Source of the DNA: Flavobacterium palustre | GTDB taxonomy: Bacteria; Bacteroidota; Bacteroidia; Flavobacteriales; Flavobacteriaceae | Length of the DNA: 64,000 bases | NCBI RefSeq assembly: GCF_014639535.1 | Contig: NZ_BMGA01000002.1 | Coordinates: 372,001-436,000 of the forward strand | Direction: 5' to 3' | Shown here: positions 1-64,000 of the stretch, piece by piece | Layout: each line of letters starts with the position of its first letter | Numbering within the stretch: position 1 is the stretch's first letter | Notes under the pieces: generated by a model | Told to the model about the DNA's origin: nothing | What the model saw: the letters and a program-made list of their open reading frames with translations, nothing else | The model's database searches: none | Position numbers and translations under genes: made by a program

Positions 1-720
1 TTTGGAATGAATGTAGCAATGAACAAACAAGGCTACGAAAGTTTTGAATCGGTTTTAAACCACGGAATGAAAGCTATTCCTGCAAAAGATTTTGAAGCTG
101 TTGCCGAAGATTCAGGAGCATTAATTTTAGACACCCGTAAAAACTCGGAGTTTGCCAAAGGTTTTATTCCGCAATCTATCAATATTGGGATTGAAGGCGA
201 TTTTGCTCCATGGGTTGGTGCTTTAATTGCCGACGTAAAACAGCCTATTATTTTAGTTACCGAAATCGATCAGGAAGAAGAAACAGTAACCCGCCTGAGT
301 CGTGTAGGTTTTGACAACATCATTGGTCATCTTGAAGGCGGTTTTAAAGCCTGGCAGGAAGCAGGATTTGAAATTGACAGTATCAACAGAATTTCTGCAG
401 AACAATTTTCACGTGAAGTAAAAATTGGCGAAAGCAAAATTATCGATGTCCGTAAAGAAAGTGAATATGCCGCTGAACATGTTGAAGAAGCTTTTTCAAA
501 ACCTTTGGCTTATATCAACGATTGGATAAAAGACATTAATCCTCAGGAAAATTTTTACCTTCATTGTGCCGGCGGATACCGAAGCATGATTGCTGCATCC
601 ATTTTGCAGGCCAGAGGTTTTAGAAATTTTACTGAAATTGAGGGTGGTTTTAATGCCATTGCAAAAACCTCAATTCCTAAAACTGATTTTGTGTGCCAAA
701 GCAAAACATTAAACAATTAA
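1..720 (+). CDS. Rhodanese-domain protein, 3' part (probably an MBL-fold/rhodanese sulfur protein)
   Basis: The reading frame is open from the first base, so the gene starts outside the window; the first ATG at 7 is internal in my view. About 239 residues are visible. They hold two rhodanese modules. The first has an LDTR motif followed by a degenerate active-site loop without cysteine. The second has the motif HCAGGYRS, whose cysteine is the expected sulfur-accepting residue. The opening, NVAMNKQGYESFESVL, resembles the linker that follows the metallo-beta-lactamase domain in proteins of the family MBL fold plus two rhodaneses, some of which act on persulfides. The MBL domain itself is not visible, so that part is inference. 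A small DUF2892 membrane protein follows, as is common for rhodanese genes. Confidence 0.8.
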   Translation, partial: FGMNVAMNKQGYESFESVLNHGMKAIPAKDFEAVAEDSGALILDTRKNSEFAKGFIPQSINIGIEGDFAPWVGALIADVKQPIILVTEIDQEEETVTRLSRVGFDNIIGHLEGGFKAWQEAGFEIDSINRISAEQFSREVKIGESKIIDVRKESEYAAEHVEEAFSKPLAYINDWIKDINPQENFYLHCAGGYRSMIAASILQARGFRNFTEIEGGFNAIAKTSIPKTDFVCQSKTLNN

Positions 721-800
721 TTTATTGATTTTTAGCCAATTAATCCTTAAATTTATAGTATGATTTGCATGTGTTTTTAACCTTTTAAATTCTAGAAATC

Positions 801-1019
801 ATGAAACATAATATAGGAAAAACCGACAAAACAATCCGTGTAATTATTGCTGTAGCTATAATGACATTGTATTTTACAGGCAATGTTGCCGGAAATTTAG
901 GAATTGCATTAATGGCCTTTGCTGTAATTTTATTAATTACTGTAGGAATCAATTTTTGCCCGTTCTACACACCCTGGGGAATTGATACTTACAAAAAGAA
1001 CAAAGAAAAATTAAGCTAA
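801..1019 (+). CDS. DUF2892 (YgaP-type) small membrane protein
   Basis: 72 residues with two hydrophobic segments (about 13-29 and 33-50) and the closing motif CPFYTPWGIDT, which matches small DUF2892 inner-membrane proteins. In E. coli YgaP this domain is fused to a rhodanese; here it is a separate gene just after the rhodanese gene. It probably sits in the inner membrane and serves sulfur transfer or transport, but the biochemical role is unknown. The start is the only ATG at the right place before the first membrane helix. Confidence 0.7.
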   Translation: MKHNIGKTDKTIRVIIAVAIMTLYFTGNVAGNLGIALMAFAVILLITVGINFCPFYTPWGIDTYKKNKEKLS

Positions 1020-1127
1020 TTCAATGCTTGAATCAAAAAGATAAACTAAGACAGGTTTTGAGCTACAAAAAATAGTTTTTATAGCTCTGTATAATTATGT
1101 CTTTGAATATCATAAAAAAAAATATTT

Positions 1128-1964
1128 ATGAATACCGAACAATGCTGTACCACATTTTGCGACAATCCCTTAGATCAAAAGTACTGGGATGCACAATACA
1201 AAGCCCGGGCAACAGGATGGGATTTGGGCGCAATTGCCCCTCCTATTAAAAACTTTATCGACTCATTATCGAATAAAAAATCCCGCATTTTAATTCCGGG
1301 ATGCGGCAATACTTATGAAGCAGAATATCTTTTAGAAAAAGGATTTACCAATATTACAGTGATTGATATTGCACCAACATTAGTGTCTTTACTACAACAA
1401 AAATTTACAGACAATCAAAATATAAAAATTGTTTTAGGCGATTTTTTTGAACACAAAGGAGAATATGATATCATTATTGAACAAACTTTTTTCTGCGCAT
1501 TACCTCCTTTTTTACGTCAAAAATACGTTTGGAAAATGCACCAGCTTATAGCTGACAAAGGAATTCTTGCCGGCTTATTATTCAATCGGACTTTTGAAGT
1601 GAGTCCTCCTTTTGGCGGAAGCCAAACCGAATACGAACTGCTTTTTAAAAAGGCTTTTGATTTTATAAAATTGGAAATGGCTAAAAACTCGGCTGAACCA
1701 AGAAAGGATTCAGAGTTGTATTTCGAGTTTAGAAAGAATAATTCAGTTAAGGTTCAGCTTTATACCTTTGAAGGTATTACTTGCAGCGGCTGCATGGAAA
1801 CCGTATCTGCAAAGTTTCAGGCTATTGATGGCGTTTTAAATGCAAGCATGAGTACTGATTTTTCTGAAGTGTTAATTGTTAGTAAAGAAGAAATTCCGTT
1901 ACAGGAACTACAAAAAGTAGTTTCTTATGATAAAAAATATAAAATAGTAGCAATACAATCATGA
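1128..1964 (+). CDS. SAM methyltransferase (TPMT-like) with C-terminal heavy-metal-binding domain
   Basis: 278 residues. Residues 1-200 are a class I SAM-dependent methyltransferase of the thiopurine methyltransferase type: DQKYWDAQYK start, the SAM-loop motif IPGCGNTYEAEYL at 56-68, and the PPFGGS motif near 160. Residues 209-278 form a second domain with GITCSGCMETV, the CxxC metal-binding loop of HMA/CopZ domains (cysteines 219 and 222). TPMT-family enzymes methylate small sulfur, selenium or tellurium compounds, or thiols. The fused metal-binding domain suggests a metal or metalloid substrate or sensor role, which is inference. It overlaps the next gene by 4 nt and begins a tight operon with a small membrane protein and a thioredoxin. 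Confidence 0.75.
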   Translation: MNTEQCCTTFCDNPLDQKYWDAQYKARATGWDLGAIAPPIKNFIDSLSNKKSRILIPGCGNTYEAEYLLEKGFTNITVIDIAPTLVSLLQQKFTDNQNIKIVLGDFFEHKGEYDIIIEQTFFCALPPFLRQKYVWKMHQLIADKGILAGLLFNRTFEVSPPFGGSQTEYELLFKKAFDFIKLEMAKNSAEPRKDSELYFEFRKNNSVKVQLYTFEGITCSGCMETVSAKFQAIDGVLNASMSTDFSEVLIVSKEEIPLQELQKVVSYDKKYKIVAIQS

Positions 1965-2167
1965 AACAACTCCTTTTTGCAAACTGGCATATCATGCGAT
2001 GGATTCGCTTACTATTCGGATTATTTTCCCTGCAGCAAGCCTTTCAATATGGTGAAATACTTTTCGGTCTAATGGCTGCATTTTTCCTGTTTCAGGCTAT
2101 TTTTAATACAGGATGTAGTTTAAACGGATGTACAATACCTAAAAAAACAAATAAAGATGAACAGTAA
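1961..2167 (+). CDS. Small membrane protein, DUF2892-like
   Basis: 68 residues with two hydrophobic segments (about 13-30 and 33-50) and a Cys-rich end (NTGCSLNGCTIP). It overlaps the methyltransferase gene by 4 nt (ATGA) and the thioredoxin gene by 11 nt, so the three are translationally coupled. The two cysteines near the C terminus sit just after the membrane segments and could be substrates of the thioredoxin encoded next door. Function unknown. The resemblance to DUF2892 proteins is weak, based on size, topology and context. Confidence 0.6.
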   Translation: MKQLLFANWHIMRWIRLLFGLFSLQQAFQYGEILFGLMAAFFLFQAIFNTGCSLNGCTIPKKTNKDEQ

Positions 2168-2462
2168 TTTTGACCAATTAATACAATCTGAAAAACCTAT
2201 TTTAGTTGACTTCTTTGCTACCTGGTGCGGACCATGCAAAATGTTAAGTCCCATTTTAAAAGAAGTAAAAGACCAATTAGGAGAACAAATTTCGATAATA
2301 AAAATTGATGTGGACAAAAATCAACAAATTGCCGCACAGTATCAGGTACGCGGTGTTCCTACGATGATTTTATTCCAAAACGGAAAACAATTATGGAGAC
2401 AATCAGGCGTAGTAGATAAAAACACCATTGTAAATATTATTTTGGAAAAAAGAATGAAATGA
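2157..2462 (+). CDS. Thioredoxin
   Basis: 101 residues covering one complete thioredoxin fold. The active site is WCGPC near residue 22, and the cis-proline motif GVPTMILF is present. There is no signal peptide, so it should be a cytoplasmic dithiol reductant. It overlaps the genes on both sides (11 nt and 4 nt), so it is made together with the methyltransferase-HMA protein and the small membrane proteins. This points to a special-purpose thioredoxin for that group rather than the main housekeeping trxA. Confidence 0.9.
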   Translation: MNSNFDQLIQSEKPILVDFFATWCGPCKMLSPILKEVKDQLGEQISIIKIDVDKNQQIAAQYQVRGVPTMILFQNGKQLWRQSGVVDKNTIVNIILEKRMK

Positions 2463-2653
2463 ACAAAAAAGCTTTAATAATAACACTCACCGGAATAATC
2501 CTTGGTGCCATCGGCGGTTATTTGTATTACAAATATGTGGGATGCATCACAGGCACTTGCGTAATCACTTCCAGACCTTTAAACGCAACACTTTACGGTG
2601 CTTTAATAGGAGGATTATTAGTCAACTCTCTAATAAAAAAAGAAAAAAAGTAA
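2459..2653 (+). CDS. Small two-helix membrane protein, DUF6132-like
   Basis: 64 residues: a hydrophobic segment at about 5-26, a loop with GCITGTCVITSRPLNATL, and a second hydrophobic segment at about 43-58. The GC-x-TGTC-x-ITS loop is typical of a small family found beside thioredoxin-like genes in Bacteroidota (DUF6132 by recall). It overlaps the thioredoxin stop by 4 nt and is the last gene of the operon. The loop cysteines may be redox partners of the thioredoxin. Function unknown. Confidence 0.6.
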   Translation: MNKKALIITLTGIILGAIGGYLYYKYVGCITGTCVITSRPLNATLYGALIGGLLVNSLIKKEKK

Positions 2654-2679
2654 TTCAATTGCTTTTTTTTATACCTTTA

Positions 2680-2695
2680 TTAACCAAAAGGTTAA
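2680..2695. promoter_or_regulatory. Palindrome upstream of tetR, likely TetR operator
   Basis: TTAACCAAAAGGTTAA is a perfect inverted repeat with 6-bp arms and a 4-bp centre. It ends 16 bp before the ATG of the TetR-type regulator. TetR proteins bind palindromes of about this size next to their own promoters, so autoregulation of the efflux operon is the natural reading. There is no direct proof. Confidence 0.45.
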
Positions 2696-2711
2696 ACCAA
2701 ACAGTTAAACA

Positions 2712-3305
2712 ATGTCCACCGAAGAAAAAATATTCAATGCAGCCCGGATTGTCTTCCAAAAAAAAGGATTCGCCGGAGCACGTATGCAGGAAATAGCAGA
2801 TGAGGCAGGAATCAATAAAGCCATGCTGCATTATTGTTTTAAAAACAAACAGCAACTCTTCGAAGCCGTTTTCATGAAAGCTTTCAGTCAGCTGGCACCT
2901 CAAATCAATACTATTTTTAATTCGGAAAAATCGGTTTTTGAAAAAATAACTCAGTTTACCCATGATTATATTTCGTTTGTAATTGAAAATCCTTTTTTGC
3001 CCCAATTTGTCATTCAGGAAATGAACAACAATCCTGAGTTTGTCATGTCCTTTCTTAATCATGCAAACAGACCCAATCCTACTTTACTTATTGCACAAAT
3101 TGAAAAAGAAATCCAAACAGGAATTATAAAACCAATCCAACCCAAACAACTCCTATTGGATATTTTTTCGATGACCGTTTTCCCTTTTGCCGCTCAAATT
3201 ATGGTAAAAGGAATACTTCATTTATCTGATACCGAATTCAAACAAATGATGGAAGAACGAAAAACGATTATAGCACAGGAAATCATTAATTCGATAAAAA
3301 AATGA
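2712..3305 (+). CDS. TetR/AcrR family transcriptional regulator of the efflux operon
   Basis: 197 residues. Residues 1-50 form the TetR helix-turn-helix ([27 protein letters not shown], then [15 protein letters not shown]). The rest is a helical ligand-binding domain. It overlaps the downstream TolC-type gene by 4 nt and has a palindromic candidate operator just upstream. It is therefore probably the repressor of the exporter operon that follows, released by a transported compound. The ligand cannot be told from sequence. Confidence 0.88.
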
Positions 3306-4561
3306 GACCAATCAACTTCATATTATTGCTATTCTTAGTCCCTTTTTTAGCATTGGCACAGCAAAAAATATCCTTAGAGGATTGCTATGATTTAGCCAAT
3401 AAAAACTACCCTTTGGCCAAACAAAATCAATTCTTATCCCAAAAAAAAGATTTGGAATTACAAACACTTTCAAAAGATTATCTTCCTAAAATCGATTTGA
3501 ATGCACAAGCTACCTATCAATCGGATGTTACGCAAGTGCCTGTAAAAATTCCAAATTCGACTATAAATCCATTGAATAAAGACCAATACCGAGCAACGCT
3601 GGACATCAATCAAATTATCTACAATGGCGGCTTGCAAGAAGTCAACAATACAATTAAAGAAACACAAACAAAAGTACAGCAACAACAACTTAGTGTTAAT
3701 TTGTACCAACTTAAAAGCAGAATTAACCAACTCTATTTTTCGATATTTCTTTTACAGGAACGTACTGCTATTTTATTCGCCAAACGCGAACAATTACAAT
3801 CTAAAATTGCCGAAGTAAAAACGGGAGTTAAATTTGGAGCATTACTACCTGCATCCGAAAAAGTTTTAGAAGCCGAAGAGTTAAAAATCCAACAACAACT
3901 TAGCGAAATCAAATTTGACAAAAAAAGAGCATTAGAAAATCTTTCAATACTTACCGCTTCACCATTGGACGAAAACACTACTCTACTTAAACCCACGCTA
4001 AACTTAGATATAAATTCTAAAAACAACAGACCGGAATTGCAATTATTTGATTTACAAAACGAGCAAATTGAAATTTCTAAAACAGCAATCAGTAAAAATA
4101 ATTTACCCAAATTAAAAGCTTTTGGTCAGGCGGGCTACGGAAATCCGGGATTAAACATGCTCGACAATTCCTTTCAGACTTTTTATATGGTAGGCTTGAA
4201 AGCCAATTGGAATGTATTTGATTGGAATAAATCAAAAACAGATAAAGAAATACTTTCTGTTTCTGAAAATATTATTGCTGCCGAAAAAGAAACTTTTTTA
4301 CTAAACAACAACATACAATTGCAGGAAATGAACAATGAAATTCAAAAACTCGAAGAAATTATCAGTTCTGATTTAGAAATCATTGCGTTGAGAGAAACCG
4401 TTTTAAAATCATCGGACGCCCAACTTAAAAATGGAGTCATCACCGCATCAGACTATATTGTGGAATTCACCAATTTGTATGAGGCCAAAACCAATTATAA
4501 GTTACATGAAATCCAATTGCTTTTAGCAAAAGCCAATTATAACATCACAAAAGGAAACTAA
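3302..4561 (+). CDS. TolC-family outer membrane efflux protein
   Basis: 419 residues with a signal peptide (hydrophobic stretch ending in ALAQ near residue 19). The rest has the long helical heptad character of TolC/OEP proteins, in two related halves, with an [17 protein letters not shown] opening typical of the family. It would form the outer-membrane channel of the exporter. It overlaps the tetR stop by 4 nt and lies 7 nt before the HlyD-type adaptor. Length is normal for the family. Confidence 0.85.
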
Positions 4562-4568
4562 AACTATC

Positions 4569-5444
4569 ATGAAAAGAGCAATTATACTACTGATTTTTAG
4601 CAGCTTGATTTCTTGTAATAAAGAAAATGAAAAAGCCGATGGTTACGGCAATTTTGAAGCTACCGAAGTCACAATTTCGGCTGAAGCCAATGGGAAAATA
4701 CTATCGTTTGCTGTCGAAGAAGGTATTATTTTAGAACCCAACACCCAGGTGGGATTGATTGACACAACCCAGTTATACCTGAACAAACAGCAATTAATAG
4801 CTACTAAAAACACCATTTTTTCGAAATCAAAAAATGTGTTGTCACAAAACAGCGTGCTACAGGAACAGCTCAAAACTACTTTGATTGAGCAAAAAAGAAT
4901 CAAAAACATGTTTGCCGAAAATGCCGCAACCCTGCGACAAATAGACGAAATCAATGGAAAAGTCAATGTACTGAAAGAACAGATAAAAAGTGTAGGAACC
5001 CAGAATGCTCCTATTACCAATGAAGCCCGATCGATTGATGCTCAAATTGAAAAAATCAATGACCAAATTCAGAAATCCAACATTATCAATCCGATAAAAG
5101 GAACGGTCTTAGCCAAATATGCTGAACCAAATGAGGTAACTGTTTTTGGAAAACCATTGTATAAAATTGCCGATATTTCTGAAATGACATTGCGCGTTTA
5201 TGTAAGCGAAACCCAATTGCCACAACTAAAAATAGCCCAAAAAGTCAATGTGAAAATAGATGCTGAAAAAGAAATGAAAAGCTATCAAGGAACGATTTCA
5301 TGGATTTCTCCTTCGGCAGAATTCACTCCAAAAGTAATTCAAACCAAAGAAGAACGCGTGAATCTGGTGTATGCTGTAAAAATAAAAGTAAAAAACGATG
5401 GCAGCCTGAAAATAGGAATGCCGGCCGAAATGTGGATTCATTAG
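4569..5444 (+). CDS. HlyD-type membrane-fusion lipoprotein (YbhG-like)
   Basis: 291 residues with a lipoprotein signal (ISC, cysteine 16). A biotinyl/lipoyl-like segment (GNFEATEVTISAEANGKI) opens the mature protein, followed by a coiled-coil hairpin (about 80-180) and a beta-barrel part with IVNPIKG-like and PSAEFTPK motifs. It bridges the inner-membrane ABC exporter to the TolC channel. The order tolC, hlyD, two ATPases, two permeases matches YbhGFSR-type exporters. Confidence 0.85.
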   Translation: MKRAIILLIFSSLISCNKENEKADGYGNFEATEVTISAEANGKILSFAVEEGIILEPNTQVGLIDTTQLYLNKQQLIATKNTIFSKSKNVLSQNSVLQEQLKTTLIEQKRIKNMFAENAATLRQIDEINGKVNVLKEQIKSVGTQNAPITNEARSIDAQIEKINDQIQKSNIINPIKGTVLAKYAEPNEVTVFGKPLYKIADISEMTLRVYVSETQLPQLKIAQKVNVKIDAEKEMKSYQGTISWISPSAEFTPKVIQTKEERVNLVYAVKIKVKNDGSLKIGMPAEMWIH

Positions 5445-5503
5445 GTTGATTGTTTGCTGTTGATAGTTTATAGTTTCCATTGTTATTGAAATTGCCATTA
5501 ATT

Positions 5504-6415
5504 ATGAGTATCCGGGTCCAAAATATTTCTAAATCCTACAAAAATACTGTAGCTGTTTCTAATATTTCTTTTGATGTAAAAGAAGGAGAATTATTTGGAC
5601 TCATTGGCCCTGATGGAGCCGGAAAAACGACTCTTTTTAGAATTCTGACCACTGTTTTACTGGCTAACGAAGGAACGGCAAACGTTGCCGGCTTTGATGT
5701 AATAAAAGATTATAAGGCAATTCGAAATCATATTGGCTATATGCCCGGAAAATTTTCTTTGTATCAGGATTTGACTGTGGCAGAAAACCTCGATTTTTTT
5801 GCTACTATTTTCGGAACAACACTCGAAGAAAACTACGAATTAATTCAGGAGATTTACATCCAGATTGAACCTTTTAAAGACCGAAAAGCAGGCGCCCTTT
5901 CGGGTGGAATGAAACAAAAATTAGCACTTTGCTGCGCCTTAATTCATAAACCTAAAGTTTTATTTCTGGACGAACCCACCACGGGCGTTGACCCGGTTTC
6001 AAGAAAAGAATTTTGGGAAATGTTGAAACGCTTACAGCAAAAAGGAATCAGCATTTTGGTTTCGACACCATACATGGACGAAGCCGCCTTATGCGACCGG
6101 ATCGCACTGATTCAAAAAGGTCGTATTTTAAAAATTGATTCTCCGGAGAATATTATTTCGAAATACAACAAAACCATTTATAATATTCGAACAAAAAACA
6201 CACATCAATTAATTCAGGATTTAAAAAAGTATCCCAGTCAATACAGCATTTATGCTTTTGGAGAATTCATTCATTATATCGACCAAAACAAGGATTTCGA
6301 TGCAAATAAATTGGAAAATTATCTAAAAGAACGCGGTCATACTGAAATAAGCATTAGCATTTCTAAAACATCTATCGAAGATGTTTTCATGGATTTAACT
6401 ACCTTAAACCAATAA
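5504..6415 (+). CDS. ABC exporter ATP-binding protein 1 (YbhF N-half type)
   Basis: 303 residues from the ATG at 5504 (a TTG at 5480 is possible, but adds eight residues of poor conservation). Walker A is GPDGAGKTT, the signature is LSGGMKQK, Walker B is VLFLDEPTTG. The H-loop position is occupied by STPYMDEA, so serine-threonine-proline replaces the usual threonine-histidine; this substitution is common in YbhF-type first halves. It would pair with the second ATPase as a heterodimer, since in E. coli YbhF both halves are one chain. Confidence 0.87.
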   Translation: MSIRVQNISKSYKNTVAVSNISFDVKEGELFGLIGPDGAGKTTLFRILTTVLLANEGTANVAGFDVIKDYKAIRNHIGYMPGKFSLYQDLTVAENLDFFATIFGTTLEENYELIQEIYIQIEPFKDRKAGALSGGMKQKLALCCALIHKPKVLFLDEPTTGVDPVSRKEFWEMLKRLQQKGISILVSTPYMDEAALCDRIALIQKGRILKIDSPENIISKYNKTIYNIRTKNTHQLIQDLKKYPSQYSIYAFGEFIHYIDQNKDFDANKLENYLKERGHTEISISISKTSIEDVFMDLTTLNQ

Positions 6416-6419
6416 CATT

Positions 6420-7154
6420 GTGAGTCAGGAAAAAATCATAGCGGTAAAAAACCTCAGCAAGAAATTTGGCAATTTCATAGCTGTTAATGACATTTCTTTT
6501 GACGTTTACAAGGGAGAAATTTTCGGTTTCCTTGGAGCCAATGGTGCCGGAAAAACAACCGCTATGAAAATGCTCATTGGGATTTCCAAACCAACTTCGG
6601 GCGAAGCCGTAGTGGCTGATTTTGATGTGAATTTCCAAGCCGAAATGGTCAAGAAAAACATTGGCTACATGAGTCAGAAATTTTCCATGTATGATGATTT
6701 AACCATCAAAGAAAACATTACTTTTTTTGGCGGAATCTACGGTTTAAGCCGAAATCAGATTAAAGAAAAAACAGCCCAATTAATTAGTGATTTAGGACTT
6801 GAAAATGAATTAAACAAACTCGTTGGCGATTTGCCCTTAGGCTGGAAACAAAAACTTTCTTTTTCGGTTGCCTTGTTGCACGAACCCAAGATTGTTTTTC
6901 TGGATGAACCCACTGGCGGAGTTGATCCTATCACGAGAAGACAATTCTGGGAAATGATTTATGCCGAAGCCCACAAAGGAACTACCATTTTTGTCACCAC
7001 ACATTATATGGATGAAGCCGAATACTGTGACCGTGTTTCCATTATGGTCGAAGGAAAAATTGAAGCTTTGGAATCTCCCAAAAATTTAAAACAGCAATAC
7101 AAGGTAACTTCCATGAACGAAGTATTTTTAAAATTAGCCCGAAATGTTGAATAA
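6420..7154 (+). CDS. ABC exporter ATP-binding protein 2 (YbhF C-half type)
   Basis: 244 residues, GTG start at 6420, five bases after the stop of the first ATPase. Walker A is GANGAGKTT and Walker B VFLDEPTGG, with a canonical H-loop TTHYMDEAEYCD. The signature motif is LPLGWKQKL in place of LSGGQ, a known feature of this subfamily. The complementary defects of the two ATPases (H-loop in one, signature in the other) suggest an asymmetric heterodimer. Confidence 0.87.
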   Translation: MSQEKIIAVKNLSKKFGNFIAVNDISFDVYKGEIFGFLGANGAGKTTAMKMLIGISKPTSGEAVVADFDVNFQAEMVKKNIGYMSQKFSMYDDLTIKENITFFGGIYGLSRNQIKEKTAQLISDLGLENELNKLVGDLPLGWKQKLSFSVALLHEPKIVFLDEPTGGVDPITRRQFWEMIYAEAHKGTTIFVTTHYMDEAEYCDRVSIMVEGKIEALESPKNLKQQYKVTSMNEVFLKLARNVE

Positions 7155-7166
7155 AAACAAAATAGT

Positions 7167-8273
7167 ATGAAACGCTTTCTTGGCTTTATAAAAAAAGAAT
7201 TTTACCACATCTTTAGAGACAAACGCTCGATGTTTATTCTCTTTGGGATGCCTATTGCCCAGATTATGTTGTTTGGTTTTGCCATTACTAATGAAATCAA
7301 CAATGTAAACATTGCCATTTTGGATAAATCCAAAGACAGCGAAACTCAAAAAATCATCAATAAAATCAGTGCTTCGAAGTATTTTCATATTGAAGAAACC
7401 ATCAACAGCGAATCGCAAATACAATCCATATTCGAAAAAGGGAAAGTCAAAGCAGTCGTTATTTTCGAGAATCATTTCAGCAAAAACCTGCAAACTTCAA
7501 AACAAGGAAAAGTACAAATCATCACTGATGCCACCGACCCGAATATTGCCAATACAATCACCAATTACACCAATGCCATATTGCTAAATTACATTCAGGA
7601 AGTCAATAAAACGAATATTCCAACCTATTCTATTGACACCCAAACTCAATTGTATTACAATCCTGAATTAAAAGGGGTTTTTACCTTTGTTCCCGGAGTA
7701 ATGACGGTAATTTTGATGTTAGTTTCAGCGATGATGACTTCCATATCCATTACCAGAGAAAAAGAACTGGGAACGATGGAAGTATTACTTGTTTCACCAC
7801 TAAATCCATTACAGGTTATCTTAGGAAAAGTATTCCCCTATGTTTTTCTTTCAATAATCAATGCCACTGTGATTGTCATTTTAGGCGTATTTGTCTTTGG
7901 AATGCCCATTCAGGGAAGTTTGTTTTTATTGGCCGCCGAAAGTATCCTTTTCATCATAACAGCACTTTCATTGGGAATCCTAATTTCGAATATTGCCCAG
8001 ACACAACAAACCGCAATGATGATGTCCTTAATGGGATTAATGCTTCCTGTAATTATCTTATCCGGATTTATTTTTCCTATTTCGAGTATGCCGCTCCCTT
8101 TGCAAATTATCAGCAATATTATCCCGGCCAAATGGTTTATCATCATCATCAAAGCCATCATGCTCAAAGGAGCCACTATTGATATTATTTGGAAAGAAAC
8201 CCTGATTCTTATAGGAATGACTTTGTTTTTCATTCTGCTAAGTATCAAAAAATATAAAATCAGACTGGAATAA
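7167..8273 (+). CDS. ABC-2 type permease 1 (YbhS/YbhR-like)
   Basis: 368 residues. One N-terminal membrane helix (about 20-42), a periplasmic domain of about 130 residues, then a block of five helices starting at about 170 (GVFTFVPGVMTVILMLVSAMM). The REKELGTMEVLLVSPL motif and the closing LQIISNIIPAKWFI motif are typical of ABC-2 multidrug exporter permeases. It should dimerise with the next gene product in the inner membrane. Confidence 0.85.
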   Translation: MKRFLGFIKKEFYHIFRDKRSMFILFGMPIAQIMLFGFAITNEINNVNIAILDKSKDSETQKIINKISASKYFHIEETINSESQIQSIFEKGKVKAVVIFENHFSKNLQTSKQGKVQIITDATDPNIANTITNYTNAILLNYIQEVNKTNIPTYSIDTQTQLYYNPELKGVFTFVPGVMTVILMLVSAMMTSISITREKELGTMEVLLVSPLNPLQVILGKVFPYVFLSIINATVIVILGVFVFGMPIQGSLFLLAAESILFIITALSLGILISNIAQTQQTAMMMSLMGLMLPVIILSGFIFPISSMPLPLQIISNIIPAKWFIIIIKAIMLKGATIDIIWKETLILIGMTLFFILLSIKKYKIRLE

Positions 8274-8308
8274 ACAAAGAAGAAAGAGAAAAGATTATAG
8301 AAAATAGA

Positions 8309-9454
8309 TTGACTTTAAAACCTACGATTTTGAAAACCATATTATTCATCATACAAAAAGAGTTCCGCCAAATCTTTAGAAATAAAGCGATGTTGCCTAT
8401 TCTCTTTGTATTGCCTTTTGTCCAATTACTGATTTTATCCAATGCGGCCAGTTTTGAAGTAAAAAACATTCGCTTTTCTTATATTGACCAGGACCATTCC
8501 AAAGCTTCAAGAGAATTAATCAGTAAGTTTCAAGCCTCTGATTATTTCAACATTGTTGAAAATTTTGCTTCTAAAAAAGAAGCCAACCTTCAAATGCAAA
8601 AAGGGAAAGTCGATGTTATTCTCGAAATCCCAAATCATTTTGAACGCAATCTTTTAACCGATAAAAAAACAAATTTATCCGTAAGTATTAACGCCATTGA
8701 CGGTGCTGCTGCCGGAATTGAAAATGTGTACATCAGCCAAATCATCAATAGTTTCAATCAAAAAATAAGAAGCCAGCTTTATCAATACAACGATGCTTCT
8801 TACATTCAGCCACAAAGCATTATCAGTATTCCTTCTTTTTGGTACAACAACACCTTAAATTACAAAACACTGATGGTTCCCGGAATTTTAGTTTTACTGG
8901 TTACTATGATTTCCTTGTTTTTATCGGCTATGAATATTGTCAGGGAAAAAGAAATTGGAACATTGGAACAAATTAATGTAACACCTATCCGAAAACACCA
9001 ATTCATCATTGGTAAATTATTTCCGTTCTGGGTATTGGGATTGGTAATTCTGACCGTTGGATTGCTTATTGCCAAACTGGTTTTTAATATTCCTATCCTA
9101 GGGAATATTGGTCTTATTTACCTTTTTACTTCTATTTATTTATTGGTAGTTCTGGGCATTGGCTTATTAGTTTCAAATTATACTGAAACTCAACAACAAG
9201 CTATGTTTATCGCCTGGTTTTTCATGGTGATTTTTATTTTGATGAGCGGATTATTCACTCCTATAGAAAGTATGCCCGACTGGGCACAACAAATCACTTT
9301 GTTTAATCCTATTCGTTATTTTGTGGAAATCATCCGGATGGTGATGCTAAAAGGAGCTACTTTTTCTGATATTACTAAACCTTTTTCTATTATTGTTTTT
9401 TATGCTATTATTATCAATAGCTTAGCGGTTTGGAGCTATAAAAAAAACAATTAA
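8309..9454 (+). CDS. ABC-2 type permease 2 (YbhR-like)
   Basis: 381 residues with the same layout as permease 1: N-terminal helix, periplasmic domain, five-helix block, and the motifs REKEIGTLEQINVTPI and ITLFNPIRYFVEIIRM. There is no suitable ATG; TTG at 8309 or TTG at 8330 are the candidate starts, the second giving MKTILFIIQKEFRQIFRNK, closer to relatives. The stop overlaps the convergent histidine kinase stop by 4 nt, so no intergenic terminator separates the two. Confidence 0.83.
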   Translation: MTLKPTILKTILFIIQKEFRQIFRNKAMLPILFVLPFVQLLILSNAASFEVKNIRFSYIDQDHSKASRELISKFQASDYFNIVENFASKKEANLQMQKGKVDVILEIPNHFERNLLTDKKTNLSVSINAIDGAAAGIENVYISQIINSFNQKIRSQLYQYNDASYIQPQSIISIPSFWYNNTLNYKTLMVPGILVLLVTMISLFLSAMNIVREKEIGTLEQINVTPIRKHQFIIGKLFPFWVLGLVILTVGLLIAKLVFNIPILGNIGLIYLFTSIYLLVVLGIGLLVSNYTETQQQAMFIAWFFMVIFILMSGLFTPIESMPDWAQQITLFNPIRYFVEIIRMVMLKGATFSDITKPFSIIVFYAIIINSLAVWSYKKNN

Positions 9455-12384
9455 TCCATTAACCATTTGTTGAGTACAATTTCTAAATCGGATGGGATAA
9501 TGGGTTTGGTAATATAATCATTCATCCCTGATTTTAAGCATTCTTCTTTTTCCTCGATAAATATTCCGGCTGTCAGAGCAACAATGGGTGTAAAGGTGTT
9601 TTCTTCTATTTTTCTAATTTCATAAGTAGCTTCGAAGCCATTTTTATTTGGCATTTGGATATCCATCAAAATAATATCAGGCTGCTGGATTTTGTATTGT
9701 TCAATAGCCTGTTCTCCGTCAAAAGCCTCTAGAATAGAACAATCAGGAATAATTTTCTGAATCAGTGTTTTAGCCAAAAACATATTAATTTTATTATCTT
9801 CAACAATTAACACTTTTTTGCTTCCTGGAATAGGCTTTACTTGCATCATATTTTTTGATTTTGCTTGGAGTTGATTTTTAGAATTCGATTTTCTTAAAAC
9901 AATACAAAAATAGAAATTACTTCCTTCTCCGGGTATACTTTCTAATTCCAATTTTGAATCCATCAACTCTAACAGTTGATTCGAAATTGCTAATCCCAGT
10001 CCGGTTCCCCCAAACTGGCGACTTGTTGAATTGTCTTCCTGTACAAAAGAGTGAAAAATTTTGTCACGGTTTTTTGGATTAATACCTATCCCCGTATCTT
10101 TTACCGAAAAACGAAGATGAACAAAATCGGTTTCTACGGGCAATACTACTTCAATATCCAATTGGATTTTGCCTTTTTGAGTAAACTTTATCGCATTGCC
10201 CAGTAAATTGACCATTATCTGTTTTAGTCGCAAAATATCAACAAAAACAAACTCAGGAACATTCGAATCGATATTCAAAATCAAATCAATTTGTTTTTGT
10301 GTGGCCTGATATTTAAACAATGCAATCACCTGATTAGCCAATGCCAACAAATTGATTTCCTCAATTTTAAGTTCTAATTTCCCTGCCTCAATTTTAGAAA
10401 AATCCAAAATATCGTTCACAATATCCATTAAAGTTGTAGCCGATTCATTGGTTGTTAACATGTATTTTTGTTGCTTTTCATCTAATTTTGTTTCCATTAA
10501 CAACGAAGTAAAACCTATAATTCCATTGAGCGGTGTACGAATTTCATGACTCATATTAGCTAAGAAATCCGTTTTATATTTATTTGCGGCCTCGGCTTGT
10601 TCTTTGGCATTTTTAATTTCAAAATCCATCAGTTTTTGCTCGGTAATATCTATAAAACTAATTACTGCTTCTTCAATATTTCCTTTTTCATCCAAAATTG
10701 GAAATCCGTTAACTAATACCCAAACAACATTGTTATTATCCGAATGTAAAATGCCCAGAGTAACATTTTTAATAGGTTTTTTAGATTTTATAATCTGACT
10801 TATGGGGAAATCCTGAGTTACCATAAGCGAATTATCCTCGTTTATAAATCTTAATTCAAAATTACTAACATCACTCTGCAATAAATTATCAATTCCTCTT
10901 CCTAATAATTCAGATGCTTTTTGATTACACATAATTATTGAAGAATCAGGTGCATGAACCACAATCCCTGCACCTAAATTATCCAATAAACCACTATATC
11001 TTTCCTGACTTTTCAGCAACGCTTCATCTGCCAATTTAGCATCGGTAATATCTCTGGAGATAACTATAAAATGTTGCTCTTTTCCTTCATCCTCTCTCAT
11101 GGGAGCTAATGATAGTTCAAACCAAAAAACGCCGCCATTTAACACCAGCGAATATTGTTTCCCTCTGGAAAAACCTTTTTCATGAGCTTCTTTTAAAGCC
11201 GAAAAACAAACCGAGGCAGCATCCTCAGGTAAAACATCTTTTACATTTTTTCCAATAAATAATGTGGGAGGCATTAACAGCATTTCATTATTAGGAGAAT
11301 GGTAATTGAAAATTTTTCCTTCCAGATTGATTTCAAACATCATATCCGGAATTGCTTCAATTATTGCTTCCATCTTTTTGCTGGTCGTAATAAATCTGTT
11401 TTCCGCTTGTTTGCGCTCAGTTATATCAGTAATAGTCCCGATAAATCCTATAATTTGATTATCAGCATCCGTCTCGGGAGTGGCCTGACCTATTACCCAA
11501 ACAATTGTTCCGTCAGGCTTAATAAACCGGTATTCCAACAATGATTTTTCTCTGTCCTTAACTACTTTTTTCCATTCAACATACAATTTGACCTGATCAT
11601 CCGGATGAATAGCTAAATACCAGCCGCTCCCCATGGATTGCTCAAAACTTATTCCTACAATTTGCGACCAACGCTGGTTGACATAAGTAGTAGCTCCCGT
11701 TAAGTCGGTTCTGTAAATCCCCACCGGAGATACTTCGGTAAGAGTATGAAATCTTTTTTCGCTTTGAGCAACTGCTTCTTCAGCACGTTTTCGCATTTTT
11801 TCTTTTTCAAAAAACTCTAAAGCAAAAGTGACATCGGAAGCTGCGTTGTCTAACAATTGAATTTCTTCATCGTCAAAAAAATTTTTCTCTGCTGCATAGA
11901 TTACAAAAACACCTATAACAGTTTCAAACATTTTAATAGGTATAGCCATAACTGACAAAAAGCCCTTTTTTAATGCTTCATTTCGCCAGGGTTGCATAAC
12001 AGGATCATCTTCAATTGCATTGCACACCTGATATTTTGCTGTTCGCATGGCTATTCCCGCAGGTCCGTTACCTCCTTTTTGCACCGGACTAAGTGAAATA
12101 CTTTTAATGATTGACAAATAATCCTGATGGTCACCTCCCACACTCACAGGAAGCACCTCTTTAGTTTCTGGATTAATTAAACCAATCCAGGCCATTTTAA
12201 ACTTTCCAACTTCGATAGCAACATCACAAACTTCCTGAAACAACTGCTTTCTATCCTGGATACGAACAATTAACTGATTGATTCTACTAACAAAAAGATA
12301 CAAGCGTTTAGCTTTATTCATCTTTTGTTCCTGATTTTTTATCTTAATTAATAATTCGTCATGAGTAGTTTTTTTTTCTTTCAT
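9451..12384 (-). CDS. Hybrid sensor histidine kinase (GAF, three PAS, HisKA, HATPase, receiver)
   Basis: 977 residues without clear membrane helices, so a cytoplasmic sensor. Order: coiled coil 10-40, GAF domain about 45-190, PAS domains at about 205-325, 335-450 and 455-585, HisKA with the phosphorylated histidine at 613 (MSHEIRTPLNGI), HATPase with N-box at 730 and G-boxes DTGIGI and GGTGLGL, and a receiver with acceptor Asp908 (ILMDIQMP). No partner regulator gene lies next to it, so phosphate flow beyond its own receiver is unknown. The gene is monocistronic, convergent with the exporter operon and divergent from the Crp-type regulator. Confidence 0.92.
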   Translation of the reverse strand: MKEKKTTHDELLIKIKNQEQKMNKAKRLYLFVSRINQLIVRIQDRKQLFQEVCDVAIEVGKFKMAWIGLINPETKEVLPVSVGGDHQDYLSIIKSISLSPVQKGGNGPAGIAMRTAKYQVCNAIEDDPVMQPWRNEALKKGFLSVMAIPIKMFETVIGVFVIYAAEKNFFDDEEIQLLDNAASDVTFALEFFEKEKMRKRAEEAVAQSEKRFHTLTEVSPVGIYRTDLTGATTYVNQRWSQIVGISFEQSMGSGWYLAIHPDDQVKLYVEWKKVVKDREKSLLEYRFIKPDGTIVWVIGQATPETDADNQIIGFIGTITDITERKQAENRFITTSKKMEAIIEAIPDMMFEINLEGKIFNYHSPNNEMLLMPPTLFIGKNVKDVLPEDAASVCFSALKEAHEKGFSRGKQYSLVLNGGVFWFELSLAPMREDEGKEQHFIVISRDITDAKLADEALLKSQERYSGLLDNLGAGIVVHAPDSSIIMCNQKASELLGRGIDNLLQSDVSNFELRFINEDNSLMVTQDFPISQIIKSKKPIKNVTLGILHSDNNNVVWVLVNGFPILDEKGNIEEAVISFIDITEQKLMDFEIKNAKEQAEAANKYKTDFLANMSHEIRTPLNGIIGFTSLLMETKLDEKQQKYMLTTNESATTLMDIVNDILDFSKIEAGKLELKIEEINLLALANQVIALFKYQATQKQIDLILNIDSNVPEFVFVDILRLKQIMVNLLGNAIKFTQKGKIQLDIEVVLPVETDFVHLRFSVKDTGIGINPKNRDKIFHSFVQEDNSTSRQFGGTGLGLAISNQLLELMDSKLELESIPGEGSNFYFCIVLRKSNSKNQLQAKSKNMMQVKPIPGSKKVLIVEDNKINMFLAKTLIQKIIPDCSILEAFDGEQAIEQYKIQQPDIILMDIQMPNKNGFEATYEIRKIEENTFTPIVALTAGIFIEEKEECLKSGMNDYITKPIIPSDLEIVLNKWLMD

Positions 12385-12536
12385 ACAATCAAGTATAAGT
12401 CAAGGTATTTACTGATAAATATACTCATTTGGAATTAAAAAAAGTCGCGGACATTAACAAAAAATATAGCGCTAAAACTATTTTTTATACGTAAATTTGG
12501 GAATCTACTGTTGTAAAAACACTTTTTTTAAAACTA

Positions 12537-13112
12537 ATGTTCGAAATTTTTAGACTTCACCTGCAAAAGTTTATTCAAATCAACGAAGATGAATTTACTG
12601 CCATCACTCCTTTTTTTAAAATTATTCAGGTGCGAAAAAAAGAAAATTTATTGATTGAAGGTGCTATTTGCAAATCGCATTATTTTGTGCTTGAAGGTTG
12701 TTTGAGGAAATTTTTCATCAACGATAAGGGTGTTGAACAAACCACCGAATTCGCCATCGAAAACTGGTGGATTACTGATAATATTGCTTACGAACGTGGA
12801 TTGCCAACAACTTTTTACATTCAGGCAGTAGAAAACGCTAAAATATTGGTCATTAACCGTGATGAACAAGAGAAATTATTAGAGCAATTTCCTAAAATGG
12901 AACGCTATTTTAGATTTATTTACCAAAGGGCTTATGCTGCTTCGCAAATGAGAATAAAATATTTATATGATTTTACTAAAGAAGAATTCTACGAACAGCT
13001 TTGTAAAAGCCAACCCGAATTTGTTCAGCGCATTCCACAATACCTCGTTGCTTCTTTTCTGGGATTCTCTCCGGAATATTTAAGCGAAATCAGGAAAAAA
13101 AAGCGTTCTTAA
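12537..13112 (+). CDS. Crp/Fnr-type transcriptional regulator (cyclic-nucleotide-binding domain)
   Basis: 191 residues. An N-terminal cNMP-binding-like beta roll (EGAICKSHYFVLEGCLRKF) is followed by a C-terminal helix-turn-helix (IPQYLVASFLGFSPEYLSEIR). The domain is compact and lacks a cysteine cluster, so it is not an oxygen sensor. Many Flavobacteriia carry such a regulator directly upstream of a carboxymuconolactone-decarboxylase-like gene, as here. A -7-like element, TAAATTTG at 12492-12499, lies upstream, without a good -33 partner. Confidence 0.85.
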   Translation: MFEIFRLHLQKFIQINEDEFTAITPFFKIIQVRKKENLLIEGAICKSHYFVLEGCLRKFFINDKGVEQTTEFAIENWWITDNIAYERGLPTTFYIQAVENAKILVINRDEQEKLLEQFPKMERYFRFIYQRAYAASQMRIKYLYDFTKEEFYEQLCKSQPEFVQRIPQYLVASFLGFSPEYLSEIRKKKRS

Positions 13113-13181
13113 ACCAGTTTAAGTTTTTACTGTTTTCTATTGCAGAAATTTGTTCTATTAAAAATTATAAAAATTAAAAAT

Positions 13182-13622
13182 ATGAACACAAGAGTAAACA
13201 TCAACGAAACAGAACCTCAGGCTTTTAAAGCCATGTATGCTTTAGAAAACTATTTAGCATCTACCCAATTATCTAAAAATCAGAAAGAATTAATTAAAAT
13301 TAGAGCTTCACAAATTAATGGCTGCGCTTTTTGTATCGATATGCACACCAAAGACGCTCTAAAATACGGCGAAACAACGCAACGCATTTTTCTGTTAAAT
13401 GCCTGGCACGAAACCCAATTGTTTACAGAAGAAGAAAAAGTAATTTTGGCTATTACCGAAGAAATCACTTTGATTACTAACAAAGGATTATCTGATGTGA
13501 CTTATGCAAAAGCAGAACAGTTTTTTAACAGAAATCAAATTGCCCAAATTATTATGGCAGTTGTTACCATCAATGCCTGGAACAGAATTGCTGTAAGTAC
13601 GCAATTGGAACCGGCTCAGTAA
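13182..13622 (+). CDS. AhpD/carboxymuconolactone decarboxylase-like protein
   Basis: 146 residues from the ATG at 13182; an upstream TTG at 13140 would add 14 unlikely residues. The redox motif CAFCIDMHTKDALKYG (CxxC plus nearby histidine) is that of AhpD-type alkylhydroperoxidase proteins, and the helical remainder fits. It probably reduces peroxides or reacts with small electrophiles in the cytoplasm. It is 69 nt downstream of the Crp-type regulator, in the same direction, which probably controls it. A strong terminator follows at 13645-13676. Confidence 0.85.
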   Translation: MNTRVNINETEPQAFKAMYALENYLASTQLSKNQKELIKIRASQINGCAFCIDMHTKDALKYGETTQRIFLLNAWHETQLFTEEEKVILAITEEITLITNKGLSDVTYAKAEQFFNRNQIAQIIMAVVTINAWNRIAVSTQLEPAQ

Positions 13623-13644
13623 AAAGTTAATTACTATAAAAAAA

Positions 13645-13676
13645 ACAGCTCGATTAAAGAAATTTAATCGAGCTGT
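13645..13676. terminator. Hairpin terminator after the AhpD-like gene
   Basis: Arms ACAGCTCGATTAAA (13645-13658) and TTTAATCGAGCTGT (13663-13676) pair perfectly over 14 bp with the tetraloop GAAA. An A-run lies before the left arm, and short T-runs lie after the right arm. Confidence 0.8.
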
Positions 13677-13795
13677 CTGCTTTTAAATCAGGACACTTGT
13701 GCAAGTAGCATTATATATATTTGCTTATTCTGTGAATACAGTTGGAATACTTTTGCTATTTCATCGCTTTTTATAATTAACCAAATAACCAATAA

Positions 13796-15166
13796 ATGAA
13801 AAATTTAATTCTGTGTGCCTCTTTAATTCTTTCACTTTCTGTTCATGCTTTTAAAATTGACCCTCCGAAAGTCGCTCAAAAAGAAACTAAAGTCAAAGCA
13901 CCTTTTGGAACCACTAAAATTAAAACACCCGATTTTAGCCAATGTGCCACATTCCTAATCACCGATTTTGGTGCCGTAAAAGGAGATCAGGACAAAACCA
14001 GCCAGGCCATTGCCAAAGCTATTGATGCGGCAAACAAAGCCAGTGGAGGAACGGTTATTATTCCCGAAGGTGAATGGCTTACCGGAAAAATTCATTTTAA
14101 GAGTAATGTCAATTTGCATTTAAACAAAGGCGCTTTATTACTTTTCTCTGATAATCCGAAAGATTATTTACCTGCGGTACATTCTACTTGGGAAGGGCTG
14201 GAATGCTATAATTATTCGCCATTAATTTATGCGTATCAATGTAAAAACATTGCCATTACCGGAGAAGGCGGAATCAAAGCTAAGATGGATTTTTGGAAAA
14301 AATGGGCCGGTCGTCCTAAAGGTCACATGGAAAGTTTGAAAAGATTATATAATCTTTCAGGTCAGAATGTTCCTGTTGAACAACGTATAATGGTGAATGA
14401 TACGGCAAATCTTCGTCCACAGTTTATTCAGTTTAACCGAAGCGAAAATATTTTATTAGATGGGATTTCAATCACAAATAGTCCGTTTTGGACCGTTCAC
14501 ACCTATCTTTCTAAGGATATTATTATTCGAAATCTAAACATCTACGCACATGGTCACAACAACGACGGCTTTGACCCTGAAATGAGTCAGAATATTTTAG
14601 TCGAAAACGTCACTTTTGATCAGGGAGATGACGCTATTGCTGCAAAATCAGGCAGAAATCCGGAAGGATGGCGTTCTAAAACTCCAACGAAAAACTTAAT
14701 TATTCGCAACTGTACCATAAAAAACGGACATCAATTATTAGCCGTAGGAAGTGAATTATCGGGCGGAATTGAAAATGTTTTTATCGATAACTGCGAAGTT
14801 TTAGACGGAGCAAAAATGTTTAATCTGGTGTTCATTAAAACCAACGAACGTATGGGCGGTTATGTTAAAAACATTCATGTTCAAAACATTAAAGGAAGTA
14901 AAATGGATTTTGGAGTACTGGGCATCGAAACGGATGTTTTGTACCAATGGAAGAATTTAGTCCCAACAATTGAACGTCGCCTGACTCCTATTTCAAATGT
15001 TTACCTAACTAATGTAAGTGCTAAAAACGTACAGTTCATTTCCAGAATTAAAGGAGAAAAAGAATTACCAATCAAAAATATTTACCTTAAAAATGTTACT
15101 GCAGAGAGTATTCAGGGAAGCGAAAAGCATATTAATGAGAATTTGATAAATTTTAAAATAAAGTAA
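13796..15166 (+). CDS. Glycoside hydrolase family 28 (polygalacturonase-like)
   Basis: 456 residues with a signal peptide (about 1-18). The fold is a right-handed beta-helix with the GH28 catalytic motifs HNNDGFDPE and QGDDAIAAKSGRN (catalytic aspartates) and NGHQLLAVGSE. GH28 enzymes cleave galacturonic-acid chains of pectin. It is exported, probably periplasmic or surface-exposed, and 14 nt ahead of a GH43 gene, so the two form a small pectin-side-chain unit. Two -7-like elements are visible upstream, TATATTTG (13716-13723) and TACTTTTG (13748-13755). Confidence 0.88.
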   Translation: MKNLILCASLILSLSVHAFKIDPPKVAQKETKVKAPFGTTKIKTPDFSQCATFLITDFGAVKGDQDKTSQAIAKAIDAANKASGGTVIIPEGEWLTGKIHFKSNVNLHLNKGALLLFSDNPKDYLPAVHSTWEGLECYNYSPLIYAYQCKNIAITGEGGIKAKMDFWKKWAGRPKGHMESLKRLYNLSGQNVPVEQRIMVNDTANLRPQFIQFNRSENILLDGISITNSPFWTVHTYLSKDIIIRNLNIYAHGHNNDGFDPEMSQNILVENVTFDQGDDAIAAKSGRNPEGWRSKTPTKNLIIRNCTIKNGHQLLAVGSELSGGIENVFIDNCEVLDGAKMFNLVFIKTNERMGGYVKNIHVQNIKGSKMDFGVLGIETDVLYQWKNLVPTIERRLTPISNVYLTNVSAKNVQFISRIKGEKELPIKNIYLKNVTAESIQGSEKHINENLINFKIK

Positions 15167-15180
15167 TCCAAACGTATTCC

Positions 15181-16605
15181 ATGTTTCAAAAAAACTATAA
15201 AAACACCATTCTAAGAGTAGCTTTTTTTATCATTTCTTCTTTGGCTACGGCTCAAAAAAGTAATGTTGATGCCATTTATTCCGGAATTCCCTGGTTTGAC
15301 CAGAATAAAAATACAGTAAGTGCCCGTGGAGCTAACATTGTAAAAGAGAACGGTAAATATTATTTATTTGGTGAATACAAGAGTGATTCTATCATTGATT
15401 TTACAGGTTTCAGTTGTTACTCTTCTGATGATTTATACAACTGGAAATTTGAAAACATAGTCCTTCCAGTTCAGGAATCAGGAAAAATAGGACCGGGTCG
15501 CATTGGCGAAAGACCTAAAGTAATGAAATGTCCTAAAACCGGCGAATACATCATGTATATGCACACCGATGATTTAAAATACAAAGATCAATGTGTGGGC
15601 TATGCCACCTCAAAAACAATCAATGGTATATATACTTTCCAAGGTCCCATTTTGTTTAATGGTCAACCAATTAAAAAATGGGACATGGGGACTTTTCAGG
15701 ATACTGACGGCAGTGGTTACATTATTACTCATTCCGGTAATCTGTACAAACTAAGTGATGATTATAAAAGCGTAACCGAACAAATTGTAAAAGACATGAC
15801 CGGACAATGTGAAGCTCCGGTTATCTTTAAACATGATAACACCTATTTTTGGTTAGGTTCCAGTTTAACTTCCTGGGAACGCAATGATAATTATTATTTT
15901 ACAGCCACTTCATTAAAAGGACCATGGAAATCACAAGGATTTTTTGCTCCAAAAGATTCGCTTACCTGGAATTCACAAACCACATTTGTACTTCCTGTCA
16001 CAGGTTCAAAAGAAACTACTTATTTGTTTATGGGTGATCGTTGGGCTTTTCCACATCAAAAATCAGCTGCAACTTATGTCTGGCAGCCTTTAACGGTTAA
16101 AAACGATTCTATTTATTTACCCGATTACAAGGAAAATTGGCAAATTAACCTGAAAACCGGAGAATGGTCCACTCTAAAATTAAAAGGACAGATTATACCA
16201 AATTCAGATACAAAAAAAATAAAGTATTCTTCTAATTGGAAAACACAAGCATCAGTAAAAGATGCTTTTTCTGATAGTAGTTCTAATGTAAAAGGAGCTT
16301 CTTTTTCGGTAAATTTTAAAGGTTCACAAATTGGTTTATATGGAGTAGCCCGACCAAACGGCGGTTATGCCCGGGTTGAAATTCAAAATGCTAATGGAAA
16401 AACAATTCAATCAAATCTTATCGAAATGTATTGTAAATACCCGGAATCATCCTTAAAATACCTAAGTCCAATTTTGAAAAAAGGCAATTACAAACTAATT
16501 GTAACCGTATTAGGAAAACATGGCAACTGGTATAAAAAAGACGGAACAGAATTTGGAAGCACCGGAAATTTTGTTTCGCTTGACAAAATAGTTGTTAAAA
16601 ATTAG
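15181..16605 (+). CDS. Glycoside hydrolase family 43-type enzyme
   Basis: 474 residues with a signal peptide ending near TAQ at residue 24. Residues about 30-330 form a five-bladed beta-propeller with the family features (SARGANIVKENGKYYLFGEY, then GERPKVM, KWDMGTFQDTDGSGY and GQCEAPVIFK). Residues 350-474 look like a beta-sandwich carbohydrate-binding module. GH43 enzymes act on arabinan, xylan or galactan side chains. It follows GH28 directly, so both probably serve pectin or hemicellulose breakdown. The exact specificity is not readable from sequence. Confidence 0.83.
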   Translation: MFQKNYKNTILRVAFFIISSLATAQKSNVDAIYSGIPWFDQNKNTVSARGANIVKENGKYYLFGEYKSDSIIDFTGFSCYSSDDLYNWKFENIVLPVQESGKIGPGRIGERPKVMKCPKTGEYIMYMHTDDLKYKDQCVGYATSKTINGIYTFQGPILFNGQPIKKWDMGTFQDTDGSGYIITHSGNLYKLSDDYKSVTEQIVKDMTGQCEAPVIFKHDNTYFWLGSSLTSWERNDNYYFTATSLKGPWKSQGFFAPKDSLTWNSQTTFVLPVTGSKETTYLFMGDRWAFPHQKSAATYVWQPLTVKNDSIYLPDYKENWQINLKTGEWSTLKLKGQIIPNSDTKKIKYSSNWKTQASVKDAFSDSSSNVKGASFSVNFKGSQIGLYGVARPNGGYARVEIQNANGKTIQSNLIEMYCKYPESSLKYLSPILKKGNYKLIVTVLGKHGNWYKKDGTEFGSTGNFVSLDKIVVKN

Positions 16606-16616
16606 ATTATAATTAC

Positions 16617-16660
16617 AAAAAACATCCCCAAATCTGTTGAAAGTTTTGGGGATGTTTTTT
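16617..16660. terminator. Bidirectional terminator between GH43 and yaaA
   Basis: AAAAAACATCCCCAAA (16617-16632) pairs with TTTGGGGATGTTTTTT (16645-16660). An A-run on the left and a T-run on the right allow termination from both convergent genes. The yaaA stop codon at 16659 lies inside the right arm. Confidence 0.85.
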
Positions 16661-17417
16661 ATCGTGTAAAAACCAGATGATTTCCTTTGGATAAATTGGA
16701 ATCAAATTGATAGCCTTCATAATTAAAGCCTTTTAAATCCTCAATGGTTTCCGCTTGTGTATCGATAATGTATCGCACCATCATTCCTCTTGCTTTCTTG
16801 GCAAAAAAACTAATCATTTTTAATTTTCCATCTTTATAATCCTTAAAGTCAGGAGTAATTACAGGCACTTTTAAAGCTTTGGTATCAATTGCCGAAAAAT
16901 ATTCGTTGCTGGCTAAATTGATAAACAATTCGTCTTTTTTTAATTCTTTATTTAATGCGTTAGTCAAAGTTGTTTTCCAAAATTCGTAAAGATTCTTTTT
17001 GTCATCAATAGGCAATTTGGTTCCCATTTCCAATCGGTAAGCCTGCATTAAATCCAAAGGTTTTAAAATCCCATACAAACCCGATAAAATTCTTAATTTA
17101 TCCTGCAGCAATTCGAGTTTTTCAACAGGAATGGAATATGCATCTAAACCGGTATAAACATCTCCATCAAAAGTATAAACGGCAGGTCGGGCATTTTCGG
17201 GAGTAAAAGGTGTTTTCCACTCTTTATTGCGCTGCCAGTTTAAATCAGCCAGTTTATCTGAAATAGACATCAATTCTGATAAATCTTTAGGCGATTGTTG
17301 TTTCAATACTTTATGAACCTGTCTGGATTCTTTTAAAAATGAAGGCTGCGTAAACTGGGCTGTGGGTAATTCTTTTTCAAAATTTAGCGATTTAGCGGGT
17401 GATATTACTATTTTCAT
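16659..17417 (-). CDS. yaaA: Peroxide stress protein YaaA (DUF328/UPF0246)
   Basis: 252 residues with the YaaA opening MKIVISPAKSLNFE and conserved motifs ARPAVYTFDGDVYTGLDA, LRILSGLYGILKPLDLMQAYRLEMGT, and INLASNEYF. The E. coli family member lowers intracellular iron and protects DNA during hydrogen peroxide stress. It is single and convergent with GH43. Length is normal. Confidence 0.95.
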   Translation of the reverse strand: MKIVISPAKSLNFEKELPTAQFTQPSFLKESRQVHKVLKQQSPKDLSELMSISDKLADLNWQRNKEWKTPFTPENARPAVYTFDGDVYTGLDAYSIPVEKLELLQDKLRILSGLYGILKPLDLMQAYRLEMGTKLPIDDKKNLYEFWKTTLTNALNKELKKDELFINLASNEYFSAIDTKALKVPVITPDFKDYKDGKLKMISFFAKKARGMMVRYIIDTQAETIEDLKGFNYEGYQFDSNLSKGNHLVFTR

Positions 17418-17792
17418 CTATATGCAATTTGCTGGAGTTATTTTATTCTATTCAAAAATACTAATTGAAAACAAATTAATGAACCTGAATTAAAATTGTT
17501 TTAAGAAAAGCAGGCATTAGCAACGAAAAAAAATCATAACAAACTTATTATAAACAAATTAAAATCCCCATGATTATTACACACAATTTTACACAAAAAA
17601 TATTAACACAAGATTGATGAAAAGCAGATATATTATTTACTGTTTTCTATTTTAAAAAAGTAAAAGAAATGTGATTTCTATAACAAGTCTTTACTTTTAA
17701 TTTTGTTATTTTTGCTTATTCCTACATTTTTACTAATTATACTAGTAAAAAAAGTCTCTTTTTTACCTAAATGACAATTAATCTAAATACGA
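17418..17792. other. 375-bp intergenic region between yaaA and nhaA
   Basis: Divergent promoter region, very AT-rich. It has a -7-like element TATTTTTG at 17707-17714 facing nhaA, without a clear TTG at the expected distance. I see no ORF, hairpin or repeat in it. It may hold a longer nhaA leader. Confidence 0.5.
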
Positions 17793-18950
17793 ATGAGAAT
17801 ATCAATTAAACGCCTTTACAAAACAGAACTTTTTAAAGATTTTTTTGAAAATGAAAAATCCAGCGGACTTATTTTAATAGGTTGTACTCTGATTTCATTA
17901 TTACTAGCCAACTCTTTTTTATCAGACCAATATTTACATATCTGGCACATGAAAATAGGAACTGAAAGTCTTGAATATTGGATTAACGATGGTTTAATGA
18001 CTATTTTCTTTTTATTAATTGGATTAGAACTGGAACGCGAAATTTACATTGGCGAATTATCTAATATTAAAGAAGCTTTATTACCTATTTTTGCTGCCTT
18101 AGGTGGTATGCTGATTCCCGCCGGAATTTATCTGATTTTTAATTACGGAACAGCTACACAATCAGGCGCAGGAATCCCAATGGCAACTGACATTGCTTTT
18201 GCTTTGGGTGTTCTTTCATTATTAGGCAATCGGGTGCCTTTATCGCTGAAAATCTTTTTAACGGCACTGGCTGTTATTGACGATTTAGGAGCAATTTTAG
18301 TAATCGCATTCTTTTATACCAGTACTATTTTTTGGACTAATTTAGCTGTTGCTTTAGGTATTTTATTGTTTTTATTTATCTTAAATCGCCTGAAAGTTCA
18401 TAACCTAATTCCTTATCTTATAGGAGGAATTGTTATGTGGTATTTTATGCTACATTCAGGAATCCATGCCACTATTACCGGCGTATTATTAGCATTTGTA
18501 ATTCCTTTTGGAGATGGAACGAAAAATACCATTTCGTATAGATTACAGCATTTTTTACACAAACCGGTTGGTTTTATAATCCTTCCTTTATTTGCTTTGG
18601 CTAATACTGCTATTGTTCTGAGTTCTGATATTGTAGATGCTCTAAATTTAGATTACAGTAAAGGAATTATATTAGGTTTAGCAATTGGAAAACCAATAGG
18701 AATTACTTTGTTTAGCTTTTTGGCTGTTGCAATTGGTTTTTGTAAATTGCCTGAAGATTTGAATTGGAAAACCATTATTAGTGTAGGTTTTCTGGGCGGA
18801 ATAGGTTTTACCATGTCCATTTTTGTGACTTTACTGGCATTTACAGACCATCACATTATTAACAACGCTAAATTTATCATTCTGATTTCGTCATTAATTG
18901 CAGGTTTGGTTGGCTTTACATTACTAAAACTGAATTTAAAGAAAAAATAA
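17793..18950 (+). CDS. nhaA: Na+/H+ antiporter NhaA
   Basis: 385 residues with eleven to twelve hydrophobic segments. The ion-binding aspartates are Asp163-Asp164 in AVIDDLGAILVI, matching E. coli NhaA numbering. Other family marks are LMTIFFLLIGLELERE and GGIGFTMSIFVTLLAF. It exports sodium in exchange for protons across the inner membrane. The stop overlaps the start of the DUF389 gene by one base (TAATG). Confidence 0.95.
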   Translation: MRISIKRLYKTELFKDFFENEKSSGLILIGCTLISLLLANSFLSDQYLHIWHMKIGTESLEYWINDGLMTIFFLLIGLELEREIYIGELSNIKEALLPIFAALGGMLIPAGIYLIFNYGTATQSGAGIPMATDIAFALGVLSLLGNRVPLSLKIFLTALAVIDDLGAILVIAFFYTSTIFWTNLAVALGILLFLFILNRLKVHNLIPYLIGGIVMWYFMLHSGIHATITGVLLAFVIPFGDGTKNTISYRLQHFLHKPVGFIILPLFALANTAIVLSSDIVDALNLDYSKGIILGLAIGKPIGITLFSFLAVAIGFCKLPEDLNWKTIISVGFLGGIGFTMSIFVTLLAFTDHHIINNAKFIILISSLIAGLVGFTLLKLNLKKK

Positions 18951-20260
18951 TGAGTCACTTAATAAACAAAATTATAGCCTACATTAATCTAAATAAGGGA
19001 GAAGAAGATAAATCCAAAGTTTTAGATAATGTCAAAGCAAATATATCATTCAGAGGTTCAAATCTATGGATTTTAGCCTGTGCTATCGTAGTAGCCTCTG
19101 TAGGTTTGAATGTCAATTCTACGGCTGTAATTATTGGTGCAATGCTTATTTCTCCTTTAATGGGACCTATTGTTGGAGCAGGATTTGGACTTGGAATATA
19201 TGATTTTGGATTATTAAAAAGATCTCTAAAAAACCTCTTAATAGCTACTATTGTAAGTTTATTAGTTTCTGCTATTTATTTTTATATCAGTCCGTTTAAA
19301 GAGACCCAACCCGAACTTTTATCCAGAACATCTCCTAATATTTATGATATTCTTATTGCTTTCTTTGGTGGTTTAGTTGGCGCAATTGCCATCACCAGAG
19401 TAGAAAAAGGAAATCCTATCCCCGGAGTTGCTATTGCTACGGCTTTAATGCCTCCTTTATGTACAGCAGGCTACGGACTGGCAACTGCAAATTATAAATT
19501 CTTTTTGGGAGCATTGTACCTCTACTCGATTAACTGTATATTCATCTGTATTTCTACATTTTTCATTGTCAAATTTTTAGATTATCCTATAAAAAAACAA
19601 TTGGATGAGAAAAATCAAAAAAAAGTAAAATATTCTATTACTTTCCTGCTAATCATTTTTATTATTCCCAGTATTTATTTTGCCTATCAGTTATTTGAAG
19701 AAAAAAAATACAAACAACAAATTACTCTTTTTACCGAAAATGAATTTACCAACAAAGGTATCACTATAGTTTACCAAAAAACAAAATTCAATAAAAATCC
19801 TAAAACTCTGGAATTAGGTTTTCTTTCTAAACGTTTTACGGCCGAAGAAATCAGGGAACTCAATAACAATTTGAAAAATTACGAATTATACAATACCAAA
19901 CTCATCATAAAACAAGACACGACTGATTTAAAGAATGATATTTTAAATGAAATTAATTCTAATAAGTCAGCTTTAAGTCAAAAAGATATTACTATCCTAA
20001 ATTTGAGGAAACAAATTGAGGCTAACCGATACGAAAACAAAGCATTATTAGCCGAAATAAAGATTTTATTTCCTACTATCGAAAATGTATCTGTTTCCAA
20101 TCATCGTTTTAATGAAAATACCGATAGTCTAAAAGTTATTCCGGTACTTATTTATGAAAGTAAAAAAGAGATTTCGACATCTGACAAAACAAAATTAATA
20201 CTCTGGCTGCAAAAACGATTATCTAAAAAACAATTCGAAATTTACCGCCAAAACGAATAA
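18950..20260 (+). CDS. DUF389 membrane protein
   Basis: 436 residues. The N-terminal half (about 30-245) has six hydrophobic segments with GLNVNSTAVIIGAMLISPLMGP and GVAIATALMPPLCTAG, hallmarks of the DUF389/TIGR00341 family. The C-terminal part after residue 250 is soluble, with a helical stretch around 330-370, and is likely periplasmic or cytosolic. Function unknown. It is coupled by a one-base overlap to nhaA, so a link to ion homeostasis is possible. Confidence 0.85.
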   Translation: MSHLINKIIAYINLNKGEEDKSKVLDNVKANISFRGSNLWILACAIVVASVGLNVNSTAVIIGAMLISPLMGPIVGAGFGLGIYDFGLLKRSLKNLLIATIVSLLVSAIYFYISPFKETQPELLSRTSPNIYDILIAFFGGLVGAIAITRVEKGNPIPGVAIATALMPPLCTAGYGLATANYKFFLGALYLYSINCIFICISTFFIVKFLDYPIKKQLDEKNQKKVKYSITFLLIIFIIPSIYFAYQLFEEKKYKQQITLFTENEFTNKGITIVYQKTKFNKNPKTLELGFLSKRFTAEEIRELNNNLKNYELYNTKLIIKQDTTDLKNDILNEINSNKSALSQKDITILNLRKQIEANRYENKALLAEIKILFPTIENVSVSNHRFNENTDSLKVIPVLIYESKKEISTSDKTKLILWLQKRLSKKQFEIYRQNE

Positions 20261-20290
20261 AACGCTTGGTATTTAAAAACTTTAATAATC

Positions 20291-20899
20291 ATGGATCTGT
20301 TTCATCCTGAATTTAACCCAAATATTAATCTATTGCCCAAAGACGGGACTGTATTGTACTATGGGAAAATCATGAATAATACTCAAGCAGATTACTTTTT
20401 TAATCGATTATTAGAAAATATCGAATGGAAAAATGACGAAGCGATTATTTTTGGGCAACTCATTACTACCAAACGAAAAGTAGCCTGGTATGGCGATACT
20501 AATTTTAAATACAGCTATTCTAAAATCACTAAAGAAGCGCTCTTTTGGACTTCGGAACTGAAAGAATTAAAAGCTTTGGTAGAAGAAAAAACCGGCGAAA
20601 CTTATAATTCCTGTTTACTTAATCTCTACCATGATGGCAGCGAAGGTATGGCCTGGCACAGCGATGGCGAAAAAGATTTGAAGAAAAACGGAGCGATTGC
20701 TTCATTGAGCTTTGGTGCTCAGAGAAAATTTGCTTTCAAGCACAAAACCACCAAAGAAAATGTTTCACTAATCTTAGAACACGGAAGTCTTTTGGTCATG
20801 AAAAACCAAACGCAAACCCACTGGCTGCACCACCTTCCTCCTACTACAAAAATCAACAAACCCAGAATTAACCTGACTTTTAGAACCATCGTTTCATAA
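20291..20899 (+). CDS. AlkB-type 2-oxoglutarate/Fe(II) dioxygenase (ALKBH2/3-like)
   Basis: 202 residues. Iron ligands are visible as His123-x-Asp125 (AWHSDGE) and His180 (HWLHHLP), and the 2-oxoglutarate arginines are in PRINLTFR (192-198). The opening substrate loop and the length resemble the ALKBH2/3 branch rather than E. coli AlkB itself. It probably repairs N-methyl damage in DNA or RNA. It is 30 nt after the DUF389 gene but unrelated in function. Confidence 0.9.
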   Translation: MDLFHPEFNPNINLLPKDGTVLYYGKIMNNTQADYFFNRLLENIEWKNDEAIIFGQLITTKRKVAWYGDTNFKYSYSKITKEALFWTSELKELKALVEEKTGETYNSCLLNLYHDGSEGMAWHSDGEKDLKKNGAIASLSFGAQRKFAFKHKTTKENVSLILEHGSLLVMKNQTQTHWLHHLPPTTKINKPRINLTFRTIVS

Positions 20900-21084
20900 T
20901 AAATTGTAATTTTTAAGAAGAGCTAAACCTTATTCAAATAAAAACCTACAAAAAACACTTAAAAACAATCCCTTGTTTAAGGAAAACAACTAATAAACAA
21001 CGCTTTTATTTTGTTTTTCAACAGACCTTTAGTATCTTTCCAATCGATTTAACCAATTTAAACAACCCTTAAACATTTAAAAAA

Positions 21085-23061
21085 ATGTTAGAAGAAATGA
21101 ATGATAACCTGCCTCAATCACCGAATGAAGCAGACGGAGGAAACTTAGCCACTGATGTTCAATCGAATAATCAGGCTACAACTGATCCTGAAATGGATAC
21201 TAATTCAGCCATAAAAGAGGCGGATGAAATAACGGAAATTTGTGAGAAGCAACAAGCTTTAAACGAAATTGAGGCTTCAAATGCCGAAGAGCATGAAGAT
21301 GAAACCTTAAAAGCACGCCATGAAATTCCAATGCTTGATTACGATACTTTATCGATGGAAGCATTAGTGAATGAATTGCAAAAACTCGTTTCGAATGAAA
21401 AAGTCATGTCGATACGTGATCATGTTGAAGAAATTAAAAAAGCTTTTTTCTCAAAATACAATCATTTTATTGAAGAGAAAAAAGAAGAATTCCATGCCGA
21501 AAATCCGGATTCAACGGAGGAATTTCAATATCATTTTCCATTAAAATCTAAATTTGACCAACTTTATAATTTATATAAGGATAATAAAAACACCCATTTT
21601 AAAAGTTTACAAAACAATCTAAAAACCAATTTAGAAACCCGTTTAGCTATTGTTGAAGAACTAAAAGAGCTGATTAATCCCAACGAAAACATCAAGGATA
21701 CCCTAAAACATTTTAACGAATTAAGAGAACGTTGGAAAAATGCCGGAGCAATCCCAAAAGACAAATACAACCACGTTTGGAACAATTACCACTTTCATGT
21801 TGAAAATTTTTATGATTATTTACACTTAGATCGCGAAGCCCGGGATTTAGATTTCAAACACAATTTGGAACAAAAACAAAAAATTATTGCGCGTGTAGAA
21901 GAATTACTTCATGAACAGGACATTAATAAAGCTTTTAGAGAATTGCAGGATTTACACCGAATTTGGAAAGAAGAAATTGGTCCTGTATCCAGAGAACATC
22001 GTGATATAATTTGGAATCAATTTAGTGATTTGACTAAAAAAATGCACGATAAACGTGAAATTTTATTTGAAAAAATAAGAGGAACCGAACAGGAAAATCT
22101 GGAGAAAAAGAAAGCTATTATAGCCCAAATTGAAGAATTGGCTACCATAAAAGTAAATGCACATCCGCAATGGCTGGTACAGATAGAAAAGGTGGAAGCA
22201 CTGAGAGAAAGTTTTTTCTCTACCGGAAAAGTACCCGCAGATGTAAATGAAGCCACCTGGGCGGCTTTTAAAACTGCTGTTAAAAATTTTAATACTTTTA
22301 AAAATTCATTTTACAAAGACATTAAAAAGGAACAAAACGAGAATCTTACTAAAAAAAATGCTCTTGTTGCCAAAGCAAATGAGTTAAAAGACAACGACGA
22401 TTTTGCAGCCACTACTCCAATCATGAAACAAATTCAGGAAGATTGGAAAAAAATAGGTCATGTTCCAAGAAAATATTCTGACAAAGTCTGGGCTGAGTTT
22501 AAAGAAGCCTGTAACCACTATTTTGACAGATTAAAAGAACAAAAAAGTGAAGAAAACGCCGGAGAAATGGAAGCTTTTGATAAAAAGAAAGCTTATCTGG
22601 AAACCTTAAAAGAATTCCAACTTATTGGCGAACACAAAACCGATTTAGATGCCATAAAACAGCATATTGAAAATTGGAAATCTTTTGGGAAAGTACCTTT
22701 TACAAGAAGACACATCGAAGGAAAATTCAATAAAATACTGGATGCACTTTTTGACAAATTAAGTTTGAGCAAAAAGGATTCAGACATGATGCGTTTTGCA
22801 AACAAATTAGAAAATCTTTCCGAAGGTGGTGATAACCGAAAACTGGAAAACGAAAAGATTTTTATCATCCGTAAAATTGAAGAAGTACAGAACGAAATTT
22901 TCCAATTGGAAAATAACATTCAGTTTTTCACCAATACCAAGAACGCTAAAAAAGAAAACTCAATTGTTTTAGAAGTCCGCAAAAACATTGCTATCCACAA
23001 AGAAAGCCTGGATATCTGGAAAGAAAAACTAAAACAACTTAGAAACCTGAATCAGGAATAG
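21085..23061 (+). CDS. DUF349 domain protein
   Basis: 658 residues, highly charged and almost wholly helical, with at least five tandem DUF349-type units of about 70 residues, each with a tryptophan motif such as RERWKNAGAIPK, LHRIWKEEIGPV and IQEDWKKIGHVP. The first 100 residues are acidic and probably disordered. A coiled coil closes the protein (about 600-655). DUF349 proteins are nucleic-acid or envelope associated in some bacteria, but the function here is not known. It is a single gene with a strong hairpin terminator. Confidence 0.85.
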   Translation: MLEEMNDNLPQSPNEADGGNLATDVQSNNQATTDPEMDTNSAIKEADEITEICEKQQALNEIEASNAEEHEDETLKARHEIPMLDYDTLSMEALVNELQKLVSNEKVMSIRDHVEEIKKAFFSKYNHFIEEKKEEFHAENPDSTEEFQYHFPLKSKFDQLYNLYKDNKNTHFKSLQNNLKTNLETRLAIVEELKELINPNENIKDTLKHFNELRERWKNAGAIPKDKYNHVWNNYHFHVENFYDYLHLDREARDLDFKHNLEQKQKIIARVEELLHEQDINKAFRELQDLHRIWKEEIGPVSREHRDIIWNQFSDLTKKMHDKREILFEKIRGTEQENLEKKKAIIAQIEELATIKVNAHPQWLVQIEKVEALRESFFSTGKVPADVNEATWAAFKTAVKNFNTFKNSFYKDIKKEQNENLTKKNALVAKANELKDNDDFAATTPIMKQIQEDWKKIGHVPRKYSDKVWAEFKEACNHYFDRLKEQKSEENAGEMEAFDKKKAYLETLKEFQLIGEHKTDLDAIKQHIENWKSFGKVPFTRRHIEGKFNKILDALFDKLSLSKKDSDMMRFANKLENLSEGGDNRKLENEKIFIIRKIEEVQNEIFQLENNIQFFTNTKNAKKENSIVLEVRKNIAIHKESLDIWKEKLKQLRNLNQE

Positions 23062-23107
23062 ATTTATATTTCAGAAGGCAGATTTTAGATTTTAGACTTA
23101 TAACAAG

Positions 23108-23136
23108 AAAGCGATTTTCAGTTTGAAAATCGCTTT
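23108..23136 (+). terminator. Rho-independent terminator after the DUF349 gene
   Basis: AAAGCGATTTTCA (23108-23120) and TGAAAATCGCTTT (23124-23136) form a perfect 13-bp stem with a GTT loop, followed by TTTT to 23140. Confidence 0.85.
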
Positions 23137-23200
23137 TTTTATTCATGCTATTTACAAAAACAACTGCCTTCTACATAATGAACACTACCTTCAAACTTCT

Positions 23201-23216
23201 CCCGATGGCAATCGGG
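23201..23216. repeat. CCCGAT-type palindromic repeat
   Basis: CCCGATGGCAATCGGG has 6-bp perfect arms (CCCGAT/ATCGGG) around a GGCA centre. It is a variant of the 16-bp core of the palindrome seen inside ccoG at 44111-44128, and belongs to a palindromic word class frequent in Flavobacteriia. Confidence 0.6.
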
Positions 23217-23239
23217 GCTCCTAACTTAATTTCATAACC

Positions 23240-23253
23240 ATGATAATTGTCAT
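23240..23253. promoter_or_regulatory. Fnr-type box at the hemN promoter
   Basis: ATGATAATTGTCAT has the arms ATGA and TCAT six bases apart. Its centre (23246.5) is 29.5 bp upstream of the first base of the -7 element of hemN. The same box with the same spacing is seen at ccoS and ccoI. With a start site about five bases after the -7 element, the box would be centred near -41.5, a classic activator position. Confidence 0.65.
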
Positions 23254-23275
23254 TTTAATTCGTTCCAAATCAAAC

Positions 23276-23283
23276 TACTTTTG
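23276..23283 (+). promoter_or_regulatory. -7 element of the hemN promoter
   Basis: TACTTTTG matches the flavobacterial TAnnTTTG element. No TTG lies at the normal distance (the nearest is 26 bp away), which fits an activator-dependent promoter. The start codon follows 20 bases later. Confidence 0.55.
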
Positions 23284-23303
23284 GTCTATTAAAAAGATGT
23301 ATC

Positions 23304-24668
23304 ATGAAAAATTCTTTGATTCAAAAATACAATGTACCAGGTCCCCGATACACTAGTTATCCTACGGTTCCTTACTGGAATGAAGTCGATTTCACCTATC
23401 AGGATTGGGTTTCATCTTTAAAAAAAGCATTCATAGAAAGCAATACTACAGAAGGAATTAGTTTATACATCCATCTTCCTTTTTGCGAAAGCCTCTGTAC
23501 TTTTTGCGGTTGTAACAAACGAATTACGAAAAATCATAATGTAGAATCACCTTACATTCAAGCTGTTTTAAAAGAGTGGAATTTGTATTGCGAACTGCTT
23601 GATGAAAAACCGATTATCAAAGAAATCCATTTAGGAGGCGGAACGCCTACCTTTTTTTCGACTGAAAATCTCGAAGATTTAATCAACGGAATTTTTACTA
23701 AAGCCGTTAGAGCCAAAAATTACGAATTTAGTTTTGAAGGTCACCCTAACAACACTACTCATGCACACTTAAAAAAACTCTATGATTTAGGTTTTAGAAG
23801 AGTGAGCTTTGGCGTTCAGGATTATTCTGAAAAAGTACAAAAAGCCATTCATCGCGAGCAGCCTTTCCATAATGTAGCCAAAGTAACTTTTTGGGCAAGA
23901 GAAATTGGTTATACTTCTATTGGTCACGACATCATTTTTGGATTACCTTTCCAAAGAATAGAAGATGTAGTGGACACCATTGAAAAAACGAAATCTCTCC
24001 AACCTGACCGACTCGCATTTTACAGCTATGCTCATGTGCCTTGGATAAAAGGAAACGGACAGCGTGGATTTAAAGACGAAGATATTCCTAAAGATGAGGA
24101 AAAAAGAATTTTATACCAGATAGGCAAAGAATTATTGCAAAAAAATGGCTATCACGAAATTGGTATGGATCATTTTGCACTGGAAACCGATAGTTTGTAT
24201 CAATCATTCCAAAACGGTCAATTACACCGTAATTTCATGGGGTACAGCTCTTCAAAAACCCAACTAATGATTGGGCTGGGCGTTTCATCAATTAGTGACA
24301 GTTGGTATAGTTTTGCCCAAAACGAAAAAAATCTGGAAGATTATTATAAAGTTTTAGCAAAAAATAAACTCCCTATTTTCAGAGGGCATTTACTAACAGA
24401 AGAAGATCTTATCATTAGAAAACACATTCTGAATTTAATGTGCCAATTTGAAACCAGTTGGGATAAAAAGGACACTTATTTCAAAGAAATTCCGGAAGTT
24501 TTAGAACAATTAAAAGAAATGGAAAAAGACAAAATTTTGATTATCAAAGAAAATGGCATCCAGGTAACAGATAAAGGCAAAGCCTATGTTAGAAACATCT
24601 GTATGGCTTTTGATTTACATTTAAAACGAAAAGCCCCTGAGACCGCCTTGTTTTCGATGACGATATAA
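23304..24668 (+). CDS. hemN: Oxygen-independent coproporphyrinogen III oxidase HemN
   Basis: 454 residues. It is a radical SAM enzyme with cysteines 61, 65, 68 and 70 in LPFCESLCTFCGCNKR, giving the 4Fe-4S cluster pattern CxxxCxxCxC of HemN. GGGTPTF and FEGHPNNTT follow. It converts coproporphyrinogen III to protoporphyrinogen IX for haem synthesis when oxygen is low. The upstream Fnr-type box fits anaerobic induction, in step with the cbb3 oxidase that needs haem. Closed by a bidirectional terminator. Confidence 0.95.
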   Translation: MKNSLIQKYNVPGPRYTSYPTVPYWNEVDFTYQDWVSSLKKAFIESNTTEGISLYIHLPFCESLCTFCGCNKRITKNHNVESPYIQAVLKEWNLYCELLDEKPIIKEIHLGGGTPTFFSTENLEDLINGIFTKAVRAKNYEFSFEGHPNNTTHAHLKKLYDLGFRRVSFGVQDYSEKVQKAIHREQPFHNVAKVTFWAREIGYTSIGHDIIFGLPFQRIEDVVDTIEKTKSLQPDRLAFYSYAHVPWIKGNGQRGFKDEDIPKDEEKRILYQIGKELLQKNGYHEIGMDHFALETDSLYQSFQNGQLHRNFMGYSSSKTQLMIGLGVSSISDSWYSFAQNEKNLEDYYKVLAKNKLPIFRGHLLTEEDLIIRKHILNLMCQFETSWDKKDTYFKEIPEVLEQLKEMEKDKILIIKENGIQVTDKGKAYVRNICMAFDLHLKRKAPETALFSMTI

Positions 24669-24719
24669 TCTAAAACTTAAAATTTTCTTTCGTCAAGATA
24701 ACAATACCTCTAAAACTAC

Positions 24720-24769
24720 ACTGCCACACAAAAAGAAATTTTACAAAGTCAATCTTTTAGTGTGGCAGT
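24720..24769. terminator. Bidirectional terminator between hemN and a lipoprotein gene
   Basis: ACTGCCACACAAAAAG (24720-24735) pairs with CTTTTAGTGTGGCAGT (24754-24769) with one mismatch and an 18-base loop, followed by TTTATT. It stands between two convergent genes. Confidence 0.65.
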
Positions 24770-24804
24770 TTTATTAAAATGTACAATAAGAAACTATTTG
24801 TATC

Positions 24805-25281
24805 TTATTTATCGACACAGTCAACAGTTAAAAATTTGTATTTCACACGGTCAAAATCTATCGGTGCTCCCTTAGCAAAATAGGAACGTCCCAAATAGGT
24901 TTCTATTTTTCCATTTCCTAAAATCAGCGTGTCGCCTCTCTTTAGTATTGCCAGCGGATTTTTGAATGTGGCGTTTTCATTTTTCCCCTGTATAAAGCTA
25001 TAATCGGCAAATAAAGTATCTCCGCGGAATTCCCCTTCAATATCCCCTGTTTTTTCGGACATTGCATACATTTTCATTACCATACTTCCGCTTATTTTAC
25101 CATCTTTTAAAGTGTTTATTTTTAAATCAATGGTGTCTTTATCATACAATGCCTGGTAGCAGTTTACACTAATTGGTTTTTCAGCCTTAGTGGCTTCTTT
25201 AGTATCGTTTGCTTTTTCATTTTTACAGCTTTGGAAACCAATGGAAACCAACAACAAACAACTTAAACCCAGATTTTTCAT
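24805..25281 (-). CDS. Small lipoprotein of unknown function
   Basis: 158 residues with a lipoprotein signal peptide; the lipobox is IGFQSC, cysteine at 19. The mature part is rich in charged and aromatic residues and looks like a single beta-rich domain (IDLKINTLKDGKISGSMVMK, then LFADYSFIQG). No family is recognised. It is a single gene, convergent with hemN. Probably anchored in the outer or inner membrane and facing the periplasm. Confidence 0.75.
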   Translation of the reverse strand: MKNLGLSCLLLVSIGFQSCKNEKANDTKEATKAEKPISVNCYQALYDKDTIDLKINTLKDGKISGSMVMKMYAMSEKTGDIEGEFRGDTLFADYSFIQGKNENATFKNPLAILKRGDTLILGNGKIETYLGRSYFAKGAPIDFDRVKYKFLTVDCVDK

Positions 25282-25443
25282 AGCATTACTATTTTAGTTA
25301 TATAATTATAAGAATTGTAGTTACTAATTTACACATAAATTAGACATTCTAACGATTGCTTTAGATTTTCTATCAAAAAAAAACACAGCAAATCTAAGAT
25401 TTAGCTTCAATTTACTAAACTATTATTTCGTATTTTTAATGCT

Positions 25444-26076
25444 ATGATTCCTTTTAAAACAATCAATCATCTTCTATTTATGGAACTTTTAGAACAAATC
25501 GCAAAAAAGGGATTAATAATTGCCCGGGCAAATGGTCTTTTTGACCTGCCGGAAAATTATCACATTCCTAATGAAGATAACATACTAAAAGAATTCCTGA
25601 AAAATCAGTTATTCAATCTTTGCAAATTCTACACATTAGAACACTTTTTTAGTCAGGAGAATTTATTTATTCGGGCCTTTGTTTATACCTATGGCAAAGG
25701 ATTTGAATATACTATTGCCCATATAATTGGTAAACCATTAGAGAGAATCACATATAATTTTGACGATTGTATGACTGCTAACGGACTCAAAACGCTACCC
25801 AATGCTATCAGAAAAAATGCCGATGACAAAATTTATATTATCCGTGAAATGTTTACCGAAATGTTTGAAGCTTCACGGGAAAAAGAACGCCAACTTACTG
25901 CAGCCGGAATCTCATTTGAAGATTGTATGTTTCAAATTTTAAACACCGCTTTTTTTATCGGACAAAGAGTCGCTACTTCTGTAAAATTGGATTCCCAAAC
26001 AACCATCACACTAAATTTTGACACCGAAGATTCTTTGTACGATTATGGAAACTACGACAAAAAATATTCTATATAA
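25444..26076 (+). CDS. Conserved hypothetical cytosolic protein
   Basis: 210 residues with no signal peptide or membrane helix. The start is either ATG 25444 or ATG 25480 (MELLEQIAKKG), which looks more natural. Composition is mixed helical, with no catalytic motif I can name. It is convergent with the cysteine desulfurase gene, and stop codons lie two bases apart. Function unknown. Confidence 0.65.
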   Translation: MIPFKTINHLLFMELLEQIAKKGLIIARANGLFDLPENYHIPNEDNILKEFLKNQLFNLCKFYTLEHFFSQENLFIRAFVYTYGKGFEYTIAHIIGKPLERITYNFDDCMTANGLKTLPNAIRKNADDKIYIIREMFTEMFEASREKERQLTAAGISFEDCMFQILNTAFFIGQRVATSVKLDSQTTITLNFDTEDSLYDYGNYDKKYSI

Positions 26077-26078
26077 AT

Positions 26079-27203
26079 TTATACTGTTTTCAAAGCTTCA
26101 ATCAAACCGTCAATATCTTCTTTTGTATTATAATGACTGAGTGAAATTCGCAAACTGGGTTTTCTGATTAAATTGTCCGAAAGAATTTCAGCCAGTACAT
26201 GAGACGGTCTGATACTCCCGCTCTGACAGGCACTACCGCGAGAAACGGCGATCCCCCGTATATCCAGATGGAACAAAATCATTGCTGTTTTTTCCTCTGA
26301 AAAAGGCAATAGTACATTTACAATATTGTAAAACCCATTGCTGTCTCCATTAATTGCAAAACCCGAAAAGTTTTTCTCCAGTTGTTCAATCAGATAGTTC
26401 TTAATTGAACTAATCTGTTCTTTTTCTTGTTCTAAATTGGCATAAGAAATCTCCAAAGCCTTTGCCATACCGGCAATTTGATGAACTGCTTCGGTTCCTG
26501 CACGCAAGCCTTTTTCTTGTTCACCTCCATAAAATAAGGGTTGCAAAGCCGAATTTTTTCTAACAAATGCAAACCCAACCCCTTTAGGTCCATGAAATTT
26601 ATGTGCACTAGCCAGGATAAAATCAACTGTTGTTGCCTGCAAATCGATTTTCATTTTTCCCATCGATTGTACGGTATCAGAATGAAAAAGGGCGTTGTAC
26701 TGCCTGCATATCAATCCCACCCGTTCCAGATCTAAAATGGTTCCTATCTCGTTATTAACGTGCATTAAACTCACTAATGTTTTTACTTCCTGCGAAAGTA
26801 AATCTGACAAATGAGTCAAATCGATTCCTCCATTTGGTAACAGATTTACATAATCTACCTGAATCGAAAATTCTTTTTTCAAAGCTTCAATGGTAAGCAA
26901 AACAGCATGATGTTCAATTTTACTGCTAATAATTCGTTTTACTTTCAAATCCTGAACAGCCGAACGCAAAATCCAGTTATTCGCTTCTGTTCCTCCGGAA
27001 GTAAAAATAATTTCCTGAGCACTTACATTGAGTTGTTTAGCAATGGACTTTCGGGAAAGTTCGAGTATGTTTTTAGCATTACGACCAAAACTGTGAGTAG
27101 AAGAAGGGTTTCCATAATCCTCCGTCATCACTTTAGTTATTTCCTGAATAACTTCTGGTCGTATTGCGGTGGTAGATGCGTTATCGAGGTATATTTTTTT
27201 CAT
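26079..27203 (-). CDS. Cysteine desulfurase (NifS/IscS type, class I)
   Basis: 374 residues from ATG 27203; a longer frame begins at 27227, but that part precedes a promoter element. It is a PLP-dependent aminotransferase-fold enzyme that takes sulfur from cysteine for Fe-S clusters and thiolated tRNA. Lys202 in SAHKFHGPKG binds PLP and Cys326 in SRGSACQSGS accepts sulfur. It stands alone, with no isc or suf genes next to it, so it may serve tRNA thiolation or other sulfur delivery. The -7 element TAACTTTG (27216 to 27209) leaves only five bases before the ATG, so the mRNA may be leaderless. Confidence 0.9.
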   Translation of the reverse strand: MKKIYLDNASTTAIRPEVIQEITKVMTEDYGNPSSTHSFGRNAKNILELSRKSIAKQLNVSAQEIIFTSGGTEANNWILRSAVQDLKVKRIISSKIEHHAVLLTIEALKKEFSIQVDYVNLLPNGGIDLTHLSDLLSQEVKTLVSLMHVNNEIGTILDLERVGLICRQYNALFHSDTVQSMGKMKIDLQATTVDFILASAHKFHGPKGVGFAFVRKNSALQPLFYGGEQEKGLRAGTEAVHQIAGMAKALEISYANLEQEKEQISSIKNYLIEQLEKNFSGFAINGDSNGFYNIVNVLLPFSEEKTAMILFHLDIRGIAVSRGSACQSGSIRPSHVLAEILSDNLIRKPSLRISLSHYNTKEDIDGLIEALKTV

Positions 27204-27208
27204 TGCTG

Positions 27209-27216
27209 CAAAGTTA
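27209..27216 (-). promoter_or_regulatory. -7 element of the cysteine desulfurase gene
   Basis: On the minus strand this reads TAACTTTG, matching TAnnTTTG. A TTG lies 15 bp further upstream (27232-27234). The ATG at 27203 follows only five bases after the element, which rules out the upstream ATG at 27227. Confidence 0.45.
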
Positions 27217-27285
27217 TAAAATATCAATTATCAAAAGCCTCATAAAATTTGTCATTTTTTGCCTATTTTTGTCAAAATTTTTAAA

Positions 27286-28254
27286 ATGAAAAAAGTCCTA
27301 AGCCTATTGGTTTTATTAGTATTAACAAATTCCTGTGATGACGGAAACTTAACACAAGAAGATATCAGCTTTGAAGATGTAAATACTCAGAGTTGCAGTG
27401 CAAATAACATTATCTATAAAATAAAAGAAAAAGAAGCCTTATTGCTAGAAATTCCAAAGACTACTTTTACCAGTGAACCTACTCCCGTAGGAGAACCTAT
27501 TGAACTAAATATCAACACTTCATCTAACAGAGTCGTGTATCGCTTTTATAACGGAACGGTAGCTGCTAATAATATTTGTGAAACTATTGCACCAGCAACA
27601 CCTGTTATTACTGACCAATGGACTGCTACCAGCGGTACAATCCAAATTGTAACTACTGCCGTCAAAACAACTAACGAAACAACTAATGCTACCCGAATTT
27701 CAGGTTACAATCATAACATTGTATTGAAAAACGTAACTTTTGCTAAAGCCAATGGAACTCAGGTTTACGAAACTTTCCCTTTTGGTGACTACACCACTTC
27801 GGCAACTAACTTAGCGTTTAACTTTGATCAAACCTTAGAAAAATGCAGTGCTTCAAATGAAGTTTATAATTTTAATACCAGTGAAGCTTTCATTTTAAAT
27901 ATTGATCCTAATTTAATTCTAAACGAAGCCACAGCACTTAATACTCCAAGAACAGGGCTTATAGGGAGCAGTACAAATGCTCTTACTTATCGCTTATTAA
28001 CAGGAGGGATAGTGACTGCCGATTATTTTTGTAATGCAACAACTCCTACAACTCCGGCTATCAGTCAGCAATGGACAGGCGTAGCTGGTGTAAGCGGTGT
28101 AAGTGGTATTATCGAAGTAACCACTACTACAAACGGACCTAATAGTTTTAAACACACTATAGTTTTGAAAAAAGTTTCTTTACAAAAAGGAAATAGTGAT
28201 TTTAGTCTTGGAGACAGTTATAGTTTAGGAGAATTATTTACTACAACTAATTAA
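27286..28254 (+). CDS. Lipoprotein with two tandem copies of an unknown domain
   Basis: 322 residues from ATG 27286 (an upstream TTG at 27259 is unlikely). A lipobox (LTNSC) gives a lipoprotein with cysteine 17. The mature part is two copies of a domain of about 130 residues, at about 35-185 and 190-322. Each copy shows the same order: a C-S-A-x-N motif, EA-x-L-x-I, YR, a single cysteine, a TP-rich QWT segment, an ITTT-type strand, and HxIVLKxVxxxKxN. The cysteines (one pair per copy) may form disulfides. No family recognised. Probably surface- or periplasm-exposed. Confidence 0.7.
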   Translation: MKKVLSLLVLLVLTNSCDDGNLTQEDISFEDVNTQSCSANNIIYKIKEKEALLLEIPKTTFTSEPTPVGEPIELNINTSSNRVVYRFYNGTVAANNICETIAPATPVITDQWTATSGTIQIVTTAVKTTNETTNATRISGYNHNIVLKNVTFAKANGTQVYETFPFGDYTTSATNLAFNFDQTLEKCSASNEVYNFNTSEAFILNIDPNLILNEATALNTPRTGLIGSSTNALTYRLLTGGIVTADYFCNATTPTTPAISQQWTGVAGVSGVSGIIEVTTTTNGPNSFKHTIVLKKVSLQKGNSDFSLGDSYSLGELFTTTN

Positions 28255-28273
28255 AAATCAAATAACTCAATAA

Positions 28274-28313
28274 AAAAAACGCTCGCTTTGTCAATTCAAA
28301 GCGAGCGTTTTTT
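28274..28313. terminator. Bidirectional terminator between the tandem-domain lipoprotein gene and cmk
   Basis: AAAAAACGCTCGCTTTG (28274-28290) and CAAAGCGAGCGTTTTTT (28297-28313) form a perfect 17-bp stem with a six-base loop. The last codons of cmk (K-K-R-S-L and its stop) are part of this structure. Confidence 0.9.
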
Positions 28314-28988
28314 GTTAACCAAATCTAAAACCAAATCAAATTGTTCTTCTCTGTTAAGATTAGAATTATCAATCTCAATAGCATCTTTGGCTATTACTAA
28401 TGGAGAATTGCTTCGATGTGTATCAATATAATCGCGTTCTTCTACATTTTTAAGTACTTCTTCAAATGTAACCGAATCGCCTTTTTGAATCAATTCATCA
28501 AAGCGTCTTTGTGCTCTGGTTTGTGCGCTGGCAGTCATAAATATTTTTAGTTCGGCATCAGGAAAAACAACAGTTCCTATGTCTCTGCCGTCCATCACTA
28601 CAGCTTTATTTTTTCCCATTTCCTGTTGCTGCTGTACTAATTTTGTTCGAACTTCGGGAATTTCAGCCACTTTGCTCACAAAATTAGAAACTTCAATAGT
28701 TCTGATTTGTTTTTCTACATTTTCACCATTCAGATACATTTCGGCAAAACCTAAATCGGGATTGAATTTAAACTCTAAACGAATAGTTGAAAGATGATTA
28801 ATCAAACCTTCTTTGTCAAAAAAATCAGTTTTTATCAAATTATTTTGCATCGAAAAAAAGGCAATTGCCCGATACATGGCTCCGGTATCGACATAAACAT
28901 AACCCAATTGTTTTGCTAATTGTTTTGCCAAAGTACTTTTTCCTGTAGAAGAAAATCCATCAATTGCAATTGTAATCTTTTTATCCAA
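28296..28988 (-). CDS. cmk: Cytidylate kinase
   Basis: 230 residues. P-loop GFSSTGKSTLAKQLA, DTGAMYR and the DGRDIGTVVFP motif identify CMP kinase, which makes CDP and dCDP from CMP and dCMP. The typical RNSPLVIAKDAIEIDNS close is present (from HRSNSPLVIAKDA). The gene ends inside the stem of the terminator it shares with the neighbouring lipoprotein gene. Confidence 0.95.
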   Translation of the reverse strand: MDKKITIAIDGFSSTGKSTLAKQLAKQLGYVYVDTGAMYRAIAFFSMQNNLIKTDFFDKEGLINHLSTIRLEFKFNPDLGFAEMYLNGENVEKQIRTIEVSNFVSKVAEIPEVRTKLVQQQQEMGKNKAVVMDGRDIGTVVFPDAELKIFMTASAQTRAQRRFDELIQKGDSVTFEEVLKNVEERDYIDTHRSNSPLVIAKDAIEIDNSNLNREEQFDLVLDLVNKKRSL

Positions 28989-29081
28989 AATTTAATTATT
29001 CTAAGTTGATTGTAAAAAACAATAAAAGTACATTTTTTTGAACTTAGCACGAAAAGAATTTCTGAATATAATTTTAAACAA

Positions 29082-29111
29082 AAACGGCTATCAGAATTCC
29101 GATAGCCGTTT
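29082..29111 (-). terminator. Terminator after the M1 peptidase gene
   Basis: AAACGGCTATC (29082-29092) pairs with GATAGCCGTTT (29101-29111) across an eight-base loop. It lies just past the stop of the minus-strand M1 peptidase gene, and is preceded by an A-run that becomes a U-run in that transcript. Confidence 0.8.
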
Positions 29112-29135
29112 ATAAATAAAAAACTTCTTCTTTAT

Positions 29136-31388
29136 TTACTTATCTCTTGTAAAAGGAATCTTTCTTCCATCATTCAAAATCATTTCAAATCCTGTTAAAT
29201 CAGCATTGTATTTGAATTTCAAACCGGCACGTTTGGATTCAAATTCGTCTTTTCCTGTAGTCTCTACTGAAAACACCGGATAATCGGTAATTTCAACATT
29301 CAGCAAAGTATTTTTTTCACTGATAATAACTTTAATAGGCATTCTTGAATTAGAAAAAGTACCTAAATAAGGATCATAAACAACATCTTTTTCAATCAAA
29401 CCTTTATCGGCACTCCATACATTATTTGCTGTATTACTATCCGGAAAAACATGTTCCGGATCTATTGTAATACTTTCAATTTCTTCAGTTGACGGGTGTT
29501 TAAAAGTCCAACTTACGTTTTTTTGCCAAACTTCTACAGGCAATTTCACACGATCTGTTTTTCCGCTTTTCAATTTTACATCTAAAACAACCGGCATTGG
29601 CATTTTTTCGAAATTTTCAATGCTAATAAAAGCTCCTTTTTTAGGATCATTTTTTACATATTTAATCGAATTAACCCCCTGATCAAAACGCCAATTGTAC
29701 TGAAACCAGCCTCTCCAAAACCAACCTAAATCCTCACCTGCTACATTTTCAATCGTTCTGAAGAAATCATCCGGAGTAGGATGTTTGTATGCCCAACGCG
29801 CTACATAAGTCTTTAAAGCCAAATCAAAACGCTCCGGTCCTAAAACTTGTTCTCGCAAAATAACTAATCCCGCACTTGGTTTTGAATAACACAATTGTCC
29901 TATATGTGCTTCTTTCATATTGTCTGGCGAAGTCATAATGGGTTCAAATTCCGGGTCAGTATATCTGCTTTCATGCAGGTTTTCTTTCTCATCTTTGTAT
30001 TCACCATTATTAAAATCTACATCACTCAACGAATTGATAAAGGTATTAAAACCTTCGTCCATCCATGCAAACAAACGCTCATTAGACCCCACTACCATAG
30101 GGAACCAGTGGTGTCCAAATTCATGATCTGTAACTCCCCATAATCTTTTACCTTTAGATTTCCAACTACAAAAAACAATTCCGGGATATTCCATACCGCC
30201 TTCATTTCCGGCTACATTTGTGGCTGTCGGATAGTTGTATTCAAGCCATCTTTTTGAATAATTTTCTATCGAATGTTTTACATATTCAGTTGAACGTCCC
30301 CAGGCTTCATTACCGGCACTCTCTTCAGGATACGCTGATAAGGCTAATGATTTTTTTCCGCTGGGTAATTTAATTTGCGCACCGTCTAAAATAAAAGCCG
30401 GCGAAGATGCCCACGAAACATCACGGGAATTAATCATTTTATAACGCCAGGTCTTAGTAGTCGAATTTACATTGTTTTTAGCCGCTAAAACATCTTCCAA
30501 AGAATGAATCACAACCGTCTTATCGCTGTTTTTAGCCTCGTTAAAACGCTTAAATTCCTCAGCAGAATATACTTCTTTCGGATTCATTAACTCACCAGAA
30601 CAAACCACAACATGGTTAGCCGGTGCTGTAATAGCAATATCAAAATCACCATATTCCAAATAAAACTCTGAAGCTCCTAAATAAGGTTGGGTATTCCATC
30701 CCCTGACATCATCATACACACACATGCGGGGATACCACTGCGCAATGGTAAATATTTTTCCGTTTTTAGTTTCTAAAACACCTGTCCTGTCCGAACCTTC
30801 ATTAGGCGAGATGTATGAAAACTCAATTTTAAACTCCACTTTTCCTCCTTTTGATTTTAACTCTTCTGGAAGAAATAACTGCATGCGGGTATCACTGATG
30901 ATGTATTTAGCTTCAACATCGGCAATTTTCCTGTTATCAATTTTAATAATTTTTACCGATTTTATTTTATGACCTCCGTCAAAAATTTGTCCCTGACGAC
31001 CATTTCTACTTCCTGTAATTGGTACAATAGCTTCTCCCCGGGAATCTGACCTGAATAAATTTTGATCTAAGTTTATCCACAAAAACGACATCGTATCTGT
31101 ACTGTTATTGGTATAAGTAATAACATCTGTACCCACAATTTCATTAGTTTTTTCATTTAAAACAGCCGTCAATTTATAATCTGCACGGTTCTGCCAATAT
31201 TCCGCTCCGGGTTGACCACTAGCTGAACGTGTTGCTGTTCCGTTTTTAGTGTAAAAAAACGGTGCAAAAGCATCGTGATAATTATAATTGGAAGTTGGTT
31301 TGATAACCGAAGTTTCCTGAGCATTTAAAGCCGAAACTCCTAAGAATATTGCTATTTGAAAGATAGCTCCGAATCGAATGTTTTTCAT
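29136..31388 (-). CDS. M1-family metallopeptidase (aminopeptidase)
   Basis: 750 residues with a signal peptide (about 1-23, ending ALNAQ). The zinc site HEFGHHWF followed by MDEGFNTF (catalytic glutamate ligand) is the M1 pattern HExxH-x18-E, and an exopeptidase loop is seen as [11 protein letters not shown] substrate domain covers 60-300 and a helical or beta-rich C-terminal domain covers about 600-750. It is exported and probably degrades peptides in the periplasm or at the surface. Normal length for the Bacteroidota branch. It stands alone. Confidence 0.92.
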
Positions 31389-31513
31389 GTTTTTTCAATT
31401 TGAAACAAATTAATAAAAAAAATCACTCACTTTTAATATATTACTTAGGCTTTAATTAAATTTTATGAAATATCTTTATCGAAATTAAATTTTTCTAAAA
31501 AAACAATCGCATT

Positions 31514-32368
31514 TTGACAACTATTATTTCCAACGCTTACCTTACAGCAACAATTAATTCTAAAGGAGCAGAATTAGTTTCTTTGCAAGCTAACGAGACT
31601 GAAACAGAATACATCTGGGATGGAAATCCGGAATTTTGGGGTAAACATTCTCCTGTTTTGTTTCCAATTGTGGGAACACTTAAAAACAACTCCTATTCTT
31701 ATAACAATCAAAACTATTCGCTTTCCAGACACGGTTTTGCAAGAGAAATGGATTTCGATTTAATTCATAAAACAGAAAACAGCGCAGTTTTTTCGATACA
31801 ATCCTCGGCAGAAACCTTAAAAAAATATCCTTTTGAATTTGAATTACAAATAATTTATTCGCTTGAAGAAAAAAAACTGATTATTGCATACAAAGTCATC
31901 AACAAAAGCCAGTCTAAAATGCCGTTTTCAATTGGAGCACATCCTGCTTTTGCTTTGAATGAAAATTTTGAAGACTATGCTATTGAATTCGAAAAAGACG
32001 AAGATTTAGTTTACAACCTTTTAGAAGATGATTTGATTTCGAATAAAACAAAAACCTTAGATAAAACAGAAAATCAGGTTAAACTAAACTATGAGTTATT
32101 CGCAAATGACGCTTTGATTTTTAAAACTTTGCAATCAAAAAGTTTAAGCATTTTAAAAAATCGAAAACCTTTTCTGAAAGTTCATTTTAATGGTTTTCCA
32201 CATTTAGGCATTTGGACAAAAGTAAATGCTCCTTTTCTTTGTATTGAACCCTGGTATGGATTCTCAGACACCACTAATGCGACAGGAAATTTATTCGAAA
32301 AAGAAGGAATTCAAATTATTGAAGTAAATGAAATTTTTAATTCTAAATATACAATCGAAATTGTTTAA
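31514..32368 (+). CDS. Aldose 1-epimerase (galactose mutarotase-like)
   Basis: 284 residues, TTG start at 31514; no closer ATG. Family marks are HGFAREM, SIGAHPAF (histidine of the catalytic pair) and CIEPWYGFSD with its glutamate. It interconverts alpha and beta anomers of sugars in the cytoplasm, because there is no signal peptide. No sugar genes lie next to it, so the substrate is open. Confidence 0.88.
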   Translation: MTTIISNAYLTATINSKGAELVSLQANETETEYIWDGNPEFWGKHSPVLFPIVGTLKNNSYSYNNQNYSLSRHGFAREMDFDLIHKTENSAVFSIQSSAETLKKYPFEFELQIIYSLEEKKLIIAYKVINKSQSKMPFSIGAHPAFALNENFEDYAIEFEKDEDLVYNLLEDDLISNKTKTLDKTENQVKLNYELFANDALIFKTLQSKSLSILKNRKPFLKVHFNGFPHLGIWTKVNAPFLCIEPWYGFSDTTNATGNLFEKEGIQIIEVNEIFNSKYTIEIV

Positions 32369-32410
32369 TTCTCTTTTTACTTTCAAACAAACTTTCTATA
32401 ATTAACATTT

Positions 32411-32428
32411 TGTAATAAAGGTATTACA
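32411..32428. promoter_or_regulatory. Palindrome upstream of the DUF3575 gene
   Basis: TGTAATA-AAGG-TATTACA is a perfect inverted repeat with 7-bp arms. It lies about 60 bp before the next ATG. A 4-bp loop is possible, but the AT-rich arms make an operator more plausible than a terminator. Confidence 0.35.
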
Positions 32429-32489
32429 TTTTAAAGACTTATATTCGCTGCCAAAACAACAATAAGCAACGCTACTCAAAGACAAAATA

Positions 32490-33047
32490 ATGAAAAACAT
32501 AATTCTCTTGAGCTCATTTTTCCTTTTAACTTTAGCTTCAAACGCTCAAACTTATCTAAAAATTAACGGATTATCTGCTATAGTCGGAGTTCCACAAGTT
32601 GGTATTGAAACTAGTATTGGAGCTAAATCTACTTTTAGTGTTGATGTTTTTGCTTCATTTTGGAAATCTTTTGATGAAAAACCAATGCAGGCAGTGATGG
32701 TAACACCGGAATATCGCTACCATTTTAAAGAAAAAAACAATGGTATTTATATGGGAATTCATACTGGTGGAGATATTTATGCTCTCCAAAAATGGAATTA
32801 TTGGGGGACGAATAAATACGAAAAAGGATTAGGTTATCATATTGGAGCGACTATCGGATATCAAAAAAAACTAAACAACAAGTTTGTTTTAGATGCCTTT
32901 TTAGGAGGTGGCTGGCATCAGGGATTTTATAAAGGATATTATACAGATGGAACACCCGGGAGATACGAGAAAGTTAGAAAATACAATAAAAGTGGCGAAT
33001 GGCTTCCGTACAGAGGCGGAATTATGATTTCGTATAAATTAAACTAA
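32490..33047 (+). CDS. DUF3575-type exported beta-barrel-like protein
   Basis: 185 residues with a signal peptide ending SNAQ near residue 20. The mature part is rich in alternating glycine and aromatic strands (IGIHTGGDIYAL, AFLGGGWHQGFYKGYY) and ends in ISYKLN, typical of small outer-membrane beta-barrel proteins in Bacteroidota (DUF3575 by pattern). Function unknown. The stop overlaps that of the convergent VF530-type gene by 4 nt. Confidence 0.7.
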   Translation: MKNIILLSSFFLLTLASNAQTYLKINGLSAIVGVPQVGIETSIGAKSTFSVDVFASFWKSFDEKPMQAVMVTPEYRYHFKEKNNGIYMGIHTGGDIYALQKWNYWGTNKYEKGLGYHIGATIGYQKKLNNKFVLDAFLGGGWHQGFYKGYYTDGTPGRYEKVRKYNKSGEWLPYRGGIMISYKLN

Positions 33048-33271
33048 TCCAACTTCGGCAAGGATTTGATATACAATTCCTCTACTTTTTTTCGAGCCCA
33101 ATCGGTTTTTCTTAAAAAAGTCAAACTTGATTTAATACTTGGATTATCATTAAAACATTTGATTTTTATCAATTCGCCCAAGGTGTCAAATCCATAAAAA
33201 TCAACTAATTTTTCCAATATTGCTTTTAAAGTCTTTCCGTGAAGCGGATCGTTTGAAGTTTGTTTTTCCAT
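33044..33271 (-). CDS. VF530 family DNA-binding protein (DUF2132)
   Basis: 75 residues, a complete single-domain protein. The sequence NDPLHGKTLKAILEKLVD and the NPSIKSSLTFLRKTDWARKKVE close are the family signature. Proteins of this family bind DNA and are small and basic. No regulatory link to the neighbours is visible. Confidence 0.9.
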   Translation of the reverse strand: MEKQTSNDPLHGKTLKAILEKLVDFYGFDTLGELIKIKCFNDNPSIKSSLTFLRKTDWARKKVEELYIKSLPKLD

Positions 33272-33302
33272 GAAGCAAATTTAAATCAAAATCGCTAAAA
33301 AA

Positions 33303-33334
33303 TTGTGGAGTTTTAGTAATTGTTCCTACATTTG
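33303..33334 (+). promoter_or_regulatory. smpB promoter
   Basis: TTG (33303-33305), 21-bp spacer, TACATTTG (33327-33334) match the flavobacterial -33/-7 consensus. The smpB ATG (33342) starts seven bases after the -7 element, so the mRNA is near-leaderless. This promoter also rules out the longer frame that would start at the TTG at 33303. Confidence 0.7.
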
Positions 33335-33341
33335 CAATCCT

Positions 33342-33797
33342 ATGCAGAAAAACGTCAACATACTTAATAAAAGAGCGCGGTTTGATTATGAAATAATCGA
33401 AAAATATACTGCCGGAATTGTTTTGGCAGGAACCGAAATCAAATCCATCCGTTTAGGAAAAGCGAATATTACTGAAAGTTTTTGTGAATTTAACGGCACT
33501 GAACTCTTTGCTATTAACACTTACATAGAAGAATACGCTTTTGGAAACCAATTCAACCACAAATCCAGAAGCGAAAGAAAATTGCTTTTAAACAAAAGAG
33601 AATTAAAAAGTCTTGCACGAAGTGTACAGGCCAAAGGTCTGACCATTATTCCTTTGCGTTTATTTACAAACGAAAAAGGAATTGCTAAACTGGAAATTGG
33701 TCTTTGTAAAGGAAAGAAAAACTACGACAAACGCGAATCGTTAAAAGAACAGGATACCAAACGCGATTTGGACAGAATAAAAAAGGCTTTTAATTAA
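33342..33797 (+). CDS. smpB: SsrA-binding protein SmpB
   Basis: 151 residues from ATG 33342. Hallmarks are NKRARFDYEI, AGIVLAGTEIKSIR and the closing KGKKNYDKRE. It binds tmRNA and brings it to stalled ribosomes for trans-translation. The start is set by the promoter at 33303-33334, which lies where a longer frame would begin. It ends 12 bases before the stop of convergent pcm. Confidence 0.95.
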   Translation: MQKNVNILNKRARFDYEIIEKYTAGIVLAGTEIKSIRLGKANITESFCEFNGTELFAINTYIEEYAFGNQFNHKSRSERKLLLNKRELKSLARSVQAKGLTIIPLRLFTNEKGIAKLEIGLCKGKKNYDKRESLKEQDTKRDLDRIKKAFN

Positions 33798-33808
33798 TTT
33801 TAAAAGCC

Positions 33809-34450
33809 TTAATTTTTATCTTCCAATAGAGGAACAAATCGAAACTCTCCCAATTCATGCTTTTCAAATTGAGTTTCGTTTTTACGAATCAATAAAGTCA
33901 TTATCTGAATCTCCTCTCCTAAAGGAATTACTAACCTTCCTCCTATTTTCAACTGAGCCATCAAAGCTTGTGGAATATAAGGTGCACCGGCCGTAACAAT
34001 AATACTATCAAAAGGTCCATAAGTAGGCAAACCTTTGTAACCATCGCCAAAAGTAAGGTGTTTTGGTCTGATTCCTAATTTTGGCAACAACGTTGAAGTT
34101 TTTTTAAATAACTCATTTTGCCTTTCTATACTGTACACTTTAGCACCCATCATACACAAAACAGCGGTTTGATAGCCGGAACCTGTTCCTATTTCCAAAA
34201 CCTTGTGATCTTTCTTTATTTCCAGCAATTGAGTTTGAAATGCTACCGTATAAGGCTGTGAAATAGTCTGCCCTGCATCAATAGGAAATGCCTTATCCTG
34301 ATACGCATAATTTTCAAAACTGGAGTTCAAAAAAAGGTGTCTTGGGATTTTTTTTATTGCATCAAGAACACGTAAATCAGTAATTCCTTTTTGTTGTAAA
34401 GTGCTTACTAATTGATTGCGAAGTCCTTGATGTTTGGCTGTGTCTTTCAA
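33809..34450 (-). CDS. pcm: Protein-L-isoaspartate O-methyltransferase
   Basis: 213 residues. The PCMT SAM motif LEIGTGSGYQTAVLC is preceded by QTISQPYTVAFQTQLL, and VTAGAPYIP and RLVIPLGE follow. It methylates isoaspartyl residues in aged proteins as the first repair step. Normal length. Confidence 0.93.
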   Translation of the reverse strand: MKDTAKHQGLRNQLVSTLQQKGITDLRVLDAIKKIPRHLFLNSSFENYAYQDKAFPIDAGQTISQPYTVAFQTQLLEIKKDHKVLEIGTGSGYQTAVLCMMGAKVYSIERQNELFKKTSTLLPKLGIRPKHLTFGDGYKGLPTYGPFDSIIVTAGAPYIPQALMAQLKIGGRLVIPLGEEIQIMTLLIRKNETQFEKHELGEFRFVPLLEDKN

Positions 34451-34572
34451 AGTTTAGGGTTTAATTTTTTGTAAAAATAACAGTAAAAAATCCAAAAAGC
34501 AAAACCCAAAATCCAAATCAATTTTTCTGTATTTTAATTTGAATTTCCTACTTTTGTTAAAAATACATTATC

Positions 34573-35538
34573 ATGCTAAAAGTAGGGGTTTTAGGTGCCG
34601 GGCATCTGGGAAAAATTCATTTGCGTTTATTACAACAATCTGAAAAATATGAATTAGTTGGTTTTTATGATGAAAATCAGGAATACGCCCAAAAAATTTC
34701 AAAAGAATTTGGATATACCAACTTCAATACCATTGCCAAATTAATTCACGCCGTTGACGTAATTGACATTGTAACTCCTACCCTTTCGCACTACAAATGT
34801 GCCCGAGCAGCTATAAAATCAGGGAAGCACGTTTTTATCGAAAAACCCATTTCGAACACCATTGAAGAAGCCGAAGAAATTATAGCTTTGGCTAACGAAT
34901 ACAATGTTAAAGGACAAGTAGGTCACGTAGAGCGTTTTAACCCCGCTTTCATTGCTACTAAAAATATGATTGAAAACCCGATGTTTATAGAAACGCATCG
35001 TTTGGCCGAATTCAATCCGAGAGGAACTGACGTACCGGTTGTATTGGATTTGATGATTCATGATATTGATGTGATTTTAAGTGTAGTAAAATCCAAAGTA
35101 AAAAACATCAGTGCCAGTGGCGTTTCAGTTATTAGCGACACTCCTGATATAGCCAATGCGAGAATCGAATTTGAAAACGGCTGCGTTGCCAATTTAACTT
35201 CGAGCCGAATTTCGATGAAAAACATGCGCAAAACCCGTTTCTTTCAAAAAGACGCTTATATCTCTGTTGATTTTTTAGAAAAAAAATGCGAGGTAGTAAA
35301 AATGAAAGATGCTCCGGAAGTTCCGGGTGATTTTGATATGATTTTACAAAATGCAGAAGGTGTAAAAAAACAAATCTATTTTTCGAATCCTGACGTAACA
35401 CAAAACAACGCTATTTTAGACGAACTGGAAACATTTGCCGATGCCATCAATAATAATGCTACCCCAATTGTAACCTTAGATCAGGCTACCGAAGCTTTGA
35501 GAGTAGCACATCAAATTATAGCTTGTTTTAAAAAATAA
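34573..35538 (+). CDS. Gfo/Idh/MocA-type oxidoreductase
   Basis: 321 residues. The Rossmann motif GVLGAGHLGKIHL begins at residue 4, and EKPISNTIEEAEEI (with the catalytic lysine of the EKP motif) and GQVGHVERFNPAF follow. NAD(P)-dependent oxidation or reduction of a sugar or amino-sugar derivative is likely. The substrate cannot be told. It is two genes upstream of a beta-hydroxyacyl-CoA dehydrogenase-type enzyme, with a palindromic repeat between them. Confidence 0.85.
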   Translation: MLKVGVLGAGHLGKIHLRLLQQSEKYELVGFYDENQEYAQKISKEFGYTNFNTIAKLIHAVDVIDIVTPTLSHYKCARAAIKSGKHVFIEKPISNTIEEAEEIIALANEYNVKGQVGHVERFNPAFIATKNMIENPMFIETHRLAEFNPRGTDVPVVLDLMIHDIDVILSVVKSKVKNISASGVSVISDTPDIANARIEFENGCVANLTSSRISMKNMRKTRFFQKDAYISVDFLEKKCEVVKMKDAPEVPGDFDMILQNAEGVKKQIYFSNPDVTQNNAILDELETFADAINNNATPIVTLDQATEALRVAHQIIACFKK

Positions 35539-35559
35539 TTTAAAAATTTTAAAAATAAA

Positions 35560-35601
35560 TTAGCCACAAATTCACCAATTCATTAGTGAATTTGTGGCTA
35601 A
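35560..35601. repeat. Palindromic element between the oxidoreductase and hbd genes
   Basis: TTAGCCACAAATTCAC (35560-35575) and GTGAATTTGTGGCTAA (35586-35601) form a perfect 16-bp stem with a 10-base loop. No T-run follows, so it is not a typical terminator. The word AGCCACAAATTCAC is a recurring intergenic palindrome in flavobacteria by recall. Confidence 0.6.
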
Positions 35602-35626
35602 AATTATAAATAGCAATTTTAAAAAG

Positions 35627-36514
35627 ATGAAAATAGTAGCAGTAATAGGTGCAGGAACGATGGGCAACGGAATTGCTCATACTTTTGCCCAAAATGGTTT
35701 TACCGTAAAATTGATTGACATTTCCGAAGCAGCTTTGGAAAAAGGCATGACTGCTATTTTTACCAATTTAGAAAGAATGCAAAGCAAGGGCAGTATTTCT
35801 GCCGAAGACAAAATGAAAACGCTTTCCAACATCATTTGCTATACCGATATTGAAGATGGGATTGTAGGTGTTGATTTAGTCATTGAAGCTGCAACTGAAA
35901 ATATCGATTTAAAACTGAGAATTTTTAAAAAGTTAAACGAATTGTGTCCACACAATACCATTTTAGCAACAAATACTTCTTCAATTTCCATTAGCCAAAT
36001 TGCAGCAATTGTTGTACATCCGGAACGCGTAATAGGAATGCACTTTATGAATCCTGTTCCTTTAATGCCATTAGTAGAAGTCATCCGCGGAAGTCAAACT
36101 AGTGATGAAGTAACAAAAATCATTATGACTTTATCCGAAAAACTAGACAAAAATCCGGTAACAGTAAATGATGCTCCGGGATTTGTTGCTAACCGAATTT
36201 TAATGCCAATGATTAATGAAGCCATCGAAACTTTACATACTAAGGTAGCAGGTGTTATCGAAATTGACACGGTGATGAAATTAGGTATGGGACACCCAAT
36301 GGGACCTTTACAACTGGCTGACTTCATCGGTCTGGACGTTTGTCTTTCAATTATGAATGTAATGTATGATGGTTTTAAAAATCCAAAATACGCTCCCTGC
36401 CCGCTTTTAGTCAATATGGTGAATGCTAAAAAATTAGGGGTAAAATCAGGAGAAGGATTTTATGATTATTCCGAAAACAAAAAAGCAGAAAAAGTTGCTA
36501 AACAGTTTCTTTAA
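35627..36514 (+). CDS. 3-hydroxybutyryl-CoA dehydrogenase
   Basis: 295 residues from ATG 35627 (an upstream ATG at 35594 lies after the palindrome and is less conserved). GAGTMGNGIAHTFAQ is the NAD-binding motif, GMHFMNPVPLMPLVE carries the active histidine, and GFVANRILMPMINEA and LQLADFIGLDVCL follow. It oxidises 3-hydroxyacyl-CoA or reduces acetoacetyl-CoA in fatty-acid or butyrate metabolism. Confidence 0.93.
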   Translation: MKIVAVIGAGTMGNGIAHTFAQNGFTVKLIDISEAALEKGMTAIFTNLERMQSKGSISAEDKMKTLSNIICYTDIEDGIVGVDLVIEAATENIDLKLRIFKKLNELCPHNTILATNTSSISISQIAAIVVHPERVIGMHFMNPVPLMPLVEVIRGSQTSDEVTKIIMTLSEKLDKNPVTVNDAPGFVANRILMPMINEAIETLHTKVAGVIEIDTVMKLGMGHPMGPLQLADFIGLDVCLSIMNVMYDGFKNPKYAPCPLLVNMVNAKKLGVKSGEGFYDYSENKKAEKVAKQFL

Positions 36515-36542
36515 TTTTTTTTATTTAAACAAAAACTTTAAG

Positions 36543-37202
36543 ATGTCCATACAATCTAATTTAGAAAATATAAAATCCTCTTTACCCGAAAATGTAACCT
36601 TGGTCGCCGTTTCTAAAACCAAACCCGTTTCGGATTTAATGGAAGCTTACAATGCCGGTCAACGCATTTTTGGTGAAAACAAAATCCAGGAAATGGTTGA
36701 AAAATGGGAACAAATGCCCAAAGACATTCAGTGGCACATGATAGGTCACGTGCAGACCAATAAGGTGAAATTCATGGCTCCTTTTGTGAGTTTGATTCAC
36801 GGAGTGGATAGTTTGAAATTATTACAGGAAATCAACAAACAAGCTCAAAAAAACAATCGTGTAATTGATTGTTTGCTACAAATACACATTGCCGAAGAAG
36901 AAACGAAATTTGGTCTTGATGAAGAAGAACTTTCGTCACTTTTAAATTCAAATGAATTTCAGGAAATGAAAAATATTCGTATTTTGGGCTTAATGGGAAT
37001 GGCAACTTTCACCGATAACCAAGAGCAAATTCAAAAAGAATTCACCCATTTGAAATCTATTTTTGACAAACTGCAATCTCTGAATACTGAAAACTGCCAA
37101 CTGAATACTGTCTCAATGGGTATGTCCGGCGATTATAAACTAGCCATCGATTGTGGGAGTACAATGATTCGGGTAGGAAGTAGTATATTTGGCGGAAGAT
37201 AA
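36543..37202 (+). CDS. YggS-family PLP-binding protein
   Basis: 219 residues from ATG 36543. PLP lysine 25 is in VAVSKTKPV, with GENKIQE, WHMIGHVQTNK and SMGMSGDYKLAI. It binds PLP and keeps vitamin B6 and amino-acid pools balanced. The codons for about residues 180-190 overlap a 31-base word almost identical to an intergenic word 170 bp downstream. Confidence 0.92.
   Translation: MSIQSNLENIKSSLPENVTLVAVSKTKPVSDLMEAYNAGQRIFGENKIQEMVEKWEQMPKDIQWHMIGHVQTNKVKFMAPFVSLIHGVDSLKLLQEINKQAQKNNRVIDCLLQIHIAEEETKFGLDEEELSSLLNSNEFQEMKNIRILGLMGMATFTDNQEQIQKEFTHLKSIFDKLQSLNTENCQLNTVSMGMSGDYKLAIDCGSTMIRVGSSIFGGR
37080..37110 (+). repeat. Repeated word inside yggS
   Basis: This 31-base stretch, which opens CTGAATACTGAAAACTG, matches the one at 37250-37280 at 27 of 31 positions. 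It codes for NTENCQLNT in YggS. Confidence 0.6.
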
Positions 37203-37249
37203 ATTGATTTTTGATTAATGATAAACGATTTAAGAATTCAGATTTAAAA

Positions 37250-37280
37250 CTGAATACTAAAAACTGTAAACTGAATACTT
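37250..37280 (+). repeat. Intergenic copy of the yggS word
   Basis: It opens CTGAATACTAAAAACTG and lies exactly 170 bp from the copy inside yggS. It sits just ahead of the TTG start of the exonuclease-GIY-YIG gene. Confidence 0.6.
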
Positions 37281-37283
37281 ATT

Positions 37284-38645
37284 TTGTACGCAATATTAGA
37301 CATAGAAACTACCGGAGGACAGTTTAATGAAGAAGGAATTACTGAAATTGCTATCTATAAATTTGACGGTCACCAAATAATAGATCAATTTATCAGTTTG
37401 GTCAATCCCGAAATTCCTATTCAGCCTTTTGTAGTTAAATTAACCGGGATAAACAATGCCATGTTGCGGTCGGCTCCAAAATTTCATGAAGTTGCCAAAC
37501 GAATTGTTGAAATTACCAATGATTGTATTTTAGTAGCTCATAATGCTGATTTTGATTATCGAATTTTGCGAACTGAATTTCGCCGTTTAGGATACGATTT
37601 CAATACAAAAACACTTTGTACTGTAGAATTAGCTAAAAAACTATTACCTGAGCAAACTTCGCATAGTCTGGGAAAACTGGTTCGTGCCTTAGGAATCCCA
37701 ATGGCCGACAGACATCGCGCCAGTGGCGATGCTATGGCAACAGTAAAATTGTTTAAAATGTTACTGGAAAAAGATGTTGAAAAATCAATCGTAAAAGATT
37801 TTATAAAAATTGAGGTCGAAAAAGGAATAGCTCCTAAATTACTTGATATCTTAAGAGGATTACCTACTAAAACCGGGGTTTATTACATTCATAATCAAAC
37901 CGGAAACATTATTTATATTGGTAAAAGTAATAACATCAAAAAAAGGATTAACCAGCATTTTACGGGAATAACAAAAAAAAGCAAACGTATTCAGAACGAA
38001 GTTTTCACTGTTACTTTTGAAGAAACAGGCAGCGAACTCATTGCCTTGTTAAAAGAAAGTCAGGAAATAAAAGTTAACAAACCTATTTTAAATCGGGCTC
38101 AACGCAAAAATATTTTTATTTATGCGCTTTATTTGGAAAACGCTCCAAATGGCTACCTAAGTTTAAAATTACAAAAAACAGATGGTCGCAAAAAAGAAAT
38201 AACTTCCTTCGCATCTTTGCAGGAAGGCAAAAGTTTTTTGTTTAGCATAACCGAAAAATATCAGTTGTGTCAGAAATTAAACGGATTGTATGAAACCAAA
38301 AAGGAATGTTTTCAATACAACATAAAAGAATGTGATGGCGCCTGCATCAATTTAGTTCCAACTGAAATTTACAATGATCGGGTACAAAATTTTATCAGTA
38401 ATTATACTTTTGAAAATAAAAGTATGATTATCATTGGAAGAGGTCGAAACATTAACGAAAGAAGTGCTGTTTTAGTTGAAAACGGAGTTTACAAAGGCTA
38501 TGCGTTTTATGATTTAAACTATCAGATTACCAACGCCAATATACTGAAAAACATACTAATTCCAATGGATAGCAATCGGGATATACAACGCATTATTCAG
38601 GCGTACATTAGAAAAAACAAAGGCATAAAAATTATTCATTTTTAA
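37284..38645 (+). CDS. DEDDh exonuclease fused to a GIY-YIG nuclease domain
   Basis: 453 residues, TTG start at 37284 (MYAILDIETTGG). Residues 1-165 are a DnaQ-type 3'-5' exonuclease (LDIETTGG, LVAHNADFDYRIL, and HRASGDAMATVKL). Residues about 195-275 are a GIY-YIG domain (TGVYYIHNQTGNIIYIGKS, then KRINQHF). The remainder is a UvrC-like or Cho-like C-terminal part with cysteines 333-348. The architecture suits a DNA-repair nuclease that cuts and trims. The role is inferred from the domains. Confidence 0.85.
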   Translation: MYAILDIETTGGQFNEEGITEIAIYKFDGHQIIDQFISLVNPEIPIQPFVVKLTGINNAMLRSAPKFHEVAKRIVEITNDCILVAHNADFDYRILRTEFRRLGYDFNTKTLCTVELAKKLLPEQTSHSLGKLVRALGIPMADRHRASGDAMATVKLFKMLLEKDVEKSIVKDFIKIEVEKGIAPKLLDILRGLPTKTGVYYIHNQTGNIIYIGKSNNIKKRINQHFTGITKKSKRIQNEVFTVTFEETGSELIALLKESQEIKVNKPILNRAQRKNIFIYALYLENAPNGYLSLKLQKTDGRKKEITSFASLQEGKSFLFSITEKYQLCQKLNGLYETKKECFQYNIKECDGACINLVPTEIYNDRVQNFISNYTFENKSMIIIGRGRNINERSAVLVENGVYKGYAFYDLNYQITNANILKNILIPMDSNRDIQRIIQAYIRKNKGIKIIHF

Positions 38646-38656
38646 ACTTTCAGCAA

Positions 38657-39490
38657 ATGGAGTCTTCATCATTGTATTCTGAATTTAGAAAAAAAGTCTA
38701 TATCGTAATTTATCACACAAATACCCGGGCGGGAAGATTGTTTGATTTAATACTATTAGGCGTTATTCTAATGTGCGTACTCTTAGTAATGATGGAAACA
38801 GTAACGGAATTTGATCAAAAATACCATTCCTACTTAATTACACTGGAGTGGATAATTACCGTATTTTTCACAATCGAATATATACTCCGGATTCTATGTA
38901 TCAACAGCCCCATTCGATATATTTTTAGTTTTTACGGCATCATCGATTTACTGGCTATTTTACCAATGTATCTCTCTCTTTTTCTGACAGGTTACAACAT
39001 TTTAACCGTTATACGCGCATTGCGATTGTTACGTTTGTTCAAAATTTTAAACAATCCTCATTTTACTAATCATTCCAATAAACTAAGAAGAGCACTGATT
39101 GCCAGTCGGGGAAAAATTGTGGTTTTTATTTATTTTGTACTTATTAGTACCATAATTATTGGATCAATAATGTATCTGGTTGAAGGAAAGGAAAATGGTT
39201 TTACCAGTATTCCAATAAGTATTTACTGGACTATAGTAACCCTAACTACAGTAGGCTACGGCGATATTTCCCCACAAACCCCTTTAGGTCAAATTATAGC
39301 CTCTTTTGTAATGATTATGGGTTATGGCATCATAGCTGTTCCTACCGGAATTGTATCTGCTGAAATAAGTAAAATTAGCCAGAACAAAGATTTGCAATTT
39401 CAAAATCCCTGTATTAATTGCGACAATACTAATTATCCTCCCAATGCTAAATTTTGTCCTCAATGCGGACATTCATTAGAAAACAATTAA
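38657..39490 (+). CDS. Voltage-gated-type K+ channel with a C-terminal zinc ribbon
   Basis: 277 residues. Six hydrophobic segments between 28 and 235; the S4 helix has arginines at 120, 123 and 126 (VIRALRLLRLFKI), and the selectivity filter is TTVGYGD at 197-203. After the last helix (about 235) the protein ends in a zinc ribbon with cysteines 252, 255, 267 and 270 (CINC, CPQCGH). It conducts K+ across the inner membrane. The ribbon in place of a RCK domain is unusual and may link gating to redox or metal state. It ends one base before miaA. Confidence 0.9.
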   Translation: MESSSLYSEFRKKVYIVIYHTNTRAGRLFDLILLGVILMCVLLVMMETVTEFDQKYHSYLITLEWIITVFFTIEYILRILCINSPIRYIFSFYGIIDLLAILPMYLSLFLTGYNILTVIRALRLLRLFKILNNPHFTNHSNKLRRALIASRGKIVVFIYFVLISTIIIGSIMYLVEGKENGFTSIPISIYWTIVTLTTVGYGDISPQTPLGQIIASFVMIMGYGIIAVPTGIVSAEISKISQNKDLQFQNPCINCDNTNYPPNAKFCPQCGHSLENN

Positions 39491-39491
39491 A

Positions 39492-40409
39492 ATGAAACAG
39501 CTAATTACCATCATAGGACCAACAGCCATTGGGAAAACAGCTTTGAGTATTCAATTAGCCAATTATTATAATTGCGAAATTGTTTCCTGCGACAGTCGTC
39601 AGTTTTTCAAGGAAATGACCATTGGAACCGCTGTACCCAATCCTAAAGAATTGGCTGCCGCCAAACATCATTTTATCCAAAATAAATCCATTTTTGAAAA
39701 TTATACTGTAGGCGATTTTGAGAAAGAAGCTATCTCAACCATTGAAAAATTATTTAAGACGAATGATTATGTAGTTTTAGTTGGCGGTTCCGGTTTGTAT
39801 GTCAATGCTATTCTGAAAGGATTTGATGATTTTCCCGAAATCAATTCATCTGTGCGTGAAGAAGTCAATGCTAATTATGAAAAATTAGGAATTGGTTATT
39901 TACAGGAACAACTTAAAAAACTGGATCCTGATTATTTCGAAAAAATCACGGCTGAAAATCCGCAAACCTTACTCAATCCACAACGCATGATGCGTTTTGT
40001 GGAAGTTTGCCTAGGAACAGGAAAACCATACTCTTCTTTTTTAAATCAAAAGAAAAACGAAAGAAGCTTCACTCCTATTCTTATTGGTCTGGAAGCCGAC
40101 AGAAATGTGATGTACAACCGCATCAACCAGCGTGTAGATATAATGATAAACGAAGGTTTGTTGCAGGAAGCTAAAAATTTGTATCCTAACAAAGAGTTAA
40201 ATGCGCTGCAAACGGTGGGATACCGCGAATTATTTAGTTATTTTGACAAAGAATTTACTTTAGAATTTGCCATTGAAGAAATCAAGAAAAACACCCGTCG
40301 TTTTGCCAAACGTCAACTGACCTGGTTCAAACGCGATGAAAATACCAAATGGTTTGATTTTGAAACACCACCACATAAAATAATTGATTATATCAATTCT
40401 AACAAATAA
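39492..40409 (+). CDS. miaA: tRNA dimethylallyltransferase MiaA
   Basis: 305 residues. P-loop GPTAIGKTALSIQLA, then CDSRQFFKEM (substrate aspartate), GGSGLYVNAIL, and QTVGYREL. It adds an isopentenyl group to A37 of tRNAs that read UNN codons. It starts one base after the channel stop. Confidence 0.95.
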   Translation: MKQLITIIGPTAIGKTALSIQLANYYNCEIVSCDSRQFFKEMTIGTAVPNPKELAAAKHHFIQNKSIFENYTVGDFEKEAISTIEKLFKTNDYVVLVGGSGLYVNAILKGFDDFPEINSSVREEVNANYEKLGIGYLQEQLKKLDPDYFEKITAENPQTLLNPQRMMRFVEVCLGTGKPYSSFLNQKKNERSFTPILIGLEADRNVMYNRINQRVDIMINEGLLQEAKNLYPNKELNALQTVGYRELFSYFDKEFTLEFAIEEIKKNTRRFAKRQLTWFKRDENTKWFDFETPPHKIIDYINSNK

Positions 40410-40415
40410 ATACAT

Positions 40416-40634
40416 ATGCAAAATATAAAACTAATAGGAAAAATTTTGTTCTTGTTTTTTACAATTTATCTTTTAATTCCATTTTTCATAGCATTAAAAA
40501 TGAAAATTGAAAAACCGAATTTTAAAAACTTAAATAATACCGAATTTATAATCTTGGGTTTAATATTATTTAGTTTTAGCATAATTAATATTCGACTTTT
40601 CAAACCCTATTTCAAAAGAATTTCCAAATCATAA
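40416..40634 (+). CDS. Small two-helix membrane protein
   Basis: 72 residues with helices at about 7-27 and 46-62 and basic ends. It is between miaA and the thioesterase, with short gaps on both sides. Function unknown. Confidence 0.55.
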   Translation: MQNIKLIGKILFLFFTIYLLIPFFIALKMKIEKPNFKNLNNTEFIILGLILFSFSIINIRLFKPYFKRISKS

Positions 40635-40638
40635 TTCC

Positions 40639-41379
40639 ATGCCAATTTCTCTAAACTTCACCTCTATACTAAGCAAAGAATTCGAAATCAATTTCACCCA
40701 ATGCTTACCTTCGGGATGTTTAAAATACACCGAATTGTGTAACCTTTTACAACTTACTGCAGCTGAACACGCTGAAATGGGAGGCATTAGTTTTACGGAT
40801 ATGCAGGAATTCAACCAGGCATGGGTACTGAGCAGAATGCGTGTTGAAATCAATGCTTTGCCTCAATGGAAAGATAAAGTCACCGTAAAAACATGGATTA
40901 ACAGTCTGGAAAATTCACGTTCGGTACGTGCATTAGAAATGTATGTTAATGACACAAAAATTATAGGCTGCGAAACTTTTTGGGCGGTTTTCAATACTAA
41001 AAGCCGTCGTCCTGAACTCCTGACTTTAGCACATGATCATTTTGAATTATTTCCCGAAGTAAAAGCCACTCAGGAAGGTTTTTCAAAAATTGACATCAAC
41101 CCTGAAAAAGAAGAAATTTTTAGCAAAACCGTTATTTTATCGGATTTGGACATTGTCAATCACGTTAATAATGTGAAATATTTGGAATGGTGTATGGATT
41201 TAGTGGATGAAAACATCATTTTGAAACAAAAAATAAAAAGCTTTGAAATGAATTTTATGAAAGAACTTTCACTGCGTGATCAGGTCATGATTCATGAAAA
41301 TGTATCCGATTCCTGTATTGTTTTTAGTATTACCAAAGAAGATAAAAACTGTTTTGCCTTACAGTTGAATTTAGCATAA
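40639..41379 (+). CDS. Acyl-ACP thioesterase (FatA/FatB type)
   Basis: 246 residues. A double hot-dog fold. AWVLSRMRVEINALPQW and DLDIVNHVNNVKYLEW (with the catalytic Asn-His) are the acyl-ACP thioesterase motifs. It frees fatty acids from acyl carrier protein. A terminator follows at 41407-41444. Confidence 0.9.
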   Translation: MPISLNFTSILSKEFEINFTQCLPSGCLKYTELCNLLQLTAAEHAEMGGISFTDMQEFNQAWVLSRMRVEINALPQWKDKVTVKTWINSLENSRSVRALEMYVNDTKIIGCETFWAVFNTKSRRPELLTLAHDHFELFPEVKATQEGFSKIDINPEKEEIFSKTVILSDLDIVNHVNNVKYLEWCMDLVDENIILKQKIKSFEMNFMKELSLRDQVMIHENVSDSCIVFSITKEDKNCFALQLNLA

Positions 41380-41406
41380 TATTTCTCAATTTACTTTCAG
41401 TAAACC

Positions 41407-41444
41407 AAAAAGCTGCTTTACAAAACAGATAAAAGCAGCTTTTT
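41407..41444. terminator. Terminator after the thioesterase gene
   Basis: AAAAAGCTGCTTT (41407-41419) and AAAGCAGCTTTTT (41432-41444) form a 13-bp stem, with a T-run after the right arm. It separates two convergent genes, and the A-run on the left makes it usable from both sides. Confidence 0.85.
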
Positions 41445-41472
41445 TTCTAAAAACTATTTAAACTAAAATCTC

Positions 41473-42174
41473 CTAATGACAATTAGGATTTGCCTGAACA
41501 AACAAACTCATCGTGGAAGGAGACACATAAGGAATCCCCAAGCCTAATCCTCTTAAAATAAACAACACTCCTATTAAAACCACCACATAAGGGATTGCCT
41601 TTTGTATTTTATTACGTACAGAAACTGTCAAAAAAGAATTGATATATACCACTGTACTCATCAACGGCACGGTTCCTAAACCAAACAAAACCATATACAC
41701 AATACTCAAACTAATACTCTGCATAGCAATTGCTCCAAACAGAGCCACATAAACCATTCCGCAAGGTAAAAATCCATTGAGTAAACCGATGGTAAAAAGC
41801 GATTGATACGATTTATTTTTAAACTGATTTCCTAAGGCTTGTTTTACTCTGGAAATAAGTCTGAAAACAGGTTTTGAAAAATTATATTGAGCAAATACTT
41901 TCTCCGGAATTACAATGGCTACAATCATCAAAATCCCTAGTATAATAGATAATTTTTGTTGTATTCCTGCTATAAAAAAACCTCTTCCCAGCAAACCAAA
42001 AACAAATCCAATAGTTGTATAAGCTGTTATCCGTCCTAAATGATATGTAATAATTTGAGTTACTTTTTTAGCTGGATTGCTTCGGTCCACGGGTAACATC
42101 ATAGCAATAGGACCACACATTCCTATACAGTGAAAGCTACTTATTAATCCGAATATCAAAGCAGTGTAAAGCAT
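41473..42174 (-). CDS. TauE/SafE-like membrane protein of the cbb3 locus
   Basis: 233 residues with six hydrophobic segments. The start MLYTALIFGLISSFHCIGMCGPIAMM has the HCIGMCGP motif, a Cys- and His-rich helix end seen in the sulfite-exporter TauE/SafE-like proteins that sit beside fixH in Bacteroidota. The helix cysteines and histidine could bind copper, so a role in copper supply to the oxidase is likely. It ends the row of cbb3 genes on this side. Confidence 0.8.
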   Translation of the reverse strand: MLYTALIFGLISSFHCIGMCGPIAMMLPVDRSNPAKKVTQIITYHLGRITAYTTIGFVFGLLGRGFFIAGIQQKLSIILGILMIVAIVIPEKVFAQYNFSKPVFRLISRVKQALGNQFKNKSYQSLFTIGLLNGFLPCGMVYVALFGAIAMQSISLSIVYMVLFGLGTVPLMSTVVYINSFLTVSVRNKIQKAIPYVVVLIGVLFILRGLGLGIPYVSPSTMSLFVQANPNCH

Positions 42175-42197
42175 TTTTTTGAGGTTTGTAGTTTTTC

Positions 42198-42227
42198 GTT
42201 TGTGGTTCTAAACTATAAACCACAAAC
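42198..42227. repeat. Hairpin between the TauE/SafE-like gene and fixH
   Basis: GTTTGTGGTT (42198-42207) and AACCACAAAC (42218-42227) form a perfect 10-bp stem with a 10-base loop. No T-run. It may be an mRNA stability or processing element between two genes of the same operon. Confidence 0.5.
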
Positions 42228-42237
42228 TATAAACTTC

Positions 42238-42687
42238 TTAGTTAATATAAATCGGTTCTTTGGTCAAATACTTTTTCCCATCGTATTGCCATTCCATATT
42301 AATGCCCCATTGACCGCCTACCAATTTTGATTTAGGTATGAGCAAAGTTGGATTAGACAACGAAATCGGAGTATCGAAATCTAATTTTTTGTTAGACGGT
42401 CGGTAGAGGGACACTGTTCCTGTAATTTGATTAGCTTTAAATTCCTGAGGAAATTCAATAGTAATTCCTTCCTCTGTTTTGGTTATAATTGGTTTTTGGT
42501 CTAAATCCTGGGCATTTTGCACACGTTCCATTTCTTCCTGAAATCGGGCATCGTGCTTGTAATATTCTTCTACAACTAACTCGTTGTCATATTTAGAATT
42601 CGATTGTACTTTAATGACAAAATACAATATGAAACTCATAAATAGAGCTATGGCAATCACTAATCCTGTTCCCCAATTAATTTTCAT
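42238..42687 (-). CDS. fixH: FixH family protein
   Basis: 149 residues with one membrane helix (about 5-28) and a periplasmic domain. The motif KYDNELVVEEYYKHDARFQEE matches FixH/CcoH, needed for assembly of cbb3 oxidase. It lies between ccoG and the TauE/SafE-like gene, in the order usual for Bacteroidota. Confidence 0.87.
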   Translation of the reverse strand: MKINWGTGLVIAIALFMSFILYFVIKVQSNSKYDNELVVEEYYKHDARFQEEMERVQNAQDLDQKPIITKTEEGITIEFPQEFKANQITGTVSLYRPSNKKLDFDTPISLSNPTLLIPKSKLVGGQWGINMEWQYDGKKYLTKEPIYIN

Positions 42688-42723
42688 AATATTATTTTTT
42701 TGAAGTAAAACTTCCGTTCATTA

Positions 42724-44157
42724 TCAGTCAAACGTTCTCGGGCTTAAAAAACTCGTTGTTGTGCTTTCGATTTTTTTATCACCATCAAAAACTTCAATTT
42801 TTAATTTGGTTTTATCGCTTTCTAACAAATATTTATTGATTTCAACAAATAAAGTTCCGCTGGCCATACCTTGCTTTGGGACTTTTAAGCTTTGATTTCC
42901 AACCAGTTTTAAATCCCCTTTTATTCCTTTTAATTTAAAATGAATCGCATTAAAATCATTATTGGTCTTATTAATGATTTTGTAAGTAAATACGTTACTA
43001 ACATTCTCTCCCTTATGCTGATACAACTGTCCCGGCAATCGTAAAATAAGTGCCTCAACATCAGTACGTAAAAACAATAAACCAACGAGCATTCCAACCA
43101 AAATCACTAAAACAGCAGTATAACCTTTCATTCTGGCAGTGAATTTAAAAGCTGCTTTTTTCTCTATTTCATCTTCAGAGGCATAGCGAATCAAGCCTTT
43201 TGGGAATCCCACACTTTCCATAATGGTATCACATTCGTCAATACAGGCGGTGCAATTGACACATTCCAGTTGGGTTCCGTTTCTAATATCAATTCCGGTA
43301 GGACATACATTTACACATTGTCGGCAGTCTATACAATCGCCTTTTCCGCTTAAAGTTCTGTCCTCTTTTTTATTGAATTTAGCTCTGCCTGCTTCTTTTT
43401 CTCCACGAACAAAATCGTAGGCTACATTAATTGATTTATTATCTAAAAGAACACCTTGCAATCTTCCGTAAGGACAAGCTATAATACATACCTGCTCTCT
43501 GAACCACACAAAAATAAAATAGAATATTCCTGTAAAAATCAGTAACGAAATCAAGGTTTTCAGATGATTTGCAGGACTGTCTTCAATCATTTCCATCAAC
43601 ACATCACTACCTATCAGATAAGCCAAAAACACATTGGCTATTCCGAAAGAAATAATCAAAAACACTGTCCATTTCAATCCTTTCTTTCTGATTTTTTCGA
43701 CATTCCATTCCTGCTTTGCCAATCGCATTTGAGCACCACGGTCTCCTTCTATCCAATATTCAATTCTTCTGAAAACCATTTCCAGAAATATGGTTTGCGG
43801 ACAAATCCAGCCACAAAAAATACGTCCAAAAATTACAGTGAATAAAATAATAAAAACCACCCCAATTATCATAAAAAGCACTACAAGATAAAAATCCTGC
43901 GGCCAAAACGGAAAACCAAAAATATTGAAGCGACGCTCTAAGATGTTAAACATCATGAACTGATTTCCATTTACTTTTAAAAACGGATTAACAACTAAAA
44001 TTAGTAACAAAAAATAACTAAGCCATTTTCGGTAACTATAAAACTTACCTGAAGGTTTTTTAGGATAGATAAACTTTCTTTTCCCCTCATTGTCGATGGT
44101 CCCTATAGTATCCCGATAGCTATCGGGACTAAAAGTTTCGTCTGCTAACTTGGACAT
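42724..44157 (-). CDS. ccoG: Cytochrome oxidase maturation ferredoxin CcoG
   Basis: 477 residues. Membrane helices at about 46-65, 85-115, 160-185, 200-220 and 340-362. Two 4Fe-4S sites, CIDCRQCVNVCPTGI and CVNCTACIDECD, and an upstream CIIACPYGRLQG motif. It reduces copper for assembly of cbb3 oxidase. Residues 10-14 (SPDSY) are encoded by a perfect 18-bp palindrome that looks like a repeat insertion in frame; relatives run DE-S/T-F-R-D straight through. Confidence 0.93.
   Translation of the reverse strand: MSKLADETFSPDSYRDTIGTIDNEGKRKFIYPKKPSGKFYSYRKWLSYFLLLILVVNPFLKVNGNQFMMFNILERRFNIFGFPFWPQDFYLVVLFMIIGVVFIILFTVIFGRIFCGWICPQTIFLEMVFRRIEYWIEGDRGAQMRLAKQEWNVEKIRKKGLKWTVFLIISFGIANVFLAYLIGSDVLMEMIEDSPANHLKTLISLLIFTGIFYFIFVWFREQVCIIACPYGRLQGVLLDNKSINVAYDFVRGEKEAGRAKFNKKEDRTLSGKGDCIDCRQCVNVCPTGIDIRNGTQLECVNCTACIDECDTIMESVGFPKGLIRYASEDEIEKKAAFKFTARMKGYTAVLVILVGMLVGLLFLRTDVEALILRLPGQLYQHKGENVSNVFTYKIINKTNNDFNAIHFKLKGIKGDLKLVGNQSLKVPKQGMASGTLFVEINKYLLESDKTKLKIEVFDGDKKIESTTTSFLSPRTFD
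44111..44128. repeat. Palindromic repeat inside the ccoG coding sequence
   Basis: TCCCGATAGCTATCGGGA is a perfect 18-bp palindrome. It lies in frame near the 5' end of ccoG and encodes SPDSYRD with its flanks. A related copy (arms CCCGAT/ATCGGG) is at 23201-23216. Confidence 0.8.
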
Positions 44158-44192
44158 TTTGTTTGGTTTTTATATAAAACATTAGATTTTTT

Positions 44193-44254
44193 ACCATTAA
44201 AAAATTTAGTTTCGTTAAAATTCAAAACTTAACTGGACTTAATTTCTTAATGGT
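44193..44254. repeat. Palindromic repeat, family ACCATTAAGAAATTAAG, copy 1
   Basis: Left arm ACCATTAAAAAATTTAG (44193-44209), right arm CTTAATTTCTTAATGGT (44238-44254). The right arm is the exact reverse complement of a 17-mer at 61765-61781. It fills the gap between ccoG and ccoP. Confidence 0.7.
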
Positions 44255-44286
44255 TTATATAAAAACAATGTTTATCATTTGAATAA

Positions 44287-45186
44287 TTATTTCACTGTTG
44301 GAGCTGCCGCTTCTTCTGCCCATAAATCTCCTTCAGCTTCCTTGGCGTCTTTTGGATTACTGCCTCTTAAAGACAAAATGTAACTGGCTACTTTTTGAAT
44401 TTCTTTAGGTTTCAAAGTTCCTTTCCAGGCAATCATCCCCTTCCCATCACGACCTCCGTTAGTTATAGTATGAAATATATTTTTAACTCCGCCTCCAAGA
44501 ATCCAGTGGTCATCGGTTAAATTTGGACCTATTTGCCCCCCTCCGTCTGCCTTATGACAAGCAGCACAGTTGGTTTCAAAAGTAGTTTTACCAATAGCCA
44601 AATCAGCCGGATCAGTAAGCTGCGTTACTGTTTTCTCATCCATTAAATCAGGGGCGTTTTTCATGTACTCTGCCACTTCAATTTTAGCCTGAGCCAATTC
44701 TTTTTTCAATTCCATTTCCTGATTATCAGCACCTAAAATTTCAAAACGAACTAGATAAATAGCTGCAAAAACAATACAGGCGTAGAAAGAATACACCCAC
44801 CAAGGCGGTAAATTGTTATCTAATTCTTTAATACCATCATAATCGTGGTTCAACAACAACTCTGCCTCATTTTCAATAGGAACTGTTCTTGTTAACTTAT
44901 TCATCAGGTTCTTAAACCATAACGATTCTTTCAACTCAGCCTGATCTTCGGCATCAATTTTTGCTTTTTCTTCCTCAGGCAAAATTTGGTAAACAATTCT
45001 ATCGGCTGCACTAACAATCATTTCAATTGCAATCAGCAGCACTAAAACTACCACTAATACAATATTAACAATGGGATACTTTATGAATGCTGCTCTGTCA
45101 CCAGAATCGACAAAATATTCTATAGCACCAAAGATGATAAAGAAAAGCACCATTACTCTAAGATATGCTGGAATTATTTTTTTCAT
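44287..45186 (-). CDS. ccoP: cbb3 oxidase subunit CcoP (single-haem form)
   Basis: 299 residues. Two extra hydrophobic segments (about 7-25 and 37-60) precede the usual CcoP helix (LDNNLPPWWVYSFYACIVF, about 122-147). One haem-c site, CAACH at 207-211, with methionine 251 as likely ligand. Standard CcoP has two CxxCH sites; only one is here. It carries electrons to the fused CcoNO. Length is near normal because of the N-terminal addition. Confidence 0.9.
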   Translation of the reverse strand: MKKIIPAYLRVMVLFFIIFGAIEYFVDSGDRAAFIKYPIVNIVLVVVLVLLIAIEMIVSAADRIVYQILPEEEKAKIDAEDQAELKESLWFKNLMNKLTRTVPIENEAELLLNHDYDGIKELDNNLPPWWVYSFYACIVFAAIYLVRFEILGADNQEMELKKELAQAKIEVAEYMKNAPDLMDEKTVTQLTDPADLAIGKTTFETNCAACHKADGGGQIGPNLTDDHWILGGGVKNIFHTITNGGRDGKGMIAWKGTLKPKEIQKVASYILSLRGSNPKDAKEAEGDLWAEEAAAPTVK

Positions 45187-45302
45187 TTTACTTATTTTTA
45201 AATCCTATTTTCATTTGTTTTAAATCATTTTATAAAAAAATAAAACAATATGAATCAGTAAATTAACAATTACTATTTTAACTCTTTAATTAATTAAATT
45301 AA

Positions 45303-45473
45303 TTAATCTTCCTGAAAAGGAATTTGACTCAATTCGTCAATTTTTTCCTTTTTATAGAAAAAAACCCAAAATCCTAATCCTACAAAAAAAGAAAAGAAAA
45401 TCAATAGCGATAGTATTGGATATATCGACACTCCGGCGATAGTCTCCATATTGTGTTTTATTTGTTCAAACAT
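45303..45473 (-). CDS. ccoQ: cbb3 oxidase small subunit CcoQ-like
   Basis: A 56-residue frame read directly from the sequence: ATG at 45473, TAA at 45303. It opens MFEQIKHNMETIAGVSIYP, one membrane helix follows at about 19-39, and a charged tail ends it (KKEKIDELSQIPFQED). Position between ccoNO and ccoP, size and topology match CcoQ/FixQ, which stabilises the oxidase. A second ATG at residue 9 is a possible start. Confidence 0.8.
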   Translation of the reverse strand: MFEQIKHNMETIAGVSIYPILSLLIFFSFFVGLGFWVFFYKKEKIDELSQIPFQED

Positions 45474-45583
45474 TTGCTTTATTTTTTAAAGTTTTTAAAA
45501 ATTCTAAGAGTTTTAGGTTCTAAGTTTTGCTATTCCAAATCTTAACGACTTAGAACCTTAGCCTCCCAGCTATTTTTAAACTA

Positions 45584-47758
45584 TTATTTTACTTTAATAT
45601 CAGTTCCTAATCTTTGGATGTAAGCAATCAAAGCCACAATTTCTCTATCCTTCATTGGAACAAATTTTTCTCCTCTGGCAGCTGCTTTCTTTTTACTTTC
45701 CTCATAACTTTTAACAAAATCAGGATCAGCATGCAGGCTGTTTTCAATTTCCTGAGACTGTTTATTAATAGCGTTTTGAGCATTCGCAATTTCAGCATCA
45801 GTATAAGGAACTCCCAGCGTTTTCATCACTTCCATCTTACCTTCAATATCCGAAATATCCAGAGCTTTGTTGTCAAACAACCATTTATAACCCGGCATAA
45901 TAGAACCTGCAGAAGTACTTTGTGGTGACCACATGTGATTAAAATGCCAATTGTCATTGTATTTTTCTCCTACTCTTAACAAATCAGGACCGGTACGTTT
46001 TGAACCCCAAAGGAAAGGGTGATCGTAAACAAATTCTCCGGCTTTTGATTGTGGTCCGTAACGTTCCACCTCACTTCTAAACGGACGCACCATTTGAGAG
46101 TGGCAAGACACACAACCTTCACGGATATACAAATCACGTCCTTCTAATTCTAATGGTGTATATGGTTTTACACTTGTAATTGTTGGAATATTAGATTTTA
46201 CCATAATCGTAGGAACGATTTGAATAATTCCTCCAATTAAAATAGCCACAGTTGCCAGAATAGTCAATTGGATAGGTTTTCTTTCTAACCAAGGGTGGAA
46301 TTTTTCTCCTTTTACCCTTCCACTGCTGATTTTTTGTAAAGCCGGAGCTTCGGCCAGTTCATCTTCAACAGCATTATTTGCCTGAACTGTTTTATAAACA
46401 TTATAAACCAAAACAAACATCCCTGTAATGTATAAAGTACCACCTACAGCACGCATCCAATACATTGGAATAATTTGAGTTACGGTTTCTAAGAAATTAC
46501 CATAAGTCAGCGTTCCGTCAGGATTAAATTGTTTCCACATAGACGCTTGCAGGAAACCGGCAACATACATTGGCAACGTATAAAGTATAATCCCTAAAGT
46601 CCCAATCCAGAAATGAACATTAGCTAATTTTAGAGAGTACAATGGCCCTTTTGTCATTCGGGGAATCAACCAATAAATAACTCCAAAAGCCATAAACCCG
46701 TTCCAAGCTAAAGCGCCTACGTGTACGTGAGCAACAATCCAATCGGTGAAATGGGCAATCGCATTTACATTTTTAAGAGATAGCATAGGCCCTTCAAATG
46801 TTGCCATTCCGTAACCTGTAATAGCTACTACAAAGAATTTCAAAACCGGTTCCATACGTACTTTATCCCATGCTCCACGCAAAGTCAAGAGTCCGTTTAT
46901 CATCCCTCCCCAAGACGGAGCAATCAGCATTACTGAGAAAACAACTCCTAGATTCTGTGCCCAGTTAGGCAAAGCAGAATATAATAAATGGTGAGGTCCC
47001 GCCCAGATATATAAGAAAATCAAAGACCAAAAGTGTACAATAGACAATCGATAAGAATACACCGGACGATTAGCCGCTTTAGGGATATAATAATACATCA
47101 ATCCTAAAAAGGGTGTGGTCAGAAAAAAAGCCACCGCATTATGTCCGTACCACCATTGCACCAAAGCATCCTGAACTCCTGCGTAAACAGAGTAACTTTT
47201 TAATCCTGAAACCGGTAAAGCCAAACTGTTAAAGATATGCAACACCGCAACGGTAACAAAAGTGGCTAAGTAAAACCAAATGGCTACATATAAATGACGT
47301 TCTCTTCTTTTTAAAATTGTACCAATCATATTGATACCAAAAACAACCCAAATCAACGCAATTGCAATATCTATAGGCCATTCCAGTTCAGCATATTCTT
47401 TTGAAGTGGTATAACCCAAAGGAAGCGAAATTGCCGCAGCAACAATAATTAATTGCCATCCCCAGAAATTAAGATTACTCAAAAAATCACTGTACATCCT
47501 TGCTTTTAAAAGACGTTGCAAAGAATAATAAATCCCCGCAAACATGGCATTCCCAACAAAAGCAAAAATAACCGCATTGGTATGTAATGGTCTTAAACGA
47601 CCAAAACTCAACCAGGAAACTCCATCAGTCAGGTTAGGGAATAAAAATAAGATTGCTAATAAAAGTCCGACAGCCATTCCTACTACCCCAAAAACAATGG
47701 TAGCGTAAATGAACTTTTTGACAATTTTGTTGTCGTAATAAAACTGCTGCATTTCCAT
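45584..47758 (-). CDS. ccoN: Fused cbb3 oxidase subunits CcoN and CcoO
   Basis: 724 residues, two subunits in one chain. Residues 1-460 are CcoN (12 helices): haem-b ligand histidine 59 (LRPLHTN), copper and haem histidines 206 (WYGHNAV), 256-257 (GPHHLLY), 345 and 347 (VAHVHVG). Residues about 490-724 are CcoO: membrane helix 497-518 and the haem-c site CVSCH (549-553, in REGCVSCHSQMVRPF), with methionine 621 as likely ligand. It is the catalytic and first electron-transfer part of the high-affinity terminal oxidase. Fusion of N and O is known in Bacteroidota. Confidence 0.94.
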   Translation of the reverse strand: MEMQQFYYDNKIVKKFIYATIVFGVVGMAVGLLLAILFLFPNLTDGVSWLSFGRLRPLHTNAVIFAFVGNAMFAGIYYSLQRLLKARMYSDFLSNLNFWGWQLIIVAAAISLPLGYTTSKEYAELEWPIDIAIALIWVVFGINMIGTILKRRERHLYVAIWFYLATFVTVAVLHIFNSLALPVSGLKSYSVYAGVQDALVQWWYGHNAVAFFLTTPFLGLMYYYIPKAANRPVYSYRLSIVHFWSLIFLYIWAGPHHLLYSALPNWAQNLGVVFSVMLIAPSWGGMINGLLTLRGAWDKVRMEPVLKFFVVAITGYGMATFEGPMLSLKNVNAIAHFTDWIVAHVHVGALAWNGFMAFGVIYWLIPRMTKGPLYSLKLANVHFWIGTLGIILYTLPMYVAGFLQASMWKQFNPDGTLTYGNFLETVTQIIPMYWMRAVGGTLYITGMFVLVYNVYKTVQANNAVEDELAEAPALQKISSGRVKGEKFHPWLERKPIQLTILATVAILIGGIIQIVPTIMVKSNIPTITSVKPYTPLELEGRDLYIREGCVSCHSQMVRPFRSEVERYGPQSKAGEFVYDHPFLWGSKRTGPDLLRVGEKYNDNWHFNHMWSPQSTSAGSIMPGYKWLFDNKALDISDIEGKMEVMKTLGVPYTDAEIANAQNAINKQSQEIENSLHADPDFVKSYEESKKKAAARGEKFVPMKDREIVALIAYIQRLGTDIKVK

Positions 47759-47760
47759 AA

Positions 47761-47952
47761 TTAATTTTGTTTTTCTTCAGTTGTTTGTATTTCTTTTTTG
47801 GCTTTTAAATTAATTTCATCGTCAAAAAGCATTCTGACAGATGGCGTATAATCGTCGTCATATTGCCCGTTCTTCACTGCCACAAAAAAGGCAATCAAAA
47901 AGGCTATAGCTACGAGTATGCTAATAGTGATTAATAAATAGATGACACTCAT
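47761..47952 (-). CDS. ccoS: cbb3 oxidase assembly protein CcoS
   Basis: 63 residues with one helix (about 5-27) and the typical GQYDDDYTPSVRMLFDDE tail. It is needed for cofactor insertion into cbb3 oxidase. Its stop is two bases from the ccoNO start, and an Fnr-type promoter lies upstream. Confidence 0.92.
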   Translation of the reverse strand: MSVIYLLITISILVAIAFLIAFFVAVKNGQYDDDYTPSVRMLFDDEINLKAKKEIQTTEEKQN

Positions 47953-47970
47953 ACCTTAAATTTGTGTTAA

Positions 47971-48015
47971 CAAAATTACTTTAGACCTTTTACAGAAAAT
48001 ATGACATTTATCATA
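47971..48015 (-). promoter_or_regulatory. ccoS-ccoNO promoter with Fnr-type box
   Basis: On the minus strand the -7 element is TAATTTTG (47978 to 47971). The box, read on the plus strand, is ATGACATTTATCAT at 48001-48014 (TATGA and TCATA if extended by one). The box centre (48007.5) is exactly 29.5 bp from the first base of the -7 element, the same as at hemN and ccoI. The ccoS ATG is at 47952. Confidence 0.65.
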
Positions 48016-48173
48016 CTCCTCTTATTTATTATAATTTCTTTCTTCTTCCTTAATGCTGCCTTGTTTTTTAAACACAAAGCGCACTAAGAATTTTACTCTT
48101 GATTGCGCTTAAAAGCACAAAGACCACAAAGTTTCTCACTGCTTTCTGCTTTCTCAATTCTGCCTTCTGCTTT

Positions 48174-50564
48174 CTAACTCCTAACTTTAATTAACTTCCT
48201 CGCATAATAATTACTCATTAGTGTTACAAAACTCACAATGGTAACCGTACTCAAAGGCATTATAATTGCCGCTACCAAAGGTTCTAATTTGCCTGTAACC
48301 GCGAACGTCAAGCCTACTACATTATAAAGTAATGACAATCCAAAACTCATTTTGATAACCAGCATAGCTTTCTTAGAAAACTTTAAAAAATAATCCAGTT
48401 TTTCAAACTGGCTTGCTTCTAAAATAGCATCGCAGGCAGGTGAAAAAACATTCACATTTTCGGAAATCGAAATCCCCACATTACTCTGAGCTAAAGCCCC
48501 GGCATCATTCAAACCATCGCCTACCATCATTACATTCTTGCCGGATTCCTGTAATTGCCTGATAAATTCCAGTTTTTGTTCCGGTTTTTGATTAAAAACA
48601 AGCTCGGTACTTTTAGGTAAAAGTTGCCCTAAAGCGGCCTTTTCCCCGGCATTATCTCCTGACAATACTTTGATTTCATACTTACTTTTCAAGCTGTTAA
48701 ACAACTGCTCTAATCCTTCCCGATATTCATTTTTAAAGATGTATTTTCCATAATATTCACCGTTAATTTGGATATGAACTGAAGTTTGCAATCCACTATT
48801 TTCTTCAGAATTTCCGGCAAAAGCCGCCGAACCTATTCTTATAAAATTTCCCACTACTTTTGCCTGAATTCCTTTTCCGGTGATTTCTTCAAAATCGCTA
48901 ATTTTCACCTTTCCAACATCAGGTAGAAAGTCATACAGCATTCGGCTTAAAGGATGGTTGGAAGCCCTGAGTACTGATTTTATCCGAATCAAATTAGCTT
49001 CAGAAAGCGGCTCTCCTTCATACGAAATATTGGATTTTTTATTGGTCGTAATTGTTCCTGTTTTATCAAAAACAATCGTATCTACTTTTGCCAATTGTTC
49101 AATTACCAAGGCATTTTTAAGATAAAACTTTTGCTTACCTACAATTCGCAATACATTTCCCAATGTAAACGGAGCCGTCAAAGCCAAAGCACAAGGGCAA
49201 GCCACAATCAATACCGCAGTAAACACATTAAAAGCTGTATTGGCATCTTTAAAAATCCAATAAGCAAATCCCACAAAAGCAATCAATAATAATATGGGCG
49301 TGAAATAACGCGAAATACTGTCGGTAATATTTTTGTGTTTTTGCTCTACATTTTTCTGGAACACATCATTACTCCATAGCTGCGTCAGATAACTTTGAGA
49401 AACCGAAAACAACACTTCCATTTCGATTACTTCCCCAATTTGTTTTCCTCCTGCAAAGACTTTATCTCCTGATTTTTTATTTATCGGAATGGCTTCTCCG
49501 GTTACAAAACTGTAATCAATAGTCGCATTTTCACTGATTAGGATTCCGTCAACCGGAATTAATTCCTGGTTTCTAATTAATAATCGATCGCCTTTTTGAA
49601 TATCATAAACAGCAACACTTTCTTCGGAAGCATCGGTATTGATTCGGGTAACGGCAACCGGAAAATAAGATTTAAAATCCCTTTCAAAACTCAGAAAACT
49701 GTAGGTTTTTATTTGGAACATTTTGCCCAGAAGCATAAAGAATACCAAACCGGTCAGACTATCAAAAAAACCGGAACCATAGTCCATCACAATATCAACA
49801 GTGCTTCGAATAAAAAAGACAACAATCCCTAAGGCAATAGGAATATCGATATTGAGCATTCCGGATTTAATACTTTTATAAGCAGAAACATAATAACCGC
49901 TGGCAGAATACAAGAAAGAAGGCAATGACAAAGCAAAAATCAACCATCTGAAAAACGGTTTGTAGTTGTCCAGCCAAAATTCTTTCACTTCAAAATATTC
50001 CGGAAAAGAAAGCAACATGATGTTTCCAAAACAAAAGAAGGCAACTCCAAGTTTGTAGGTCAAGCTTCTGTCTGTTTTTGCCTTAGTGGTTTCGTAATTC
50101 TCCAGACTAATGTAAGGTTCGTAACCAATGGAGCACAACAACTGTACTATTTCGCTCAGTGAAACTTCATTGGAATTATAAATAATTCGAACTTTTTTCT
50201 CCGGAAAATTAACCTGCGAATTGCTTATTCCTTTTTGAAGGCGTTGTAAATTTTCCAGAATCCAAATACAAGAGCTACAATGTATATGAGGAATACTAAG
50301 TGAAACAATAGCGGTTGTATCCTCCTGAAATTCCAATAATTTTGCAACGATGTTTTCATTTTCTAAAAAATCATATTTTCCTTTAATCTCCTGCGGAGTG
50401 GCTCCAGGTGATTTTTCGAAATCATAATAAGAAGTCAAATCATTCAGACTAAAAATTTCGTACACCGTTTTACAACCGGCGCAACAAAATGTTTTTGCGT
50501 CAAATAGAATTTCAGCTTCTTTTACAATATCTAAACCACAATGGAAACAATTTTGTGTATCCAT
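48174..50564 (-). CDS. ccoI: Copper-transporting P-type ATPase of the cbb3 locus (CcoI/FixI)
   Basis: 796 residues from ATG 50564 (MDTQNCFHCGLDI). A longer frame opens at 50612, but that codon is upstream of the promoter and lies beside the Fnr box. Order: zinc-ribbon-like CFHCG and CCAGCKTVYEIF; HMA domain with HCSSCIWILENL; helices; actuator domain; the copper motif CPCALALTAP; the phosphorylation site DKTGTITT; and GDGLNDAGALAQSN. It supplies copper for the oxidase, outwards across the inner membrane. It has its own Fnr-type promoter. Confidence 0.93.
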   Translation of the reverse strand: MDTQNCFHCGLDIVKEAEILFDAKTFCCAGCKTVYEIFSLNDLTSYYDFEKSPGATPQEIKGKYDFLENENIVAKLLEFQEDTTAIVSLSIPHIHCSSCIWILENLQRLQKGISNSQVNFPEKKVRIIYNSNEVSLSEIVQLLCSIGYEPYISLENYETTKAKTDRSLTYKLGVAFFCFGNIMLLSFPEYFEVKEFWLDNYKPFFRWLIFALSLPSFLYSASGYYVSAYKSIKSGMLNIDIPIALGIVVFFIRSTVDIVMDYGSGFFDSLTGLVFFMLLGKMFQIKTYSFLSFERDFKSYFPVAVTRINTDASEESVAVYDIQKGDRLLIRNQELIPVDGILISENATIDYSFVTGEAIPINKKSGDKVFAGGKQIGEVIEMEVLFSVSQSYLTQLWSNDVFQKNVEQKHKNITDSISRYFTPILLLIAFVGFAYWIFKDANTAFNVFTAVLIVACPCALALTAPFTLGNVLRIVGKQKFYLKNALVIEQLAKVDTIVFDKTGTITTNKKSNISYEGEPLSEANLIRIKSVLRASNHPLSRMLYDFLPDVGKVKISDFEEITGKGIQAKVVGNFIRIGSAAFAGNSEENSGLQTSVHIQINGEYYGKYIFKNEYREGLEQLFNSLKSKYEIKVLSGDNAGEKAALGQLLPKSTELVFNQKPEQKLEFIRQLQESGKNVMMVGDGLNDAGALAQSNVGISISENVNVFSPACDAILEASQFEKLDYFLKFSKKAMLVIKMSFGLSLLYNVVGLTFAVTGKLEPLVAAIIMPLSTVTIVSFVTLMSNYYARKLIKVRS

Positions 50565-50587
50565 AACTTTGCTCATTTTACCTAATG

Positions 50588-50633
50588 CAAAATTCTTAAA
50601 GGAACAGCTCATAAAATATGATATATATCATAT
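50588..50633 (-). promoter_or_regulatory. ccoI promoter with a perfect 18-bp Fnr-type palindrome
   Basis: ATATGATATATATCATAT (50616-50633) is a perfect palindrome with core ATGA-N6-TCAT. The minus-strand -7 element is GAATTTTG (50595 to 50588), one base off the consensus. The box centre (50624.5) is 29.5 bp from its first base, identical to hemN and ccoS. The predicted start site is near 50583, so translation starts at ATG 50564. Confidence 0.65.
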
Positions 50634-50640
50634 AAATGAT

Positions 50641-50648
50641 TAATTTTG
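50641..50648 (+). promoter_or_regulatory. -7 element of the fnr-type gene, overlapped by the box
   Basis: TAATTTTG faces the fnr-type gene (ATG 50674). The palindrome at 50616-50633 is centred only 16.5 bp upstream of it, i.e. in the -33 region, a position where a bound protein would block polymerase. This suggests autorepression. Confidence 0.55.
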
Positions 50649-50673
50649 CAAATAATCAAATCATCCATTCAAA

Positions 50674-51351
50674 ATGAGCAAATGCGAACAATGTATCGTT
50701 AGAGAATTCAGCTCCCTGAAAGCACTAAACAAAGAGGAATTAGTAAAACTTGCCGAATGCAAGACCTCACGCTTAGTAAAAAAAGGAGAGGTGATTTTTG
50801 AAGAAGGCGAAAATGTCAATGGCATTTTTTGCGTTAAAGACGGCGTTTGCAAATTGACTAAATTGAGTCCGAATGGAAAAGATCATATCGTAAAACTGGT
50901 GACCAAAGGAGAACTGTTAGGACAACGTTCGATGATAAGTGAAGAACCTGTGAACCTAAGTGCTGTAGCGCTTGAAGATATGCAGGTATGCTTTATCCCG
51001 AAAAGTGAAATCATGGGATTCTTTGACAAAAACAATCAGTTTTCTATGAATGTCATGAGAACCATTTGTGGTGATTTGAAAGAGTCTGACGACCTTGTGG
51101 TCAATATGGCTCAAAAAACCGTAAAACAACGTCTGGCCGAAACCCTAATCTATCTTCAGGATACCTTTGGCAAAAATGAAGACGACAGCTTAAAAATCCA
51201 ACTTACCCGTGACGAACTCGCCAGCATGATTGGTACCGCTACCGAAAGCTGTATTCGTTTATTATCTGATTTTAATAAATTAGGTTTAATCGAATTGAAA
51301 GCTAAAAAAATCACTCTTAAAAATATTCCTCAGCTGAAAAAGATGGCATAA
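50674..51351 (+). CDS. Crp/Fnr-family regulator, likely oxygen sensor of the cbb3 locus
   Basis: 225 residues. Cysteines at 4, 7, 29 and 106 (also 53 and 59) could bind a 4Fe-4S cluster: CEQC opens the protein, and Cys106 (MQVCFIPKSEI) falls where E. coli FNR has Cys122. A cNMP-type beta roll is followed by the dimer helix (about 130-150) and the helix-turn-helix (RDELASMIGTATESCIRLLSDFNK). The recognition helix reads ESCIRLL against ETISRLL in E. coli FNR: E and R are kept, the serine is replaced by isoleucine. It lies divergent from ccoI with the palindrome between them. Confidence 0.88.
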   Translation: MSKCEQCIVREFSSLKALNKEELVKLAECKTSRLVKKGEVIFEEGENVNGIFCVKDGVCKLTKLSPNGKDHIVKLVTKGELLGQRSMISEEPVNLSAVALEDMQVCFIPKSEIMGFFDKNNQFSMNVMRTICGDLKESDDLVVNMAQKTVKQRLAETLIYLQDTFGKNEDDSLKIQLTRDELASMIGTATESCIRLLSDFNKLGLIELKAKKITLKNIPQLKKMA

Positions 51352-51535
51352 AGTTTTTTTATTCTTCTAAGTTATAGCTTTCTCTTTTTTGTACTAAAAA
51401 TATTATTTCTATATTTGGTAAAAATACGACTATTCATTAGTGACTATACTTCTAGAATTGGGGAGATTGTTGCTATTTTGTAACGGGTATATACAAGTTG
51501 TAGTGTACTTGAAAAAACATCGAAATTTAGAATAA

Positions 51536-52450
51536 ATGAGTAAATATTTAATAAAACCTCTTGGAAGTGTTTGGCTGAACCCTTATGCTATTTCTGATTT
51601 GAAAAAAGATTTACTTCTTTATGATAAACTTGGTATGCTTAATCTTCACACCCTTCTTGAGGGATTACACCAATATAAGAAATACGACCTTTTTCAGAAT
51701 CAATTAAATGAAGTAGAGTATTTAATCGAAAAAGGTGTCTTTATTGAGTTAAAGCAACTTATGAACTTTGCGAAAAAAGGTTCAGCTATGTTTCCAACTG
51801 ATGATATGGAGATGGCTAATTATATAATGAAGCTCAAGGCTAAAATATCAGAAATAACAGATGAAAAAGAGCGTGATAAAATTTATTGGCAAATAAATGA
51901 ATTAGATACTCGATTGTGGTCTAAAATAGTAAATATTAATAACGAATCTGTTGTTACTGTACCATACTTAAATGATGTATCTTCATTTGAGAGAACTGAC
52001 ACAGTTAAAGAGAAAGCATATAGCATAATTAATAAATCAATACCACTTCCAAGCGAAGGTACTTCTTGGGAAAAAATTTTTGATTTTAAAAGTGATAGTG
52101 AAAGTCAATTAAAATTACTTGCTTTAAAAAACTGGATTAATGATTTACCAGAAAATATGAGTTCAAACGAGCTTGAAGACAAAATTCAATACCTTTCATA
52201 TCAATATACTGAATCACTGAAACGACATAAGATTAGCACTAGGCTAATTACATTTAAAACAATTATTACCGCACTACCTAAAGGTTTATCCGAACTATTG
52301 AGGTTAAGATTTGATAAAGCGATTGAGCCCTTCTTCGAAATCGCGGAACAACAAGTGAATTTTTCACAATTCAAAGAAAGAGAAGATCTTAAAGGAAATG
52401 AGTTAGCTTACATATCATTAACAAATAAAAAATTTAATAAAACAAAATAA
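51536..52450 (+). CDS. Unrecognised protein of an accessory stretch
   Basis: 304 residues, no signal peptide or membrane helix. It opens MSKYLIKPLGSVWLNPYAIS and has the motif LLLYDKLGML near 26-36, reminiscent of DUF6236-type proteins, though I cannot assign it. The rest is helical and charged, with a leucine-rich segment at about 240-270. Neighbours are a Fnr-type gene and a MazEF pair. Codon use and the flanking hairpins and repeats suggest it is an accessory gene. Function unknown; a defence role is possible but unsupported. Confidence 0.7.
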   Translation: MSKYLIKPLGSVWLNPYAISDLKKDLLLYDKLGMLNLHTLLEGLHQYKKYDLFQNQLNEVEYLIEKGVFIELKQLMNFAKKGSAMFPTDDMEMANYIMKLKAKISEITDEKERDKIYWQINELDTRLWSKIVNINNESVVTVPYLNDVSSFERTDTVKEKAYSIINKSIPLPSEGTSWEKIFDFKSDSESQLKLLALKNWINDLPENMSSNELEDKIQYLSYQYTESLKRHKISTRLITFKTIITALPKGLSELLRLRFDKAIEPFFEIAEQQVNFSQFKEREDLKGNELAYISLTNKKFNKTK

Positions 52451-52465
52451 AAACGTACACACACT

Positions 52466-52526
52466 GGCACTCGATTACACCGAGTGCCTACTTACATGAA
52501 TAGACACATCGTAGCGTTTGCAACGC
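52466..52526. repeat. Two small hairpins between the unknown gene and mazE
   Basis: GGCACTCG (52466-52473) pairs with CGAGTGCC (52481-52488), loop ATTACAC. Then GCGTT-TGC-AACGC at 52514-52526 forms a second hairpin. They resemble the palindromic words of the tandem repeat after mazF in style, but not in sequence. Confidence 0.55.
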
Positions 52527-52613
52527 GGTTCACTAAAAAAATAATTCTTGAACAAATATATCAATGCCATTGTAAAAACTTCATACACAATTAAAAACCC
52601 CGAAATAAAGTAA

Positions 52614-52621
52614 TAACTTTG
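52614..52621 (+). promoter_or_regulatory. -7 element upstream of mazE
   Basis: TAACTTTG matches TAnnTTTG, with no TTG at the normal distance. The TTG at 52619 lies inside it, so it cannot be the start codon; this supports ATG 52643 as start of the antitoxin. Confidence 0.45.
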
Positions 52622-52642
52622 TACTTACAAAAAAATATAGTT

Positions 52643-52888
52643 ATGGAGGTTTCAGTTATACCAATAGGAAACTCAAAAGGAATAAGATTATCAAAAACTT
52701 TACTTGAAAAATACAATATCACAGATAAAGTGGAACTTATTTTAGAAAAAGGTTACATCATTTTAAAACCAAAATCAGAACCCAGAACTGGTTGGGATAA
52801 AGCATTTAAAAAAATGCATGAAAATGGCGATGATAAATTGATGATTGATGATGTATTTGAAGACGAAAATCTTGAAGAATGGATTTAA
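52643..52888 (+). CDS. MazE-type AbrB-fold antitoxin
   Basis: 81 residues from ATG 52643. The AbrB/MazE swapped-hairpin domain is at 1-45 (IPIGNSKGIRLSKTLLEKY), and the acidic tail ends in FEDENLEEWI, the part that would block the toxin. It overlaps the toxin gene by 10 nt. It probably binds its own promoter. Confidence 0.87.
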   Translation: MEVSVIPIGNSKGIRLSKTLLEKYNITDKVELILEKGYIILKPKSEPRTGWDKAFKKMHENGDDKLMIDDVFEDENLEEWI

Positions 52889-53202
52889 AGCAATATCAAA
52901 TCGTTCTGGTAAATCTCGATCCAACAATTGGAAGCGAAATGAAGAAAACGCGTCCAAGCGTTATAATTTCGCCAAACGAAATGAATAAGTATTTGCAGAC
53001 AATTGTCATCGCACCTATGACCAGTAATTCCAAAGCTTATCCAACCAGGGTTGAAATCAATCACGATAAGAAAAAAGGCTGGATTGTTTTAGATCAAATC
53101 AGAACGGTTGACAGGCAAAGAATAATTAAAATACTAGGAAATTTGACTGAAAAAGAAATCACAAAAGTCAAAGAAACGTTAAGAGAAACATTTGTTGACT
53201 GA
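52879..53202 (+). CDS. MazF/PemK-type mRNA endoribonuclease toxin
   Basis: 107 residues, complete. Motifs QIVLVNLDPTIGSEMKKTRP (with the conserved arginine), VIAPMTS and GWIVLDQIRTVDRQRI identify MazF. It cuts mRNA at a short sequence; the partner antitoxin overlaps it by 10 nt. Confidence 0.9.
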   Translation: MDLKQYQIVLVNLDPTIGSEMKKTRPSVIISPNEMNKYLQTIVIAPMTSNSKAYPTRVEINHDKKKGWIVLDQIRTVDRQRIIKILGNLTEKEITKVKETLRETFVD

Positions 53203-53220
53203 CAACACCTTAAAACAGCA

Positions 53221-53590
53221 CGCTCCTATGGAGCTTTCTTCACATAGATTCTTTTTTTTCTACAAACATTTCACTCCTAACGGAGTTAGTCAAAGTCCCA
53301 TTGGGACTTTCTGTTTATAGAAATAGAGGTTTTTTCGGCTTTTTAGCTCCATAGGAGCGAACTGTTATTTCATTTTTTACTGGATAACAATCTGTCAATA
53401 AAACTCCGCTCCTATGTAGCTTTCTTTGCATGGATTCTTTTTTTCTAAAAAATATTTCACTCCTAACGGAGTTAGTCAAAGTCCCATCGGGACTTTCTGT
53501 TTATAGAAACAGAGGGTATTTCGGATTTTTAGCTCCGTAGGAGCGACCTGTTATTCTTAATTATTCGATAACAATCCATCAACGAAACCG
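53221..53590. repeat. Tandem repeat of 186-bp units with nested palindromes
   Basis: The gap of about 520 bp between mazF and the deoR-type gene is filled by two copies of a unit of 186 bp (53221 and 53407, every landmark offset by 186). In each unit, outer arms CGCTCCTATGGAGCT (53221-53235) and AGCTCCATAGGAGCG (53345-53359) pair perfectly in copy 1 and with two mismatches in copy 2. Inside are ACTCC-TAAC-GGAGT and AAAGTCCC-GGGACTTT hairpins. There is no open frame. The remaining stretch to 53723 holds the deoR promoter region. It looks like a REP-type or non-autonomous element. Confidence 0.75.
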
Positions 53591-53672
53591 AATTATTTTT
53601 TAGAATTTTAAAATTGTTTCTTAAAATTTAATCCATTCAACCAAAATTAACTATTATTTTCTTTTTCTTTCG

Positions 53673-53692
53673 TTTATTTTCTTTTACATTTG
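53673..53692 (+). promoter_or_regulatory. deoR-type promoter with candidate operator
   Basis: -7 element TACATTTG (53685-53692). In front of it, overlapping by one base, is TTTATTTTCTTTT (53673-53685), the reverse complement of a 13-mer that occurs twice more between this gene and the isomerase gene. A TTTC-rich tract (53655-53685) covers the usual -33 region. DeoR-family proteins are known to use TTTC-type direct repeats. Confidence 0.5.
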
Positions 53693-53723
53693 TTTTAACA
53701 CTAATACAAAAAGAAAACAAATT

Positions 53724-54485
53724 ATGTTGCCAAATCAACGAAGAGAGAAAATACTGGATCTTTTAAAAGAAGATGGCTTTGCCAAAGTAATAGACCTCGC
53801 AAGATTATTTAAAGTAACCGAAGTTACTATTCGTCAGGACCTTGAAAAATTAGAAAGTGAGGGGCTAATTTTAAAAGAACACGGCGGAGCAAGTATTAAA
53901 AACGTTGAAGATCAAGTGAGAAGCTTTTCGCTTCAACGTCAGGAAAATTTAGAAGAAAAATCGGCAATAGCTGAAAAATGCCTAGAATTTATTGAAAACG
54001 GAGATACCATCATTTTAGATTCGGGTTCTACAACCACTGAAATAGCCAAGAAACTAAAAGGACTCAAACAACTTACCGTAATTACCAATGCTTTAAACAT
54101 TGCTTTACTATTAGGAACCGATCCTGATATTGAGGTAATTATGACCGGAGGCGAATTTAAACCGCCTACATTATCATTAACCGGTCAAAAAGCCGCCGAT
54201 TTCTTCAAAGGCTTAAATGTCCAAAAACTATTCTTAGCCACAGCGGGAATTTCCCTAAAATCAGGACTTACCTACCCTAGCATCAGCGACTTGGTAGTTA
54301 AAAAAGCCATGATTGATGCAGCCGAAGTTACTTATTTAGTCGCTGATAGCACAAAGATTGGCAAAAGTGCCCTGGCCAGTTTAGGCGCCTTATCCTTAAT
54401 TGATTACATCATTACCGATAACGGAATTGAAGAGAAACACAAAGAAGTGTTTAGGGATAATGAAATTGAAGTTATCGTAGCATAA
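53724..54485 (+). CDS. DeoR/GlpR-family repressor of the sugar operon
   Basis: 253 residues. The DeoR-type helix-turn-helix is at 1-60 (NQRREKILDLLKEDGFAKVIDL, then EVTIRQDLEKLE) and the DeoRC sensor domain follows, with ILDSGSTTTEIAKKL and FLATAGIS. These proteins respond to phosphorylated sugars. It lies 49 bp ahead of the isomerase gene, with possible operators before and after it. Confidence 0.88.
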   Translation: MLPNQRREKILDLLKEDGFAKVIDLARLFKVTEVTIRQDLEKLESEGLILKEHGGASIKNVEDQVRSFSLQRQENLEEKSAIAEKCLEFIENGDTIILDSGSTTTEIAKKLKGLKQLTVITNALNIALLLGTDPDIEVIMTGGEFKPPTLSLTGQKAADFFKGLNVQKLFLATAGISLKSGLTYPSISDLVVKKAMIDAAEVTYLVADSTKIGKSALASLGALSLIDYIITDNGIEEKHKEVFRDNEIEVIVA

Positions 54486-54524
54486 AAAGAAAATAAAGAG
54501 AAAAACATACAAAAAGAAAATAAA
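54484..54524. promoter_or_regulatory. Two direct repeats, candidate DeoR-type operators
   Basis: AAAAAGAAAATAAA occurs at 54484-54497 and again at 54511-54524. The 13-mer AAAAGAAAATAAA within it is the reverse complement of the word in front of the deoR-type gene. The repeat is low-complexity, so the sharing could be chance. Confidence 0.4.
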
Positions 54525-54534
54525 AACAAACACA

Positions 54535-55938
54535 ATGGCAACATCAACATTAGGAGTAATTATAGGAAACAGAGATTTTTTCCCGGACAGTTTAGTAGAA
54601 AAAGCAAGATTTGAAATCATTGAAGTTTTTGCTAAATTAAACATCAAACCTATTTTATTAGAGAGTACTGATACCAAACTAGGCGGTGTCGAAACCTATA
54701 AAGAAGCGCAAAAATGTGCTGAATTATTCAAAAAACACCAGGATGAAATTATGGGAGTACTTGTTTTACTGCCTAATTTTGGTGATGAAAAAGGAGTAGC
54801 TGACACCTTAAAATTAGCCAACTTAAATGTTCCTGTTTTAATTCAGGCGTATCCGGATGAATTGACAAAAATGAATGTGGTAAACCGTCGTGATTCCTGG
54901 TGTGGAAAAATCTCCGTTTGCAACAATTTATACCAATACGGTATCAAATACTCATTGACAAGTCAGCATGTAATGAGTCCGTCAGATCCTATTTTCCAAA
55001 AAGACTTATTAGACTTTACTGCGGTATGCCGAGTGGTAAAAGGAATGCGTAATGTACGTATTGGTGCTATCGGTGCAAGACCGGGTGCTTTTAACACGGT
55101 TCGTTATTCTGAAAAAATATTACAAAGAAACGGTATCACGGTTACCACTGTAGATTTATCTGAAATTTTAGGAAAAGCTAACAAATTAACGGCTGATAGT
55201 CCGGCTGTAAAAAAACATCTGGAATCAATCAACGCTTACGTTGCCCAGGGAAAAACACCTAACGAAGCGATGCTTCAAATTGCAAAATTAGATGTGGTAC
55301 TGAAAGATTTCATGGAAGAATACGCTTTAGACGCCACGGCAATCCAATGTTGGACTTCATTGCAACAAAACTATGGCTGTAATGTGTGTACGAGTATGAG
55401 TATCATGAGCGAAAACATGCTTCCAAGTGCTTGTGAGGTGGACGTTACAGGTACATTGAGTATGTATGCGATGCAATTGGCTTCCGGTTCACCAAGTGCA
55501 TTGGTAGACTGGAATAACAACTATGCTGACGATCCTGAAAAATGCGTTTTATTCCACTGCGGAAACTGGGCAAAATCATTCCTTCCGGACATTTCATTGA
55601 GCACTGCTCCTATCTTAGGAACTACTGTGGGAGTTGAAAACACTTATGGAGCTTTGGATGGAAGAACGCCTGCTATGCCATTAACTTATGGTAGAATCAG
55701 TACTGATGACCCTAAAGGAATCATCAAAGTTTACATTGGCGAAGGTGAATTGACTAACGACGAATTGAACACTTTTGGAAACAGAGCCGTAGCCCAAATC
55801 CCGGATTTACAAGGATTGATGCAATACGTTTGTAAAAACGGATTTGAACATCACGTGGTAATGAACGCTTCAAAAACGGCAGCCATCTTAGAAGAAGCCC
55901 TTGGAAATTACATGGGTTGGGAAGTTTACAAACACTAA
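54535..55938 (+). CDS. L-fucose/arabinose-isomerase-family sugar isomerase
   Basis: 467 residues. The FucI/AraA fold is indicated by GVIIGNRDFFP, VLVLLPNFGDE, RIGAIGARPGAFNTVRYSEKI and the metal-binding residues in AIQCWTSLQQNYGCNVC and SACEVDVTG, with FHCGNWAKS near 345. It converts an aldose to a ketose. Together with a split transketolase, an FGGY kinase and a ribose-type ABC importer it fits D-apiose isomerase, but that substrate is inference. Confidence 0.8.
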   Translation: MATSTLGVIIGNRDFFPDSLVEKARFEIIEVFAKLNIKPILLESTDTKLGGVETYKEAQKCAELFKKHQDEIMGVLVLLPNFGDEKGVADTLKLANLNVPVLIQAYPDELTKMNVVNRRDSWCGKISVCNNLYQYGIKYSLTSQHVMSPSDPIFQKDLLDFTAVCRVVKGMRNVRIGAIGARPGAFNTVRYSEKILQRNGITVTTVDLSEILGKANKLTADSPAVKKHLESINAYVAQGKTPNEAMLQIAKLDVVLKDFMEEYALDATAIQCWTSLQQNYGCNVCTSMSIMSENMLPSACEVDVTGTLSMYAMQLASGSPSALVDWNNNYADDPEKCVLFHCGNWAKSFLPDISLSTAPILGTTVGVENTYGALDGRTPAMPLTYGRISTDDPKGIIKVYIGEGELTNDELNTFGNRAVAQIPDLQGLMQYVCKNGFEHHVVMNASKTAAILEEALGNYMGWEVYKH

Positions 55939-55948
55939 ATAAATCAAG

Positions 55949-56788
55949 ATGTATATCGAAAATTTAAAACGAAAATCCATTGAGAACAGAAAAAAAATTC
56001 TCAAATATATCTACAATGCCAAAGCGGGTCACACCGGAGGAAGTCTCTCTATTTTAGACATTCTGAATGTATTGTACAATGATGTGATGAACGTTTCTCC
56101 TGAGAATTTCGGTTCTAATGACAGAGACCGATTTATTCAGAGTAAAGGACATTGTGTGGAAGCTTTGTATGTGGTTTTGGCTGACAAAGGCTTTTTTCCC
56201 GAAGAAGATTTATTGACACTTTGCCAATACAACTCTCCTTACATTGGTCATCCTACCAAATCTATTCCCGGAATTGAACAAAATACTGGTGGTTTAGGTC
56301 ACGGTTTGCCTATTTGTGCTGGAGCTGCTTTGGCTGCCAAAAAAGACAATTCGAAAGCTAAAGTATTTACCATTTTAGGAGATGGTGAAATGGCCGAAGG
56401 TTCTAACTGGGAAGCGATGATGTTTGCAGCACATTATAAATTGGATAATCTGTGCGCTATTTTAGATTACAACAAATTGCAAATTACTGCTCCTAACGAA
56501 GATGTGATGGGCTTAGAGCCAATTGATCAAAAACTGGAAGCCTTTGGCTGGGCAGTAAAACATGTTGACGGACATAATATAGAAAAGCTTTTAGAAACCT
56601 TCAGAGGGCTTCCTTTAGAAAATGGAAAACCTACCTTTATTATTGCGCATACTGTTAAAGGAAAAGGAATCAGCTATATGGAAAACGTATTGAAATGGCA
56701 TCACGGTGTTCCATCGAAAGAGCAATACGATTTAGCTATTGAGGAATTAGACAAACAATTAGAAGAACTTGAAAACAGCTTGAAATAA
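55949..56788 (+). CDS. Transketolase, N-terminal subunit
   Basis: 279 residues. The thiamin-diphosphate (TPP) part of a split transketolase: GHTGGSLSILDILNVLY, KGHCVEALYVVLA, GGLGHGLPICAGAALA, and GDGEMAEGSNWEA with the TPP motif GDG-x-N. It overlaps the next gene by one base and needs the second subunit. Confidence 0.9.
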   Translation: MYIENLKRKSIENRKKILKYIYNAKAGHTGGSLSILDILNVLYNDVMNVSPENFGSNDRDRFIQSKGHCVEALYVVLADKGFFPEEDLLTLCQYNSPYIGHPTKSIPGIEQNTGGLGHGLPICAGAALAAKKDNSKAKVFTILGDGEMAEGSNWEAMMFAAHYKLDNLCAILDYNKLQITAPNEDVMGLEPIDQKLEAFGWAVKHVDGHNIEKLLETFRGLPLENGKPTFIIAHTVKGKGISYMENVLKWHHGVPSKEQYDLAIEELDKQLEELENSLK

Positions 56789-57744
56789 TGGAAGAAATAA
56801 AGACAATTGACGCCGCTAACCTTGAAGTGTTTTCTGAAGTACTTCAAAATTTAGCCGAAACAGACCGAGATATTATCGTTGTTACCAGCGATTCCCGTGG
56901 TTCAGGGAAATTAGTTCCTTTTGGACAAAAATATCCCGAACAAATTGTAGAAGTAGGTATTGCCGAACAAAACTTAGTAGGTGTTGCCACAGGATTAGCC
57001 AGCATGGGCAAAAAAGCATTTGCTGTTTCCCCGGCTTGTTTTCTTACCGCAAGAGCTTTGGAACAAATTAAAAATGACGTGGCTTATTCTGATAATCCCG
57101 TAAAACTTATCGGTATTAGTGCCGGGGTGAGTTATGGAGCATTAGGAACCACACACCATAGTTTGCACGATTATGCGGTTTTGAGAGCCATTAACAACAT
57201 CAGTATTGTAGCTCCAGCCGATAATTTTGAAACTGCCGAAGCCATCAAACAAGCAGCCGAAATGCAAAGTCCAATTTACCTGCGTTTTGGTAAAAAAACA
57301 ATGCCTGCCAACCTGAATCCGGAGGTAACTGATTTTAAAATCGGAAAAGGACGTGTCATTCAGGAAGGAAACGATTTGACGTTTATTGCGACTGGTGAAG
57401 CCGTACTTCCTTGTGTGGAAGCAGCGAAACTATTGAAAAAAGAGCATAATATCTCCTGTAAAATCATCAGTTTACACACTATTAAACCTTTGGATACCGA
57501 ATTATTACTAGATTCTGCTTCCAACGGAAAACCAGTTATTACAGTGGAAGAACATTCTGTAAATGGCGGATTGGGCGAAGCTGTGGCTTCTTTATTATTC
57601 CAAAATGGTTTTACCAATAAATTCAAAATTGTAGGATTACCGGATGATCACACGGTTTCGGGTTCGCAAATCGAAATTTTCAATCATTATGGTATTTCAG
57701 CCGAAGGATTAAAAAATACTGCTTTAAACACAATCAACCTATGA
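56788..57744 (+). CDS. Transketolase, C-terminal subunit
   Basis: 318 residues. The Pyr and C-terminal domains of a split transketolase: [17 protein letters not shown] (catalytic glutamate), [18 protein letters not shown], and RFGKK. It overlaps the N-terminal subunit by one base and the SBP gene by four. Confidence 0.9.
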
Positions 57745-58661
57745 AGATAAAACAGCTTTCCTTACTTATTTTAACTGTAATTTTTGTTTTTGGATGTTCT
57801 TCGAAAGAGAAGTCTGAAAAGCCTAAAATTGCAGTTGTGGTTTCGACATTGAACAATCCCTGGTTTGTGATGCTGGCCGAATCAGCTGCTGAAAATGCCA
57901 AAAAGTTAGGTTATGAAGCCAAAATTTTCGATTCGCAAAACAATCCTGCTATCGAATCGGACAATTTTGAGAACCTTATTTCTTCGGGTTATGATGCAAT
58001 TCTGTTAAACCCAACTGATTCTGACGGTTCTATTTCGAATATCTTAAAGGCTAAAACAGCCGGAATTCCGGTTTTTTGCATGGACAGAGAAGTAAATGCC
58101 GATGATGCCGCTACCAGCCAGATTCTTTCAGACAATTATTCGGGTTGTGTGGCTATCGGAATCGAATTTGTAAAAGAATTAAAAGAAAAAGGAAAGTATG
58201 TAGAAATTCTGGGCTTGGTGGGTGATAACAACACCTGGGCGCGTTCAGGAGGATTCCATTCGGTGGTGGATAAATTTCCAAACCTAAAGATGGTAGCGCA
58301 ACAAAGTGGCGATTTCGACCGAAATAAAGCTATGGAAGTTTTAGAAACAATCCTTCAGGCTAATCCTGATATTGATGGTGTTTTTTGTGGTAATGATGCG
58401 ATGGCAATGGGTGCTTTTCAGGCCTTACAAGCAGCTGGAAAAGAAACTAAAGTTAAAATTTTCGGATTTGATGGTGCCAGCGATGTTGTTGAAAAAATCA
58501 GAGAAAAGAAAATTGTGGCTACAGGCATGCAATTTCCTAAAGTGATGGCTCAAACCGCTGCCCAATATGCAGATGAATATTTTAAAGGAAGAAAAGTGTT
58601 TCCTCAAAGAGTTCCTGTAGAAGTTGAATTAGTTAATGCAGCAAACATTAAAGACTATTAA
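57741..58661 (+). CDS. Ribose-type sugar-binding lipoprotein (RbsB-like)
   Basis: 306 residues. Lipobox VFGC with cysteine 19. Type I periplasmic-binding fold: [47 protein letters not shown], and [12 protein letters not shown]. It captures the substrate sugar for the ABC importer. It overlaps the transketolase gene by 4 nt. A lipoprotein form is usual where the protein is anchored to the inner membrane. Confidence 0.88.
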
Positions 58662-58662
58662 T

Positions 58663-59277
58663 ATGAAAAAAAAGTATTTATATATTTTAGCTTTCGTAAT
58701 CATTGCCATTTTAGGATACAATTCAGTTTATTTCAAAAAGCTGAGTGATGTCAAAAATGCAAACAAGGAAAATTTCGACTTTAAAGCTTACGCTGATTCC
58801 ATTTACTACAAAGGGATTCTGAAAAGCAAAAAAACGATTGCTCTGACCAATTTGATTGCTTCGGTAAAAACCAATCAGGATGAGGCATTTAAAAAATACG
58901 GAAACCGACTTGGAATAGGAAATTCGGCTTATTTTATGATTAAAAGCACCGGAAAAATCATCGATATCAAAGACGGAATTTACACTATTGCTGACGAAAA
59001 AAATGGTGTGGTTTACATTGATACCAAATACATTTTCGGGAATGCTTTAAGAGATGCTTCGGGCTTAGTAAAACTGACCGATTTTAAAACCAATGCTCAA
59101 TTCAACAAAGTTTCAGAATCTTTAAATGATATTGTTCGAAATGAAGTTGTACCAAAAGAAATCAAAAAAGTAAAAATTGGCGACAGCATTTCGTTTTCAG
59201 GAGCCATCAAATTAAGCAAAAAACAAATTTTGTTTACCGATCTTTTAATTATTCCATCACAAATTAAACTGCAGTAA
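58663..59277 (+). CDS. DUF2291 periplasmic protein of the sugar importer
   Basis: 204 residues from ATG 58663. One N-terminal membrane helix (about 5-22), then a mixed alpha-beta periplasmic domain with YIFGNALRDASGLVKLTDF and KIGDSISFSGAIKL. DUF2291 proteins sit next to sugar SBPs of this type in several pathways. Starts at the base after the SBP stop, so it is surely co-translated. Confidence 0.75.
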   Translation: MKKKYLYILAFVIIAILGYNSVYFKKLSDVKNANKENFDFKAYADSIYYKGILKSKKTIALTNLIASVKTNQDEAFKKYGNRLGIGNSAYFMIKSTGKIIDIKDGIYTIADEKNGVVYIDTKYIFGNALRDASGLVKLTDFKTNAQFNKVSESLNDIVRNEVVPKEIKKVKIGDSISFSGAIKLSKKQILFTDLLIIPSQIKLQ

Positions 59278-59278
59278 A

Positions 59279-60769
59279 TTGTTAGAAGCAATTAACATAT
59301 CGAAAGAATTCCCGGGTGTAAAAGCACTGAATCAGGTCAATTTCAAATTTTATCCTGCCAAAGTCAATGCCATATTGGGAGAAAACGGTGCGGGAAAATC
59401 TACCTTGCTAAAAATTTTGACAGGGGTTTACACGCAATACGATGGCGAAATTCAATTAAATGGAAAAACGGTTTCTTTTTCGAGTATCAAAGAAGCACAA
59501 AATGCCGGAATTGCTATTATTCATCAGGAATTGAATTTAATCCCTGAGTTGAGTGTAACCGAAAATTTATTCCTGGGAAGAGAAATTAAAACTGCATTCG
59601 GACTTTTGGATTCTCAAAAAATGGAAACGGAAGCCAAACGGATTTTTGAAAAAATTCAATTGAATGTCAATCCGAAAACCTTAGTACAACAGCTGAAAGT
59701 AGGAGAACAACAATTAATTGAAATTGCCAAAGCACTGCTTTGTAATGCCGATGTGATTTTGATGGACGAACCTACTTCTGCCCTGAGCGACAAAGAAATA
59801 GACAACCTACACCGCATTATTTATGAGCTAAAAAAAGAAGGCAAAACCATTGTTTACATTTCTCATAAAATGGAGGAATTATTCAAAATTGCTGAACATT
59901 ATACCGTTTTAAGAGACGGGAACAGCATTGATGCCGGTGAAATGAAAGACACTACCGAGCAGGAATTAATTCGGAAAATGGTAGGGCGTGATGTGCTTAT
60001 CGAAAGAAAAAACAGCACAAATCATTTTCCAAACACCATTTTGAAAGTTGACAAACTCAACCTGATGCATCCAAATGATAAGAAAAGAAAATTGCTTCAC
60101 GATATTTCTTTCGAATTAAAAAAAGGAGAAATTCTGGGGATATTTGGATTGATGGGAGCCGGCAGAACCGAACTTTTAGAAACCATCTTTGGCATGCACC
60201 CTTCAAACAGTGAGTATGCTTTAGAAATTGACGAGAAAAACACTTTTCACAAAAAACCGAAAGATGCCATTGCAAACCGATTGGCTTTTGTAACCGAAGA
60301 CCGTAAAACCGAAGGATTAGTGTTGGGAATGGATATTGCTGAAAATATCAGTCTGACTAATTTGCCTACGTTTGGGCTTTTAAGTCCTTCAAAAGACAAA
60401 ACTTCGTCACAGGATTATATCGAAAAATTACGCATCAAAACACCATCTGAAATGCAGTTGTGCCAGAATTTAAGTGGTGGAAATCAGCAAAAAGTAGTTT
60501 TAGCCAAATGGCTCGCAACCAATCCTCAGATTTTAATGATGGATGAGCCAACGCGCGGAATCGATATCAACGCCAAAAATGAAATTTACAATCTAATAAA
60601 AGATCTCGCAGCCAACCAAATGAGTATCATTTTAGTTTCTTCTGAAATTCCCGAAATACTAGCGCTTTCGGACAGAATTTTAGTAATGGCCGAAGGAAAG
60701 ATTAAAGCTTCCTATTTAGCCGCAGAAGCCAATGAAGATAAATTATTAAAATCAGCCTTACCTGAATAA
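59279..60769 (+). CDS. Sugar ABC importer ATPase with two ATP-binding cassettes (RbsA/MglA type)
   Basis: 496 residues, TTG start at 59279. Two cassettes: first Walker A GENGAGKST, signature LKVGEQQLIEIA (a weak form), Walker B VILMDEPTSAL; second domain with degenerate Walker A GLMGAGRTE, signature LSGGNQQKVVLA and Walker B ILMMDEPTRGID. Such asymmetry is normal for RbsA. It drives import of the sugar. Confidence 0.92.
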   Translation: MLEAINISKEFPGVKALNQVNFKFYPAKVNAILGENGAGKSTLLKILTGVYTQYDGEIQLNGKTVSFSSIKEAQNAGIAIIHQELNLIPELSVTENLFLGREIKTAFGLLDSQKMETEAKRIFEKIQLNVNPKTLVQQLKVGEQQLIEIAKALLCNADVILMDEPTSALSDKEIDNLHRIIYELKKEGKTIVYISHKMEELFKIAEHYTVLRDGNSIDAGEMKDTTEQELIRKMVGRDVLIERKNSTNHFPNTILKVDKLNLMHPNDKKRKLLHDISFELKKGEILGIFGLMGAGRTELLETIFGMHPSNSEYALEIDEKNTFHKKPKDAIANRLAFVTEDRKTEGLVLGMDIAENISLTNLPTFGLLSPSKDKTSSQDYIEKLRIKTPSEMQLCQNLSGGNQQKVVLAKWLATNPQILMMDEPTRGIDINAKNEIYNLIKDLAANQMSIILVSSEIPEILALSDRILVMAEGKIKASYLAAEANEDKLLKSALPE

Positions 60770-60771
60770 TT

Positions 60772-61746
60772 ATGACTATATCCTTAAACCACCCTATTAT
60801 CAAAAAATCGCAATCGTTGATTGCACTGTTTCTTTTGTGTCTGTTTATCAGTTTGTTGTCTGATAAATTCATGACCAGCACGAATCTTTGGAATGTATTA
60901 AGACAAATCTCTGTGAATGTTTGTATTTCTGTTGGAATGACCTTAGTGGTTTTAATGGCAGGAATAGACTTATCCGTAGGTTCTGTTTTAGGTCTTACCG
61001 CAGCAATTTGCGCCGGACTATTAAAAAGCGGACTCTCTTTTGAATCCATGGATTTATTTGTAGGCTTTAGCGTTTTAGGAGCTATTTTAGCAGCCATACT
61101 TATCGGAATGGCCTTAGGTCTTTTCAACGGCTGGGTGATTACTAAATTCTCCATTCCTCCTTTTGTGGCAACACTGGCCATGTTAACCATTGCCCGTGGA
61201 TTAACGATGCTTTATACAGCAGGTATCCCAATTTCTAATTTAGGACCTGAATTTGAATTCATTGGATCGGGTTGGATTTTAGGCATTCCGGTACCGGTTT
61301 GGATTTCGCTCTTTATGGTTCTGATTGTTGTTTTCTTAACTAAAAAAACAACTTTCGGAAGATACATTTATGCTATCGGAGGAAATGAAAAAGCAGCATT
61401 TTTATCTGGAATCAGCATCAATAAAATCAAATTAGCTGTTTATGGAATTGCCGGAATGATGGCAGCTGTAGGTGGAATATTAGTCACTTCAAGACTAAAC
61501 TCAGCCCAACCGAATGCCGGTATGAGTTACGAACTGGATTCCATTGCAGCGGTGGTTATCGGTGGTACTTCACTGTCAGGCGGTGTGGGAACCGTTGCAG
61601 GAACTGTTATTGGTGCTGTAATTATTGGAGTTTTAAATAACGGACTGGTTTTACTGGATGTATCGCCTTTTTGGCAGCAGGTAGTAAAAGGAATCGTTAT
61701 TTTATTGGCGGTGATTATTGACAAAATGAATCAGAAAAATAAATAA
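60772..61746 (+). CDS. Sugar ABC importer permease (RbsC type)
   Basis: 324 residues with about ten hydrophobic segments. ISVGMTLVVLMAGIDLSVGS, FSIPPFVATLAMLTIARG and RYIYAIGGNEKAAFLSGI are family motifs. It forms the membrane channel and starts three bases after the ATPase stop. Confidence 0.92.
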   Translation: MTISLNHPIIKKSQSLIALFLLCLFISLLSDKFMTSTNLWNVLRQISVNVCISVGMTLVVLMAGIDLSVGSVLGLTAAICAGLLKSGLSFESMDLFVGFSVLGAILAAILIGMALGLFNGWVITKFSIPPFVATLAMLTIARGLTMLYTAGIPISNLGPEFEFIGSGWILGIPVPVWISLFMVLIVVFLTKKTTFGRYIYAIGGNEKAAFLSGISINKIKLAVYGIAGMMAAVGGILVTSRLNSAQPNAGMSYELDSIAAVVIGGTSLSGGVGTVAGTVIGAVIIGVLNNGLVLLDVSPFWQQVVKGIVILLAVIIDKMNQKNK

Positions 61747-61764
61747 AACATTTTATTCTTTTTC

Positions 61765-61818
61765 ACCATTAAGAAATTAAGAAAATTTAGGCTCAATGCT
61801 CCTTAACTTCTTAATGGT
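61765..61818. repeat. Palindromic repeat, family ACCATTAAGAAATTAAG, copy 2
   Basis: Left arm ACCATTAAGAAATTAAG (61765-61781), right arm CTTAACTTCTTAATGGT (61802-61818) with one mismatch. The left arm is the exact reverse complement of the right arm of the copy at 44193-44254. Confidence 0.7.
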
Positions 61819-61952
61819 AAAACAATGTCACACTGAGCTTGTCGAAGTGCTTTCAAAACTGAAATTATTTTAAATATTTTTCTTTTTTGCTTGATCAAAA
61901 AAGAAACAAAAAAATCAAGTCTTACACTTCCTCGTCGGTCAAATTAGTTTTC

Positions 61953-62008
61953 GAATGCTAAAAGAAAAGAACTCGCTACGCTCAAACAGCTTTTCTTTTT
62001 ACGCATTC
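61953..62008. repeat. Inverted repeat with GAACTCGCTACGCTC loop
   Basis: GAATGCTAAAAGAAAAG (61953-61969) pairs with CTTTTCTTTTTACGCATTC (61990-62008), two bases longer on the right. The loop has AACTCGCTACGCTCAAACAG, a word that recurs in flavobacterial genomes by recall. Confidence 0.5.
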
Positions 62009-62079
62009 TTCAAACATTTGACACTCGACTGCGGAAGCTAAGGACAACATCACAACAACAATTTGATTTATAATTGAAA

Positions 62080-63579
62080 ATGAAAAAATATATTCTCGCG
62101 ATAGACCAGGGTACCAGCAGTACCAAAACCATACTTTTTGACGAATCAGGTCAGGCTGCAGCCAAAGGCAGCGTCGATTTAAAAACCGATTATTTTGACA
62201 ATGGTTTTGTCGAACAAAATCCCGAAGCCATTTTTCAAAATGTATTGGATTCGGTAACCGAATGTCTGAACGATTTCACAAAAAAAAGTCTGAATATTTC
62301 CGATATTGTTTCCTGTGGTATCAGCAATCAAAGGGAAACTTTTATCCTTTGGGACAAAGACGGAAAAGCCCTGGCTCCGGCGGTAGTTTGGGCCTGCAAG
62401 CGTTCGATAAATGTGTGTACGGATTTAATCGAAAAAGGGCAAAATGATTTTATCAAACTAAAAACAGGTTTGTTATTAGACCCGTATTTTTCAGGAACCA
62501 AATTGCTTTGGCTTTTGGAAAACGACTCCGAATTAAAACAAAAAGTAACCAACGGAGAAGTATATTTCGGAACGGTGGACTGCTGGCTTTTGTATAAACT
62601 AAGTAATGGAACCCAATTCAAAACCGATTATACCAATGCGTCCCGAACCTTGCTTTTCAATATCCATACTTTACAATGGGATGCTGAAATACTTGAAAAA
62701 TGGGGATTGTCTAATTTAAACTTACCGCAACCCTGCCCTTCTTCCCATGATTTTGGAACAGTAAATTGGAGTGAAATTTTAAAATTAGATCAAAACTTTT
62801 CTATTCCGATGACATCGTTGATTGGCGATTCGCATGCGGCGACTTTTGGAGAAGGCTGTTTCGAAAAAGGCACTGCCAAAGTCACTCTGGGAACCGGAAG
62901 TTCGATTATGATGAATATTGGCGACAAAGCTGTTTTATCTAACTCGGGAATGTTGACTACGATTTGCTGGAGTACCGAAGACCGCGTGGATTATGCACTG
63001 GAAGGAGCCATCGTTTCCTGTGGTTCGACTATTGAATGGCTTAAAAACGAATTGCAATTGTTCTCCTCTCCTGCCGAAACCGCTGCCATGGCAACAGCTA
63101 TAAATGACAATGCAGGTGTTTACTTGATTCCTGCTTTCAGCGGACTGGGAGCACCACACTGGCAAATGAGCCGTAAAGCTTCTATTGAAGGAATGACTTT
63201 TGGAACCACTAAAAATCATATTGTCAGAGCCGCCTTGGAAAGTATTCCGTACCAAATAAAAGATGTAGTGCAGGCAATGGAAAAAGACATGCAGGCCGCA
63301 TTAAAATCAATATCGGTAAACGGAGGAATGACCCAAAATCAATTTGTAATTCATTTCCTTGTCGATTTATTAGGGATTCCATTAAACAAACAAAAGAACC
63401 CGGACGTTTCTGCCTTGGGAGCAGCTTATTTATCCGGATTAAAAAGTGGTGTTTATGAAAGTATTGAACAACTTTCGGCAATTAATAAAAGCCAAACCGA
63501 ACAGGTTTTAGCTAACACTAGTAACGATTTACCAACTAATGGTTATAAGGGTTGGAAGGAAAAAATTGCTAAATTTTAG
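62080..63579 (+). CDS. FGGY carbohydrate kinase (glycerol-kinase-like)
   Basis: 499 residues from ATG 62080. Family motifs YILAIDQGTSSTKTILFD, CGISNQRETFILWDKDGKAL, GTVDCWLLYKL, GTGSSIMMNIG, and SVNGGMTQNQF. It transfers phosphate from ATP to a sugar or polyol. NQRETF resembles glycerol kinases, but the operon context (isomerase, split transketolase, importer) points to a ketose such as D-apulose. It is set apart from the operon by the repeat-rich gap. Confidence 0.83.
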   Translation: MKKYILAIDQGTSSTKTILFDESGQAAAKGSVDLKTDYFDNGFVEQNPEAIFQNVLDSVTECLNDFTKKSLNISDIVSCGISNQRETFILWDKDGKALAPAVVWACKRSINVCTDLIEKGQNDFIKLKTGLLLDPYFSGTKLLWLLENDSELKQKVTNGEVYFGTVDCWLLYKLSNGTQFKTDYTNASRTLLFNIHTLQWDAEILEKWGLSNLNLPQPCPSSHDFGTVNWSEILKLDQNFSIPMTSLIGDSHAATFGEGCFEKGTAKVTLGTGSSIMMNIGDKAVLSNSGMLTTICWSTEDRVDYALEGAIVSCGSTIEWLKNELQLFSSPAETAAMATAINDNAGVYLIPAFSGLGAPHWQMSRKASIEGMTFGTTKNHIVRAALESIPYQIKDVVQAMEKDMQAALKSISVNGGMTQNQFVIHFLVDLLGIPLNKQKNPDVSALGAAYLSGLKSGVYESIEQLSAINKSQTEQVLANTSNDLPTNGYKGWKEKIAKF

Positions 63580-63670
63580 AATTGAGAAGGCAGAACGCAG
63601 AAGGCAGATTTCAGACTTCAAAATATAAAAAGCAGAAAACAGATTTTCAGAAAATATATAATACCCATTT

Positions 63671-63693
63671 ACAGCCGTTTTTAAAGCGGCTGT
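63671..63693 (+). terminator. Terminator after the FGGY kinase gene
   Basis: ACAGCCG (63671-63677) and CGGCTGT (63687-63693) pair over 7 bp, followed by TTTT. It closes the sugar operon. Confidence 0.7.
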
Positions 63694-63695
63694 TT

Positions 63696-63725
63696 TTGTG
63701 TATGTAAGAAATATTTTTACTTTTG
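63696..63725 (+). promoter_or_regulatory. Promoter of the repeat-protein gene
   Basis: TTG (63696-63698), 19-bp spacer, TACTTTTG (63718-63725) match the flavobacterial consensus. The ATG at 63887 lies about 155 bases downstream, so the leader is long. Confidence 0.65.
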
Positions 63726-63729
63726 TGTA

Positions 63730-63826
63730 GCGTAAAAAATAATACGCATGAATTAATATAAAAGCATGCGCATAACATTCCAGATTAGAGTAAAACTAGT
63801 TTAGTTTATGCGTGTATAAACTAGTT
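63730..63826 (+). promoter_or_regulatory. Structured leader with palindromes
   Basis: GCGTA (63730-63734) pairs with TACGC (63743-63747). AACTAGTTTA (63794-63803) pairs with TAAACTAGTT (63817-63826) with a 13-base loop, and a nested alternative AGTTTAT/ATAAACT is possible. It may be a leader structure or a recombination-like site. Confidence 0.4.
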
Positions 63827-63886
63827 AGCGGTAATTTTAGGACGAAACACTTACATGAACCAACTCAATAATTAAAAAATAAACTT

Positions 63887-64000
63887 ATGGCAACAACATA
63901 CCATGAAAACGGAAAAATAAAATGGAGTGACTCCGGAACTGCTTATCATGACAATGGTAAAATAGCCTATTCATCATCAGGAACAGCATACCATGACAAT
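63887..64000 (+). CDS. Repeat protein, 5' part (YwqK/MORN-like 15-residue repeats)
   Basis: 38 codons before the window ends. It begins MATTYHENGKIKWSDSGT and continues as repeats of about 15 residues: YHDNGKIAYSSSGTA. The tyrosine-histidine-x-asparagine-glycine-lysine core resembles YwqK/MORN-type repeats, used in some bacteria as antitoxin or surface proteins. No signal peptide. Its length and function are not visible. Confidence 0.75.
   Translation, partial: MATTYHENGKIKWSDSGTAYHDNGKIAYSSSGTAYHDN

Follow-up and report, generated by a model that had tools for sequence, protein, structure and literature searches.

The reaction scheme proposed below follows the apiose transketolase pathway, reportedly described in Carter 2018. 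PMC13001218 refers to this pathway by name and draws on it; according to excerpts of that paper, apiose supports the growth of Escherichia coli strains that carry the cluster known from SE15. In plant cell walls, apiose residues link two rhamnogalacturonan II (RG-II) chains via borate (PMC12168206, excerpt). The E. coli SE15-type cluster encodes a binding protein, a DUF2291 protein, RbsA, RbsC, a kinase, AptA and AptB and is without an isomerase, whereas the clusters of Rahnella, Sodalis and Klebsiella INF102, whose AptB proteins are 73–77% identical to that of SE15, include one. A further system for comparison is the ribose operon of Thermotoga maritima, which is reported with a ribose importer, a transketolase and two predicted 'D-arabinose' enzymes and whose induction on ribose was roughly matched on xylose (PMC3750489, excerpt). 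The handling of apiose by environmental bacteria is little described in the open-licence literature searched, in which none of the papers listed as matches names a Flavobacterium operon for apiose.

A stretch of 64,000 nucleotides from Flavobacterium palustre (the window) was analysed, in which nine genes at 53724–63579 probably constitute an operon for the uptake of D-apiose, a branched and rare sugar from plants, and for its catabolism by the transketolase route; we infer its substrates, chemistry and regulation throughout. The operon has the same eight kinds of structural gene as the Enterobacterales clusters (apsI, aplK, aptA and aptB, with an RbsB-type binding protein, DUF2291, RbsA and RbsC), including those of the SE15-type cluster. 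It differs from them in gene order, in its regulator (DeoR here, SorC-type or 'sugar-binding transcriptional' there), in its binding protein, for which both clade and pocket are different, and in a kinase that is not of the AplK clade.

Organization and conservation of the operon

The list of open reading frames and profile searches of the window confirmed that all of the genes named in the preliminary description are present and run in one direction on the + strand. Successive genes, from DeoR to the kinase, are spaced by 49, 10, −1, −4, 1, 1, 2 and 333 bases, giving gaps of no more than 49 bases as far as RbsC and 333 bases ahead of the kinase. The first gene (53724..54485, +) encodes a DeoR/GlpR-family regulator (PF00455, 170 bits; PF08220), which probably represses the operon until an intermediate appears. 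The second (54535..55938, +; sole Pfam match PF02952) encodes an aldose-ketose isomerase of the L-arabinose/L-fucose isomerase fold, an ApsI-like protein predicted to convert D-apiose to D-apulose. A split transketolase occupies the two adjacent genes at 55949–57744; the thiamine diphosphate-binding N-terminal subunit (55949..56788, +; PF00456, 135 bits) is 47.6% identical to E. coli AptA, and the C-terminal subunit (56788..57744, +; PF02779, PF02780) is 40.9% identical to AptB.

The next four genes encode a putative ABC importer, which would take up free D-apiose originating from plant pectin (RG-II) or from other apiosides. These are an RbsB-type sugar-binding protein (57741..58661, +) with a lipobox-like N-terminal stretch, as judged by eye, a DUF2291 protein (58663..59277, +; PF10054, 159 bits), presumably a partner of the importer and shared with the apiose-type clusters of E. 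coli and Rahnella, an RbsA-type ATPase with a TTG start (59279..60769, +; PF00005) and an RbsC-type permease (60772..61746, +; PF02653, 154 bits), which is the sole PF02653 permease found in its own genome. The ATPase is 40.9% identical to that of the E. coli apiose cluster and scored below cut-off for all of the sugar ABC ATPase equivalogs among the matches listed. The gap between RbsC and the kinase (61747..62079, no strand) contains short inverted repeats. The last gene (62080..63579, +; PF00370, 214 bits; PF02782) encodes an FGGY kinase of a GlpK-derived clade, for which the ATG at 62080 is a more likely start than the listed TTG at 62074. This predicted D-apulose kinase would generate D-apulose 4-phosphate, from which the split transketolase would transfer a two-carbon unit to glyceraldehyde 3-phosphate, yielding dihydroxyacetone phosphate and xylulose 5-phosphate.

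Conservation was surveyed in the best 80 isomerase relatives among the named genomes, with ∼9 kb on each side; partner genes passing a length filter were counted anywhere in the locus, and several contigs end within the operon. The transketolase N half was found in 75 loci (≤3 kb downstream of the isomerase in 69), the C half in 74, a kinase homologue in at least 60, RbsC in 56, the binding protein in 54, DUF2291 in 53, RbsA in 48 and DeoR, mostly directly ahead of the isomerase, in at least 45. A largely similar gene set recurs across Bacteroidota, Verrucomicrobiota, Planctomycetota and Alphaproteobacteria, and the operon is therefore a real conserved unit and not a chance arrangement. If the apiose reading is correct, one conserved module would serve this sugar in at least four phyla.

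Relationships of the isomerase, transketolase and kinase

Trees of the isomerase and kinase were built from reading frames fixed by tblastn. The isomerase fell into one clade (support 98/100) with the isomerases of the Rahnella, Sodalis and Klebsiella INF102 clusters, to which it is 54–55% identical, so that the comparison by tree proposed in the preliminary description placed it with enterobacterial apiose-type (AptAB) clusters. The enterobacterial members of this clade are taken to be ApsI from cluster content and from PMC13001218 (excerpt) rather than from a characterized sequence. In the same tree the clade was separate from nine '51%-type' isomerases. Isomerases of this type belong to the same family, are 49–52% identical to the operon protein and come from 14 loci of other Bacteroidota (L027–L040). 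These control loci include AraB and AraD in 6/14 and neither half of a split transketolase in any, and a sodium/solute symporter adjoins the isomerase in five of the eight that are without AraB/AraD. AraB and AraD are absent from the operon of the window and from all 80 operon loci, and an L-arabinose operon (AraABD) was rejected on this ground.

The predicted structure of the isomerase matches L-arabinose and D-arabinose/L-fucose isomerases over the full length. This match would suit a D-arabinose or mixed-pentose operon, comparable with the prediction for the two enzymes of the T. maritima ribose operon; however, an aldolase and an epimerase are absent from the operon and its neighbours in relatives, described below, indicate RG-II, and we regard such a function as improbable. 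A sulfoquinovose route was rejected, as the score against the SftI equivalog NF048012 was 94.5 bits, far under the cut-off of 700.

The split transketolase was not discriminating. Its halves are 45–49% (N) and 40–42% (C) identical to those of Rahnella, Sodalis, Klebsiella INF102 and E. coli, and the best PDB sequence match of the C half was the C chain of a split transketolase, 6yaj. The C half scored 234 bits to a split transketolase of Rhizobium, beside which there is no such isomerase, as against 209 bits to AptB. In these sequence comparisons, split-transketolase identity was uninformative as to substrate.

The kinase stands no closer to AplK than to genuine glycerol kinase. It is 36–37% identical to five AptAB-cluster (AplK) kinases and 37–41% identical to five true GlpKs, with GlpK giving the higher scores, and it lies outside both clades in the tree; among the references it was nearest to a kinase encoded in an AptAB-type cluster of Caballeronia (47%). 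It scored 531.8 bits against the GlpK equivalog TIGR01311, under the cut-off of 590.35, and passed NCBI's broader GlpK subfamily model NF000756 (530.2, cut-off 498). These scores, together with the distant SftI match of the isomerase, could be accommodated by an operon for a different plant sugar, either branched or modified, or by a plain glycerol kinase accompanying an isomerase-transketolase core that acts on a differently handled ketose. The sub-cut-off equivalog score, the position outside the five-GlpK clade and the recurrence of the kinase in the module across phyla speak against these options, as does the SftI cut-off, and we consider them very improbable. A plain glycerol kinase that is there by chance was likewise rejected, given the recurrence of the module across phyla.

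RG-II and apiose genes in the genomic context

Neighbours within 9 kb in the named relatives were grouped by sequence clustering and representatives were scanned with models. Apiosidase (PF13204) lies beside the operon in 8/80 loci and BT_1020-like genes in 6/80. GH127 genes were present in 11/80, all of which were scanned and gave the NCBI aceric acid hydrolase as best model, six over the cut-off. OiaX-like RLP genes were found in 6/80 and OiaK-like kinase genes in 4/80; two of each were scanned, and these models were the best match, under cut-off. At one locus (L118) the isomerase, both transketolase halves, the kinase and the OiaX-like and OiaK-like genes stand in series on one strand. Overall, 19/80 loci have an RG-II or apiose-pathway marker as a neighbour and 61, some on short contigs, have none, compared with 1/14 loci around the control 51%-type isomerases.

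Among whole genomes, apiosidase was detected in 15 of 16 with the operon and in 53 of 381 others. This association is unspecific when unconditioned, because GH28, a general pectin marker, is associated with the operon to a similar degree (15/16 versus 76/381). We therefore rely on the conditioned comparison alone: within GH28-positive genomes, apiosidase was present in 14/15 with the operon and 31/76 others (P = 1.6 × 10−4, uncorrected for genome relatedness). In the genome of the window itself, a gene at C1:968335-970290 scores as an aceric acid hydrolase (1110.6 bits, cut-off 950), and genes for SusC/D, apiosidase, GH28, rhamnosidases and GH95 come after it; this RG-II-type locus is on a different contig from the operon.

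The GH28 and GH43 genes cited in the preliminary description are indeed in the window (13796–16605). They are unlinked to the operon and, because they lie ∼37 kb from it, are weak evidence taken alone. The apiose transketolase route remains the best reading, on grounds that the preliminary description lacked, namely the isomerase clade, the RG-II and apiose neighbours, the co-occurrence of apiosidase and the RG-II-type locus in the same genome, but the earlier statement that the gene set equals this route is too strong as worded given the binding protein, the kinase, the split transketolase and the unlinked GH28/GH43 genes.

The binding protein, ribose and the PF07632 family

The binding protein is nearest to the T. 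maritima ribose-binding protein (RBP; 58%), and its pocket residues, NWFDRRFNDQ, are all ten of the ribose-contacting residues of that protein; these were kept in 54/54 operon relatives compared. The pocket differs from that of E. coli RbsDACBK, which has the same RbsA/RbsB/RbsC type of importer, at one of ten positions. In enterobacterial apiose clusters of the isomerase type, the pocket instead follows the R. etli pattern, and the operon protein lies outside the enterobacterial/R. etli apiose clade; a binding protein of that clade is an accessory and not a defining feature of the pathway. We take 5ibq to be an apiose-bound binding protein and 4ry0 to be a ribose-bound one, the latter bearing the PDB title 'ribose transporter solute binding protein'. 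Grouping with a characterized ribose binder had been named beforehand as an observation that would refute apiose and, on its face, is what was found. The T. maritima protein is no clean ribose control, because of the transketolase and two 'D-arabinose' enzymes reported in its operon (PMC3750489, excerpt), and DUF2291 is also encoded in its genome. If the operon does serve apiose, a binding protein of the 'ribose binder' type belongs to an apiose system.

A D-ribose operon of unusual design, in which ribose would be converted via ribulose to ribulose phosphate and a dedicated transketolase would lead into central metabolism, would be consistent with the binding-protein clade and pocket, with the reported ribose induction of the transketolase-containing T. 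maritima operon and with nucleoside-hydrolase-like PF07632 genes within or next to the operon in relatives. However, ribulose phosphate should need no dedicated transketolase, RG-II enzymes neighbour the operon in relatives, and the studied PF07632 member, Sde_0182, showed no nucleoside cleavage (PMC8910321, excerpt). The operon has an isomerase and a transketolase but neither RbsD nor the ribokinase RbsK, both part of E. coli RbsDACBK, and differs from the T. maritima operon, for which a LacI-type regulator and a ribokinase are reported. No ribokinase over cut-off was found in the genome of the window (best TIGR02152 match 117.6 bits, cut-off 299.65), which is weak evidence because just 4/14 control genomes reach this cut-off. 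The unusual ribose design is considered unlikely, and a plain ribose operon was set aside as first choice given the missing ribokinase and the RG-II neighbours in relatives; D-apiose remains the preferred substrate.

The secreted, nucleoside-hydrolase-like PF07632 (Sde182) family was closely linked to the operon. PF07632 genes lie within ∼9 kb of the isomerase in 25/80 loci, in 13 of these between operon genes, and in none of the 14 loci of the control 51%-type isomerases. Of the 14 PF07632-positive operon genomes, 10 have such a gene no more than 10 kb from the isomerase. In two related Flavobacterium loci (L042 and L045) it stands between RbsC and the kinase; no trace of it was detected by tblastn in the corresponding gap of the window. 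No paper tying PF07632 to apiose was found among the matches listed in the open-licence literature. The Thermotoga genome matches both the DUF2291 and apiosidase models. We suggest, tentatively, that PF07632 might be a new family of apiose-releasing furanosidases feeding the operon, and that the T. maritima ribose operon might, in part if not wholly, be an operon of this type for apiose. The linkage to the operon gives this orphan family a testable role.

Isomerase relatives and operon structure

A scan of genome contigs with an isomerase alignment gave at least 583 relatives, of which the best 80, from Bacteroidota, Verrucomicrobiota, Planctomycetota and Alphaproteobacteria, were kept for locus study. 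In 69 of these best 80 loci the transketolase N half lay downstream of the isomerase, no more than 3 kb away. The named loci nearest to that of the window, at 95–97% identity, were from Flavobacterium. The order of the kinase and importer genes that followed was variable, the kinase preceding the importer in those verrucomicrobial loci with an importer downstream of the isomerase. Six loci from uncultured Alphaproteobacteria had a different binding protein (24% identity), encoded on the opposite strand together with the transketolase and the kinase, unlike the Thalassovita locus (L097), which had the usual gene set. In the sample from the operon's own family, the isomerase was found (E up to 1e-150) in 16 of 397 genomes, therefore the operon is patchy in this family. 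The window operon (53724–63579, forward strand) is likely, though unproved, to be an apiose operon of the transketolase type already known, in which the binding protein is unusual in being ribose-type.

Other Bacteroidota carried a second isomerase type (∼51% identity; e.g. L027, 9227–10720, and L032, 10123–11526). A locus search found the split transketolase in none of the 14 loci of this type. AraB and AraD genes were near the isomerase in six of the 14, with AraB directly behind it in five of those six, and a sodium/solute symporter adjoined it in five of the eight loci lacking AraB/AraD. This group may represent an L-arabinose isomerase that is not of the AraA type.

Records from Rahnella, Sodalis and Klebsiella INF102, listed as plasmids, encoded a sugar-binding protein, DUF2291, RbsA, RbsC, a sugar-binding regulator, a transketolase pair, an isomerase and a kinase. 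Their AptB (transketolase half) was 73–77% identical to that of E. coli SE15 and their isomerases were 54–55% identical to the window isomerase. These three and 20 operon isomerases formed one clade (98/100), with nine isomerases of the 51% type apart, in a tree for which the program flagged long branches. Growth on apiose is reported for E. coli strains that carry the cluster known from SE15, and apsI, the isomerase gene, is described as present in Pectobacterium and absent from the Escherichia version (PMC13001218). One linear record of 11.6 kb, catalogued as a Klebsiella plasmid (CP110761.1), held an apiose-type cluster and little else, and is probably an assembly fragment.

Binding protein and kinase

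The window binding protein was 58% identical to the T. maritima ribose-binding protein (RBP; 2fn8); its identity to the R. etli protein in 5ibq was 43%, and to E. coli RbsB 39%. At the ten ribose-pocket positions tabulated in PMC2630998, the residues N, W, F, D, R, R, F, N, D and Q were common to T. maritima RBP, the window protein and all 54 operon proteins that passed a length filter. No member of that set came from the six alphaproteobacterial loci in which the binding protein is the 24% one. Unlike the window protein, those of Rahnella, Sodalis and Klebsiella INF102 carried F in place of W and W in place of F, the pattern of R. etli, while those of E. coli, a second Klebsiella and Caballeronia had a third pattern. 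The operon proteins grouped with T. maritima in a tree, with support of just 88/84, and in structure comparison 4ry0 and 2fn8 tied. The window protein may therefore take up ribose, and uptake of both ribose and apiose is possible.

The T. maritima operon is itself no clean ribose reference, as a transketolase and two predicted D-arabinose enzymes are reported among its genes and it is reported to respond about equally to xylose (PMC3750489). The control genome of Thermotoga maritima also matched the DUF2291 and apiosidase models, so its 'ribose' operon merits re-examination. No ribokinase in the F. palustre genome exceeded the cut-off of 299.65 (best 117.6), a level reached by just four of 14 control genomes, and the window's RbsC-type permease was the sole PF02653 permease found there.

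In a quick tree with eight open forks, the window kinase joined a Bacteroidota group that was separate from five true GlpKs and from the enterobacterial apiose-pathway kinases (AplK). Its closest reference (47%) was the kinase encoded in an AptAB-type cluster of Caballeronia; the clade by itself is no proof of substrate.

Apiosidase and rhamnogalacturonan II markers

An apiosidase (PF13204) match was present in 15 of the 16 operon genomes vs 53 of 381 others, and the control family GH28 was distributed much like it (15/16 vs 76/381). Among the 91 GH28-positive genomes, apiosidase was matched in 14 of 15 with the operon vs 31 of 76 without (p 1.6e-4), and strongly matched (E up to 1e-70) in 13 of 15 vs 11 of 76 (p 1e-7), both values being uncorrected for relatedness. 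In four of the 16 operon genomes an apiosidase was no more than 10 kb from the isomerase. The single match in the F. palustre genome (C1, 984434–985837) was preceded by SusC/SusD genes and followed by GH28, two rhamnosidase (GH78-type) and GH95 genes. Ahead of this stretch was an aceric acid hydrolase (1110.6 bits, cut-off 950), and the whole looks like a rhamnogalacturonan II (RG-II) locus.

BT_1020 has a role in RG-II, and aceric acid is not known to occur outside RG-II. The RG-II sugars include apiose as well as aceric acid (PMC12168206). When the remaining reading frames of the 80 loci were clustered, apiosidase appeared in eight, BT_1020-like proteins in six, GH127 in 11, RuBisCO-like OiaX relatives in six and OiaK relatives in four, with at least one such marker in 19. 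By tblastn over 84 loci the respective counts were 8, 6, 12, 7 and 6, again with at least one in 19 loci. The small control of 14 loci with the 51%-type isomerase gave one locus with a marker, a GH127-type match. The members scanned were the L064 apiosidase, the BT_1020-like proteins of L064 and L091, all 11 GH127, two RuBisCO-like proteins and two OiaK-like kinases (L086 and L118). Aceric acid hydrolase was the best-scoring model for all 11 GH127, six of which exceeded the NCBI cut-off of 950 and five of which scored 816–915, one of the five being incomplete. The RuBisCO-like proteins (515 and 498 bits) and the kinases (462 and 368 bits) fell below the cut-off of 700 of the OiaX and OiaK models respectively. 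In a planctomycete locus (L118, 8965–16415) OiaX-like and OiaK-like genes came after the isomerase, transketolase and kinase, all on one strand, therefore two apiose branches may be joined there.

PF07632 genes and the gap before the kinase

Of the 80 loci, 25 had PF07632 genes within or next to the operon, in 13 of them between operon genes. These included secreted, nucleoside-hydrolase-like (Sde182) members at L048, 3523–4962, L042, 16342–17631, and L045, 16505–17794. In a search of 369 genomes, 14 operon genomes had a PF07632 match, and in 10 of them it was no more than 10 kb from the isomerase; the remaining two of the 16 were without a match or outside the draw. A further 35 genomes were also matched. 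The crystallised member Sde_0182 is reported to be inactive on nucleosides and has been proposed to act as a module that interacts with furanoses (PMC8910321). In the N-terminal motif, three acidic residues (D37, D43 and D44, L048 numbering) were conserved in 93% or more of 35 copies. The PF07632 proteins are possible apiose-releasing enzymes.

The site corresponding to the PF07632 gene of the two Flavobacterium relatives (L042 and L045) is, in the window, a gap before the kinase (61747–62079) filled by short inverted repeats; similar ones occur near window 44189–44272 and in L043/L044. At the other end, a PemK/MazF-like toxin gene (PF02452, window 52879–53202) lies immediately upstream of the operon.
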